Source of the DNA: Apostichopus japonicus
Taxonomy: Eukaryota; Echinodermata; Holothuroidea; Aspidochirotida; Stichopodidae
Length of the DNA: 64,000 nucleotides
Direction of reading: 5' to 3'
NCBI RefSeq assembly: GCF_037975245.1
Contig: NC_092578.1
Location: 1,116,001 to 1,180,000, forward strand
Position numbers and translations under genes: made by a program. Below are positions 1 through 64,000 of the stretch, piece by piece; position 1 is the stretch's first letter; every line of letters begins with the position of its first letter. The notes under the pieces are model-generated. The model was not told where the DNA came from, did no database searches, and saw only the letters and a program-made list of their open reading frames with translations.

Positions 1-3000
1 ATATAAAGGACAGATGGTTCTGTAACAAGGAATTCAATATGTTTCTTAAATGTCAAGCAAATTGATACACTATACCCTGTTATATTCATGGAAGTTAACA
101 CATGTATATGCATGTATACTGCAACCCTCAGTTTAGATCAAGGCCTTTTTTTCAGTACTTACATTTCTACTGTACAACAGCGAATCTTACGCCGTGACAA
201 AAGAGATAATTTAATTTTTTTCCGTGTGTCAACAGTATCGCACGTTTTCAGGCAAGAGAGAAATACAATTTGACAGATTTTAACCCAAAGATTTGAGATG
301 GCATGTATGGTTGAAAGAGAAGAGAACATGAAGAAAGAAAAGAAAAATATGATACAAATTGACACTTGGAGCTTTTAAATCTTACTTTGCAAAACAAGCG
401 AAACTGACAGTTTTTAGTTTTGCGATGCACGACGGAGAAACCGGACGACCGGACACAGTTGCTTTGAACAAAACCTGATCCGGGAGGGTCTTTGAAGGTT
501 ATAACCAATTACAACTTGCATGATGTTGTTTGCAGTATCCACTAAAAGAACAGATAATCTGATTATTTTGTAAAAAACTGCACCTTTTCAGGAATGCAGA
601 ATGTCTTGGTGAAACATTTTCCCGCCTATAAAATCTGTTATTGAATATAGTTTCCCCAGAGAGAATTAATTTTAAATAATTAAGAGTGTATTTCTGTGCA
701 AAACTTTACAATATAAGCACATTACAAATATCTGGTTTACAACCGTAGATCGAGATTTAATCGGAACCACCTGACGCAGCATTTGTTTGCCTGTAGTGGT
801 ATTCTGAGATACATGGCATATGTAAATATTCTAATGTCAATATGCAAATATATGAAAAAGGTCACCTTATAAGTAGTTACTGGTTTACACACAAAGTTTG
901 GATAATCAGGGTTTCAGAAAAAGTTACTTTTTATAATGGTCCATACAAGATACCGTGAGAGTTAACAATGTGAACTGACGTCACCAACCCTACATATGTA
1001 CTTGGTATCACTTTATGTTGTAAATACACAGAAACATGTAAAGGCAACTAATATTTTGATGTTATGTTTGATATATTGATGAAACTGTCAGGTGAGTTAC
1101 CAACTAAGGTTCTTTTTTTGTTGCTTTAAGTTTTCCTACTTTTACTACATCTCCCAGTTCAAGTGGCATCAGGTAACTTCACTGTTGTCATGGATTTTCA
1201 TTAATTCAGGATAGGAATGAATTATTCTATGTAACCTTCTCGTACTACCAGTGATTCCAGATAATTAATTTATAATATTCCCAAAGCTACATTCTCCTCT
1301 TCAATCTTGACGCCGTAAATAAGAAGACAAACGTCAAATGAATACATCTACGGACGGGCGGTTACTACGACAACAAACTTATACGTCAAGACGATAAAAA
1401 TGATGTTAGAGCTTCTATGAAATATCATTCAAATTATGATTCCATCTCCAGAAAACCACTGTTTCTGAAAATGGAAATGCCCTTAAAACCATATTCCTCT
1501 TCAATTCTTTGACAGATGAGCTGCAATTAGGAAAAATTTCCCATTTCCCATTTTTTCAAAAAGAGTGGTTCATTGTGCAGATGAACTTGCCAAGGATTTG
1601 AGAATCCTTCAACTTTGTAGGTGGAACAACTACAGTATATATAATTATGTAAAATACAAGAAACCAAAGTAACGGAATGTCACCTAGAGAGCTAAGAGTA
1701 CCACAGGGTCGTAGATAACAGAGTCGGGGTATCATAAAAGTGGAGATAGAGCACCAGTTGGGAAGGAGAAGGGGGGGCAGGTGGTGTCTAAAATATCTTG
1801 CTACAATTATTTTTTAACAATATTACTAATTGTTGTAAGCTAGGTGCAGTAGATGAGAGTATAGGAACCTGCAGGAGACAGGCAAAAGAGGAGCGAGGTA
1901 CAGGAAATCTAATTGTTTTTAACCTACGCTATTTTGTTGGCATAAATAGGAAAATTAATTTTGAAATAATTTCGTAAACTTTTACATTCACATTCTTAAC
2001 CAACACAATTCTCACATTCTTTGCTACCTTTCTATTTGTCATTATAAAGTCTAATTTAAAAGCCTCTTCACAGAAAAGATCACAAAACATATCCCTGTAG
2101 AATGATTTAGAGGATATTTATAAACAGATGGCAGGATTTAAACCACTCGTTTTGGTGCCAATTTGCGGTCAAGAGATGAATAAATCCTGTCTCTGGATCT
2201 TAAGGCTAAGTCCTAAAATCCTCCTCCTCTAATATTCTCAATGATACTGACAATGCTACCCTCAAAACTGCCTCTAAATTAATCAGTTCAGGAATTTTGG
2301 CGGAAGTAGTATCATCAATCTACGTTGCACTTGTTGATCCTGGTCTTCTCGTTCATTTAATGCGTACTTCAGTGTTAATGGATTACATGCTTCATGTGTG
2401 TGTGGGTAGGTCGGGAAAATTAAACTTCATCCTCATTTGATCCAAAGATTCCTCCCACTGAATAAATTGATCTACTTTTTGAGGTAATTTTATAGACTAA
2501 TTCCTTCCTGCGAGCAATAATTTGAGCTACTTTTATTGTACAAGGACAGTCAAGCTTCGTTTTCTTTGACATTTTTCCACAGACTGTTTTGAACTACTAA
2601 GGTACAGTAATATTATTTTCTGACACATATCTAGTAGGCATTTATACAGAATGGTTGTCATGGTTACTTGGTACGTAGCATTTTCCAATAAATAAATTTA
2701 AAAGATACAGTAGGGAGAATATTTTACGCATCACTTTTACAGTGTTGTCGCTCTTTGTGAGGATAGCCTGTACTTAAGGCTAAATTGTGGTATAATAATA
2801 AAAATAATAATATGTGCTATTTATAAAGCGCTTTCCAATAAAATCTCAAAGCGGTATAGGGTAAGGATCAGATTGGTTAGAGTGTTCCAAAATTTGTCTT
2901 AAACACCCCACTTTCATCGTCACAACAGACCACAGCAGAATTAGGATCCATCCAAACCCTCTCATAACATTTCTTTAATTTCTAGATTCCCAAGAAACTG

Positions 3001-3731
3001 TAACTTTTGAAACATTTTATAAGTGCTTCCATAGCATTGACCTACCCTTAGTGTAATAGATGAAACATGTGTGTTATGGTCAATGAACAACTTTTTTTTT
3101 TCTCCTATGAATACCCTAACCCTATCCCAACCCTAACAATTATCCTATCCCAACCCTCACCTATCCTATCCTACCCAACCTAACCCTACCCCAACCCTAA
3201 TCCTATCCCAACCCTATCCCAACCCTAATCATATCCTAACCCTAACATATCCTACCCTACCCAAACTAATCCTAACCCTAAGCCAACCCTAATCCTAACC
3301 CTATCACAACCCTACTGTAATCCTATCCCAACCCTCACCCATCCTACCCTACCCAACCTAACCCTATCCCAACCCTAATCCTATCCCAACCGTAACCATA
3401 CCCCTAACCCTATCCTTACCATAACCCAGTCCTAGAATCCATACTCTTTCTAACCCAGCCATCAAAGTGCAGGATGCTGCCATATTTTGTTCATATAAAT
3501 TAACTATGGACAAAGAAATCTACATAAATGATTTAAAATGAAGAAGGGATACCAACATGACTGTGATAATTACAAACAAACTGGAAACGGAGCCCAGAAC
3601 AGAAGTAAGGATGAGTACACAAAACAGACATGAATAGGTCATCATCTTTTTTCTTAACTTTTCCTTTCATACAGTACGTCAGCAACCTGTGACTTGATGA
3701 ATTAATTATCACCCAGGGAATAATTAGGTGT
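1..3731. other. Non-coding: intron or downstream part of the IA-2-like locus
   Basis: No exon could be supported here. The later IA-2 exons (rest of ectodomain, membrane segment, phosphatase domain) were looked for on the minus strand and not found. Holds the telomere-like array and one copy of the GACAGG dispersed motif near 1,873 (as GACAGGCAAAAG). Confidence 0.6.
3112..3432. repeat. Degenerate telomere-like array (CCCTAA family)
   Basis: About 320 bp of CCCTAACCCTATCCCAACCC-type sequence, an imperfect mix of CCCTAA, CCCTAT and CCCAAC hexamers. It is an interstitial, decayed telomere-like repeat in the 3' part of the IA-2-like locus. Confidence 0.85.
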
Positions 3732-4000
3732 TCAACTATTGTATAGCAGTTTTGAACGGTCTGAATTTTTGTCCCAATGAAAAGTACTATGGTCTCTGCG
3801 TACAAAGAATGCTATAACATCTTTGTACTTGTCTAGCAATTTTCCCGTTTTGGCATTTTGCGATGTGATACCGGATAAATTATTCCCTGCTACCAGGAAT
3901 GAATAATTTCGACCTAATGCTTTGGCTTTACCCCGATTCAGCTTGGCTCTGTAGAATAATTTTCCAGGTTTATTACTATATTTTGGTCTTTCTCTTCCCA
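3732..4000 (-). CDS. PTPRN: Probable IA-2/phogrin-like exon 6 (3' end uncertain)
   Basis: The acceptor at 4,001 (ATAATCTCAG|TGGGAAG) and the phase-1 junction from exon 5 give an open frame beginning VGRERPKYSNKPGK, strongly basic, then NYSFLVAGNNLSG and GKLLDKYKD. The Tyr-x-(Phe/Tyr)-(Leu/Ile)-Val start followed by Leu-Leu-(Asp/Glu) weakly resembles the start of the IA-2 mature ectodomain (YGYIVTNQ...LLERLAEH). The basic residues before it suit a proprotein-convertase cleavage zone. The donor is not clear: CAA|GTACAA near 3,826 or GGG|GTAAAG near 3,930 are options. The listed end is the in-frame stop, so the true exon is probably shorter. Confidence 0.5.
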
Positions 4001-5179
4001 CTGAGATTATAGAACACAGTAAACCTTAGAAATAATTGTGAAATTTTTAAAGAGTTAATACTTTCCAATTATGAACCAAAAAGATAGTTTCTTACAATTA
4101 TGACGAGGAATTTATTGGTACCTCACCATAAATTAAATTATAGGAGATCCCAACTACTGTACCATCTTCCACATTTTGTGATGGAGATACACTTAGTTAT
4201 AATGAACAACTCGCCATCCTTCAACGGTAGAACGAGAGTGCTAAAGTTGTGGGGAGACAGGTAAGCGAGGAGCAAAGTAAATACGATGAAGAACTCGCCA
4301 TCCTCCAACCGACCTGTAGAAACACCTCTTAAGAAGCAAACACAACCAAGCACTGACTCTCAGACTTCTCAAGTCACAAAATGGTTAAGGTACTGTACAT
4401 GAAGATCTTCATCAAAGTGCTTGATGGAATTTGGTTTCTTCTTGAAATGTAAAAAATGACAAAGATTCTAACATTTCACTGCAAATTGGCCCTGGGACTA
4501 TTTCATATTGGCTTTCTCATACTAAATATAAAACAGTTTCCAAAATATTTTTTTCTAGTCCTTGTGTAATCCAACAAAATCTGACCTCATTCAGCCTCAA
4601 TTACTTCATCAAAAATCTTTCAACTTTAAAGGCCAAATCAGTTCTTAAATTAATGGAACCTTTCCAGCCCAATGAATTCTGACAACAGATCCAACACCTC
4701 GGGCTGTATGAGGACTTAACATTGCTCATATCCCTCTCCCTCCCCCCCCCCCCCCCCCCATTTTGACTTGAGACCATTCCGGTCACAAAAATACAGCCCC
4801 TCAGCAACTCTACTGGATTCTCATTTCTCCCTTTTGGAGGGAGACTTACATTTTTGTGACCTTTCCATAATTGTACCAGTTTTAAGAAGGCTACGTTTCT
4901 CTGATTCTGAACTAAACTTATATCGCCTTGTTTCATTATTATTTAACATAACATTAGCTTGACCCTGAGTTTAGTTGACCAAGGACTTGCTTAAACTGGG
5001 TTGCCAGACGTTGGGTTCGTTATGAGCTAACTTAATACCCTTTATTGCCACAGAGACAAATTGTGCTAAATCATATTTGTCTTTCCAAGATTCTAGTTTG
5101 ATATTTTGTGTTTTACTAATTTAAAACAATGTTTATACCAAATTGCAGGCAAAATGTGGTTTTAACCAGAAGAATGCCA

Positions 5180-5212
5180 CCTGAAGAAGTCAGAGACTCC
5201 CAAGACGAAATA
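5180..5212 (+). ncRNA. Degenerate hammerhead-like motif
   Basis: CTGAAGA followed by a GTC...GAC pair and GAAA, the same layout as at 12,372 but with a weak stem II. Probably a decayed relative. Confidence 0.25.
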
Positions 5213-6975
5213 GAAATGTTATCATCTTAGTAGGTTGGGTACATGGAAAAGTACATAAGTAAAATGGACAGGTAAGAAAGGAATGAAGTAAATCATACTG
5301 TCTTGATGAACTATATAAATGGTAAACTGTAAGAAATGAAAACGTAATCTGTAACATCAAATAAAGAATAATAGTTAAAACAGTCAAGTTTCCTTAAATG
5401 CAATGTCAAAATTAAAGGTGATAAGTTTTACTCCCAAACTATGCTAGAAAATCAAATCTGGCAACCATTCACGTTCAAAGCTATAGCACTTTTTTTAGAT
5501 CCTTAAAATGGGGCCATTACAGATGAAATTTCCAAACCCAAACAGGAAGTACACTGAACTCTGCTGCTAAGATTTTGTTTTTAGGAATACCTGCATTTTA
5601 AATACGCGATAATTAGCACAATCCTGTGGTACAAGACTAAACCGTTCGCAGAATGTTATCACGGTAACTAAAAAATAAACTGTGTCGTTAAAGCAACTAA
5701 AAGATTACACTAGGCAAAAACTTCAAAGACTGCACGATAAAAACAATAAAACTATTTACCATGTTAAATCCAGGATTAAATGATCCATAAATATGAAATG
5801 AGGAGTATTTGTCAAATATTAGTCAAATAGGCTGAAATAGCTATATTACCAAACAGATAAACAAACTTGAAGTAAAAAATGAACAGAAGTTTGTGCAGAC
5901 TAATACGGACGTCTTTCTACGACAGGATTCCTTTTCGTCTAAAGTCAGCTTCTTCTAAAAAGTTTAAACTACTCATATCAACAGCAGAGAATATTTCGTA
6001 ATGTCGGATTTTATAGAAAGGTGAACACGTCAGCATTTCCTTGGGAAAAGCATTCTTACTTATAGTTGCAAGGGGTAAGATAGGGTATGTCAATCAAACA
6101 ACTAGGACATGAGCAGGATATAAACAAAGACCTAAGTGTTTATTGAAAGGAAAGGATATACCAGGGAGAATGGTCTGTTTTCATCTGTAACACCTCCCCG
6201 ATAAAAACATTATAAATAAGCGTTATCAAATATTCATTACCTATCTATCCATTCTATATCCGTGGGAAACATTTCTCCAAAAATTCTGTGTCTAGAATGG
6301 CCTTGGTTTGAAAAGTTAACTGAGATAGCATCTTGGCAATTCTTCTTTGAGCAAGGTGGGCAATTACTTCATTCTGAATATTATTTCATATAAACTGAAT
6401 AAAATGGTACATTCCTGATCACACACTGCATAAAAATGGTACATTCCAGACTAGTGTGGTTCATTTTTTAATACAGAAATGAGTTAAAGAGTTTAATAGC
6501 TATTTCCTTACCTGTCTCCAACCAGGTACTGTGTACAGACCTATACAGGTACAGTGTACAGGTACAGCTGCAATCTACCTACTTCACGAAACATTATGAC
6601 ACGGCCAGGTCAGGCCGCAGGGTAACTTAATTTATTACATCTCTTTCATATATTATCATTTAAGTTTTCGTAAGTGTGTTTAAAGATGTCAATGAGAATA
6701 TATTATTTTTAATACCATATTTATTTCTCTGGCCACCTACCTGGCCCTGGGATGGAGGGCTGGGGCCCTGATGGAGGGCTATATTATAGACAGCCAAACC
6801 CTCCCATAATCAGTCTTGCATGGGCCACTGCCGGTTCCCTCTTTGTTTCTAAATTTACAAGGTTTTGTAGGCGGGGAGGCAGCTTGGAGTGCATTTGTTG
6901 AGCAGAGACAGGTAAGAGAAGTGGAGAATATTTATGGGATTGTATGGAGCAGATTCATTATAATGGTTTAGGGGC

Positions 6976-7812
6976 CGAATCTACTGTGAGCATCGTGCAT
7001 TTCACACACAACTATTGAGTACCAGAGAGAGATATATTAAAAACTGTACTGGTTAATGGACTGAGTCTACTATGAGCTTCGTGCATTTCACACACAACTA
7101 TTGAGTACCAGAGAGAGATATATTAAAACCTGTAATGGTTAAAAGGGACTGAGTCTACTGTGAGCATCGTGCATTCACACACAACTATTGAGTACCAGAA
7201 GAGAGATATCTAAAACTGTACTGGTTAATGGACTGAGTCTACTGTGAGCATCGTGCATTTCACACACATCTATTGAGTACCAGAGAGAGATATATTAAAA
7301 ACTGTAATGGTTAATGGACTGAGTTTACTATGAGCTTCGTGCATTTCACACACAACTACCAGAGAGAGATATATTAAAACCTGTAAAGGTTAAAAGGGAC
7401 TGAGTCTACTGTGAGCATCGTGCATTCACACACAACTATTGAGTACCAGAAGAGAGATATCTAAAACTGTACTGGTTAATGGACTGAGTCTACTGTGAGC
7501 ATCGTGCATTTCACTCACATCTATTGAGTACCAGAGAGAGATATATTAAAAACTGTAATGGTTAATGGACTGAATCTACTATGAGCTTCGTGCATTTCAC
7601 ACACAACTATTGAGTACCAGAGAGAGATATATTAAAACTTGTAATGGTTAAAAGGTACTGAGTCTACTGTGAGCATCGTGCATTTCACACACATCTATTG
7701 AGTACCAGAAGAGAGATATCTACAACTGTAATGGTTAGGGGACTGAGTCTACTGTGAGCATCGTGCATTTCACACACATCTATTGAGTACCAGAAGAGAG
7801 CTCTAAACTGAC
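6976..7812. repeat. About 86-bp minisatellite, ten copies with higher-order pattern
   Basis: Ten units of roughly 80-90 bp containing GAGCATCGTGCATTTCACAC or GAGCTTCGTGCATTTCACAC, then TTGAGTACCAGAGAGAGATA-type sequence. Variants recur in the same order (units 2-3-4 resemble 5-6-7), so the array also grew by a block of about 260 bp. It lies in intron 5 of the IA-2-like gene. Confidence 0.92.
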
Positions 7813-9957
7813 AGTGCAGTACTTTCCTTCCAACTCAGGCGACAGGTAAAGAGAGTAACTAAATTCACAAACACTCTTGTTAGGATTATTAATCACATGC
7901 TTCAAACTCCTGATGTAATTTCCAACCCTCGAAAATCAGAGAGAGAGAGCCACACAGTCATCAATAAATCAATTAAAACCAGCAAACCAAACCCTGCCAT
8001 CTGCTTGATTTTCTTAAACTCAGAGCCCAAAAGTTTCTACAATTTTGCACAGCAGGAAATATCGTACTTTCAAATTAGGTTCGAGTATGGATAAAATGTC
8101 ACTGTTTTTAAACTGAAGGAGGGGATCAAACGTGATATTGAACACCAACGGTGCCTCACAGAGTAATCAGTTCGAATATTGAACTGGACTGCACTTATGG
8201 CGCAACGGTCATTTCCATGTAAATAATATTCTCACAGCGTTTTAACTGGTTAGGTAGGACTACAGATATATATGAAAGCTGGATGATACAAAAGAATATT
8301 ACCTCGAACATCCAAATTGGATATTCATGAATATTCATGGTTATCCACTGGATATTCATGAAATTATCACCTACAAGTACAATATCCAGGCCTAACATTT
8401 TATAATTTTAGCCACAATCTAGAAGAAAATGCAACTGCTTAAAAAATCTACTGGCTCAACATGAGAGCCTAACTATTGCAACATACTCTTCTATACAGAC
8501 AATCTAGCAAAATTTCACCATGTTTACTTAATAGCATACACCATATATTCAATACTGGCCATATGACTACAGCCCATCTTTTTCAACACAACAATGTATG
8601 CAAACTGCTTTTAGGATTTTTGGTTAGTATTCTAGCTTTCAATTACCAAAATTGCCTAATTTTCATCTCTAGTAGCACTAAAATCTATCCTGTGCATTGG
8701 TCATTATTATTACAACTTTGTCCATAAAAATGGCTAGAAATGATACTGAGTGTAAAGTGCCTACAGTACATTTTAGCAACTTAAAATTGATCCCCAAATT
8801 TCTTTTTATTCCTTTTTTTTTTGCATTACCTCAAACTTGCAAGTGCTGCATAACAGTGCAAAATTGATGATAGCGCACAAAAACCCTGACACTTATTCTC
8901 CCAAGAAAAAATTCTTGCCTTTAAGCAATTTCCTTTACAGAATATAAGACTGACCCTTGCTTCTTCAGATCCTTCGACAATCAGTAAGATGTACATCAAA
9001 CGTGACTAGGACTGATTTGTATAATTGCGCATAAAATCAAAGCTATGTTTGATGGTTGAGAGCTTTTCCTATGGTAAACCTAATCTCCAGCGAGATTTGT
9101 TAGCAGAGCATTGAGGTAGTTAGGCGTAGTAACCATGGATATTACAGAGGATACTGTTACCTGTAGAACGAAACTGATCTTAGGGGTTGTCACAAGTTCA
9201 AGAGTTTTGGGTTTACTTCAACTAACCAAATCTTTAATCAAGAGAATCTCATGTTAGCTATCGGTCAGAGATCCTTGACCACAATTACTGATCCTCAAAT
9301 CCACAAATGAAGAGGGTGTAAGAAACGTCAGCAACAGTGGTGTTCCGTCGAGGTTGACAGGACCGTCCGGACGCGACGTTTTCAGACATTTGTATGCAAA
9401 CCAATGTGCAGATGAATTTTAACGATAGTCAATGAACAGTGAATGAGTTCTTAAAATTGAGCAATACTAAGCTCACAGTTTTATTAATTTTACATGGTCA
9501 TATTTAGTCCATACATTAGCATATTTGTTGTCACCTGTTGAAACCCAAGAGAGTTACAGGAAGAAATGTGAACTTTTACATACAAACATTAACACGTTAT
9601 CATAAAAAATGAAATACTTTATGCAACTTGGTATTACACTAAAGTATCAAAGTTTGTTCAACCACCAATCCCTGTTATCCACACTGATTGCATGATGATA
9701 TCATTACAGCATTACTAAATTTTAATGATTGGAGCCAAAGTGGTACAAACCAGTTTTCCACATTTCTTGGGCAATATTTCTGTCAATACAAAGACTGTTT
9801 TAATTTTGTCAGTGTAGTGTATGATGATCTTTCATATTTGGTTTGTTGAGTTTGAAGTTAGATGAACGCCTAGAACTGCTTCAACATAACAGCACACAAC
9901 CACAAAGTACAATCTGGAAACATTCTTACAAATTTCAAACCTTCCTGCCTCACTTAC

Positions 9958-10260
9958 CTTCTGGATTATTGCCTTTTGCCAACTCCAGTTCCTCAACTTT
10001 CCCAAAGCCCCCTCCGAGTCCACCATTGACATTGTTTGGATCAAATTGTGGCACCAGCGAGCCATCCTGTCCGTCTCCTTCATCCACGACTGCCTCTTCA
10101 TTCACAACTGCCTCTCCATCCTGTACCGTCGCCAGAACTTCTTCCAACATCTGTATTTTTTCCTCCTCGGTGAGTTTTTGCCACTCCTCCCTGTCTGCCT
10201 CATTCAGGAACGGGACGAGTTGTTCCCCGAGAAGGGCAAGAAAAGTTACTTCACTATCAC
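9958..10260 (-). CDS. PTPRN: IA-2/phogrin-like exon 5, luminal region
   Basis: A 303-bp exon, acceptor TATTTCAAG|GT and donor GAAG|GTAAGT, phase 1 at both ends. It starts SDSEVTFLALLGEQLVPFLN and continues with a charged helix (REEWQKLTEEEKIQMLEEVL). This resembles human IA-2 ALQRLAAVLAGYGVELRQLTPEQLSTLLTLLQLL, which precedes the mature ectodomain. It then becomes acidic and Gly/Asn-rich. Frame joins exon 4 through a split serine codon. Confidence 0.82.
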
Positions 10261-11119
10261 CTTGAAATAAATACATTAAAGACAGGGGTTGTTTACAATG
10301 ACATAGAAACAGAGTTAGACAACAGCACAGAAAGTTAAAAAGATCCCTTATTAGTAGCCTATTGAGAGAAGCATACATATACATGTACACAATGTACAAT
10401 GCATACATGTATGGAGGGAAGTGCAGTCTGTGTTGTCACGTAAATAAGTGTAAAACCAGCTTGAAACCTGTTGAAAACCAAGACGGAGACAAACACCAAA
10501 CCCCATTTTCCAATTTTCAGGAGGAAAGAACCACTTGCAAATTTAGGTGACATTGCTCATCACATATGCCGATATTTCTGAACAGGTTTGAAAACTCTGA
10601 TTCTGTGTGGGAAGTGAACTTCAAACCTAACTCATGAGAAACAACAAGCTAGATGTAACACTGTCTTCCCATCCCGCAAGGTTTGCATGACCTTTGACCC
10701 TATTAAGAAGTGGTTAGGCACTCTGTCAAAAAGAGGATGCTGAAAGGGCTGCAGCATACTGCAGCTAAGCTGCATAGGATGTAATCTTTTGCTTTGAGCA
10801 GTTCACACAATAAATACAGCTGGTCTCTTGAGATATTCTCTATAGTTTGATACATGAATCAGCCTTTACTGCAGTGCATTTTTTTTTTCTTCTTTGATAT
10901 GGTACCTATTAAACCAACTTATTGCTTTTTTTCAACATTTCTCACATGAACTTATTTTCTACACATAAACGAAATAAAGCCACATTTAATCCCTTTCTGA
11001 GTGTGCTGCACAGTAGATCTATAATAATGGAATTATGTTTTGACAAGACAGGTAAGTAACTTATATCCCCTATTGATAATGTCCCTAGATTCCTGAATGA
11101 ACAAAAGACTACTACTCAC
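10261..11119. other. Intron 4 of the IA-2-like gene
   Basis: 859 bp with no further gene. Contains TGACCTTTGACC at 10,688-10,699 and a GACAGGTAAG copy near 11,048. Confidence 0.75.
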
Positions 11120-11849
11120 TTGTTGAACTCGATTCTAGAAAGCCATCTTCATCAACAGGAGCTGAAGAGGAGCTACTGCTGGCACCATCTTCTATCCATG
11201 CTGCTAAATTATTTCTGATCGTATCACCATCCTCTCGGTCAGCATCACCAGCATCCACATCACCATCCTCTCCTGGTGTCTGGATCTCACCTTCTTCGTC
11301 CTTTACCTTCCCCCAGGGTTTACCTGCCCTCACCCAAGCCCCATCAACAAAGTTTCCATCCTCTCCAAACTTCTCTGTGTAGACCTTTCGTAGATAATCT
11401 TGAATGAGATTCATCTTGTCCCCCAGTTCGTCTGTTTGTGTGTCGTCCTGGTAGCCCTCATCTCCCATTGTCAGTGGTACCCTCTGATCCCTGTATTGGT
11501 TATACCTATCCAAAAGCTTTGAATAACGTGCATAGTAATCCTGAAATCGTTGCTGTAGTGAGTTTTGGCGCGACTCCTCCAGTTCCTCCAACAACGCCAT
11601 GTATTCTTCGACAATATCCGAGACGGATGCTCTGTAGTTGTTGCTTTGGTAGCGGTCATTGGCGGCATACTTTTTGGACCTTACAGGAGGGGGTGCTCCG
11701 TTGCCCTTCCATAGTAACTGCAGAGATGCTCTGGCCAACTCTCCCTGAGATTGTACTGGGGACAGATCATTATATCCTCCGCTAAGGAAGGGATATTCTT
11801 GACTTGGATAGTCTAACTGGTAGGTAAATAGTACCTTTCTAAGAATGTC
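11120..11849 (-). CDS. PTPRN: IA-2/phogrin-like exon 4, luminal pro-domain
   Basis: A 730-bp exon. The acceptor is TTTTTTTCCAG|GAC (phase 0) and the donor CAACAA|GTGAGT (phase 1). It begins DILRKVLFTYQL, completing the RESP18-homology region. A low-complexity luminal part follows: Gln/Tyr/Arg-rich helical segments with predicted coiled-coil character (EEYMALLEELEESRQ), then a very acidic Gly/Asp/Glu tract and a run of six serines near the end. The acidic composition fits a dense-core granule pro-region. Sequence outside the first residues is poorly conserved in this family, so membership rests on splice continuity. The upstream methionine of the longer open frame lies in the intron and is not a start. 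Confidence 0.85.
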
Positions 11850-12371
11850 CTGGAAAAAAATAGATAGATAAACATAAATTATGTACAATGTCATCAATGA
11901 TATCATCAACACATTTATTTCAATGCCATACAATTGATTGGTCTAACGTTTCAATGACAATTTTCAAAAGTAACTATCAATTTAAAGAAAGACTTGTCAA
12001 AGGATATCATCCATATTTGTGTGTGTGTTTATTTATTTATGTTAATGTGTCTATCAATAATGTCCCAGTACTGTACATATTCCAGTAGGTTAAGTTTAAC
12101 AAATTTGTGAAGTTGTGGGGGTGAATAACCTCTTTTAGTAACCGTGGAAACATATCCACATATATTTTGGGTCTAGTAGACATACAGTAGAACATGAAGT
12201 ATGTATGTCTTTGTTACCTCTTACTTAGAACTGTACAAGATCGAAAATCCTTTATTAGGACACACTTTTCTATGAAGGCAGTTTAGATTTAAGTTAAAAT
12301 AAAACAAAACTGTAAGCAAACTGCTTATCCACTATTAAGAGCCTGTGTAAGAGAATGTGTAAATGCAAGTT

Positions 12372-12412
12372 GGCCTGACGTTTCGATCCTAGCAGGATCT
12401 TCTTCAGAGGCT
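12372..12412 (-). ncRNA. Hammerhead-like motif of a Penelope-like element remnant
   Basis: On the minus strand: GCCT, CTGAAGA, stem II GATCC/GGATC with a short loop, GAAA, CGTC, AGGC. GCCT and AGGC can pair as stem I, and cleavage would follow GTC. This matches the minimal hammerhead layout reported for Penelope-like elements. No coding remnant is seen nearby. Confidence 0.5.
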
Positions 12413-14704
12413 GAAAGATAGATTTACTGTAAGTCACATAAATGAAATTTCAGTATGTGCAAGCATGTTTTATTTAAATCAAAAATTATTATTTCACTAA
12501 GAATTTGGTGAGTAATAAAATCAACCCCCAAAAATTCAGGCCTCATAATAGCTACTAGATCTCATGTTAGATTTTTGTGTTTTGTTCTTTTCTGGCTTCA
12601 CCTTCATACATGCACGTATATTAAGGTGACCCGACGTCCCCGATTTTCGCTGATAGTCCCCGATTACAGACTCCAGTGTGCTGTCCCTGATGAACAAGTG
12701 TCCCCGATTCATCAAACTGTTCAGGAATTTCGAAAATATCCCACATTATTAGTAAAATAATTGTAAAACAATATTTAGTCAAGTGTGCAGTCGCAGAACG
12801 GAACTAACCAGTATTTCGGGTGGGCCAGTGTAAAGTGGAAACACTGTTAAAATATGCTAGGTCAATCTAGCCTAGCACTCTTACGTAATTTCAGTAAATT
12901 TCATCTAAGAAAAAGCTACACATTTGAAAATAAAATTGATTTAAAAAGTGCTTCTAAGTATCACCATTTTTCATCTAAGCACCTTAGGCACTTAAAAATC
13001 TTCCCTTAGACCCCTCCCCCATATCAGTCACACAATAAATGTCCCTGCTTCCAGTCAGGCAAATATGGTCACCATAATGTATATGAATATAGTAGTCAAG
13101 CACTGTCAACACTACAGTACAGCAGGCCACTGATTAATTGAGTATCTATATACTATCCACAGACCCCACACAGTTAATGCTATGAAATCCATTAATGGCC
13201 AATCACTTTTCACAAGCATCAACTGACATACTTTTAGATGTTAAAATTACTCTTCCGAGAGAAGTTTACGGATCAAGCTCTTTATAAGATGTATTTTAAT
13301 ACTTAATCCCAGAGAAAGAAAAACAGGGCATCCTGCGCTAAGCATAAACAATTCAACATAACAAGGCAGAAGGTGTAGTCAATCCATACTTGAAAGGATT
13401 CCCTGGCTGCTTGTAAAGAGGATTGCAACCACTTAATCATTTTATTATTGTAGGAGGCTAAAAAACATCCATCAGCTCTCTTATTACTTTCTTTTTCGTG
13501 GCAAATGTTCCTATTTTTGGTTAACAAACCAAACTTGATATATTAATTAAGTTCTTTAGTGTACAATTAACTATTATATGTTGTCATTAGTCAAAATCAT
13601 CAAATAGGGCACAACACTACTGACTGTGCAATAGTGCTGGGTTTCAACACTAGCACAATAATTAATGAGTATCTGTACTGATATACTGTACTGTAGCATT
13701 GATACTGTGTGCTGTGCATAAATTTACATGCATTGATAAGTGCAAAGTTAAATGAATTTACATTTTTTTTTATTTAAATGGTTTTAGCATCGAATATGTA
13801 GCATATAAAAGTCTTAAAATCAACTCAAGTGTTAGTGTAATAATTTTCCATAATTTTTCTGTCCAAGTTTCTACAGAGTGTATTTCAGCTTTTCAACATT
13901 TGTGTGAACATTTTCTGATTACATACATAATTCACACTTGCACAGGTCTACTCAATGTGTCAAGATTTCTACTATAATTGCAAATTTTACTTTACACCCT
14001 TGTCTGCTTCTGAATTTCGCTGTAACAAGATTTAAAATTCACATATATACATATACACATACATGCATGTACACATCATGCGATTATTAAAACAAACTAG
14101 GAGCTACGCTATCCTAATTATATTATCTCTTCTTTGATCAATTTTATCAACTTTGAAAAAGCGGCTGATTCTTCTCCTAAATTTAAAAAGATTACAAAAA
14201 CTGCCAAACAATGCAGATTTACAGTATGGTTACCAGAAAAGAAGATAATGTAAGAAATAAACAAATCCATGTAGGAAATGCATCTAGGAAGGGTTGATTG
14301 AAGGGGAGGCAGAAGTGACCAGAAGTGACCAGAAGTCACCGGTTGCTAAGGGCGTACATACTGTACAGTTCTAATATATGACTAGATTTTTCTGAGCATG
14401 TTAGAGCAAGATTGCTATTGGTTGCCAGGATAGAAGTTGGCAAGGAAGTGAAGAAAACTTTAGAAAATTCAACACAAAGTAATTACAGTTTGTTTCAATG
14501 AGTGCAATTACTGAAATTAAATGTTTTCACTATGGAAACCCAAAAGAATGTGATGGTTGTATAAAAACTACTCTATAGTTCTCTAAGAACAGTGGAAAGT
14601 TATTTTGTCAGCCCTGGATATGTACTGAATATAGTATCTCTGTGTACAACATGTCTGATCATTCCACAGCATGTCTGATTATCTTTGATAATTTCAAAGT
14701 TTAT

Positions 14705-15118
14705 TTACAAGCAGTACAAAAAATAGGGGGGGCGGGGTCTCACTTCCATTAATGGTACTAGTCCAGTAAAGACAAAACAACAAGTGACCAGCCATCCAAT
14801 AAGACAAACGAACTGAAATATTGCAGTTATACGCTCCAGTAAACTACAGTATATAGCTAAAGTATCTTTAAGGTGGGCTTTCTTTACAACTTGGTCACAA
14901 CCCACGCACTTGTACGTGATCATGTAAATAGTGTGTGGGACAACAGTAAATAAATTGCCACTTGATTGTACTGAAGGGTAAATACACACCACACAGGACA
15001 ATATCACTGCTGCATAAATAAATTGAACAACCAGAGATGTAACAACATTGGAATGTACGGTTACTACGACGACGATAATGACAGCCACTGAGTTAAAAAA
15101 TAAAAAGGTGCAGTACAA
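14705..15118 (-). other. Hydrophobic 137-codon open frame within intron 3
   Basis: The frame encodes two long hydrophobic stretches, near the start (VAVIIVVVVTVHSN, LVVQFIYAAVILSCVVC) and near the end (LAIYCSLLERITAIFQFVC, then LIGWLVTCCFVFTG). The spacing and the Ile-Gly-Trp recall the second membrane segment of SPEC3/Stum-type small proteins, but only loosely. It could be a nested gene, a pseudogene or chance. Same strand as the IA-2-like gene. Confidence 0.22.
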
Positions 15119-15516
15119 ATGCTGGCGGAAATGTTCACCAGCAATGGCTGAATTATGAAACTTTATGTATATAGGTTCAGCATGGCTGTCTTTGTCCGAT
15201 GCACCAGGAAATATAATCAGAAAGTCAACGCCCTATTATTCTATTACGTCCTAACAAAGTATGTCAGAAGAATTAGTTGTTATATGACTTGGAAAAGTAA
15301 ATTCCTAGCTCTTGTGCTAGAATCCTGAAATCTTTCATCCAGTTGGGATAACTATGATATCAAATTGAGTGGGCTAAACAAAGGTGGATGGAGAAAAAAT
15401 AATTGTGAGTGAAGACAGGTTTCATAAGAGGAGTGAAAGTAATTACTTTAACATTTGTAATATTTCTGGAATATTTACAGAATTAGTAACAATGAGACCT
15501 GTTACTGTAGCGTAAT

Positions 15517-15630
15517 CTGTCACCTAGCCTTCACCTTTATTCTGTCACCTAAGTCTGTCACCTTTAGTCTGTCACCTAAGTTTGTCACCTTTAGTCTGTC
15601 ACCTAAGTCTGTCACCAAAGTCTGTCACCT
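15517..15630. repeat. Short tandem repeat, CTGTCACCTAAGT type
   Basis: About seven copies of a 13-16 base unit alternating CTGTCACCTAAGT and CTGTCACCTTTAGT. Intronic. Confidence 0.85.
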
Positions 15631-16122
15631 TAATCCACCAATTCAAATAGTCCAATAACAATATTTGTTAATTCTGGCTGTTAGCAAACAAAATTTTATT
15701 TTCTAAACTTTGCAGGACAAAAGTTTTTTTTCTTTACTGGCTATACATACATCTTTCAACTATGAGAAGTACTGATTAGTATAGAGATGTGTATCTTACA
15801 ATTAGAGGTTTTTAAATTTAGGGTGGATATTACATGACTAACCACAAATTAAATGATGATTCAGCAAACTCTATATGAAATATTTTACGTACTGAGTTCT
15901 ACAAGTTCTGATTTTCAATTGATGCAATTGGGCTAGCAATACTCTCATTCTCTGCCAAGTACTGACATTAGGAAGCTGCTTCCCCCCCCCCCCCCCCCGT
16001 CAACACATTTAAATTATCTATTCAGAGACGAGCCAATTGATCCGTGTTTCATATAGATATACTTCAATGAGAATCTGTGTCACAGAAGAGACAGAGATAG
16101 TTCTACCGATATGGTGAAGTAC

Positions 16123-16265
16123 CTGAGAGAACTCATCCTTCCACTGGTAGCCTTCGTCTATTAGAAACTTGATACCACCCTTGAGCTCACGAAGGCCTCT
16201 CGGGTCCAGGTCATAGAATGGAAGATGCGAAGAGCCAACAGATACGCAGGAGCCAAATAAGTTAT
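16123..16265 (-). CDS. PTPRN: IA-2/phogrin-like exon 3, RESP18-homology domain core
   Basis: A 143-bp exon, acceptor TTTTCCAG|AT and donor CTCAG|GTACTT, entering in phase 1 and leaving in phase 0. It encodes DNLFGSCVSVGSS followed by a predicted helical stretch (LRELKGGIKFLIDEGYQWKD). This parallels human IA-2, where LFGQC is followed by LQRLQGVLRQLMSQGLSWHDDLTQ. The motif Gly-x-x-Trp-x-Asp-(Asp/Glu)-(Leu/Phe) just before the exon boundary is the best match. This exon and exon 2 carry the family identification. Confidence 0.88.
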
Positions 16266-17310
16266 CTGGAAAATTAGATCAAGATGAAAACCAGCTTTAC
16301 GAACGGGGATGTTGAATGCGACGGATATAATTACGATTCATTAAAACATGATATTGGGGTGAGAGAAAATGTGGCCTACAATTTAATTCAAAAAAATCAA
16401 AAGCAACGGGCAGAGGCACTCGAAATACTGTAAGTAAAGTAAAATTTGTAACATTTTTCAATTATACACTTGATGCCGAAAGCAGCTTGTACAGGTTTTT
16501 CTGAAACCATTAAAATTCTGTAACATGTAACAAAACCAAAACAGGCTGCTCAAGTAGAATTTTTACAAGTAAAACACACTGGAAAGCTACACTTCCAAGA
16601 TAAATAATGAGAGGATCAAAAAGTGTGCTAAGAATTTTGTATGTACACTGAAATGTCTTCCAATTTCCTTGCCTGTTATCGTACATGTACGTAATTGCTC
16701 ACCCAAGGCCAATTTAATTATATCGAACTTTCTATCGTAAATTATGTTACTATAATATGCATTTAATTAAGCCTATTGTATTTTCTTCTTAACAATATCA
16801 GGCTGTTTCGTAACCATAGCTATTTCAAAATCATGCTTTACGTAAACAGGTACTTTTACTGAACCCTTTCACTGTTGACATGTACTACATTATCAAACTT
16901 TAGTCTCTCTCAACGTCACGAGAAAAAATTAAAAGTGTAAAGCAAAATTCCTTCTCAAACTGTTACTATGCTAGAGTTAGAGAATCCTTCACCGTGGGAC
17001 TGCTATACTGTTATGCTTGACTGCTAATCAATTCTACTGTGTAGTATTCAACGTACACGACACAAAAATAATGCAAAATTTCCACTGGGTATCACTAATC
17101 ATATTAAAAACAAATTATACAACAGCAAGTAAATGCATACTATGTCTTGTAAACACCAAGATCACTTTGACAGGTTTACCTACCCAGTGCTAAAAAATTT
17201 ATGTTTACTTGGAAACATTGTCACATAAACATATACACATGAAGTACACAGTGGGCATTACTGTACCTAAAGCATCAGGGAATTATCATTTTTTGATGAT
17301 TTTTTGTTTT

Positions 17311-17475
17311 GGGGGGGGGGGGGGGGGCAGAGCAGTTTGATTGCTCTCAATTTTGTCTCATACGTAAATACTATATTTTCTGTACTACTGTACTACTATA
17401 AACTACTGTATGTCCTGCCTGTTGAGAAGACAAGGGGGAGGGGGCGGGGGAAGGGGAGGGGAGGGGGAAGGGACA
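17311..17475. repeat. G-rich low-complexity tract
   Basis: A run of 17 G at 17,311-17,327 and a purine-rich GGGGA-type tract at 17,434-17,473, able in principle to form G-quadruplex. Intronic. Confidence 0.7.
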
Positions 17476-18720
17476 CAGTGCATAAAGTGGGGAAAAAAAT
17501 GCGAAAATGGAATAGGAAAGTCAAGACATGTGACAGGAGCGTAGTAACTCTATCTTAAATACTTTACTTATTTTGCACTCTTTCTGTGTTAAGAAAACCG
17601 ACCAAATATGAGTATAAATCAAGGGGGCACAGTGTTCAAAACGTTACCAGTTCACTCTAGACAGTAGACACGGTACTTCTGAGTAAGAATTGTACAAATG
17701 TTAAGAGAAGACAAACTTGTGTCCAAATGAAGCGACATAAATACCTCTTCTGGTGGTTTTCAAAACTGAATCAAACCTCCACTATCTGCTTTAACTATCT
17801 ATAGGCTTTTCATCATGCCCATAACCACACAGCAGCATACAAATTGCATAATTACTGTTGGTACATGAATAGTCGATGAGTGTTTTTATCTGTTCAATTT
17901 AGCCTAGGCAGCCGCTGGTTTCTAATTGACAAATATGGCATTCTCTACTACCATGAGTACCTCATTAACTGCCTAGTTTTGTGTCACTGATTCATCAGAA
18001 ATGGATTGAATATCTATGGACAACAAATTAAAAGAATACAACTTTTTTTTTTCAAATTAAAATAGGAAGCATCCAACGATATTTGTCTTCAACTCCTATA
18101 GTTATGTCTCTTTTTTTTCATCTTGTATTTTTGAAAATTGAGATATCAGTTGTTGCAGTGGTACACAGGGTGAACTTGAAGCAAACAAGTGTGATGTCAT
18201 ACAGTAGATATGTACAGCTTTGACTTTGGAAGGAAGTTGATATACACACTGAAATGTTTAAGGACAAGCAGTTGAAAAATTATTTGGAAAAAAAAAAATT
18301 ATGTACATCATGATTTGCATTTTCAAAAACATTTATCCAAAGATGATCAGTTCCACCTCACCACAGTGATCCCTCCCACTTCCCCTACAGTAAATCACCA
18401 AGGCGGGTACATCAACTTCCTACTGTTAATTGTATTAGTGAGGAACAGAATTAGTCCTCCTTTCCTAATTCCTACCCACTGGGAATAATCCCAGATGAAG
18501 CGCACCTCTTCAATCATGTTTTGCAACAGTGGACAAACCAAAACCGTTGTTTTTTTTGTCCCTTTCATGTATTATTGATTATTTGCTGCTGACTATCAAG
18601 CCAAGGAAAAACAATTTCATAACTTACAACTTTCACAGTTGTTATTCTTATGCATAAAGATAAAATAATTCTGCAAATATTTTTGTCATTTACGTAATTT
18701 ACGTAGCATTCTCAGATATT

Positions 18721-19323
18721 CTTTCTTCAGGGACCAACAGGACAGTATTATTTGACTTGCAGAAGGAGAAGATCTGTATTCTGTATTCTTTCTTCAGGGA
18801 CCAACAGGACAGTATTATTTGACTTGTAGAAGGAGAAGATCTGTATTCTGTATTCTTTCTTCAGGGACCAACAGGACAGTATTATTTGACTTGTAGAAGG
18901 AGAAGATCTGTATTCTGTATTCTTTCTTCAGGGACCAACAGGACAGTATTATTTGACTTGTAGAAGGAGAAGATCTGTATTCTGTATTCTTTCTTCAGGG
19001 ACCAACAGGACAGTATTATTTGACTTGGAGAAGGAGAAGATCTGTATTCTGTATTCTTTCTTCAGGGACCAACAGGACAGTATCATTTGACTTGTAGAAG
19101 GAGAAGATCTGTATTCTGTATTCTTTCTTCAGGGACCAACAGGACAGTATTATTTGACTTGTAGAAGGAGAAGATCTGTATTCTGTATTCTTTCTTCAGG
19201 GACCAACAGGACAGTATTATTTGACTTGTAGAAGGAGAAGATCTGTATTCTGTATTCTTTCTTCAGGGACCAACAGGACAGTATTATTTGACTTGCAGAA
19301 GGAGGAGATCTGTATTTTTAAGA
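18721..19323. repeat. 67-bp minisatellite, nine copies
   Basis: Nine head-to-tail copies of a 67-bp unit starting CTTTCTTCAGGGACCAACAG, at 18,721, 18,788, 18,855, 18,922, 18,989, 19,056, 19,123, 19,190 and 19,257. Copies differ at only a few positions (for example GACTTGCAG, GACTTGTAG or GACTTGGAG). High identity implies recent expansion or conversion. It lies in intron 2 of the IA-2-like gene. Confidence 0.95.
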
Positions 19324-22300
19324 TCTCTACTGCAGCGCATAAATCAAAACTACAGTATGAAATGTTTCCCGAAAGGTAATGAGGGCGGTATTGAAGAACT
19401 TAGCATGCACAGACTCCGGATGTGTAACCTGATTACTTCACTTTGGTTTCAGCTTTGAGTACAAAGTTTCTTTATGCTGCTGTGTTGGACGGATCTAACC
19501 ATACTCGTAATTACCAACTTTGCGATTCGTGTTGTAGTCATTGCAGACTGCAGTGTCTCGCACAACTGATACACGTGTGAGGTACTGTAATACAAAACGA
19601 GGCGAGATCCTAATGCCAAAAAGAGGCAGAAATCTGCCGAAAACAAAAGGATACTTAGCAGAAACTTGATGAATCCTGTTGTAAACTCTGTTAAGAAACT
19701 TTGTCGGTCGCAAGCAGCAGAATTCGAGCAAGAAAACTTCAGTTTGGCGTAAGTGAAAACGGAGTCCAAAAAACACGTTTTCCTTCGGAATGGTAAATTC
19801 AGAAGGAAGAGAGAGTGCGCAGTGACCTATGGGAGAGGTCACCGGGGGCTCAGAGCTATAATTATACCAGTGGCGTCTAGGTAGACTAGGAAATGTGCGT
19901 TAGTGTTGTAGGAGACAGGTAAGAGAGTAGTGAAGTAAATTCCCGGGTCCCCCTCACAATTTTGCAAGGTCGGTAAGAGTGATTCCATAGTTTTCCCTTT
20001 CGGGGAAACCGAAAAGTCTTTCCAAAATTATCAGATCATTTATGATTAAAAAACAATAGATTTTTAAGTTCTCACTTTCCAATTTGAAGTGTGCGATATA
20101 GTAAATATGCGGTATCAGCATTTTGCTGTACTAGTTAATACATGTATACATAGGTCTGTATATGCCAGGTGCATACGAGTGGCATGGAATATACTGAGCA
20201 GCACACAGTATGCACAAAACACATACACATGAGAAGAGGAGCTCCAACACACAATGTTCAGTACATCAAAACACACATAGAATCATCAATCAACTCTCTG
20301 CAATACGGTAATCAATTTTGAATGCAACCGAAGCCCTTGCATACACGACGACGATAAACGAAGCACTGTTAAGCAGCTCTAGATCAGAACAAGTGTACAT
20401 TGCACATCAAAATAAAAATTTGGCAGTTCTCATCAACCATTTTGAGCACACATGATTATGAAAATCCAAAGCAACTATTTGTACAGAAAGAAATTTGCTA
20501 ACTACTGAACAAAACACCCCAAAAAAATGCACAAAACCATTTTGGCAATATTTTGATGAACATGTTATAAACAAGTAACATTTCAAAGCAGTTTATGTGT
20601 TTCATCATTGTCTTCTTATCACAAATTAAGGTCTATCAATGTTTGCTCCAAACAGATAACTGTACAGTATAATTGATCAAATTCAGATAAAGTACAGACT
20701 ATATTATATTCAATTTAGCAAACATTAAGTAGCTAATAATTATTATGAAGACCTTGGATAACTCAAGCTGGTCACTTGTGTAACCATAAAGCTCAACATT
20801 CTATGATACATTCAACAAAGCTGTTGCTGAGGTCATCAGTATGTTTCTCCCCAATACACTAAGAAGAATTAAACCTGGTCAGAATACTGTACTATTCAAG
20901 CTATTGCCAGGTATGGGCATGAAACAGTAGTAGCAATTTCTAAGCAATGCTAAACATCTTGAGAAAATCTGTTTATATTTGGAAGCAAATGTCAATACTA
21001 TATATAGTCAAAGCCTCCAAGACTTGAGTATAGATTTAGGTTAAAACCTAGACTTTAACTAATTCTATATGAGAATCTGGAATGATCTCACCACTTCTCT
21101 TCATTATCACTGTTTCCTGAGGAAAATAAGGTTAGCTCATAGGGCAAATTTTAACTGTACACGATCAGTAGTGTGATCGTCCGAAAAGATCAAACTTCTG
21201 TTCGGTGCACAATTAAAATCAGCTTTGGTGCTCGACCTGCGGATGACTGCTTGTTTACATCAAATTCATATTACGTTGTAACTAAATACCCCAAAATAGG
21301 TAGAATGATAAATTGGTGACACACCCTCTATCACTATGGAAGGACTGAAATAAAAACATAAAGTCGAAGGTCAATGATCCACCCGAACCTAACCCAACTC
21401 AAAAACAATGGCCTTATAAATAGCCCGAGTATGATAGTGATTGATGAAAAATAGTGTTCTTGTACACTTACAGATCTATAGTGAATCTACACCCCAGCTA
21501 TGAAGTTCCTCTAAGTTTCACTTTTGGCATTATGTTTGCACAAAGTTTGCAGACTTTGACTTCTGTTGGTCTCAAATGACCTTTGACCACCACAAAAACA
21601 ATAAGGTTTTAGTACTGAGTATTGAAAAAAGTGGTTCTACTGTACTAACAGTACTTATATTTAAGAAAGATATTAGATCGGAAGTTGGTATTTATCAGTT
21701 TACAAGGTTTTTCAAACTTAGAACTTTCTTGAATGACTGACCTTTGATCTTATAGGTGTATCCACATACAATACTAAGCAGTATGAAGTTCAACTAGCAT
21801 ATGTACTTTCTGAGTTATTGTATTTACAACCCCTCATCGCTCACACAAACACACACCAACACACATATCTGTTACTTCTTGCCTAAAGCACCAGTGACTA
21901 CAGTAAGTGCGGAATAAACACTTGCAACCGAGAACATTAATTCCTAATATGTACATACCACAAATCGAAATACATTCACATATGGACTGGACATTTATAT
22001 TAGTTATGTTAGTTACTGTAGGTCCTATAAAATTCCTTCCTGTGTCAAAAACAGAATTTCAGTGAAAAACTGACATATACAAATATTTCATGCAACAATG
22101 CAATATTCTGTTTGCCCAAGAATTATTGTTGATGCCCTTCTCACACTAGTCCCTAGTCAGTTGAAGTACAGCAGGTAGTTGTTTGTAATCTTTATAATGC
22201 TAAGGTCAACGGTACTTCTGCATCCACTGTTAAACGTGCTTCACCCACACAGTTCCAAAGGTGAATTGACTTTTAATTACTGACGTCATTCACATCTTCA

Positions 22301-22665
22301 ACAATCTGAATCTGACCTTTGAGACTCGACACAGACGTGAAGAGTTGATCAACGAGTTCTCCCCTTAGTAGTCCTTATCAAATACCACTAAAACCTACTT
22401 AATTAGGATATATCAGGAGGAATTGAAGAAGTCTCACTGTATTAAAACTGTCCTTCATTTGTTTCTTTGTGTGAACTGAAGGTAATCCCATTGACAGAAT
22501 TCGTCTGCTTGGACAAAGAAATTGGTCACACACATGAAGTTTTGGCTACATAGTTTGGCCAATCTTCGATCACTGATTCTTTCCATGCCATACAGTATGC
22601 TGAAGAATCCTCCTTGAAGCGGGCCACAGTTTAAGGACGTAGTTCTTAACCTGGGATCCGTGTAT

Positions 22666-22730
22666 CCCCTGGTGGTGCAATAACCTTATGGGGGTGCAAT
22701 AACCCCTGGGGGTGCAATAATCCCCTCTCC
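22666..22730. repeat. About 17-bp tandem repeat, three copies
   Basis: GGGGGTGCAATAACCCC-type units, imperfect. In intron 2 of the IA-2-like gene. Confidence 0.7.
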
Positions 22731-23328
22731 CATCCTCCTCTGCCCAGCCACAGTGTCCCCAATCCTCCAGCTTGCCAACTTGTCACAAACTTGTCTCTTT
22801 TCTCTCTAATTACATTTCTATCTACTCTAAAATCTGTACAGGGGTTCTTCGCTCATTCAACTACTCCTGCTGTAGTATTGACAGATAAATGATATTTTTA
22901 TACCTGAATCAGTTTACTAATACCACTGGTAACTGATATATGCAAATTTCAGGCCCTTCGTTGCATACGATCCGTAACCAAGCGTTTCCACACTATGAAT
23001 GCAATATCCAACTCCACATCATCGATCAACTAAGACCACAAACCGGGTGAAATCGTAGCTTTAAAATAATTGGCTGCTAAACACCTCAGCATTTTGGCTG
23101 GTTTTGTTCAAAAAGACAAAGGGCTCTACTAGACTACTACTGTACCATCATGTTTTCTTTGTCTTCCTTTTTTTAATTAGCTTATCGCTGACGATTTTAT
23201 AATCACATCTTGATGAGAGATCGTTACAATTAAATTTCTCAAAAGTCAAGATGTATCAAAGAGAATTAAGAGGACATCATGTCATGTGGGGAGGAGGAGA
23301 ATTTTCTTTCAAGTGGTAACTGACTTAC

Positions 23329-23376
23329 CATCTGCACAAATTTCATCTGATTTACACACTGGACTGAAGTGACAAC
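23329..23376 (-). CDS. PTPRN: IA-2/phogrin-like exon 2, start of RESP18-homology domain
   Basis: A 48-bp exon with a clean acceptor (TTTTCAG) and donor (G|GTAAGT), phase 1 at both ends. With the split codons it reads GCHFSPVCKSDEICAD. Together with exon 3 (DNLFGSC) it reproduces the four-cysteine start of the RESP18-homology domain of vertebrate IA-2: Gly-Cys, Cys, Cys, then Leu-Phe-Gly-x-Cys with nearly the same spacing. From family knowledge, this segment takes part in granule sorting and luminal interactions. It is too short to be found as an ORF; frame agreement on both sides and the cysteine pattern make it convincing. Confidence 0.85.
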
Positions 23377-26030
23377 CTGAAAAGAGAACAAAGATTCAAA
23401 TGTATGACAGATAATTAATGATGACTCATGCTGCTTTCAATCAGATACCAAGAAATGAATGAGTACAAAGAAGTTGAGATTACTCTGAACACCTCAAAAC
23501 TTGCTGCAAAACTTGCTGAGTGTTTTAAACCAACCACTCTACTTACCTGTCTCTTTTCTTAAATCATGCACATTCCCATCCACCTATCCCTCACCCCCCC
23601 CCCCTCCCTCGCCTTTTCCCCTCCTCAGCATTGCAAATGTAAACAGTTAATAGGCTACGTAGGTAGATGGGAAATGTATAGCAGAGCCAAGACTGGAGCG
23701 CAGTAAACTACAGCAACAACATTTTTAAGCTAAAGTATGGGGGTGAACCAAAAGAGGGTCGCAAAATGAGTACGAAAATTGATCTACAATATTCTGAGTT
23801 TTTCGAACATCAAGTCCATGGTACAGAAGCTTTCATGCATTGCAAACATCGATGTTGAATGGGTGGGGGGAGGTCTCGGTGGATCCTGGTTCGGTCCTCA
23901 CTGAGGATCAATGGTCTTGGACCTACAGTTTGCCGTCCACTGAACAACAGAACTAAAAATACCTAAATATATATGTTACTTCTCAATTGATTACCAAACC
24001 CTACATATCATATATGCATCTTCTACATATCCATATCTTAGGTTCTTGTACAGTAACAATGTCAACATTGATATTTACAAAATGAATTGGTAATTGCATT
24101 GCCTTGAATGTCAAACATTTTCAGCATTATACTTACTGTATCTCTTACATTACGTAACATTAAGTTATAACAGAGTTTGTATTAAAAATAAAAATAAGGT
24201 CATGCAGATATCCTTTTACTCCTTCCAAAAAAAAAAATTCTTTATATATAATATAGTGAGTTGGAAAAAATACATATACTAGTATACCAAACCAATCATA
24301 ATGAAATCTATTCTAAGCAAAATATAAAATTATGCAACCAGAAAGTACAAAGATATATTGTAACAGGTATCGGTATCGAATTTTTACTAAACATGCAAAG
24401 ATTATTCAATTCTAAAAAAACAAATATCAAACTACAAATTTCTACATAACAGTACATGACCCATTAAAGCCACATTATGCTCCCCAACCATTTTGAAATT
24501 TATAAAGGACAGTTTATTACATTGACCAAAAACAAATAACAAACAAACCAAAAAAGAACACAATAAAACAGAGGGATTTAACTTCAAATGTTTTGAAAAC
24601 AAATTCCTTCCTTCTAATGTTTGCCTGTTTGCACAATAACCAAAATATAATATCTCCCTAATAAAGAACCGGAAGAAAAGAAACACTTCCGTCACAATCT
24701 CAGGATGCTTTTACAGTTACCATGGAAACCCAGATTATCAATTCGTGCACAACTGATGATAGTCATATATGTGTATTAAGTTCTACTGTACGTGTCTTCG
24801 CTGCACAGCCTTGCCGAGTTAAATTATATCACTTCAGGCAGCAGGCACAAGGCAGTTGATGAAAGTGTCTTTCCTAACATTAATTACGTAGAGTAATGCA
24901 GTTTCCTTGATGCTTAGACCAGTGGTCAGAAGCAGATGTATTAACACTGACATTACAGTAGCTCTACAGTACTTGGCCGTAATGTACAGTATACAGACTC
25001 CAGTCCTGTGTTCTTGTAATGGCTACCGTAACAGTGAATCTGATACATTGTGGATTGGGGGAGGAAAGGGGGGGGAGAGGAGGGAGGAAGGGAAGGGAGG
25101 GTGAGTAGAACAATGAATAATTAAACCACTGTAATGTAAGTCAATTTAATTGTTGAATATCAGGAAATCGCTAGTTTTTCATATTCATACAACAGACTTG
25201 AATGATAGTACTTCCAATTATGTTTTTGTACATCACTAATTTCTCATTTTCATACAAAGGGCTTGGGTTATGCTTCCATCTTTTATTCATATATAATCCA
25301 TGAAGACCAAGATCACTCAATTTCATGCAGTAACACCTGCTACTAAGAAGTTCTACTGTAACTACAGCACAGTGACAGTACAGTACTTAACAATTATACC
25401 AGCAGGTTTCTATTTAAGGGAGAGTATCAAATGCATTATAGCATAAAAGAAAGGCTAGCAATTGATGCTAAATCTGATGATACAAGGTCAAGTACAGTAA
25501 TGAATGTAAATTAAATTGTCACACAATTAACGGTATACTGTGGAGAGGGGAAGATGGGTGAGTGGGGGGTGGGATTGGGGGTGGGGGTGAAGTAGATAGG
25601 TATTGCATCCAAGAGCAACATTGAATGTAAGTTGTCCTTGAAACAAGTGGAATTTCCTCAGAGAAGATTTCTGTGTTGATTTTGATAGTTTCAATAGGCT
25701 ACTATATGTAAGACTAAATACCATCATATGCAATTCATTACCTTCACTATTATAGTATATAAATAAGTTTCATTTCAAGAGTTTTTCAAGAGTTTCTAGT
25801 TTTGTGTTTGACATTATTAAATTGAAAACTACAGTATAAAATAGCACCTTATGTAAATGGCAGAGCAGAATTTACTTTGTAAGACCTAAATGTTCAAGAC
25901 TAACATGTATATAAACTGTAAGTAAGGTTTATCAGGATACTTACAGTACACTGGTAATAGACTAAATACTGGTACCATGATATATAAGTCTTCAAGGAAA
26001 AGTGTTCATTTACAAAATACAAATTATCTG

Positions 26031-26250
26031 GACCACTGGTTAACCAATAAGAAACAGTTTGTAGTAACGGTAAGCAATTTGGTGGGTACTTACTTCCATT
26101 CCACCTACCAGAACGCTGGTTAACCATAAGAAACAGTTTGGAGTAATGGCAAGCTATTTGGTGGGTACTTCCATTCCACCTACCGAAACACTGGTTAACC
26201 AATAAGAAACAGTTTGTAGTAACGGCAAGCTATTTGGTTGGTATAATGTT
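26031..26250. repeat. About 76-bp tandem repeat, three copies
   Basis: CTGGTTAACC(A)ATAAGAAACAG-type units at about 26,034, 26,114 and 26,191, ending in TTCCATTCCACCTACC. In intron 1 of the IA-2-like gene. Confidence 0.85.
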
Positions 26251-26565
26251 CATTCCAACTCCTAAAAGGATTTTATGTTAACTAAATTATCAAACAAACT
26301 AGCAACATAATTGAACAGTATTAAGCCAATTAATATCTATATATCTTTCTCCTTAAGAATATTTTAAAATCCCCTACAAAACATTGTAATCATACCAATT
26401 TCAAAGTTAGCTTCAATTGTTAATGTGTAAATTGTAAATTGTTAATCAACTAATGTGTTAATTTTGGCTGAAATGACACAAAACTACAACTCAACACAGA
26501 GTTCAGCTTTAATGTTTTCCATATATACTGTAAAGTTCTATACTGTCTTTGTTTGACAACTTTAC

Positions 26566-26769
26566 TAAGACTGAGATCACCCGAGTCCGTCGAATTTTGT
26601 GGACGGGAGTCGTAAGTAATGTCTCGAAAGATTAATTCTCTCTTTGATATCTCAAACCCCAAATAACAGCATCTCCCATAAAAAAGTATATCTATTTTAT
26701 CGAACCCTCTTCGAGGATGTTTATATTCAAAATACTGATACTCGTTTTCGTAGAGAGGGACTGCTACTA
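26566..26769 (-). CDS. Candidate cassette exon in intron 1 of the IA-2-like gene
   Basis: A strong acceptor (CTGTTTCCCGCAG) at 26,770 opens a frame reading VAVPLYENEYQYFEYKHPRR, then FDKIDILFYGRCCYLGF and SRPQNSTDSGDLSL. A usable but mediocre donor (CTTA|GTAAAG) would close it after 204 bp, exactly 68 codons, phase 1 at both ends. It would therefore fit in frame between the signal-peptide exon and the RESP18 exon. It could instead be a terminal exon (the frame stops at 26,450) or chance. No homology recognised. Confidence 0.35.
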
Positions 26770-28124
26770 CTGCGGGAAACAGGTACGTGAGGGACAATAT
26801 TATAAATATGCATAACTTAGATACTTGAATATATGTATGAATTTTGTATTGGAAATAAATGCACACCCTCCAATCCCTCCCCTGCTTCCCCACGACAATA
26901 TTCCCTCTCACCATCCCATATTCTATCTACGAACATTGAGAAAACCAAATATTTTCAAACTTAAAGAACAGTAGATTTCCTCACAGGATTACCTTGAAAG
27001 GGTATACAAACTATGAGCACACTTCTAATTCTGTTATTTTGAACATAAGAATTTATGACTTGTACTGTAAGGTTTAATGAATCCAAAAGTGCACAGAATT
27101 TGTAATGTCTCTTTGCACTGTACCTCATGTCAACAATATCAATTTATAAATTATAACTTTACCACGCAAACGTTCCCTTCAGATTCCTTTCAGGTGAAAT
27201 GAAGACGATTGGTTTTAAAAGCAAAGGCAAGAGAATGACGGGTCTGGTAATTTATACTTTCTCTAAATAGCAGTCTGATTGAAAGCTTTGATAAGAGTTG
27301 TTTGGATCAGAAGAATGAAATAAATCAATCAGTGAGTTTAAATGTCTAATTCAAAGGCTGATTGTTAACTCAATGACTTTACTGAGTGCCACTTTAGCGA
27401 GCTACTACTTGAAATGTTTTCATTTGTATAGATAAACTGAATTTCCTCTCAATCACCAACAGAAATGCCACATATATACCAGTTACAAAAAACTAAATAC
27501 AGTTTTATCCTCCTTCCTTCTTTCATCCTTTCAAGCAGAAAAACAACTTTTGATCATGAGGAAACTTGCTTTGTGTGATGACACACAGAACATTTGGTTT
27601 CTATATATTAAACAATACTGCAGGTTACCAGCAATCATATGTAAATATAATTATATGTATCTACAGACACTTTTTTAGACCAAAATTTCAGGCTCACTGG
27701 CACAGTCTGTGATATACTACAGAAATAAATTTTGGAAAGCCAACTGATGTCTCTATAACATTTAAAAGTTTGATTACAAATTTTCTATTGGTGATGTCCA
27801 ACCAGCAAAATCCTCAAAATATTTACTAAAAATACACAAAGTTTTATACATTTAAATGCCCCAAAAAAGTATCACTTGTAAAGGGCAATACAGTTCTGTA
27901 AGTGTTCACATTTTTTGTAGCAGCTCTGAAGGTTCTGGAGTGTGTTTGCTATAACATACTACCTTTCCTTTGTACAAAAACTGCTATACTGTACATTTGA
28001 TTTTGTATAGCAACTTGTCCCTTTTGGATAGCATTTTGTGTTAACAAAAGAACTGGATAAATTATTCCCAGAGTAGTCTTCTCTACTGTAAGGTACAGTA
28101 GTCTTGAACAAGTCAAGCAGTTAC

Positions 28125-28205
28125 CTGTCAATACTCTTGGTGATCAGTCAATACTTGTTGATCGGTCAATATATAGTGGTCGGTCAATACTAGGTGATCG
28201 GTATG
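28125..28205. repeat. About 20-bp tandem repeat, four copies
   Basis: Units of GTCAATACT followed by TGGTGATCG-type sequence, imperfect. In intron 1 of the IA-2-like gene. Confidence 0.65.
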
Positions 28206-29366
28206 ATGGAGGCCAAACTGTTGCTTCCACAATGGTGTTAGAGAAACACTAGTTTCCCAGGAAGGACAGTGCTGTTATCATAATAGTTTAGCCAATACAA
28301 AGCTCTGAATACTGAGTTGCATTTGCAATGGTAATGATTATAATGTGATGGTACCTTAAAACATCATACAAAACATCTCAACAAGTAAAGGGAATTTTGA
28401 AGTTCTTGCTAGAATTCACCACCCCACAAATAAAGAATTAAACCATAATCAAAGCAGGCAAAACAACAGAAAGATTTCAAAAATGGACATAGGAATTAAT
28501 GAAAATAGAAATTAGGAGAGTGTTCAATTTTTATTTTCAAATATCCAGAGTGTTTTAGATAAACATGTACTCAATGAGTTTTTCCTATTTTTCAACATCT
28601 TTCGGGCATTAATTTATCAGATTCAATACTGGCAAAGGACTACAGTAGCCTATCCCTTATATTGCATAGGGCCTAGGCCTATATCAATATGCCAAGGTAA
28701 CCTACTACAGGCTAAATCTTATTAGAAAAACCACTGAAACGTAATTTAGTTCAAAACTAAGTTAGGGTAGAATCGGAGAAATATATACATATTATATATT
28801 CACCAGCTTTATTAAAAGTATCTCTGCCTTCTGGTGTGCTTCATGCTATGTTTTCTACAGTTATAGACATTTTCTACATTTCCTCTGTTTGAATATACGA
28901 TCTACATTAGAAAGACATGTCTAACATGCTGCAGTAAGTAGTTTACTATTATTATGGCTGTGGATCAATACCACAAACGTATTACTAAATCAAAGTTAAT
29001 CCCACAATGGCAAGGCTTGAGAACCTATGGATTAACTTGATTCACCCTATTGTAGGCCCATACTAGTAATAGTAAGTATAGTATTGGTCTAGGTCCTCCG
29101 CCTATGCTGGTTATTGTTAAAAAGGTGTTAGGGTGGATCTATTCCGGCTATTGACTATTCCAGTAGCCCAAAAGACATTAAAAAATCAGACAATCAAGAT
29201 GGTATAAATATTTGGAGGGCCATATCATTGTGAACAATGGTAACGGTTCACCAACCAATCTACGGCCTAACTGCAAGGCCTAGCCACAAATTTACAGGTG
29301 GCTCGATGCTATAAAATCCGTTCAGTTAGGCTATTACTGTATCAGTAATAGTACTAATTAACTCAC

Positions 29367-29445
29367 CTACGTTCCCATATGGACTACCAGTGACAAGGGT
29401 AAGAAGGGCTACAAGGCGGGTAAGAAAGAGAAAACCCGAAGCCAT
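29367..29445 (-). CDS. PTPRN: IA-2/phogrin-like receptor-type PTP-N, exon 1 (signal peptide)
   Basis: First coding exon of a PTPRN/PTPRN2 (IA-2, phogrin, C. elegans IDA-1) orthologue. These are type I membrane proteins of dense-core secretory granules with a catalytically inactive phosphatase domain, which act in granule biogenesis and regulated secretion. The exon encodes Met-Ala-Ser-Gly, then a hydrophobic stretch (FLFLTRLVALLTLVTG), then SPYGN: a classic signal peptide. The start has A at -3 and G at +4. The exon ends in phase 1 at GTAG|GTGAGT and joins in frame to the Gly-Cys of exon 2. The six exons span at least 25 kb on the minus strand and the gene continues beyond the left edge. Family assignment rests on exons 2 and 3. 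Confidence 0.85.
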
Positions 29446-30140
29446 TTCTTTCCAGCTCTTCTACTCCATTGTGAAATCGTATTTATTCCGAGGTATCCTT
29501 GAAAATGTTGCAATTTTGTTGTATGTGTCGTGTTACCGATACAGCAAGAAGTACGTCTAATATAACACTTAACAGTGCATGCTGCTACTACATACTATCA
29601 TGTAAGGTGCACAATACACTGTGCGTGGTCGCACACAAACAGGTTACACCTGCGCTTTTATTTTGATTTGCTCAATTCAATTCATTCATTCACTGTTTTT
29701 GAATGTGGGAACTTATTGGTGGCGTCCTTCATCAATGAACTTATAAGGTGGCATGGACCATATAGCGTGTATGTCAATCCACCCATGGTGTTTTCGTATC
29801 TCGGGAAAATTGGGGGGAAAAAGGGTTGGAACATATTTTTCAATATGTTAACACCAACTCAAATCAGATCTGGCGTTTTCAGAGACCGATTCAAAGTTTT
29901 AACCAGAATGCAAAATGCATTGAGGTTTTGATGGCTTCAATGCACTAGACTTCTGCTTGTTAATAAACACCAGAACTAGCTGTTACAGTAACACTATTGC
30001 ATGATAACACAGGTCAGTCTACTGTACGTGGCAATACACACCTCCATCAAAAACTAGAGGGGTCTTGTACTCAATGTTATGAATCCACACACCAAGTATT
30101 AGAGGTATCCACGATTTCCATCGTTACATATCATGGCACT

Positions 30141-30365
30141 TGAGTTCAAAGGTCACCCAAATGCAGGTCGACTATTGGATTACAATAGCGTAACTCCCAA
30201 CCTTGATGGACATTTGGTTCTCAAGTTATTGCCAAAATACTATTTTTTTGGCCCCTAATTGACCTTTGTTGACCTTGGATCATATTACCGTTATGCTTGG
30301 AAACGATTCCTTACCCCATTCACAACTAGTCCCAAAATATCAACCATGTCGGACCCTGTCAGTGG
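30141..30365. repeat. Dispersed repeat, copy 1 of a 225-bp pair
   Basis: About 225 bp starting TGAGTTCAAAGGTCACC and ending near GTCGGACCCTGTC is repeated at 31,741-31,965 in the same orientation with scattered differences. It is rich in TTGACCTTTGTTGACC half-sites. The palindrome insertion lies between the copies. Confidence 0.8.
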
Positions 30366-30552
30366 TAGTTTTAAAAGTTATTGAGAAAAAAACTAATTTT
30401 GACCCATGAATGACGTTTGTTGACCTTGGATTACATCACAGTTATTTTGGAAAATGTGCCCCTACTTCATTCACAACTTGTCCTAATATGTAGTACCAGA
30501 TAAACGAACAAAATAAAACGAAACAGTTGATGAAAGTCATAGTAATGTATAT

Positions 30553-30591
30553 TCAAACGTTTTCGAAGATTTCACATCTTCCTCGTCAGGA
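30553..30591 (-). ncRNA. Hammerhead-ribozyme-like core, left palindrome arm
   Basis: The mirror copy of the core at 30,987-31,025, on the minus strand (CTGACGA at 30,589-30,583, GAAA at 30,564-30,561). The two cores therefore point away from the palindrome centre. Confidence 0.4.
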
Positions 30592-30986
30592 AATAGATAA
30601 TAAAATAATCTCTTATGTATAGTGCATGCGAAAGTTGTAGTATTAATGATGACTATGTATGTTCAAAGATATAGGAGGTTCTAAAATAAGTTGAGAATAA
30701 ATGACGATCCATGTTGAAATAGTTGATTGTTTAAAACGGGTTTAAGTTTCTTGATGTACAGTGCCTCCTTAATTTTAATTTCAAAGAAATTCTTTGAAAT
30801 TGAAATTAAGGAGGCACTGTACATCAAGAAACTTAAACCCGTTTTAAACAATCAACTATTTCAACATGGATCGTCATTTATTCTCAACTTATTTTAGAAC
30901 CTCCTATATCTTTGAACATACATAGTCATCATTAATACTACAACTTTCGCATGCACTATACATAAGAGATTATTTTATTATCTATT

Positions 30987-31025
30987 TCCTGACGAGGAAG
31001 ATGTGAAATCTTCGAAAACGTTTGA
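30987..31025 (+). ncRNA. Hammerhead-ribozyme-like core, right palindrome arm
   Basis: CTGACGA (30,989-30,995) is followed by a self-complementary GAAGAT/ATCTTC segment (stem II) and GAAA (31,014-31,017). That is the conserved CUGANGA-stem II-GAAA core. Stems I and III are short, as in minimal hammerheads of Penelope-like elements. Activity is not shown. Confidence 0.4.
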
Positions 31026-31740
31026 ATATACATTACTATGACTTTCATCAACTGTTTCGTTTTATTTTGTTCGTTTATCTGGTACTACAAATGTAAAACT
31101 CTTCCTAAATTTTGTCCTAATATACCAGCCATGTCAGACTTCGTGACTAGAAGTTGTTGCAAAAATTAACATAAGTTGGCAGTTTTTGGCACATCAGCAA
31201 CCTTGAATGACCTTGGATGACCTGATAGTTTTTATCATAAATGTTCCTCTTGATAATGTGCACTCTGTCCTAATTTTTATTTATGATACAATGTACACAC
31301 ATAATGTTATTGCTAGAAAGTTATCAAAACCAACCTTTGGCCCCTCATAATTTGAGAACTTGGTGTTCGATTGAAGCGGGAGTTGGTTTCCTCTATATAG
31401 CACAAAGAGCTCTATCATATATCAAAATATTGACAAACATTTTTTGTTTTTCCCCGTATCTCCTAAAATGAGCATATTTTTCAAGATTTGACCTTTGACC
31501 TTATGACCTCGCGGTCAGATGTAGTTTGAAACGCTGATTCCAAAAAGCAACATATGTACGACCATCCTAACTGTACTTATTAAAAAAACAAAAGAATTGA
31601 ACTCTGATAACTTCGGACACGAAGGTCGCACGGGGGTCAACCCATGGACAATTTTGATCGGAAAGTACCTTTGAGATCCGATTATGGCCACGAAAATTCA
31701 AATAACCAAAAAAACTAATAAAGATCACCGGAGGTCAACC

Positions 31741-31965
31741 TGAGTTCAAAGGTCACCTAGACGCGGGTCCACTACTGGATTACAATAGCGTAACTCCCAA
31801 CCTTGACGGACATTTTGTTCTCAAGTTATTGCAAAAATACTATAGTTTTTGACCCCTGATTGACCTTTGTTGATCTTGGATCACATGACCGTTATGTTTG
31901 GAAACGATCCCTTACCCCATTCACAACTACTCCCAAAATATCAACCATGTCGGACCCTGTCAATG
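31741..31965. repeat. Dispersed repeat, copy 2 of a 225-bp pair
   Basis: Second copy of the 30,141 repeat, almost exactly 1,600 bp downstream, diverged by scattered substitutions (for example GCAGGTCGACTATTGG against GCGGGTCCACTACTGG). Confidence 0.8.
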
Positions 31966-33714
31966 GGAGTTATTGCTTGCTTTATTATTTCGGTTTTTGG
32001 CCTCTAACTGACCTTTGGTGACCTTCACAGGAATAAAAAACAATAGGGTTCATCTACTCAATGTGGTACTCATATACACCAAATATTAGATTGGTCCAAA
32101 CTTCCCTTCTTGAGATATCGTGTTTACAAGCGAGGGGTCACACACATACACACACGCCCCACACGCACACATACACACTCTCTCCGCCTATATGAATGCA
32201 TATATAGTTATGATTATCATCGAAACCCAAAAACGAGGGGGTGGTGCTCTGGGTGCTGTGAAACGAGTCGATATGGGAGGGAGGGTCTGGGAACATTCTA
32301 CCTCAGAAAAATTAAACATAAGGTTCAAAAGGGGTGTATACATCCCATCCCCTGGATCTGCGCCTTTTTTCATGACTCGCCTGTCGATGTGCATGAATGG
32401 AAGTATAAGTGGAGCCAAAAGGTCGGGGAATGGAGTTAATTTTAACCTCCTCTTCCGGGCTTTAAAGAGCCGCGTAAGAAATATGTTTATTTTTGAGTGA
32501 GTAAAGAGGATTATCTAGAAGTGGCAAAACGTTTGGTAAAAGTCTACATGCTCATGGCACTGAAAATGGATGATACCAAGGATAGCCACACGATCATTTG
32601 TCCTGTCAATGATAGCTTTTACACAATGAAAACTTCTACAAGGCATAAGGGACCATGACATTAATTTGAGTATGTAAGTCAATTGAAGTTTTACAATGAG
32701 TAAACGATACCTGAAAAGACCGTGTATGGTGCCCGCATTTATACCTTATCCGTAGCGAACGGATACTAGAATCGTACCACAGATAATACCGTTAAATATT
32801 CATTGACTTACACACAGACTTAATTCGTCACTTTCCAAAGTCGCTAGAGCCTGATAGATAACCTACACCTCAATTGATGTGTCCTATACCCACCAGTATA
32901 TTTCAGAGAAGTTGGTTATCGTGCTAACAAATTAACAGACTCCCATATCCGTTTAGATTTTAAGAAAGGAGCCGGTTTCGTATTAATCCCCAGGCCCATC
33001 TGCCAGCTCTCGCTGCGGAATCTTCCTGTCTCACCACGAATTTCAAATTCGAATTTCAAATGTATGAAAACACCTTCAGTTCTTCTGATTTTGTTTTAAC
33101 ATCAATAGTTTATTTCATCATCCGAGCATAAAACTAATGATGATAACTGCAAACATGCCAAAACGAACGTCAATTCCGTATACATGTACATTTGAAGTTT
33201 TGAGGGGTTTTTCTCGACTCACAATTGTTAACCTTTCAGACGGATGTTCCCTATATTCTAACTGTGATATGGTACCTTGCATGGATTGTATAGGCTGTTA
33301 TGTGGCGCATAGAGTCGCGTGAAACTCCTGCAGCACAAGCACAGATGAGAGTAGCGGGTCGGGTATGAGGGAGGGAGGAAGAAGGAGCGGTAACTTATTA
33401 GGAGGCAAATACAGTATTTTACATGGCCGTTGGAAACATTCAAAGTAAGTGAAACCGTGAAGCAATAATTAAATGGTGGATGGGATTTTGGTTGGAAATT
33501 GTCACTTTTCACACCCAAACATCAATTGATAAAGTAAAAAGGATTAATAAGGGTAAAATATTAGTTGAGTCGGACCGGTATAAATACTGTAAGAGTGTCA
33601 AGGACGGATCCAGTATTTTGTCAAGCATGGGTGTGGCAATAGTGTTGTTGAAGCCGACATCCAGATTTAAGAGAGACGGGATCTGGGTTCCGTGGAGTAA
33701 AATATCGTGCTCAT

Positions 33715-35494
33715 CAGTGGCGTAGGAAGGTACTTTTGAGTGGGGGGCTGAAGACTGATGGCCGGCCTGGGGGAGGGGTCTAATTCCTTTGGATTTTTTT
33801 TGCATTTCCAGGTGGCCTCAGATGCAATTTGGTGCAATATAGCACACTTCAACTCCCACTTCATTTTGATAAGTTAAGATAAGATTCACTTTATTTAACC
33901 CATTTCGGGTAATTAAATGCTCGATGTACAGAATAAGATGGATATAACATTAAAATACAGCACATGGAAAATGACTCACATAAAACAATAAGACAATAAA
34001 ATTACAAAGTCCAACAATGGCAAGACTAAGTATGACAAAAACAGTGAAGGTGTAACCAGAGGGCAAGAACACTAGCGATTGTAATTTTGATTATGGATTC
34101 TGATGCACTGTGGGACGAATGAGGAGAGGTGACGATTGGTTTTGGCTGTCGGCAGCCTCATCCTCCCGCTACGAGGAATCACTGCATTCTGAAATTGTCC
34201 ATGCAGTGGGTGGTCGGCATCCTTTAAAATCTTGTCTAATTTCTGTTGGAGTAGATGGGTATAACATGATGAGTAAGAGGGTTGGCTGTTGCCAATTATG
34301 CGGCCCGCCTGACGGATTAAAGAGTCTATACGGTTCTGATCTTCCTTTCTCGCATTCCCGCCCCAAGAACACGGGGTAGTAATCCATCTGGGCCAGCTGC
34401 TTTTGATACGTTTAGTTTAGAAAATTCAACACGCACTTCATGTGCAGTAACAGTTAAAAACTGCTCAGGATACGACTGCATAGATAACATTTCCCGTAAC
34501 TCACCAATCCCATGTGAAAAATCTAGGTGATCAAACCGATTGTAAAAAACATTAAGCTCATTTGCATATTCACGGGAAGTGTTTGGGAGTTTATCAGTCG
34601 ATCTATTGTCTTTCATGTAGCAACTCATCAGTCGTATACCCGCCCAAACCTCTTTCATATTATTTCCAGTAAAGTGACTGTCTATTTTACACTTGTATAA
34701 GTCCTTTCCTTTCTTTATTGCCCTGTCAAGTTCTTTTTGCACAGCCCTCAGCTCATCTCGGTTGTTTTGCCCGAAAATCTTCTTCTTTTTGTTGATGATC
34801 TTTTTAACCTCCTTGGTAATCCAGGGCTTGTTGTTGGCATACACCTTGATCTGTTTATCCGACACCGTACAGTCAACACAGAAATTAACGTAATCCGTAA
34901 TTGTTTGGGTGAGCTCGTCGATGTCCTCTGAAGCGTCAATGAATACGTCCCAATCAGTGAGGTCCAGCGAAGCTTGTAGATCCTCGATGGCCGCGGGGCT
35001 CCATTGTTTGACGGTAAGTAGCTTTGGTTTCTGTCTCTGAACAATAGGTCGGTACGCTGGTTGCAACAGGATCATGTCATGATCAGATCTTCCCAATTTG
35101 GTAATCGGTTTAGCTGTGTAAGCCCCCTTCACGTTTGAATAACAGAGGTCCAGGATTGCGGCATCTCGTGTTGGGCATTGTACGTGTTGATAATAGTTAG
35201 TATTGTTCCTCTTCAAACTACAATGATTGAAGTCGCCATCAATTACCATGAAGGCATTGGGATGTGCTATCTCAAGGTCTTGTATGATAGCACATAGCTC
35301 GTTTGTAAAGAATTTTGCATTTTCACCTGGCCTTAAATGCAATTTGGTGCTCCAAATGAGATTTTTTTTCTCATTTGGAAATGAAAAAGGGGTTTTCTGA
35401 CTTGCGGAGCGGGGGGCGGAATGATACTTCCGCCCCCCCATATTTTTCACTGGGGGGCTGGCGCCCCCCAGCCCCCCGGTTCCTACGCACCTTG
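33715..35494. mobile_element. hAT-like non-autonomous element with nested LINE
   Basis: The left end is CAGTGGCGTAGGAAGGTAC and the right end is its diverged inverted form (GGTTCCTACGCACCTTG). A perfect 8-bp target duplication, GTGCTCAT, flanks it at 33,707-33,714 and 35,495-35,502. The interior matches, in inverted orientation, the element at 37,547-37,924, but is split by a LINE fragment at about 33,873-35,308. 8-bp duplications and CAG...CTG-type ends are typical of the hAT superfamily. No transposase. Confidence 0.82.
33873..35308 (-). pseudogene. Internally deleted CR1/jockey-type LINE fragment
   Basis: The minus-strand frame contains the C-terminal half of an APE-type endonuclease (MVIDGDFNHCSL, GRSDHDMILLQP) and the first block of a reverse transcriptase (SKAAGPDGLLPRV). 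After a junction near 34,340-34,370 it reads the C-terminus of LINE ORF2 (SLIRQAGRIIG, ADHPLHGQF, TNRHLSSFVPQCIRIHN) to a TAG at 34,072-34,074. Most of the RT domain, including the active site, is missing. The 3' end near 33,873 carries AATAAAGTGAATCTTATC-like sequence. The element is 5'-truncated and dead. The first residues of the 374-codon frame come from the host hAT element. Confidence 0.85.
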
Positions 35495-36767
35495 GTGCTC
35501 ATAACTTGAATAGTGGAATTTATGTTATGCATGATTGGAAGTCTTTTTACCTCGTGAAAAGAGGAACAATGTTGATCACCCGTAGTGGAATATTTTGACT
35601 ACTTTTATTTAAGGTCTTGTTCTTTCTTAAGAAAAAATACAATGGTTTCATTGTTATTGTAGTTCTTGCCAATTCTTAGACCCATTGACATAAACAGTAA
35701 TGTCTTAATCAAATTCCATGACTTGAACGGTCAGTATTTTTAAACCCCATTCCCATTCCGGGGAATAATTGTACAACAATAAAGAAGGATGAAACATTAA
35801 AATTGAAGCATATCGGTGAGTCCGATGATTTCATATTTAGATTTGCTCCAGTCTTCAGCATTGTGTGTTAAAAATTTATATTAAAATTATATATATTAAA
35901 ATTGCCACATCTCTCAAACCGGAATGAATGGTAGCACTATATGGGCAGAAAAAGACGGTATGGAAAATCAATCCGCAAGCATTTCCCCAAATATGACATG
36001 TGTATATATTTAACACTGGTACATGCATCAATACTATTTTATGTTTCAATCTTTGATTTTCTCTTTTAGAACATGTAACATAAACAAAATGTTTGTAAAT
36101 GGTTGGGTAGGGGGTGGGTGGTGGGGGTGTTAAGTTCGATGAAGCAAGCTTTATTTTGGTAAAAGAAGTTGTGGAGTCAAAATCATCACTATTTCATATC
36201 CAGGTATTGCACAAACCAGTACAAAACTATATGCTAATAATCATCATCTTTATGGGCCCGAAGTTTAAAGTCATGCATCATTTGTACCGGAACTCTTCAG
36301 TCCATCCATAAAACTAAATATATTCATTCTACTTGGCTAAATACAATACCTTTGGTGTTATTAATCAAGCAGGAATAACTGCATACCATGGACTCTCTGC
36401 CGATGGATATATAACTAATTCCCCTCTTCTGTTTTCCCTTTTTGTTTTCTTTTTTCTCTCTTTTAATTTACTTTAGCACCTTTTCGTTAGCTACAGTCAC
36501 TGCGTTTGCCCTTGATTAAATCATCGTTGATTTACACCTTACTGCCCGAAATAGTCCCAAAAACGAAGTCGTTTACAAATGCTATATAACCATACCGTCC
36601 ATACGCCTTTTAGTTTTGTTCGTTCTATATTCAAATGTTAAAACTGATTGGGTTTTTTCCCAATGAGAGAATAGATCCATTTTTAGCAGCTGAGTCAGTC
36701 CAGTCGTGACGTCACTTTGATTATTGTACGCAATACATGCTTGTAATTCTTTAAGTGAAGTCAGTCA
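35495..36767. other. Intergenic, upstream of the death-domain gene
   Basis: Unique AT-rich sequence. It begins with the right copy of the GTGCTCAT target duplication (35,495-35,502). CTATATAACC near 36,582 is a possible TATA-like element. Nothing else recognised. Confidence 0.5.
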
Positions 36768-36899
36768 TGGACAGCGGAAACACTGTCAACAAATACGCAC
36801 ACGTTGTCGAAGATACTACGCGATACTACCGACCAGTGTTGTTCTCAGATTATAACGCAGTTGATGTACAAGGCTGTTCAGCGTTACGTATATAGGTAG
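36768..36899 (+). promoter_or_regulatory. Upstream ORF (43 codons) before the death-domain gene
   Basis: An ATG at 36,768 opens a 43-codon frame that stops at 36,897-36,899, five bases before the main start at 36,904 and in another frame. If transcription starts upstream, this would be a uORF able to reduce translation of the main frame, whose start context is weak (C at -3). Whether it lies in the transcript is unknown. Confidence 0.35.
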
Positions 36900-36903
36900 C
36901 CTA

Positions 36904-37234
36904 ATGGATAGGGTTGGTTACAAATTCTCTGATATAAAAGTCAAAGAATTGCCTTTGTTTTATCACCTAACGGTGGATCTTTCAACTTTACTGGATCAAG
37001 ATGATGCTCTTGGAAACGACTTTCAACGTTTTCTAAGCTTGATGGGATTTTGTATGCCCGAGATCGGTTTTCTGGAAAGCCGATATAAAAGACCTACAGT
37101 GGAAGCACTGAAAAGTTGGCCAGGGTCTACGGTAGAGTTAGTGCGAACTCTTCGAAAGTGCGAACGGGAAGATGCAGTTTTTTGTGTTAGACGCTGGCTC
37201 GGATACTTGGCTTTGCTATCCCGCTATGAAAGAA
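36904..37234 (+). CDS. MyD88-like death-domain protein, exon 1
   Basis: Starts at the first ATG after an in-frame TGA about 45 bp upstream and ends at AGAA|GTAAGT in phase 1. The 110 residues form one death domain. LPLFYHLTVDLSTLLDQ parallels the MyD88 opening LPLAALNMRVRRRLSLFL, and DFQRFLSLMGFCMPEIGFLE parallels [40 protein letters not shown] parallels the MyD88 stretch ending [23 protein letters not shown]. Death domains of this class build Myddosome-like assemblies below Toll/IL-1 receptors. There is no TIR domain in the following exons, so this is not a canonical MyD88. The three-exon model totals 461 residues. Confidence 0.75.
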
Positions 37235-39175
37235 GTAAGTTTCTCTACTTTACTGTATCACATGATAACTCAGAAATGTTCGATAACTATGTGAAAGTTT
37301 CTTGTTTTGTAATATGTTGGTCTGGACTATACGTTTAAGAAGAAAACCAGAATTGAAAGTAATAGGAAACTAACTAACAAGAAAATGTTGAATTATCATC
37401 ATTATTTCATGGATGTGAGATGAAGGCCCGGGCCCCCTACTGCGTGCACGACTTTTCGAGTTTCATGTGTTAATTTCCGCGGTGCCATGTTGTATGTATA
37501 CTGTACTTTTGATAAGCCTTGTCAAGTATATACATATAGGCTAGTTCAAGGGCGTTGGAACCGGGGGGCTGGGGGCGCCAGCCCCCCCGGTGAAAACTAT
37601 GGAGGGGCGGAAGTATCATTTCCCCCCCCCCCCCGCAAGTCAGAAAACCCCTTTTTCATTTCCAAATGAGAAAAAAAAATATCATTTGGAGACCAAATTG
37701 CATCTAAGGCCAGGTGAAAATGCAAAATTATATACAAAATGGAGTGGGTGGGTTGCAAATTATGAAGTGTGCTATATTGCACCAAATTGCATCTGAGGCC
37801 ACCTGGAAATGCAAAAAAAAATCCAAAGGGGAGGGGGACACCCCCTCCTCTTAGACCCCTCCCCCAGGCCGGCCATCAGTCTTTAGCCCCCCCCCCCACT
37901 CAAAAGTACCTTTCTACGCCACTGGACTAGTTTAATCTCTCAGGTCACGGCTACTATAATTCATGGGAAATTGTTTTTTCTTTCACGAGGGGGGGGGGGG
38001 GGTTGGTTCTACAAGAATGCCTCGACTGACAAGACATTTGAAACATGGTGAAATCAGTGATTTGATTTCTTCGATGTTTGCCAGTCATACTTACTTATTA
38101 AACTCAAGATTATTTAGCCCCTTTGTATAGAAGGGAAGGGATTTCCTGACTTAATCGACACTCTGCCCCACTTCTTGTCTAACTTGGCAGGTGACTGGAA
38201 AAAGTCGGATCCAATTTTAATCTTCTATATTTTAGTCTCTAACATAGTACCCTATATCCATCCCCCCCCCCCCCACCGACCATTCACCCTCCGGTACACC
38301 AAACGCACCCATTCGTTCAGTTCCGGCGTGCATTGAAACCTTTTACTTCTTTTTTTTTGTGTGTCACATGGGGTATATACCAAGGAGAAAGGGGTGGGGC
38401 TTATAACTTCCTAGATGTAGAGCCATCTCAACTTCTTTATCAACCAATAAAAAATGTTGCTTTATAGGCTTTTAATTTCGTGTCATTCAGATTTCAGACC
38501 ATTATCTACAATTTCACAGGCAATTGGGTCAACTTGGACCTATAAGTTTTAATATACCAATTTTCAATTCCTTAGTAGCATATTATTTCATACATTTCCA
38601 ATCCCCCAAACGTTGTGTCTTGCTTTTCATGTACGTATTGTGTTTTTGGTTCGTTTATGTGAAATGTCATCGTTATATATGTGATTATAAATCAATTGCA
38701 ATACAAACAAAATTATTATACAATACATATTAATGCAAAAAATCCGACAGAAAGGAAAAGGGAGCACGCATATATTAATTCCACATCGAGCTTCACCATA
38801 CACAGATAGAATTCATTCAGTATGCATGGGACACTTGGAAATTCCGCTCTTGTTACACGAGGTTGTTCATAAGTTGTTGTTGTTCTAGGCTTTCCCGGAT
38901 GTAGCTTCTCATCCTGGTTCTATACGTTATTTGCTCTACACGGCACGTGGTATACAGGCGGATATCTATGACTTACCGGTATAGGTCATTATAATATGAA
39001 CGATATCTCATATAGCTCAATTTCCTTTCTGCGGGATGTGCTCTTATCGAATATAACACCACACCTAATCCACCCCACCACTATACCTCAAGCCAAGATA
39101 CAGATCCCATATCTCTACGCCATCTTGCATCGTAAAGTTTTTACCCTAATCATTTATTTTATTCTTTGCCAACAG
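37235..39175. other. Intron 1 of the death-domain gene
   Basis: Contains the 37,547 hAT-like element, a run of 14 G at 37,989-38,002 and a run of 13 C at 38,262-38,274. No other gene. Confidence 0.6.
37547..37924. mobile_element. hAT-like non-autonomous element (same family as 33,715)
   Basis: A 378-bp element in intron 1 of the death-domain gene, starting CAAGGGCGTTGGAACC and ending TTTCTACGCCACTG. Flanking 8-mers GGCTAGTT and GACTAGTT differ at one base. Internally it carries the same A/G-rich segments as the 33,715 element (for example GGCCGGCCATCAGTC), plus long C runs. No coding capacity. Confidence 0.78.
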
Positions 39176-39394
39176 TGCGTACTTTTGGTTCAGATATACC
39201 TTCCGAATTCAGGGAGACAAGGGAACCATCAAGAATCCTCACACCGCCGTCCCAACCATCTTCGTTCATTAGCGGCAACATTCGAGATTACACTGAGACT
39301 GATTTACCGAGCATTGAACAACTCCTAAACGAGCAGTACTTCCCAAGCAATAAGAGGCGAAGAACAGCATCCTTTCTTGTTATAGACGACCATG
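39176..39394 (+). CDS. Death-domain protein exon 2, linker
   Basis: A 219-bp exon with acceptor TTTGCCAACAG|TG and donor CATG|GTTAGT, phase 1 at both ends, so it joins exons 1 and 3 in frame. It encodes residues 111-183: a Ser/Pro/Arg-rich linker (EPSRILTPPSQPSSF), a short predicted helix (DLPSIEQLLNEQYF), and a basic cluster NKRRRT that could be a nuclear-localisation or membrane-proximal signal. No known domain recognised. Confidence 0.65.
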
Positions 39395-40484
39395 GTTAGT
39401 ATAGCCCTAGCTTCTACCCCACCCCTTCCCCTCCCCACGACGGGGCCCGCATTTCATATCCCACCTGATGTCTGCGTATAACGTTAAAATAATTACCGGT
39501 AATAATTATGTAGGATAAGGCCATACGTAGGATAAGGTCATTCAAGTAAGGCAAAAATACTGCTATATGCTGCTCTATTTGTAGGTGGGAGTAGGAATAG
39601 GCTATGCAGAACTGAAGCACATAAGTCATGTAAACAATTCGTTAAGTTCGTACATGATTGCATCATATGCTCATAGAATGAGTTGATTGTATTGTACTAA
39701 GTGCATATGTTTGCAGGTATATATAGGCTAAGTGTATATATATGTACACATATACGCACGTTATCGCTGTGCTTTTCTATTTGTTTATGTGTAAATCATC
39801 AACACAACAAGTTTATAAAGGCTGTTACAAGAAGTACTTGTTTGGTCACTATATACATATCACTGACCGTTGCAGCTTATCAGGAAGCCCTAAAATGGTT
39901 ACCAGTTTAACAAAGATTAGACATAAACACTGTATAAAATTGATTATCTACGTTGAACTTATTCTGCGCGACTTCATGAAAGTGTGAATATGTGAGTCCG
40001 CATAGGCACATATCTCGCATTCTGTGCAAAGTATAGCCCTCGTGATTCAGATCCTCAATGTGTGGGCGTATATGTGTATATTTGCAGAATATCACTCATT
40101 TTGGGAAGGAAGACTTTCTTTCGAAGTGGAAAGTTTGGATTATAATAGATAAATGCAGGCCTATGTCAGATTTAATGCAATCCTATGAGGAGCGCTGTAA
40201 GTTTATCTGTATAACTTGCCCTTCAGCCGAGTCGGAGAAATTTACATGGGAAAGTTCCGTTTATTCATAACACAAGTATATGAAACTGAACAATATGGGA
40301 ACTATTAAAATTGTGTGCACTTATTCCTGGAAAAAGGTGTCTACTGGTTCAAACTACGCATGCACAAAGTATGATCGTTGAAGAGGTTAACCTCGATATA
40401 TACCTCCCCTGACTTGCTAGGGAAATGACCGCGGTATAAGTCAATCTAAATTCATTAGTTATCCATGTCGATATCGCCGACTGA

Positions 40485-42751
40485 CAGCGACGTAGCCAGG
40501 AATTTGAAAGGGGGGGAGCACTTTTTGCGATTGATATGGATTTTCAAAGTTGTAGGCACGACTATCTGAGCGGAGCGCCACCATCTGTTGGCGCGGAGCA
40601 TACAAGAAAACTTTTGGTTTTACAAACCCCCCAGATGACCGGAAACGGCCCTTCCCTAGTGTTCATTCTGGTTCCCTGGCCTCTTGCTAACTTGAGACAC
40701 CTCATTCAATATCACTTTTAAACCCAAAAAACAAACGAGTTAAAATAGTACGTAATTCAATTATACATAATGTATTAAAATTAGCAAGTTACACAAGGGC
40801 GGCGGAAGCACTTTTAATCTGGGGGGGGGGGGGGGGCACCGACGTCAAAGGGCACTTTGCAGAAATTCGATTGGACTGATGCAGCCTGATATTTAGTACC
40901 CTTTATAAATCTTATTGTATTATCTTATTTGCGTATACACATCACTCCATCAACGCCCCCCCCCCCCCGTCTTAGTAGTCTTACTTTTCAACTTCTGATA
41001 CTTGTAGATACAAAGATAGGCCAGAAATGTCTTTGATACAACCATAGCCAGTATTTGTCTTTGATACAACGTAGCTAGTAAATGTTTATCGAAAAGGCTG
41101 TTTTGGAACTTGGAACGCCGATCGTGACAACAACAGGCAACAAAGTGCTGCAGCTCTATACATATAAAGTCTGTTAATCAACGATAGGCTTATTTGACTG
41201 TGGAATGTTCTCAACTGAAATTTTATCTGCGTAAACGGGTTCTTAAGTAGATGTTAAAAAACTGACAAGATCGTATCCTAGTCTTTTTCGGCGGGTAGAG
41301 TATTGAATGAAACGGCACGCGATATGAATGACAGCCTATAGATGACAGAAGAATAGGTCACCTAATTTAGCCATAATCTTGCTACGTTCATTTCAATAGT
41401 TTTTCCTGTCTAGACTCTTAGACTCGTCCAGCAAGCTTATGGATTTGAATTATGGGTGTCTTAATAAAAAAGATAACTTGGCCAAAAAAAGTGTAGGCCC
41501 GGGCCTACACTTTGGTGTTTTAATAAAAAAGATAACTTGGCCAAAAAAGTGTAGGCCCGGGCCTACAGTGCTACATACTGGCTACGCCCCTGATAGTTCT
41601 AAATTAGGATTAGATCTCTTACTGAAATATCACTGACCTAATAAGGTGATCAAGAGTACAAGTTTTATGTAGAAAAAGGGCACATTTTTAACCTGAGGAA
41701 AAGTGGGGGGCAATTGCCCCCTGTGCCCCCCGGTTCCGCCGCCCTTGAAGGTACATGTACAGAGTAGTCTTACTTTTCAACTTCTGATACTTGTAGATAC
41801 AAAGATTGTCCAGAAATGTCTTTGATACAACTGTAGCTAGTAAATGTTTAAGTTAGCCTAATAAGAGAAGGCGAGAGCTATCCGACGATTGCCATTTGAT
41901 GCAAATTTCTCAAGTGTTTTCTCAACTGAAATATTATCTGCGTAAACGGGTTCTTAACTACATGTTAAAAAACTGACAAGATCAGATCCTATAGTCTTTT
42001 TTCGGCGGGTAGAGTGTTGAATGAAACTATCGTGCTACATACTGGCTACGCCCTGATCATATGATATCAGTATCAGCAGATTTTGTTTCCTGTTTAAATT
42101 CTTTTACATGTTCTTTTACATAATATATCAGAAAGACAAACATAGTGCTCTTTTACAAGTTTTCCAGTAGGATGATTCTTGTTTATTGTCCAATGTCTGG
42201 ACTTTAATACATTTGACGAACTTAACTGATGGACAATATAAACTTTCATATTTTGTAATACAGCCAGATATGCAGTGGCCTAAAAACAAATATCGTTATC
42301 GCAGTGTATTAGCAGTGTAATAATTATTTATAGGAAGTGCGTATCACGTACGATTGCTAGCTTAGCTTCATAACATGCTGTTCGTGCAACAACTTAGGAC
42401 GACTCATTGAACGAACGTTGTCGACGTTGTTGTGCATACAGTTCGTGACATTCCATAGAGTGCGGTTAGGTAGGCAATATGTATTTTATAACGCAGTGGC
42501 CAACTGTAGAGCTTGTAATTGGCTATAAGCTAATTTAGCTAATTGCATCTGCCAAACTAAGTAAGTAGTTGAATCAGTAGGCGTGAATGTTACTACGATT
42601 ACAATCGAGTTAACGGAGCTGACGAGTATTCAAGATCAAAAGAGCACTGACAAAATACCATGCTAAAAAAACGACAGTTTAAAAAAAAAAAAATCGACAC
42701 TGAAAGGGGGGGAGCGGTCGCTCCCCCTGCTCCCCCCTGGCTACTTCCCTG
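40485..42751. mobile_element. 2.27-kb non-autonomous hAT-like element with internal insertion
   Basis: Left end CAGCGACGTAGCCAGG, right end CCTGGCTACTTCCCTG, flanked by the perfect 8-bp direct repeat CCGACTGA (40,477-40,484 and 42,752-42,759). It sits in intron 2 of the death-domain gene. It contains a second element (about 40,793-41,748) and two partial duplications of its own interior. No transposase frame seen. Confidence 0.8.
40793..41748. mobile_element. Nested element with GGGCGGCGGAA termini
   Basis: The left end AAGGGCGGCGGAAGC and right end GGTTCCGCCGCCCTT are inverted copies, each followed inward by G- or C-rich tracts and a GGGCAC-type motif. It lies inside the 40,485-42,751 element. 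The target duplication is not clear. The interior holds a tandem pair of about 60-bp units with the palindrome GTAGGCCCGGGCCTAC. Confidence 0.55.
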
Positions 42752-43364
42752 CCGACTGATATATGTCCGACAAATCTCTCACCGAAATGAGAAAGTTGAC
42801 AGCTAATCATCGATGATAGCTATCGACGGCACGGACACAGCTAGGCCGCAGAAGGGGTTCAACCGGGGAGGGTGGGGGAGATTTCGAGGGTATGGTGGGT
42901 CATGACTTTGACTTTCAAAAAGTCCCGACAGAAGAACTTTTTTATGGTTTTCCACTCATGAGCACGGTTTAGCAATATATGACATGACGTCGGTTTGCAA
43001 TGGTTTAGCAATATGACATGACCTCGGTTTGCAACTGTTTGCTTTCATTGTGTACATTAACTTCATTGTACTCCTCAAATACTTAGTAAGTAATTAGAAA
43101 GAATTGCATGTGAAAAATTGTGATCAATTTATGGCAGAAAAAATTCCTTCTTTTTCAATTGTTTCTTTTTCCTTCAAATGACTGCATTATATACTGGCCA
43201 TATGCGGTATGCTCATTAATCTTCTTTGCTGTAAGGATATATTTTGGTTCAATTTCATTCATGTCATTCATGTCAAATTAGTCGATTGATTAGCAAATTC
43301 ATCGATAAATCGACCATTTCGATTGTACTTGACGTCATTTTCCGTCTTCATTTTTTCTTTTCAG

Positions 43365-44200
43365 ATACGTCACCAATTCGAAAGTCGAGCGAATATCTCT
43401 GTAGAAAATTTACTTCTCTCGTGAAAAACTGTTTTCTTATTCCGAAGGACGCTACTTGGATGACCAATTCGACGGCTTACATCAATAATTTCGCCAGGGT
43501 ATTTTGTTTCACAATGATTGTTGTGAATTTGATAGACAGCATATTTTCTCCCCGCCATTATCCAGATTATTGGATGGAATTGGTCATCTCAATCCTACCA
43601 GTCATGGAATCGATTTACGTCGATAAACATATTGAACCATACAAAGAGATCATAAGAAAGGTTATAATATGCCAAGAAAGGATGACCACTCTACAGAGTG
43701 CTCTAACGAAGAAATTACTTCACAGAAAGGACGGTACATGTTCAGATTGCTGCTTTCAGAAAGAAGTTGACATTTCGAGAAAACCAAGTTTAAATTATGG
43801 ATCGTGTGAGTGTGTAGATATATACAATGAACTGCAACAGGAAAAGAAGAACTACCATTCTTATTTTCGACAGGCAATTCCAAAATACTCCGATTTGAAA
43901 CTTTGTGTTTTCTGTACGCTTGTTGCTGAAGCGACCATCATAATGTTGTTGCTTTTAGATTTTGTGTTCTGTAGCACATTCGCCTCATTGCACGAGAGAT
44001 TACGTAACGGATTTACAAGCATAGCTTATGGACTTTTATTTTTGGACTGTTTCTACAACGGTGTAGTCATTTTGTGTTACTATCACGATTCCACACCACA
44101 GACGGTAATAAGAAAAGATCGATTTCGGCAAAGGATTGACGTCGAATTAGAGGAATCGCATCTTCGCCATAGAGCCAGAACTCATCCATCTGAGGAATGA
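43365..44200 (+). CDS. Death-domain protein exon 3, predicted multi-pass membrane region
   Basis: Terminal exon with a very good acceptor (TTTTTTCTTTTCAG), entered in phase 1 as Asp-Thr-Ser-Pro, ending at TGA 44,198-44,200. It encodes residues 184-461. Four hydrophobic stretches are visible at about 227-245, 253-270, 362-388 (CTLVAEATIIMLLLLDFVF) and 397-423. Between the pairs lies a hydrophilic loop with a Cys cluster (CSDCCFQKE, CECVDIYNELQQEKK). The tail is basic, then acidic. The longer open frame upstream of the acceptor is intronic. No family recognised. Risk: this exon may belong to a separate gene. Confidence 0.65.
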
Positions 44201-44546
44201 CGTATCTGTCATACATATGCATGCTTAGGGGTCTATTATGAGTGCCGTAACATGTACGGTGTCACAATTTCCGCATATATCCCATAGCCTGTATTTTGAA
44301 TAAGTATATTTTTCCAGTTGGGATATATTTAGGTTTACGAGCGTTTACTGCACTGATCTAACCCAAGTGGGCTATCATTATACGCATTCATTTATTGTGC
44401 TGTTATATGCATTTCTCCGCCGGCTGCAGAGTTCTGTTCAATCCATGCTTGGTGGATGATAGTGGCTTTCACCTAATCTTTCGTGTTTCGCGCCAGCGAT
44501 ATCACCAAACGTTCGAAGTATGTTATAATCTTAGCAGTTGAGAGAC

Positions 44547-44796
44547 TAAAGCCCGGGTCACATCTGCGCGATTCAACACGCGATTCAACTCGCAATACAA
44601 TTGAAGGTTGAATCGCGTAGTTAGACACGGGTATCAACTTGTTGCGCAATCAAAGTTGCGCCGTCGATTTGGGTTGATTTGCAATAGAGCAATGTCCTAA
44701 TCAGCACAACTTCTCATAAGCAACTTTTCTGATGCGCGTGATTTTAGTTGCGAGTTGAATCGCGTGTTGAATCGCGCAGATGTGACCCGGCCTTTA
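44547..44796. mobile_element. 250-bp MITE with about 48-bp terminal inverted repeats
   Basis: The left arm starts TAAAGCCCGGGTCACATCTG and the right arm is its inverted copy with few mismatches. Both arms contain GATTCAACACGCGATTCAAC-type repeats. A 3-bp direct repeat, GAC, flanks the element. It lies just downstream of the death-domain gene. The superfamily is uncertain. Confidence 0.75.
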
Positions 44797-45208
44797 GACT
44801 ACACATGTACAGTAGTAGCATTTATCTTCCGTCGATAACATGAAGAAGACATGGTACCTACGCAGTTTTCTTCTTCAACATTTTGCAGGTGTGACGTCAC
44901 TGTAATCGAGACCCGAAAGATTGAGTGAAAGCTGGTTACAGAAGGGAAATTAATATTTGTTATTGCTGCATGTTATAGATGGAGAAAGAAGTAACAAATA
45001 CTGATATATAACGAACTTAAACTTGTATTGTCATTTTCAAGATAAAGCATTTTTATTTGAATCTGATCATCTTTTTGGACTTTTTATTCCAGGAGACTAT
45101 AAACGAAAAAACATAAATTTTCTCGTTTTATATGTAATCTAATTAATGAAGTCTCTTCCTACAATAATAAGCAGACTGGAAAACAATCGAAGCATCGCAA
45201 ACCGCGAG

Positions 45209-45576
45209 CAGGGCCGGATTTACCTGATGGTCCCTGGTCAGGGCCCCTATACCTTTGGGATCCGAAACTTAGAAGACAAAGAAACGTTATAAATGGGAGG
45301 TGACCTATTAGGAACATTTCTTCCGAATAGCTTTAATTAAATGATCTCTTTTCTTCTAGCCTCTCGATGTATAGGATAACAGGTTACATACCAATCAAAA
45401 GCAATTAACGAGACATTTGCAAATCATTTCAATTTACATACACAGTAAACACCCATTAACTGAGCATGTGGATTAAAACGTAACGGTGACCACTTCGGTC
45501 TGTGTTCCATGCGGTCAGTTGGGCCTCAACATATCTGTTTGGCCTAGGACTGCCCCAAAATGTAAATCCGGCCCTA
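45209..45576. mobile_element. Decayed hAT-like element with CAGGGCCGGATTTAC termini
   Basis: Left end CAGGGCCGGATTTACC, right end TGTAAATCCGGCCCTA. This terminus type is common in hAT elements of animals. The flanking 8-mers (ACCGCGAG and GCCGTAAT) agree at only about half the positions, so the insertion is old. Confidence 0.65.
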
Positions 45577-46154
45577 GCCGTAATACTACTCATATTTTCA
45601 AACAACAGAAGTAAAGATGGAGTGGACTCCTATTGACCGTATGATACAATGACCTGTGAGGTATGATATCTGGAACAAATATTACTGCAGGCTTGTTGCT
45701 AAGACGAACTTGCATATTTGCCAACCAGACAGGAATGCGAGGATCATATTGTTCCCTTATAAGCTAAGTACCCTACACGACCCTATGCCATTCTACAGCT
45801 TTCGTACCTATCCACAATATTACATCGAGAGGGAAGACATGGCTCCGACATAAAATGTGAAGGTTAAGGATCTCCAAGAGAAAATCTAGTTTTAAGTAAA
45901 GCTGAGAATGAGAACATGATCTTTCGACTGCACCCTGTAGCCGTAACCATCTATTAAACAGCTAGCTTGCTGCACTAGTGTATAGCAACATTAAACGGGA
46001 GGTATACAACTCAACCATCTACCTATACATCTGTTGTGTTGCAACATTGACCGAAACTGAAATACCACTTCACACATGGCATGTGCGTTTCCGGATAGTG
46101 TAGTTATACACTTTATATTCAACTTAAAAAGAGTTCTTTTCACTGCATCGAGAT

Positions 46155-46182
46155 CATATATATATATATATATATATATATT
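46155..46182. repeat. TA microsatellite
   Basis: An uninterrupted TA run of about 27 bases next to a tRNA-like sequence. Confidence 0.9.
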
Positions 46183-46213
46183 GAAATCGTAGTGGGTTGA
46201 GAAATCCAGAGCG

Positions 46214-46280
46214 GTGAGAAAACTTCCAGCCTCCACCGGGATTCGAACCCGGGCCTCCCGCTTTATATGCGAACACCCTA
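46214..46280 (-). repeat. tRNA-derived SINE fragment (B box)
   Basis: The minus strand contains GGCCCGGGTTCGAATCCCGG followed by TGGAGGC: a T-arm with the GGTTCGAATCC B box and a partial acceptor stem. No matching 5' half or anticodon arm precedes it, so it is a tRNA-derived SINE remnant rather than a tRNA gene. Confidence 0.65.
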
Positions 46281-46671
46281 ATACATATAAATATAGATAG
46301 TTACTGCAATAACTGCAGAGTAATTCCAAACCCGGTCACACACACAATCACACGTATAGTTACAGTCTAAAGTTGACAATTGCTATAGGCATATATACTT
46401 TCGATGGTTTCTATAGTAATGAATACGATATTGAATGCAAGCAACCGATCCCTTCTGACACGATGGGACCGATTCCCCAAAAAATGTTCCAGCAACGGTC
46501 CTTTGTTAAGGTAAACATCACTCATTAAGATCTCAATAATTAACTTAAGAATGAAAGCTACATCTATTTCAAACCAAACCGCATGGGTGTTTGATTGTTA
46601 GAAGTTCATCGTCTCTCTACCCCCCCCCCCCACCTACCCCACTAATATCTCTCTTTCAACAAAGATGCCCA

Positions 46672-46887
46672 TCAAAGCTCTCCCGCGAGAACATGTTCCT
46701 TCGCTCCAATCAGCTTTAAGTTATCTGTGATGGCTACTCCTCTTCCAGCGACTTGACTTATGATCTTATTAGCAATTCTTCTAGTCGCTCCTGCTGATTC
46801 TCCATCTATGACATTAACTGTTGCGAAATAAAAATCCGCTTTCTCGGCGATTTCTACATTAAAACGTGTCGCACTTTCGGTCGTAAT
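46672..46887 (-). CDS. Unrecognised small Gly-Cys-Cys protein, exon 2
   Basis: Second coding exon, acceptor TTGTTTAG|ATT, phase 0, stop at 46,672-46,674. It encodes 71 residues beginning ITTESATRFNVEIAEKADFY and ending in a short tail. Residues 57-95 of the protein (FNVEIAEKADFYFATVNV, then ATRRIANKIISQV) mirror exon 1 in pattern: two or three predicted beta strands, then a helix with T-(E/R)-(K/R)-I-A-(A/N)-K. This suggests an internal duplication of about 40 residues. Confidence 0.65.
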   Translation of the reverse strand: MTTESATRFNVEIAEKADFYFATVNVIDGESAGATRRIANKIISQVAGRGVAITDNLKLIGAKEHVLAGEL

Positions 46888-47693
46888 CTAAACAATGGAA
46901 AGAAGTGTTGCAAAGTTCATTAGCAATGCGGTCAAATTAAAGCCAGCTAAAAACAGGGAACATATTCTTGTCATTATTCCTAATGTTGCAGAAGTAAAAG
47001 GTGGGGATGTTGGGGGGGGGGGGGGGTCACAATAGATGCCACGCTCAATGGGGGAGGAGTAGTCATAGGTGAGAGACTTTGACCATAGGCCTAGACCTAT
47101 ATAGTGTTGATCATTTTCTTTCTTACCTATTTGGGGGTACCTTTAAAAAACAATCAAATGTAGGCTAGTCATGAACACAATTTTAAGAAACCTTCAAATG
47201 AACATTTGAGGGATGTCAATACATTAATTTACCTATAGGCCTAACCTGATTTGATATTGGTATTGAAGACTTTAAAATCTGCCTAGGACTTGAGGATACC
47301 TTGCAATATAATTTAAAGGAATTATAAATATCTCTATATATAGGCTAGGCATAGGGTCCTATATAGTTCGATTTACCGATATTTCAAATTCGAATGAACG
47401 ATATATCCCTAATAGAATTTAAAGTATCTCTATTTCCACTTGAAGATATCTTTAATTGATATGAAAAGTATATTCAAATCGAGTATAATGTCTTCCAATT
47501 GATTTTTCAGGCTATGTCTATATATGCCTAGGCCTACCGATTTACTTCATTTCAGATACGTCGGAGAGCTAGGCTATACTTGCAACATCTGATCGATCCT
47601 CTGATAAACATGACTTTATAGGTATATTCATTTCATATAGATATCGGTGTGTGACCAACACCATAGTCCACCGACCACATGTCTTTTCTTTAC

Positions 47694-47834
47694 CTGGCAT
47701 AACTTCGCAGCAATTTTCTCAGTGGTAGCTTCTGTCAGGTCTCCTCTTAATCTAAGCCGAATCCTTATTGGATAATCTGGGGCTTCAGTGACAGTAATGC
47801 GTACGGGCCCGGCTTTCCGTAAACAACACCCCAT
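47694..47834 (-). CDS. Unrecognised small Gly-Cys-Cys protein, exon 1
   Basis: A 47-codon exon with a good start context (A at -3, G at +4) and donor TGCCAG|GTAAAG in phase 0. It begins Met-Gly-Cys-Cys-Leu-Arg-Lys, an N-terminus that in other proteins (for example LAMTOR1, many small peripheral membrane proteins) permits Gly-2 myristoylation and Cys palmitoylation; modification here is inference. It continues VRITVTEAPDYPIRIRLRLR, then TEKIAAKLCQ. The joined protein is 118 residues with alternating strand and helix patterns and no transmembrane segment. The gene converges with the death-domain gene and diverges from the SCO-spondin-like gene. I do not recognise the family. Confidence 0.68.
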
Positions 47835-47839
47835 AATCC

Positions 47840-48277
47840 TTAGCTGATCCTAAAGTTGTTCAGACTGAATCGGGTTGGCGTTTCTTTCCATCGAATATTG
47901 ATTACATGAAATACGGTTTTGAACGGCACGTCCTTTTCAAGTGAAGATAACGTTACAATTGGATCGTTGGTTACTTGTTTTCCTTTAATTTTGTGCGTTC
48001 TGATATTAAGCGCGCAGATAAAGTATGTACCAAATAACTTATATAGTGCAGAAGGCGCTTTATTCACGATACCTATGATGCCTACAGAAGCCAGGATTGA
48101 ACGCGCGCGCCTGCATACGCACGATTTTGACAAAATGATTTTTTTTTGCAGCGCCTTTGTGATTATGTTAACCTGAGCGTATGCGCGCGCGAATTCGTTT
48201 GACTGGACTGATCGTTTCATGAAACTGCTTTGCCGTATTGCTAAGATGGCTACCAAACTACTTGATTTCGTAGTCAC
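47840..48277 (-). other. 145-codon open frame directly upstream of the Gly-Cys-Cys gene
   Basis: An uninterrupted ATG frame of 145 codons ends six bases before the start of the Gly-Cys-Cys gene on the same strand. The product is basic with no domain I recognise. It overlaps alternating GCGC-rich inverted segments (48,098-48,110 and 48,184-48,194), which suggests promoter or 5' leader rather than coding. It could be a uORF or chance. Confidence 0.2.
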
Positions 48278-50899
48278 TAAATAAGAAACTGTAATGATAG
48301 GGTAAACAAGAAATCAGGCGCAGTGAAGAGGTTAATTCTGAGTTTAAGTTTATGGTTGCGAACGGGATGTAAGAATGAATGAATGAAGAATCCGTAGCGT
48401 AATCAAAATTGATTTGCAGTGAAGATGTATCATACTACTATGCATGCATGCAAAAAACAATAATCCTCATACGGCAAAAAAAATAAACATGCGACTTAAC
48501 ATTCGGTAAGAAGGTAAGTATCCAGCGCCAAGGCGATATAACAAATCTCTGGTAAACTTACCTAACATATGTTATGTTCACAATATTACTGCATATAAAT
48601 GTGGAATAGCAGGCAGGCGTATTCTTTTGGTTTAGCACATGTATTAGGCGCAGGGGTCACGATTAGGCGCGCTCAAGGAATGCTAATAATTTTCCTCCAT
48701 TCGGAACGCACTGCACTAGCGTTACAAACCGAATCTACGTTCGTAAGTACCGTCCACCACAGCTATATGTACTTATGAATATAATTTTATAGACAGAGGT
48801 GAATGCTATTTGTAAAATATATTGTTACCAGATTCTATGTAATTAATATAATATCATATGACATTAACAATAAGTTGCTTAATTATGAATAAAACATATA
48901 AAAAAATGTGTACTATAGACCGCAAGGTCATCCGTCTGATCATAATATGTTTGCGCGTTTATGAAAACTCATATTCGAATCCTTGTTTACTCCCTTCTAA
49001 CAATCCAGTTCCCGCCACCCGAATTTTTATTGAGTATTAACTGTTGTTTTAAAGTAAACAAAAATGGTTGTTGCTATCATGCATCCTTGGGAAGAAAACT
49101 AGTACAATGGTTATGTAAATGACAGTAAAAAAGAAACCTATGAAATATGGGTTTCTTCTGATTCGATATTTTGGACATTTTGCAACATTTTTTCATCATT
49201 GGAAAATCTGTTTTACTGCTAATGATCTGTACATTACATTCAAGAACATTAACATAATTTGGGATACACAATGATTGACATTTCAAACCCTAGAAGCTGA
49301 TATTAAAACATGTTTATTTCAGTGGAACGTTAATAATGCGTTTCAACATTCTGTCTCGTGTTGTCTCGTTTCACTTCTGTAATCTTCCTTTGCCTACACA
49401 GCACGATAAACACTTTATAATACTACTGGGGTTTCCTACCCTGCAGCCTATACAGAAGGAAAGAACAGTAATATATTGATGATGGGGTAGTTACCATAAT
49501 TCTAAATCGTTAGAAAGATTCTCATGAACGCAGAACGCAAATAAATGTATTCGTCCTAGTGGGTATCATGATAACTATTTGTGACAAAAGAATTCTCAAA
49601 AGGCGTACAAAACGAAATAGTTCATGACTAATGAACGCCAAGAGCGACAAAGTGTTGTTCTTATGCTTCAGATCACTACTGGCATCAGTCAGATTTGATC
49701 ATATCGCTTTTTGCCTCTGACTTGATGGTTCCTATATTCTGAGGTAGTAAACTGGTCCTATAGGGGAAATATGGTCCTACACGGGTATATGGCACTAAAT
49801 ATCGGTAGTTATGTTTACTCTTCTTCTTTTTTTTTCTATTCATGATGTCACACCAGAGAGAAAATATCAGCTAATCAAAGTATATAGATTACCATGATAG
49901 CTCGACCGGAGAGTAAATACTTGATTTCAAATACGTAAAATCAAATAAATCAATTTTTCTGATTGTTTTGTGCCTCACGCAACATCTATAATATACACAT
50001 GTGATTTTCGGTTTGACAGTTCATATATTAGCATAACCTGAACTGCCAAAACATCTGCTAGTGCAGTAACTTTTTTTTTTCTCTTAATCAAAGGTTTATA
50101 ATCAATGCCAGTTAATGTTAAACTTTAGAAATGAAATACAATACAAGCCCCCGTCTATAGATTGGCTAAACAAACAGCGGATATGAGAACTTTAAGATAA
50201 AAACGATCTATATATTTACAGAAATTATAGAATTTCGTTTGGAAATTAAGATGTAAGTAGTTCCAGGTAATGACACCGAGTCAAATCCCTAATCATTGTA
50301 AGAACCCCATATAAGGATAAACATATTTATTTAGGTCATTCAGGACAACTTCATTTTCGTCATGTTCTATAATTTTTCATGTAAATTGTCCCAAGATTTT
50401 GCAAAGGGAATTGGTCAATGAAGCATCTTAATTTTTGTCGCATGCGTGTAAAGGGTTTCATGGTGACAGCAGAGAAGGATATAACATGTAGATTGATTTG
50501 AATAGAAGAGAAAACGTGAGAGGAAGGAACACAAAATTGAATGCGAGAACAAATGGGTTCGTGTTGAGATGATGAGATTGAAAGATGTGAATGTATATAT
50601 TACAGCATATACACAATCCACCCTGCATGCTATAGTTAATTCCACAAAAGTGTGGCCGTTTTGGAAAGTTCAGGTACCGCGAACAACTGGAGATTCGGTC
50701 ATAATAGTATGCTATTCATATGCATACATGTAATATGGAGCACATATATCGATACGAAAATCTGATTGTACTTAAATTTTCGATTTTTTTTTTAAGAATC
50801 AAATTGACTCAATAACTCTTCGCTATAAGATTGGTGAAAATGTCTAGATGTGCTTTACATAGTTCCATCAATAACTTACATCTGATTTTGTGTAATATT

Positions 50900-51312
50900 C
50901 AGGGGGAAAGGAACAGGGGAGGGGGCGAGGGGGGGGGGGGCATTGGGGGCACATGCCCCCAATTTTTTCCCCTCAAAATAGCAAATGTGCCCTACTGGCA
51001 AATAAAATGTGCCCTTTGATGAAGAACTGTCTTGTGGATATCTTAAGCCTTTGTTATTTTTAATATTTTATTTTAATTATTTATTTTTAGTCTGTACATG
51101 TTATTTTTAAAATGGCATCCCATATCTCTTTGCAACACTGTTAACAACAAACAATCTCAATAAATAGTATTCACAGCATACGAACACATCATATATATTT
51201 AAGTGATATGGCCGGTGTGTATCGATTTATAGCATAACGAGTGGTGGTTGTGGAATGAGAAAGTGCCATCTGATGTTGTGCCCCCATCTTTTTGGAAGCT
51301 TCCTGCCCCCTG
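50900..51312. mobile_element. 413-bp non-autonomous hAT-like element
   Basis: Starts CAGGGGGAAAGGAAC and ends CTTCCTGCCCCCTG. A perfect 8-bp direct repeat, GTAATATT, flanks it (50,892-50,899 and 51,313-51,320). The interior is G/C-rich near the ends and AT-rich in the middle. No coding capacity. It lies upstream of the SCO-spondin-like gene. Confidence 0.78.
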
Positions 51313-51909
51313 GTAATATTCATTAGTTTTGGCTAACTTCGTAATACAAGTTGTTGGCGCTTATGCTTCCCTCTAACTGACATCCATTGAAAAGTGATGC
51401 ATTAATTGCTCTCACGAACATGACCACAAAAAAAAAGTAACTGGGAATGTTTTCCGCACTTTTAAGCTCTTTCAAACTCGGTTGCAATGCTAGCTATTGT
51501 TTACCGAAGGAAGTTTAATCTACATCTGTTATAGATGTAGCTTACACAAAAAAAAATGTAAATTTGCTTATCTTGTTGTTATAGATCCAGAATGAAGTAA
51601 CATGTGTTCTAATATTGGTTGCCAATATTTTGGCGGAGACGATTGGTATACAGTGCAAGGTAACGGAGGTGAGTGACGTCATTACTATGCTTATTGCTTA
51701 TTGGTCAATTGCATAGGATTTATCAAAGTTTTTAAGCTTTTAGTCTAAACTGCCGAATTGAATTTTATCATTTAGCAACGAAGAGCTTGCTTTGAGCATA
51801 GCCGTAATTCTTCCAAAGGCGAATTTACATTTCGTTGCAAAACCGATGCTAATAGTTACCTCAAGCAGAAGAACTTATACCAAACATTAACAAGAAACGG
51901 TGCGGCAGA

Positions 51910-51974
51910 ATGGCCAGGCCGCAGATTCATATTGTCGTTGGGCTCTTCTTAATTCTTTTTTGCAAAAGTGCATG
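51910..51974 (+). CDS. SSPO: SCO-spondin-like protein, exon 1 (signal peptide)
   Basis: First exon of a large secreted modular protein. It encodes MARPQIHIVVGLFLILFCKS, a signal peptide, with A at -3 and G at +4, ending at CATG|GTAAGT in phase 2. The ten-exon assembly gives signal peptide, EMI, EGF-like, VWD, C8 and TIL modules, the N-terminal order seen in SCO-spondin and related gel-forming VWD proteins. From family knowledge, SCO-spondin is secreted by radial glia and polymerises into Reissner's fibre. Otogelin-like or hemocytin-like proteins are alternatives, because the long TSP1/LDLR region that would settle it lies beyond the window. Frame is kept at all nine junctions (1,511 coding bases). 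Confidence 0.7.
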
Positions 51975-54900
51975 GTAAGTTTACTTCATGTTACATTATG
52001 TGTTCTTTTATAGGTGTATAATGTTTATTTTCTTGTTTCAACCACAAGAAGCACCGATGAAGGGGAGTTCAGAGTAAACAAAAATAATTTAAATTTGCTA
52101 AAGATGACACTATATATCAATTGTAGACCGACAATAGAATGGATTTATTCATAATCACCCCTGAATTGAAGAGTCGGTGTAATGGTGAAGTTAACCTCAC
52201 AAAACTCCAGTCATTTTAGGCTAATGACCTTTAAAATATAGAAATAAAAACTTGACCTGAATTCAAAAAGTTTTACTGACTTTCACACATGAAATTCTGT
52301 TTGAAGTCATCCTTCCTATAGTATATGTATATTTGAAGTCATTCAAACTCTCTCTTATTTAGGATTATAGCCCATTTATTGGGATTTATCAATCCGATTA
52401 GAAGTTGTAAATGTTTGCTCTGACACCATACATTTTGAAGAGAGCTGTATTTAAATTGAGAAAAGCGTTCCTAACGTCAGGCCATGGACGGAGAGAAGAA
52501 GCGTGGCAGGGTAAGGGGGGTTTATAAAATGTTTCATCTATGGTGATTCTCTCATATAGATAACCCCTTCAGACCACTTATATAAGCAGCATCGTTGCAT
52601 GGGCCAATATAGGAGAAGGCTTTGATAAACTGTGTATAAACGATATTGTTAATAATTTAGTTATTTCATGTAGCCTAAAGTTCGTCAATTCGAGAGCCAA
52701 GGTTGGGTAGGCAAAAGGGTTTTAGGCTACAATTTGCTGATAAGGGCTTTATGAAATTTGCGCCCTTCATAGATTTTGCTTCGCTGTCATCTTAATTAAA
52801 GTGAACTTTGTAGTTCCGTTGTGTATTGCAGGGCACGCCTATGACGTCGACATTTCTTGAGACCAGGGTGATGGAGCGGGGATGGGGGGGGGGCTGCTAT
52901 TCTCAGAACCAAAATAGAAATATTTATTTACTTTTGAGTGAACTTTGAATAAAAACTAGTCAATAAAGAACTGTTATTCAAACTTTAATTCTAATTTTGA
53001 ACAATACTGGAGCAGTTTGGTAAATAAGTTACAAACTGTAACGATCCAACGCGACATTATGCCTCCATTTACATTCGGACGAAATCTAACGTCTCTTTGA
53101 ACAGTCATTGGCGTCGACGTGGACAACCGGTCCTTTATTTAATGTACTAGTATAGGGGAGACTATTGCGTGTCGTCCATCATCCTGGAACTGTGTGCGTG
53201 TGGGTGTGTGCATGGAGCCCCGGATGGTCACTATAGAGAGCTTACGGGGGTGTCTTTTAACAGTTTTAATGTTTTTATTTGTATGCACACACTGGTCCAG
53301 TAATTAGCGTTTGTATCAATTCACATTAATACAGATTTAAAGCATTCCCGCGTTTAAAATATCAGTCCTCTCGTATATGCATCGTTTTGCCACACCCTTT
53401 GGTCTCTTCCCAACAATCCAGTGAACGCATTGAGTTGCTCGAATTTTCTTACAATATTGTTTTCGACCGACTTTTCAAGAAAAGACGCAACTTACCGTGA
53501 CTTTATTTTCTAACGTATCATCTATAGCTTCTGTGCAGCGTGTACACACACCATCCATTCACTTATCTCACATGCACTTGAGTCAATTAGCAAGAAATGA
53601 TTAGTCAAGTATGTAATATAACTCACTCAAAATAGAACTTTATTCTAGGGTGGCCTAGTCAAATCCGTGGCAGTAGCCCGTAATGAATGCCAAACAAACA
53701 ATACGATGGTGCCACGGTGTGAGTATACCAGTTTGAAGTTTAAAGCCCACAGCAGGGTTGTTAGTTTTTCTGTAACACAACTGGTCAAAGTTAGAGAATT
53801 TACCAGCCAAATCGAGTAAATAAAAGCCAAAAACATTATGTTCGATTTCTGCCACTATCAAAAGGTAGCGTACAATTTGGTGGTTTGCATTTCTTTTCGA
53901 TAGGGTAACCCTGTGTAGGCTAAACGGCTTAGATAGCTTTTCAAAAGTGTGACTGAGGGACAAAAGGCTTAGGCCTTGGTTATGCATATGCTTTGTTAGT
54001 TGCTTTTCCATCATTTCGATTACAATGTGTTTGCAGATCCATTCTTTGGGAGAGCAAATTGCAGATTTCATTATTCTGTTTCTATCTCAAAGTTTTGCAT
54101 GTGAAACTTATATTGTACATGGCTCTGCAGTCCGGAAGGTTACCGCAACCATCCAAATTATTTACAGAATTTGAAACAATGTTTCTTTACGAAGTTGATT
54201 TAATTTGATCGATGAAATAGTTAATACAAAAAATGTCGTAAAACAACGGAAAGCACAAGATACGACACCGTACCTTGTGTAGGTGTGTTTTTGATTGATA
54301 TACGCTACAGGCTTGGGGCCGGGGTGAGAGGGGGACGAAAATTAAAGTAAAACATGGCGGCAATTAGCAGCTTAAATATATTTTCGTGTTCATATATCAG
54401 ATAAAGCATCTTAAAGTTCGTTAGGCCTTTTATTACATTCTGTGATTATTAGTTTCTTACTAAAATGTAAATATCTTCATAGACGACTCGAGTGTTGGAA
54501 TGTGTGGGGTGTGGGGTGGGAATGTGTTGGGGTGGGGTGACTCGAGTGTTTCCAATGTGATGGGGTTGTGTCAAGTCCGTTAGATTTCGAAATACTCGGC
54601 AGATCTGGTGAATTAGTCAGAAACTGGCAAACGGCAAAAAAATGTTTCATCTTGCTTTGTAACCTCTCATTCCAAATGGTCCAAAACTTAAGCTGAGTCC
54701 ATGATGGGCGTCATGAGCGGATTGATCATGAGCGGATTGATCTACCCCCCCCCCTCCCGCCCTGTTTCTAGTGGCGCAACCGGTGTCTCCGAATGCACTA
54801 CCATGCCGGTTGAGATACCGAAATACGCGTCGATTTCCTCTCGTCGCGCAAGGTGTTGGCTCGTCGCAAGCCTCTACATACGCCTCTAATTCCAAGACTC

Positions 54901-55028
54901 CATGGTCGCCAGTTGGATCTCAGAGACGATAGTAATTTAAACCTGCCCTACCAGTCCATCCCTGCCCAGTCCTGTAACTTGTTTCTTTTTATCAGAAAGA
55001 TAATGTGACAATCTGATTTATGTTAAAG
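51975..55028. other. Intron 1 of the SCO-spondin-like gene
   Basis: Three kilobases of mostly unique sequence. A 138-codon minus-strand frame at 53,655-54,071 has no recognisable domain and is treated as chance. Confidence 0.6.
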
Positions 55029-55205
55029 GGCGTATTCCATACCCGAAGTGGATGGAGTCCATATCTGTGAGGAAAAGATTCTTTCGAAGGAACCCTACAA
55101 GTTGAAAGAAAAAGTTCATATCAAATGTGGAGAGTTTGACCCATCGATAGATGAAGTAATCTCTGGTGATACCAGTAAGCCAACACAGCAATGCATAGTG
55201 AACAG
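55029..55205 (+). CDS. SSPO: SCO-spondin-like exon 2, EMI domain N-half
   Basis: Acceptor TTATGTTAAAG|G, donor AACAG|GTATGC, phase 2 at both ends. A nearer AG at 55,050 gives the wrong phase, so 55,029 was chosen. It encodes AYSIPEVDGVHICEEKILSK, then KLKEKVHIKCGEF and QQCIVNR. The Cys-Glu-x-Lys start and VHIKCG spacing fit the first half of an EMI domain. Confidence 0.72.
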
Positions 55206-55668
55206 GTATGCCTTATCCTCCATCATACTCCAATGTATAGCCTTTTTTTCATGGTTTCGCCCTATTAAACTATATATATCAGAACGAGAGTATCGGTGAC
55301 ATCCTGAGAGCTACTTATGTATTGGAACTTTCCATAATGGAGAGTTATAACCCTAACAACTCCTCGAGTTGAAGACAAACTATAAGTTTGCTTTACGTAG
55401 TTCGTGAAAAGTTATATTTATGTAGAGATGAGGGTAAATATGGGTGTCTCAGGGGAGGGACATTTTAGTGTATGGACTTGCATGAAAAGGAAGGGAACTA
55501 GCGCACAGAGGGGACAGAGGGTGCACCGGCTTCTTACAATTATTCATTGACCCAACACTACAGAATGTATCTACGATGTATACTGGGTCCAGTTCGTCGC
55601 GTTCCCACTATAGTTTTGAATATCGCTTCCCAATTAATATATATTTGTTTGTCGTACTGTATTCACAG

Positions 55669-55745
55669 AACGTCTGAGATACACCCGCCGCCAGTTCATA
55701 CGGTCATCTGCTGTCAAGGCTGGAAAGGAGAAAACTGCTTGAAAC
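55669..55745 (+). CDS. SSPO: SCO-spondin-like exon 3, EMI domain C-half
   Basis: Acceptor TATTCACAG|A, donor AAAC|GTTAGT, phase 2 to 1. It encodes TSEIHPPPVHTVICCQGWKG and ENCLK. The motif Cys-Cys-x-Gly-Trp-x-Gly-x-x-Cys is the diagnostic end of EMI domains. Confidence 0.82.
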
Positions 55746-57369
55746 GTTAGTCACGAAATAATGATTCATTGTGAGGTTTCAGGCAGGGCGTCGGAGCCGG
55801 TACAATATTCACGGCGCCTAAAAAAAGAAGTAGAACCAAGAAAAAAAAATGGCAAAAAGTAAAGAACCAAAATGAAACAAGCAAGTAGGCAAAATGTGAC
55901 TACTCTGGCATGGCAGGGGTCTTGTTTCAAGCTCGGGAAGTGCCATTTCCTGCAATCTGGGAGGCATTTTTTTCCAAATTTTCTCCATTACGCTACGCGC
56001 CAACAATTGTGGCGCGTAGCGTGTAGTTTGACCTACCAAACGTCCCCCGATAATTATGATAGATCATGCGCCACACTCTGATCTGCAGTACCAATCCCAA
56101 ATAGCTTCCGACGCCCCTGTCAGGTCGGAGGTTTAGCATTGGAAACTAAAGACGTGTCAATCAAGAAGGCGTTGTGGTGGTGGGGCTCGAGGGGTGGGGT
56201 GGGGCGGTGATTGAGGCGGATTATATGAATAAAATGTTCAGATTTCGGAAAGTTAAGCTACAATTTTGGTGTAAAAAATGTCTTTTCATTTGTGTACCGT
56301 GCGTCATTGCATGCATATTGATGTACAACGCAACACTGTGTAGGCTAAATGCCTGTAGTCTTTACTAAAAAAGACTGGATAGTGGGCAACCTTCTGTTAT
56401 GACAAATTTGCAGTAGCCAGGTTTTGAACTGCATACGATTATCTGCCGTATTCGAATCTAAGCGCACCCAACGGCCATTTCCAAATTATGTTCGGCCGCG
56501 GCCGACTGATCGGCTTTAGGTAGGAGTCAAGTGAACCTATATGGGCGATTCAAATATGTTAAGAATAAGATGTGTGGGTCGTTGAATGCGACTCCCATGT
56601 TGGGAGTCTCCCTCCAGAAAATTTTAAAGTTCGGAGTTAAAATGGTGCATTTTGAGGTATATTGAGATAACAAATTAGTTCTGTACTTAGTTCTAAACTA
56701 ATTGCGTTCTATATCAATACCTGTGCTCATAAATACTTTGGAGTTTGAAAGAAAACAATCACACGAGTGAAGGTTCCCCAAGAGATGAGGGCAGGTCACT
56801 GGCCAACAATGTCAATGAAGTGCTAAACAAATGTTTTTGTGAAATTTGACACAGTTAGTGTTAACGACCCGGTTGCACGGAATCTCAATCCTCTACTCAG
56901 CAAAGTATGGACCCTTCTGCGGGGGCTAGGGAATGCGTACACACAGGGCGCACGCCATGCGTGCAGCCCTGCGTGCGGGCGTACGTTATCAATTATAAGG
57001 CTTGGCCTACATAGTACAGAAAAAATCACGAATTTTCTTCGAAAAATTTTAATGATGGAACCTTAATGTCTCCTTTAGTTAGCGTATGGTTTATTTTAAA
57101 CTAGCTGGATTAGGACTTGGACTCGGGTTTCTGGACTCGACTGCAACCACGGTATTGGCACTCCTGGGTGATACACGTTATAAAACTCATGTATCTCGTC
57201 ATCGTCACCTTTTGCTACTTTTCTGTTCCCATGGAAGTAATTACCGTCCGATCTTACTGCAGCGGATTCGGCTAGCAGTAGCAGACGACAGAATTCAAGA
57301 TTACCTTAAAGTTTTGGAACGAAATCATTTTTTTGCCGTAATCACGTTTTCAGTTTGTATTCTCGACAG

Positions 57370-57471
57370 CTATTTGCACCGTTGAATGCCAGAATGGAGG
57401 ATCGTGTTACGAACCAGATCTTTGCTTATGTCCTGACGGCATATTAAAATCTCAATGTGATCCAGAACCAG
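57370..57471 (+). CDS. SSPO: SCO-spondin-like exon 4, EGF-like module
   Basis: Acceptor TCTCGACAG|CT, donor CCAG|GTAAAA, phase 1 at both ends. It encodes ICTVECQNGGSCYEPDLCLC and PDGILKSQC: six cysteines with the CxNGGxC core of an EGF-like repeat. It directly follows the EMI domain. Confidence 0.82.
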
Positions 57472-59071
57472 GTAAAAACTGTTAATTTCAAGAAGAAAGA
57501 CATAATTAGGAAACTTTAAGTTAGGCTATGTCTTACTCCAGAAGTTAACAATTGACAACTCATTGCTTGAAGTGCTACCCATTGTCAGCCTAGCCAAGAA
57601 GTGAAACTTCAAAGTAGAATTAATGTGTATCATATTCTAGCCTACTCTCACAGTTATCCAACGTGGGGATTGCCGGTTGCCTATAGTTGAGGCGAAATTG
57701 TTCAGTCGCGGCGTAAGAGGGCTAAGATTGAAAGAGGATCAAGTTGTCGCTGTTTTGTGCCCAGGCTCTATACTATATTATATCTTGGGTGACTTTCATA
57801 AAAGTAATGTTCAAGAGAGTCAGCAAATGCTACCATATGTCTGCCAATTCTCACTGTCATCATTGACACTCACCCTTAAATGTATGGTTTCACAGTGGAC
57901 ACTAAATATCTCATGTGAAAGTATCATAAAAGGAGATATACATGGAGTTATGAATACTTTAATGTTAAAATAGTGAGTGTCGTCTGACTTTAGATTGTTT
58001 TGTAAAATCTCCAGTGTTTCCGGCAACAGTCCTCCTTCTTTTGTTGGGAATCTCTAGGTTAACACCTTTGCAGGGATTGGCAGGTCTGGTGCTACAAATT
58101 AATGGGAAAATCAAGAATAATTATGCAAATTTTCAGCCGAGATTATACAGCAGAGTAGTCATTAATATATATGTTATGTAATTGTTGTTATGAAAAGATT
58201 GTTTAAAGAAAGGTTTATTTCAAGATTGACCAGAAAATATTGATTAGGATAAAGTGAAATGGTAAATCAAATATGGTTTGGTAGTAAATATCAGGAATTA
58301 AGGATATGATTATTCTTGTTCAGAGGAGGGAAGAACTGGATGGAAACTTACTGACAAATCTATTATTGTATAATGTAAACAATGTGTGCAAATTGCATTT
58401 AAGAAAATTAATTAACTTGCAAGCAAAATTATTTTCAGTGAAACTTAAAAATATGACTAGTGGATTTTCCATTCATACTAAGTATAACTTGAGAGCTTCC
58501 AGAATGTTTACATTTTAAATGTAGCATTAATGTTGAATATGTTTAGAAAACCCCTAGCAATGAAATGGATCTGTCCCAAGTAAACAGTTTTTTTCAACAG
58601 GCAAAGTTCAGTAACCAATAATAATGAACCAAGCAAATATTGGTTTAGACTTGACCTTCTTTATGTGACTGCAGGACTTAGCAAACAGTTAAAATGCCAT
58701 TGTTTGAGATATGACCCTCACATTGGCTTGACAACAAGTGTGACTCATGAGATTAGAAGCTGTATCAGCAGACTAGTGTTACCAGACTTGCCTGAATCAA
58801 GACATATTAAGATACTCTATCCACACCTGTGTATTAAGTGTGTATTTTTCTGTCCATTCTACCTGACCAATCACTTCAACTTTGTACCAAAAGTTATAAA
58901 CCGTTATTTCTCATGTTTTGTCCCTGGTATATCCTACCTGACAAAGAAACCTGCTAATCCTATTCACACTGCTTAGAATCTACATATCTCAAAGTAACCA
59001 GTAATAATCCAATCTATTGAATTTGGTGATATTGATTGTTTTGAGCATGCTTCTTTTTTCTTGTCATACAG

Positions 59072-59119
59072 AACCCTATGATACAGCTGAACAATATGGT
59101 GGTTATGTTCCAACATTCC
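59072..59119 (+). CDS. SSPO: SCO-spondin-like exon 5, linker
   Basis: A 48-bp exon between TTGTCATACAG and TTCC|GTAAGT, phase 1 at both ends. It encodes PYDTAEQYGGYVPTF, a Tyr/Gly linker without cysteine. Too short to be identified alone; it is placed by splice sites and phase. Confidence 0.6.
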
Positions 59120-60174
59120 GTAAGTTGCACTATATGTGTATTACATTACTCTCAAGATTTCATTATGGTAGGCAGTTATTACAGTAACATAAGTTTACAC
59201 AGTACAATATTTTATCACCTTTAATTATTGTATTCATGGAAATTCATCCTTAAAGGTGTTCTGACTAGATTGTACCAGTTTGAAATTAGGGCGTGATCCC
59301 TGGATACATGGTATGCAAGAAACTGTGCATGATGACTGGTGCCCCCAACAAAGAAACCACCAACCAGGAATAATTTGTCCAGTATTGCATAACAAAAATG
59401 GTAAAATGCAATGGAAACATGTCCAAATTGTTCAACAATGCAATTGCCAAAATGCATAGCAGTTGTTGTGCATAAAAATGCATATTTAACAACTTCCAAA
59501 ATGAAATAGACAATATAATTGCTGTGCAATATTTGATATAAGCTAAATCATTCCTTGCACACTAAAGTTTGGATTTGCTTAGTTCAGGGTAGAGCACACT
59601 AATGCAGGGCTTAAAATCCTGGGATCACAAAACATATTCTAGCCAAACCTCTCTTTTGCAAGATCCTCTAAATGCAGTACTTTAGCAAATGGATTTAAAT
59701 TGGCAAGTCAGAGGTTGCAGAGACTAATTAGAGTACCAAAAAATGGATCAAATTTTAAATTCAAAAGAACGTTGAAATTTTTCATTCATGTCTTCTCAGA
59801 TTTTTTAGTTTAATATAACAAACATACTTCCATATTGTACTTGCAAATACTGTTCAGTAAAAAGGCTTAAAAGTGTGATATGAAAGTCCATTATCTTAAA
59901 ACATATCCCCAAGAAGGTGAATTAGCAGTATTGTGGATATCCAAAAATTGTAATTCAGATGGGGCTATTTGCTGTACCAAACAAAACTTCTTCCTGGTTC
60001 CCCACTTCTATATCCCAAAAAATGCATTGAGAGAATCCAATATAGTCCAAAGTGGCTTCCCTACAATTGAAAAATAAAGTTTTTTTGTTTTGTTATTAAA
60101 GTTATATTGTTTGGTTCAGGGTTTCCGAATGTGGATATCTTTATGCTTCTCAAGGTTTCATTTACATTTATTAG

Positions 60175-60379
60175 ACAATGAGAGCGCCCCAAGACGATGT
60201 TCCTTACTGTCCGGATACCTTCATCGAGTCGAAGGAGATCACTTCAATTTTAATGGACAATCAGGATCGTTTTATTTGGCATCAGAATGCGGGATCGATC
60301 CACTATACAGATTAATCGTCAAGACGGATGTGCCTTGTTTTGGCAGTGGAGAATCCAGATGTTATGGTGCTATCATAGA
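60175..60379 (+). CDS. SSPO: SCO-spondin-like exon 6, VWD domain start
   Basis: Acceptor TTACATTTATTAG|AC, donor ATAGA|GTAGGT, phase 1 to 2. It encodes RRCSLLSGYLHRVEGDHFNF, then GSFYLASECG and KTDVPCFG. Cys-x4-Gly-x10-Phe-x-Phe-x-Gly with a later Tyr-x-Leu-x-x-x-Cys is the opening of a von Willebrand factor type D domain. The canonical Thr-Phe-Asp-Gly is replaced by Asn-Phe-Asn-Gly. Confidence 0.82.
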
Positions 60380-60592
60380 GTAGGTTAAATGCCAACTAGC
60401 TGAAAACTTAAAAAAAATTAAAGAGATCAAATATCTTGGTCACCTAGGAAGAATCTGCTTCACCTTGTGATTGTTGCATTGTTTTAACTTCAATGGAAGA
60501 AGTAGCAAGTCCCCAAACTAAAACCACTTGCCCTGTGTTTCTCATGATCATTTTAAATATTTTTAAGAGAAAATTATTTTTTTTCCCTTCAG

Positions 60593-60738
60593 AATTGGTG
60601 GAGCAAAAATCGAGCTGAGCCCAGGTGGAATTGTACTGCTTGATTCAAAGTTGATCACACGTTTTCCATTCAGGACACAAGAGGCAGATGTAACCATCAC
60701 TAACAGAGGCGGCTACTGCGTAATTGAAAACTTCAATG
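60593..60738 (+). CDS. SSPO: SCO-spondin-like exon 7, VWD domain middle
   Basis: Acceptor TTTTTTCCCTTCAG|A, donor CAATG|GTACCG, phase 2 to 1. It encodes IGGAKIELSPGGIVLLDSKL, then PFRTQEADVTI and GGYCVIENFN. Beta-rich sequence fits the centre of a VWD domain. Confidence 0.8.
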
Positions 60739-61802
60739 GTACCGAAAAGGAACTTTGACTTAATTTATAACATACCAGCATGTTGCTATGATTATAGTTT
60801 TAACAGAGATTGTTGACTGGTTACTGAGGGAGAGTGGAGGGGGGGGGGGTGGCCTGCATTGGAAAGGTCTTTAAATATTTTCTGTTTGAGGATAGACAGG
60901 GATATAAGGTTCTCATCATCTCAACTCGCATGACTCACTTTGATCGTCCTAAAGATACTCCTGAACCCAAGAGTCTGCTCAGAATGCTGATCAACGGATC
61001 AAGAAATGTACTAAAATAAATGTCAAAATATTGGACTGAAATACTTGGACTCAGTACTGGCAAACTGAGACAAAGAAAAGAAGCCAAAATCTAGAACTAA
61101 CAAACATCGAAGAGGGAGAATGGAACACCTGCTTCAAAGTTCTCATAAAATTCATCTGCCAAAAGTGGTGTGATGTAAGAAGTGGAGGCCCTTAATGATC
61201 ACCGTAGGCTTCCTAACGTGCGTGTTTACCAAAATTAACAGATACACAAACCCAAACATCATTACTGGTGTGTGTGGTAGAGATAACTGTTGTGAACAAC
61301 TCCCCCATACAGCTGAGAAGATGTCACAGATTTAATACCTCTTCAAATGCAAAGCTGAAGACTTTTCTGAGGGTATTACAAATTTTACTCAGGCGAATGT
61401 TTGCTACCCCTATCGTCCGATGTCGGTTGCATATGTAGTTTATAATTGGGAACTGTTTCTGATATGCAGCTTCTTAGCTACTATAACAATTTTCAGATGG
61501 ACAAACTATGTGCATAGTTTTGTGTGTTGAATGCACAAAATGTTCAATTTTTGTGATCATTATCTGTTCAAACGTTAATAGCTCTAATAAAATGGTCAGT
61601 GTTTTCAGAAACACATTTCTGGACAATGTTTATCGCTACTCTGAAACAGTTGCAACTTATTAAAAGTCAGTGTCCCAGTATTTTTGGCTCACAGCTGCAG
61701 TTGTCTCACAGCTGTCTCCTATGCTGTTGGATAATATTGAACAAGTTTTAAATGCAAGTGTTTGATACAACATGTTCATATATCTTCTTTCTGTTTTTCC
61801 AG

Positions 61803-62261
61803 GGTTACAAATTGTCTACAATGGAGCCCACACACTGGATATAGTTATTCCTGCTGAAAGAGGGGCTAAAGTGTGTGGCCTGTGTGGCAGTATGCACTTG
61901 ACTGATACCGGTTTTGTAGATCCTCAAAGTAATGAAAGACTTTCATATGTTGAATTCTTCTATAAAATGGCTGTACCTGGACAATATCATCAGATAACAG
62001 GTAGTATGGAACTTTGTCAAGACACACAATCTGAACAGCTGGCAAAAGACCAATGCAGGTTTCTTTTAGAAGAACCATTTGCGAAGGCATCGTACGTTTT
62101 GGATCTGCCAGCACATTTTGGGGCTTGTTTGGTATCAGTATGTAACTGCTTAAATACTGGCTCTAAAGATTGCCAAGGCTGTGAGGTTGCCGAGCATGCA
62201 GCGTTTATCGCCAACAATCAAGGTGTTCCAGTCACAAGTTGGAGAACAACCGATTTCTGCC
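61803..62261 (+). CDS. SSPO: SCO-spondin-like exon 8, VWD end and C8 domain
   Basis: Acceptor CTGTTTTTCCAG|GG, donor TGCC|GTGAGT, phase 1 at both ends. It encodes LQIVYNGAHTLDIVI and the VWD hallmark CGLCGSM. A C8 module follows (CQDTQSEQLAKDQCRF ... GACLVSVCNCLN ... CQGCEVAEHAAFI) with the expected clustered cysteines. The Cys-Gly-Leu-Cys motif is the vicinal-cysteine site implicated in multimer formation in VWF and mucins. Confidence 0.88.
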
Positions 62262-63153
62262 GTGAGTAAATATTTTTGTACTTAATAGACAAAAGGGGGT
62301 GTTGTGTCTGATTCTTTCACTGCATATGGCTATACACCTTGGATTTTGGAAGGGTAATTACTGTGGTTGAAGTGTCTGCAGTGAGCTATTTCTGTAAGTA
62401 GAGAAAGGAGATGGGTTGTTGTGGAGGGGGAGGGGTGCAGGGAGGGTAAAGAGAGGAGACTATGTAGGAGAGTGGATCAGGCCCCTGTTAGATAATGCTT
62501 ACATAATCTAACTGATGAATTATTTGATTGACCTATATACTGCACTACGATCTGCCCTGCCTATAGCAATAACACCCGAGACCCCTGTCTTTGGCCAAAA
62601 CAGGGGAGATTGAATATCTACCGGAGTTAGCCACACTGAATGCTCCTCTCTACAAGTTCCTGATTAAACACACAGTATACTATTTCAGTGGTCAAGCCAA
62701 ATTTGTCTTCACACAGGAAAGTAGTGCTGGCCATTGGAGTACTTGTGTTTAAATACAATCATACGATGGCTGGTCAATTAATTAGGTGTGCTCAAGGATT
62801 AATCCTAATGACAGTACTTGGGGTAGTTTATGCTATTTAGTAACAAATTATTAATGCTCGAGTGCACTTGAGGAGGACTGATTTCTATAGGCAGGCTTGA
62901 CTGTCATGTGGTGGTGGAATCAAATTCTTGGGCCAATGCAGACCAACATTAAATGGATACAAAATGTTAGAAAAGATGAGCCCCCTATCCTGTGACATGA
63001 ACATATTAGTATCTGCACATGACAAATAAATTATGTTTTTATAGTATGAACAGCTGTACTACCCGTCATTAATTTGTGGCAGAATGAAATATAGATTTTA
63101 ATTAGATGGCGCCTCTTTGTAAATATCACTTTTAATGTATCTCTTGTCCACAG

Positions 63154-63276
63154 CCTATCAGTGTCCACATACCATGGTATTTCAAGAATGTGCCTCTTGC
63201 CTACAGTCTTGCAGTTCTTTGGGTATTGAGACTGTGTGTCCTACCACCTGTGTTCCAGGTTGTGTTTGTCCCGAGG
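63154..63276 (+). CDS. SSPO: SCO-spondin-like exon 9, TIL domain
   Basis: Acceptor CTTGTCCACAG|CC, donor CGAGG|GTGAGT, phase 1. It encodes YQCPHTMVFQECASCLQSC, then CPTTCVPGCVCPEG: a trypsin-inhibitor-like cysteine-rich (TIL) module, the normal partner after C8. Confidence 0.88.
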
Positions 63277-63738
63277 GTGAGTCAGATTCTGTTTGTATTG
63301 TTATGTAAATTAGTATTGTGTATTAAGTATTAGTGGTGAAGATAACTCAGATCTTGTCTCTTTCATCAGATTCTGTCAAAACAAATAAATGGAGTGACGC
63401 ATTCAGTTAGCAGGTGCACATAAAGAGTATGTTAAGAAAACGTAAAGAATATAAAACAGAGAAAATAATTAACAAATATAAGGATTTGATATAACCTAGG
63501 AATATGTCATCCTGAAAAGGTACTGAAAAAAGGCTTTTGCTTAGCACTCAACCATTAGGGAAGCCTCACATGGACACATACAGTATAAATCATTCTCTGC
63601 ACGGTCGATGTTAGGCTTCCCTTATTTGCAATAGTGACTGCCTTCTCAAGGGCTGTTGTATCCATTTGAAGGTTTCACATTTTGTTTCTGCTTGCAGAGT
63701 AAATTTACCACATCCTTAATTTACATTTCTTTTGAAAG

Positions 63739-63847
63739 GTCATGTGTTTGATGGCACTAACTGTGTCCAACCAACAATGTGTCCATGTACTTCTGGCATA
63801 GACAAATACCCTACTGGAGCAGCAATTGAACAAGATTGTAATGAATG
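63739..63847 (+). CDS. SSPO: SCO-spondin-like exon 10, TIL end (gene continues past window)
   Basis: Acceptor TTTCTTTTGAAAG|GT, donor GAATG|GTAAAC, phase 1 to 2. It encodes HVFDGTNCVQPTMCPC, then TGAAIEQDCNEW. It completes the TIL module and starts the next Trp-Cys segment. The gene runs off the right end. Confidence 0.82.
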
Positions 63848-64000
63848 GTAAACTTGTCTTCTTACTTCTTTACTTCATGAGATATCTGTGTTTTACATAT
63901 GTGGTTTAGTAAATGGCTCAGTGTAGATGCCATGTTAGCTGTCCTACCTAATTACCAACCTATGAAAACAAAAGAAGGAAAATTTAAACCAACTTAGTAG

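What the first reader, a model, noticed from the sequence alone, without database searches (positions are those of the whole stretch)
36904..44200. Death domain joined to a multi-pass membrane region, without TIR
Three exons joined by good GT-AG sites, all in phase 1, give a 461-residue protein. An N-terminal death domain with MyD88-type spacing is followed by a linker and about four hydrophobic segments around a Cys-rich loop. Known death-domain adaptors are soluble, and death-domain receptors carry the domain on the cytoplasmic C-terminal side of a single membrane segment. An N-terminal death domain on a multi-pass C-terminus would be a new arrangement, perhaps a membrane-anchored Myddosome nucleator or decoy.
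Basis: partly seen in the sequence, partly recalled or inferred. Interest (0 to 1): 0.8.

Follow-up and report, generated by a model that had tools for sequence, protein, structure and literature searches.

The report
Death domain with predicted membrane tail
This animal gene model joins a cell-signalling 'death domain' to a tail that probably sits in a membrane; the parts look real, but only RNA evidence can show that they form one protein, and the domain is not simply a second copy of the immune adaptor MyD88.

Summary
The three-exon model is present: GT-AG junctions, phase 1/1, 461 residues. The N-terminus is a genuine death domain (Pfam 32.5 bits, cut-off 22.6). Exon 3 has a 321-codon open frame not reached in 60 simulated windows, an acceptor ranking 4 of 3674, and three clear plus one weak hydrophobic segment. 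It has no Pfam or PDB relative and no credible second copy in the genome. Not shown: that exon 2 joins exon 3. Read through its donor, exon 2 meets a stop at once, so a soluble 184-residue adaptor beside a separate membrane gene is a serious rival; exon 3 also lacks codon-position bias. The MyD88 link is weaker than claimed: MyD88 itself lies on contig C4, and other death domains are closer to the window's. No TIR was found in the window. Membrane-anchored adaptors such as MAVS and Drosophila MyD88 already exist. Best reading: a membrane-anchored death-domain scaffold, a new variant of a known kind, at moderate confidence.

The parts
36904..37234 (+). Exon 1: start codon and death domain, ends in phase 1
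   Evidence: donor GTAAGT, rank 55 of 3665
36979..37194 (+). Death domain (Pfam PF00531), residues 26-97
   Evidence: 32.5 bits, E 9.3e-08, cut-off 22.6; 36.4 bits
39176..39394 (+). Exon 2: linker of about 73 residues; read through the donor it meets TAG at 39397-39399
   Evidence: acceptor rank 110 of 3674, donor rank 164 of 3665
39199..39216 (+). PSEFRE, fits a recalled TRAF6-binding pattern P.E..(aromatic/acidic); weak, 0.34 expected by chance
43365..44200 (+). Exon 3: linker end, hydrophobic segments, Cys-rich loop, C-terminal tail, stop
   Evidence: acceptor rank 4 of 3674; no stops in frame
43490..43546 (+). Hydrophobic segment 1, residues 226-244
   Evidence: KD 1.81
43568..43624 (+). 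Hydrophobic segment 2, residues 252-270, weak
   Evidence: KD 1.07
43739..43813 (+). Cys cluster CSDCC...CEC, residues 309-333, in a basic loop
43901..43957 (+). Hydrophobic segment 3, residues 363-381, strongest
   Evidence: KD 2.56
44021..44077 (+). Hydrophobic segment 4, residues 403-421
   Evidence: KD 1.82

Best explanation
A gene with no second copy found in its genome encodes a 461-residue protein: a cytosolic N-terminal death domain, a linker of roughly 115-130 residues, and a membrane region of three or four helices with a basic Cys-rich loop. It most likely works as a membrane-anchored death-domain scaffold: the membrane part places and clusters the protein, and the clustered death domains recruit soluble death-domain partners. 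Shown: the death domain, the open frames, the hydrophobic segments. Inferred: the splice to exon 3, the topology (N-terminus inside and Cys loop inside, because the loop has 16 Lys+Arg to 11 Asp+Glu; positive-inside rule, recalled), the clustering mechanism and the partners.
For: Valid in-phase model; Death domain over the Pfam cut-off; exon 2 codon score 0.112, in the range of known exons; exon 3 frame beyond chance; acceptor 3 among the four best of 3674 AGs and no Met until 31 codons into the exon, so exon 3 is probably spliced to something upstream; intron 2 holds only 2 other candidate phase-1 first exons by the rule used (8 control stretches hold 0-2 each); no TIR exon found in the window; hydrophobic peaks rare in residue shuffles (6 of 2000); six helices predicted for exon 1, at low confidence.
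Against: No transcript. Donor 2 is only fair and a stop follows it directly. The two nearest single-domain relatives that I read in this genome (L009, L020) carry tails without a membrane segment (largest KD -0.31 and 0.58). Exon 3 has no codon-position bias, a codon score near zero, and no relative in anything searched. Its fold model is poor (pLDDT 48). Noncoding frames here are often hydrophobic too. One of the two other candidate first exons in intron 2 is longer (139 bases) than any in the controls (largest 106).
Confidence: 0.45

Rival explanations
1. Two genes: a small soluble death-domain adaptor of 184 residues (exons 1-2, ending ...IDDHG by reading through donor 2), and a separate multi-pass membrane protein using exon 3, with a start at 43460 or an upstream first exon not recognised here.
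For: Stop directly behind donor 2; the nearest death domains L009 and L020 have tails without a membrane segment in the same frame; the frame of exon 3 is also open upstream of the acceptor, so openness does not show where it begins; polyadenylation-type hexamers lie between (40304, 40774, 41463, 41522); a 46-codon candidate first exon at 40058-40196.
Against: Acceptor 3 is very strong and needs an upstream exon; the phases match; the other candidate first exons are short.
Confidence: 0.33
2. A membrane-held decoy: the death domain binds MyD88 or other partners without passing the signal on, damping Toll-type signalling.
For: No TIR and no kinase family in the model; the EREDA stretch is close to EREDV of the genome's own MyD88.
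Against: MyD88 is only its fifth-nearest domain of 60; nothing here tests the direction of signalling.
Confidence: 0.1
3. Exon 3 is not a working coding exon (chance frame or decayed gene), so only the death domain is real.
For: No codon-position bias and a codon score near zero; no homologue found; noncoding frames of this DNA also often look hydrophobic.
Against: 321 codons without a stop, 0 of 60 simulations, P about 1.5e-6 locally, beside one of the best acceptors in the window.
Confidence: 0.12

Closest known systems
MyD88 (death domain, intermediate domain, TIR)
   Same: N-terminal death domain; exon ending in phase 1 after the domain, as in this genome's MyD88
   Different: No TIR found; intron lies about nine residues later; a separate MyD88 is on contig C4; hydrophobic C-terminus instead
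MAVS (N-terminal CARD, C-terminal membrane anchor)
   Same: Death-fold domain at the N-terminus and a membrane anchor at the C-terminus (layout recalled); described as a transmembrane adaptor in PMC6901815 (passages)
   Different: Death domain, not CARD; three or four hydrophobic segments, not a single tail anchor (recalled)
Drosophila MyD88 with C-terminal membrane-binding domain
   Same: Adaptor held at the membrane by its C-terminal domain (passages of PMC3959197)
   Different: Binds lipid peripherally and keeps a TIR domain
Death receptors, p75NTR, UNC5
   Same: Membrane protein with a death domain
   Different: Theirs is at the cytoplasmic C-terminus behind one membrane segment (recalled); here it is at the N-terminus
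BFAR and BAP31 (recalled)
   Same: Multi-pass ER proteins said to carry a death-effector-like domain
   Different: Not a death domain; no sequence test was made; one search was seen as a listing only and one search listed no paper
SMSr/SAMD8
   Same: An N-terminal SAM interaction domain on an ER membrane enzyme that oligomerises through it (title and start of abstract in the listing)
   Different: SAM, not death domain; an enzyme

Membership tests
Death domain (PF00531) | Match over the curated Pfam score | tested here: met
   32.5 bits against 22.6; 36.4 bits in the genome-wide search
Death domain (PF00531) | Six-helix death fold | tested here: inconclusive
   Six helices but pLDDT 46; best Foldseek hits are FADD death domains, best E 1.1
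MyD88 | TIR domain downstream of the death domain | tested here: not met
   No TIR in the model protein; six TIR queries find nothing in the window better than E 0.07. The Pfam search is weak evidence, as it missed MyD88's own TIR exons
MyD88 | Death domain closest to MyD88 death domains | tested here: not met
   MyD88 fifth of 60 by alignment Z; the tree pairs the two MyD88s (99/88) without the window, which sits on a long branch
Death receptor / p75NTR / UNC5 | Extracellular domain, one membrane segment, C-terminal death domain | tested here: not met
   Death domain at residues 26-97, hydrophobic segments after it, no ectodomain family
MAVS | N-terminal CARD | tested here: not met
   Only Death was listed at E up to 10 (HMMER filters apply)
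TMEM26 | Tmem26 profile match in the membrane region | tested here: not met
   No Pfam match; profiles from this genome's copies rank the window 21 of 454 (N-terminal part) and 346 of 473 (C-terminal part) rows scored; hhalign probability 2.4 and 0.2
Integral membrane protein | Membrane-spanning helices | tested here: inconclusive
   Hydropathy only: three clear segments, one weak

The most novel reading that the evidence does not exclude
A lineage-restricted protein in which an N-terminal death domain is fused to an orphan multi-pass membrane domain, acting as a receptor-free, membrane-resident nucleator of death-domain assemblies, a death-domain counterpart of MAVS that could be triggered by a membrane signal through the polytopic part.
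Probability: 0.3. Interest if true: 0.62.

Novelty: new variant of a known kind. Interest (0 to 1): 0.42.

Why it matters
If one transcript carries all three exons, death-domain signalling would have a multi-pass entry point with no classical ectodomain, and the orphan membrane domain would be a candidate sensor. It would also add to the evidence that invertebrates rewire immune and death pathways by joining domains in new ways, as reported for amphioxus (passages of PMC2575513). If the exons belong to two genes it is an ordinary, if divergent, small death-domain adaptor.

Tried and rejected
TMEM26: the stretch PDYWMELVISILPVMES looked like the first hairpin of TMEM26 (recalled), a family with 24 matches listed in this genome. 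Profiles built from six N-terminal and five C-terminal pieces of the genome's copies did not support it (the window ranks 21 of 454 and 346 of 473 rows scored, out of 501 given each time; hhalign 2.4 and 0.2). Rejected.

The window gene as the animal's MyD88: rejected, because a MyD88 gene is on C4.

TIR exons in the window: none found (best of 25 rows shown E 0.073). Some weaker TIR hits elsewhere were read by eye: IL-1-receptor-like Ig-TIR genes (L016, L017), a TIR frame (L018), death-effector-like plus TIR genes (L022, L024); a death-domain profile found nothing convincing in these loci (20 rows shown, best E 0.35).

Second copies of exon 3: hits at E 0.011 and 0.21 (L006, L007) are partial, 34% identical and contain a stop; taken as chance hydrophobic matches, with only an ORF list read for each.

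Relatives of exon 3 in viral contigs, prokaryote genomes, NCBIfam, Pfam, PDB: none. Foldseek on both models: nothing with E <= 0.001; the exon 3 model is too poor to interpret.

Codon usage and codon-position asymmetry: tried as coding tests; mixed to unfavourable. In one search exon 2 was also scored in a wrong frame (-0.008); the right one, starting at 39178, gives 0.112. TRAF6-type motif: present once, 0.34 expected, not relied on. Rfam at gathering scores: nothing in the window. Paper searches for this architecture: (15 of 68 papers listed; 15 of 220; 15 of 44; none found; 12 of 47) showed no such protein in what was listed; that is not proof that none is in print. Other animal genomes could not be searched with these tools. 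The species was not identified.

Full report
What was checked. The window is G000:C18:1116001-1180000 of a 671.6 Mb assembly in 35 contigs; the species was not identified. The three exons at 36904-37234, 39176-39394 and 43365-44200 join with GT-AG ends in phase 1 and 1 and give 461 residues; of the 108 combinations of ends tried around those stated, only this one had GT-AG at both introns and an open frame.

The death domain. Pfam finds Death (PF00531) at residues 26-97 with 32.5 bits, above the curated 22.6. The genome-wide search lists it too, as the last of 150 listed matches at 36.4 bits (150 of 204 candidates scored). It is real but divergent: against a profile of this genome's own domains, which was seeded in part with the window domain, it scores lowest of 61 (35.2 bits). 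No death domain in the PDB is listed for it by sequence (only unrelated weak rows). The fold model of exon 1 alone has six helices but low confidence (pLDDT 46), and its best Foldseek rows are FADD death domains at E 1.1 to 1.5.

Is it MyD88-like? The window is not among the 14 places listed. As a query itself, the window domain finds only one other place at E up to 1, L009 at E 0.009 and 32% identity. Of 60 other domains that I read from this genome, the window is nearest to L009 (Z 17.8), then the first domain of L021 (12.0), L020 (8.2), L048 (7.9) and MyD88 (6.8). In a tree of 61 rows on 92 columns the window falls in an 11-row set (98/86) with both MyD88 rows, L009, L020, both L021 domains, L048, L070, L083 and L091, on a long branch (1.84); the two MyD88 rows pair at 99/88 without it. 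The tool warns that rows on long branches are unsure. L048 lies in a frame that looks DAPK-like to me. So 'MyD88-type' is fair for the broad class only. The MyD88 exon on C4 also ends in phase 1, 13 residues after the Arg of ERED; the window exon ends about 22 after it (counted by eye).

TIR. Six TIR queries read from this genome (three MyD88 exons, three Toll-like frames) find nothing in the window better than E 0.07, while in control loci they find each other and a further TIR frame at E 1e-9 to 1e-5. The genome-wide Pfam TIR searches have one hit on C18, about 850 kb away; they also missed the MyD88 TIR exons on C4, so their silence near the window means little by itself.

The membrane part. 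Exon 3 has no Pfam family at E up to 10, no NCBIfam family, no PDB relative, none in viral contigs or prokaryote genomes, and no credible second copy in its own genome. Hydropathy gives clear segments at 226-244, 363-381 and 403-421 and a weak one at 252-270. The loop 277-362 has 16 Lys+Arg, 11 Asp+Glu and six Cys, five of them in CSDCC and CEC. By the positive-inside rule (recalled) that loop and the death domain would both be cytosolic, with two hairpins; this is inference. The hydrophobic pattern is above residue shuffles (three peaks >= 1.6 in 6 of 2000; maximum >= 2.55 in 11 of 2000) but less unusual against noncoding frames of the same DNA (158 and 43 of 2394).

Is exon 3 coding, and is it joined? 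For: a 321-codon stop-to-stop frame, not reached in 60 simulated windows (largest 227); 0 stops against 20 and 13 in the other forward frames of the exon; acceptor rank 4 of 3674. Against: codon-position asymmetry no higher than noncoding DNA (36% of 274 noncoding stretches reach it) while known coding stretches score higher, and a codon score of about zero against 0.060-0.126 for the known frames that trained it and a noncoding mean of -0.086, SD 0.084. The VWD/C8 exon of the window also scores about zero, so this test is weak here. Exon 1 scores 0.034 and exon 2, in its proper frame, 0.112, so exon 2 looks coding by this measure, though its codon-position asymmetry is very low. The join is supported by phase (one in three by chance) and by lack of a clearly better upstream exon: two candidates in intron 2, as many as in the richer control stretches (0-2 each), though one, of 139 bases, is longer than the controls' longest of 106. 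It is opposed by a fair donor 2 (rank 164 of 3665) and by the stop directly behind it at 39397-39399, which would give a complete 184-residue soluble protein. The relatives L009 and L020 end in Ser-rich tails with no membrane segment (largest KD -0.31 and 0.58), which favours a soluble reading; their full genes were not built.

Mechanism. The best-supported account is a membrane-anchored death-domain scaffold. The membrane part fixes location and promotes clustering; clustered death domains recruit soluble partners. Only the domain, the frames and the hydrophobic segments are shown. The anchoring principle is known: MAVS and STING are inserted in the membranes where their complexes form, and Drosophila MyD88 uses lipid binding (passages of PMC6901815); plasma-membrane localisation of Drosophila MyD88 is cited as necessary and sufficient for Toll signalling (passages of PMC3959197). 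Decoy function is possible and untested.

Novelty. What would be new is a death domain ahead of an orphan multi-pass domain. The rows listed by paper searches showed no such protein; other animal genomes were out of reach, so absence elsewhere is not shown.

Noticed in passing
window 36767-36895 (+): A 42-codon upstream open frame in a strong start context (TCAGTCATGG) ends 8 bases before the death-domain ATG, which has a weaker context (AGCCTAATGG); the transcript may start inside it, or translation may be held down.
   Followed up: partly
G000:C16 1.09-1.15 Mb (L022, L024): Two neighbouring loci seem to join a death-effector-like exon to a TIR exon; the first label is by eye.
   Followed up: no
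G000:C12, many places: 79 of the 150 listed death-domain hits, by my count, lie on this one contig, a large local expansion.
   Followed up: no
G000:C8:22.90-23.00 Mb: A cluster of TMEM26-family matches, with more on C8, C17 and C20.
   Followed up: partly
L009 and L020 (C8:1.308 Mb, C8:16.01 Mb): Death-domain frames end in Ser-rich tails with DSG-type motifs (DDSGYRSIIDP, SDDSGFVTS), like the recalled phosphodegron DSGxxS.
   Followed up: no
window 34326-35498 (-): A 390-aa frame that looks to me like a retrotransposon endonuclease remnant; Pfam gave only a weak RNase H row.
   Followed up: no
window 61766-62266 (+): Exon of a von Willebrand factor D / C8 domain protein: C8 over its cut-off, VWD below it.
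   Followed up: no
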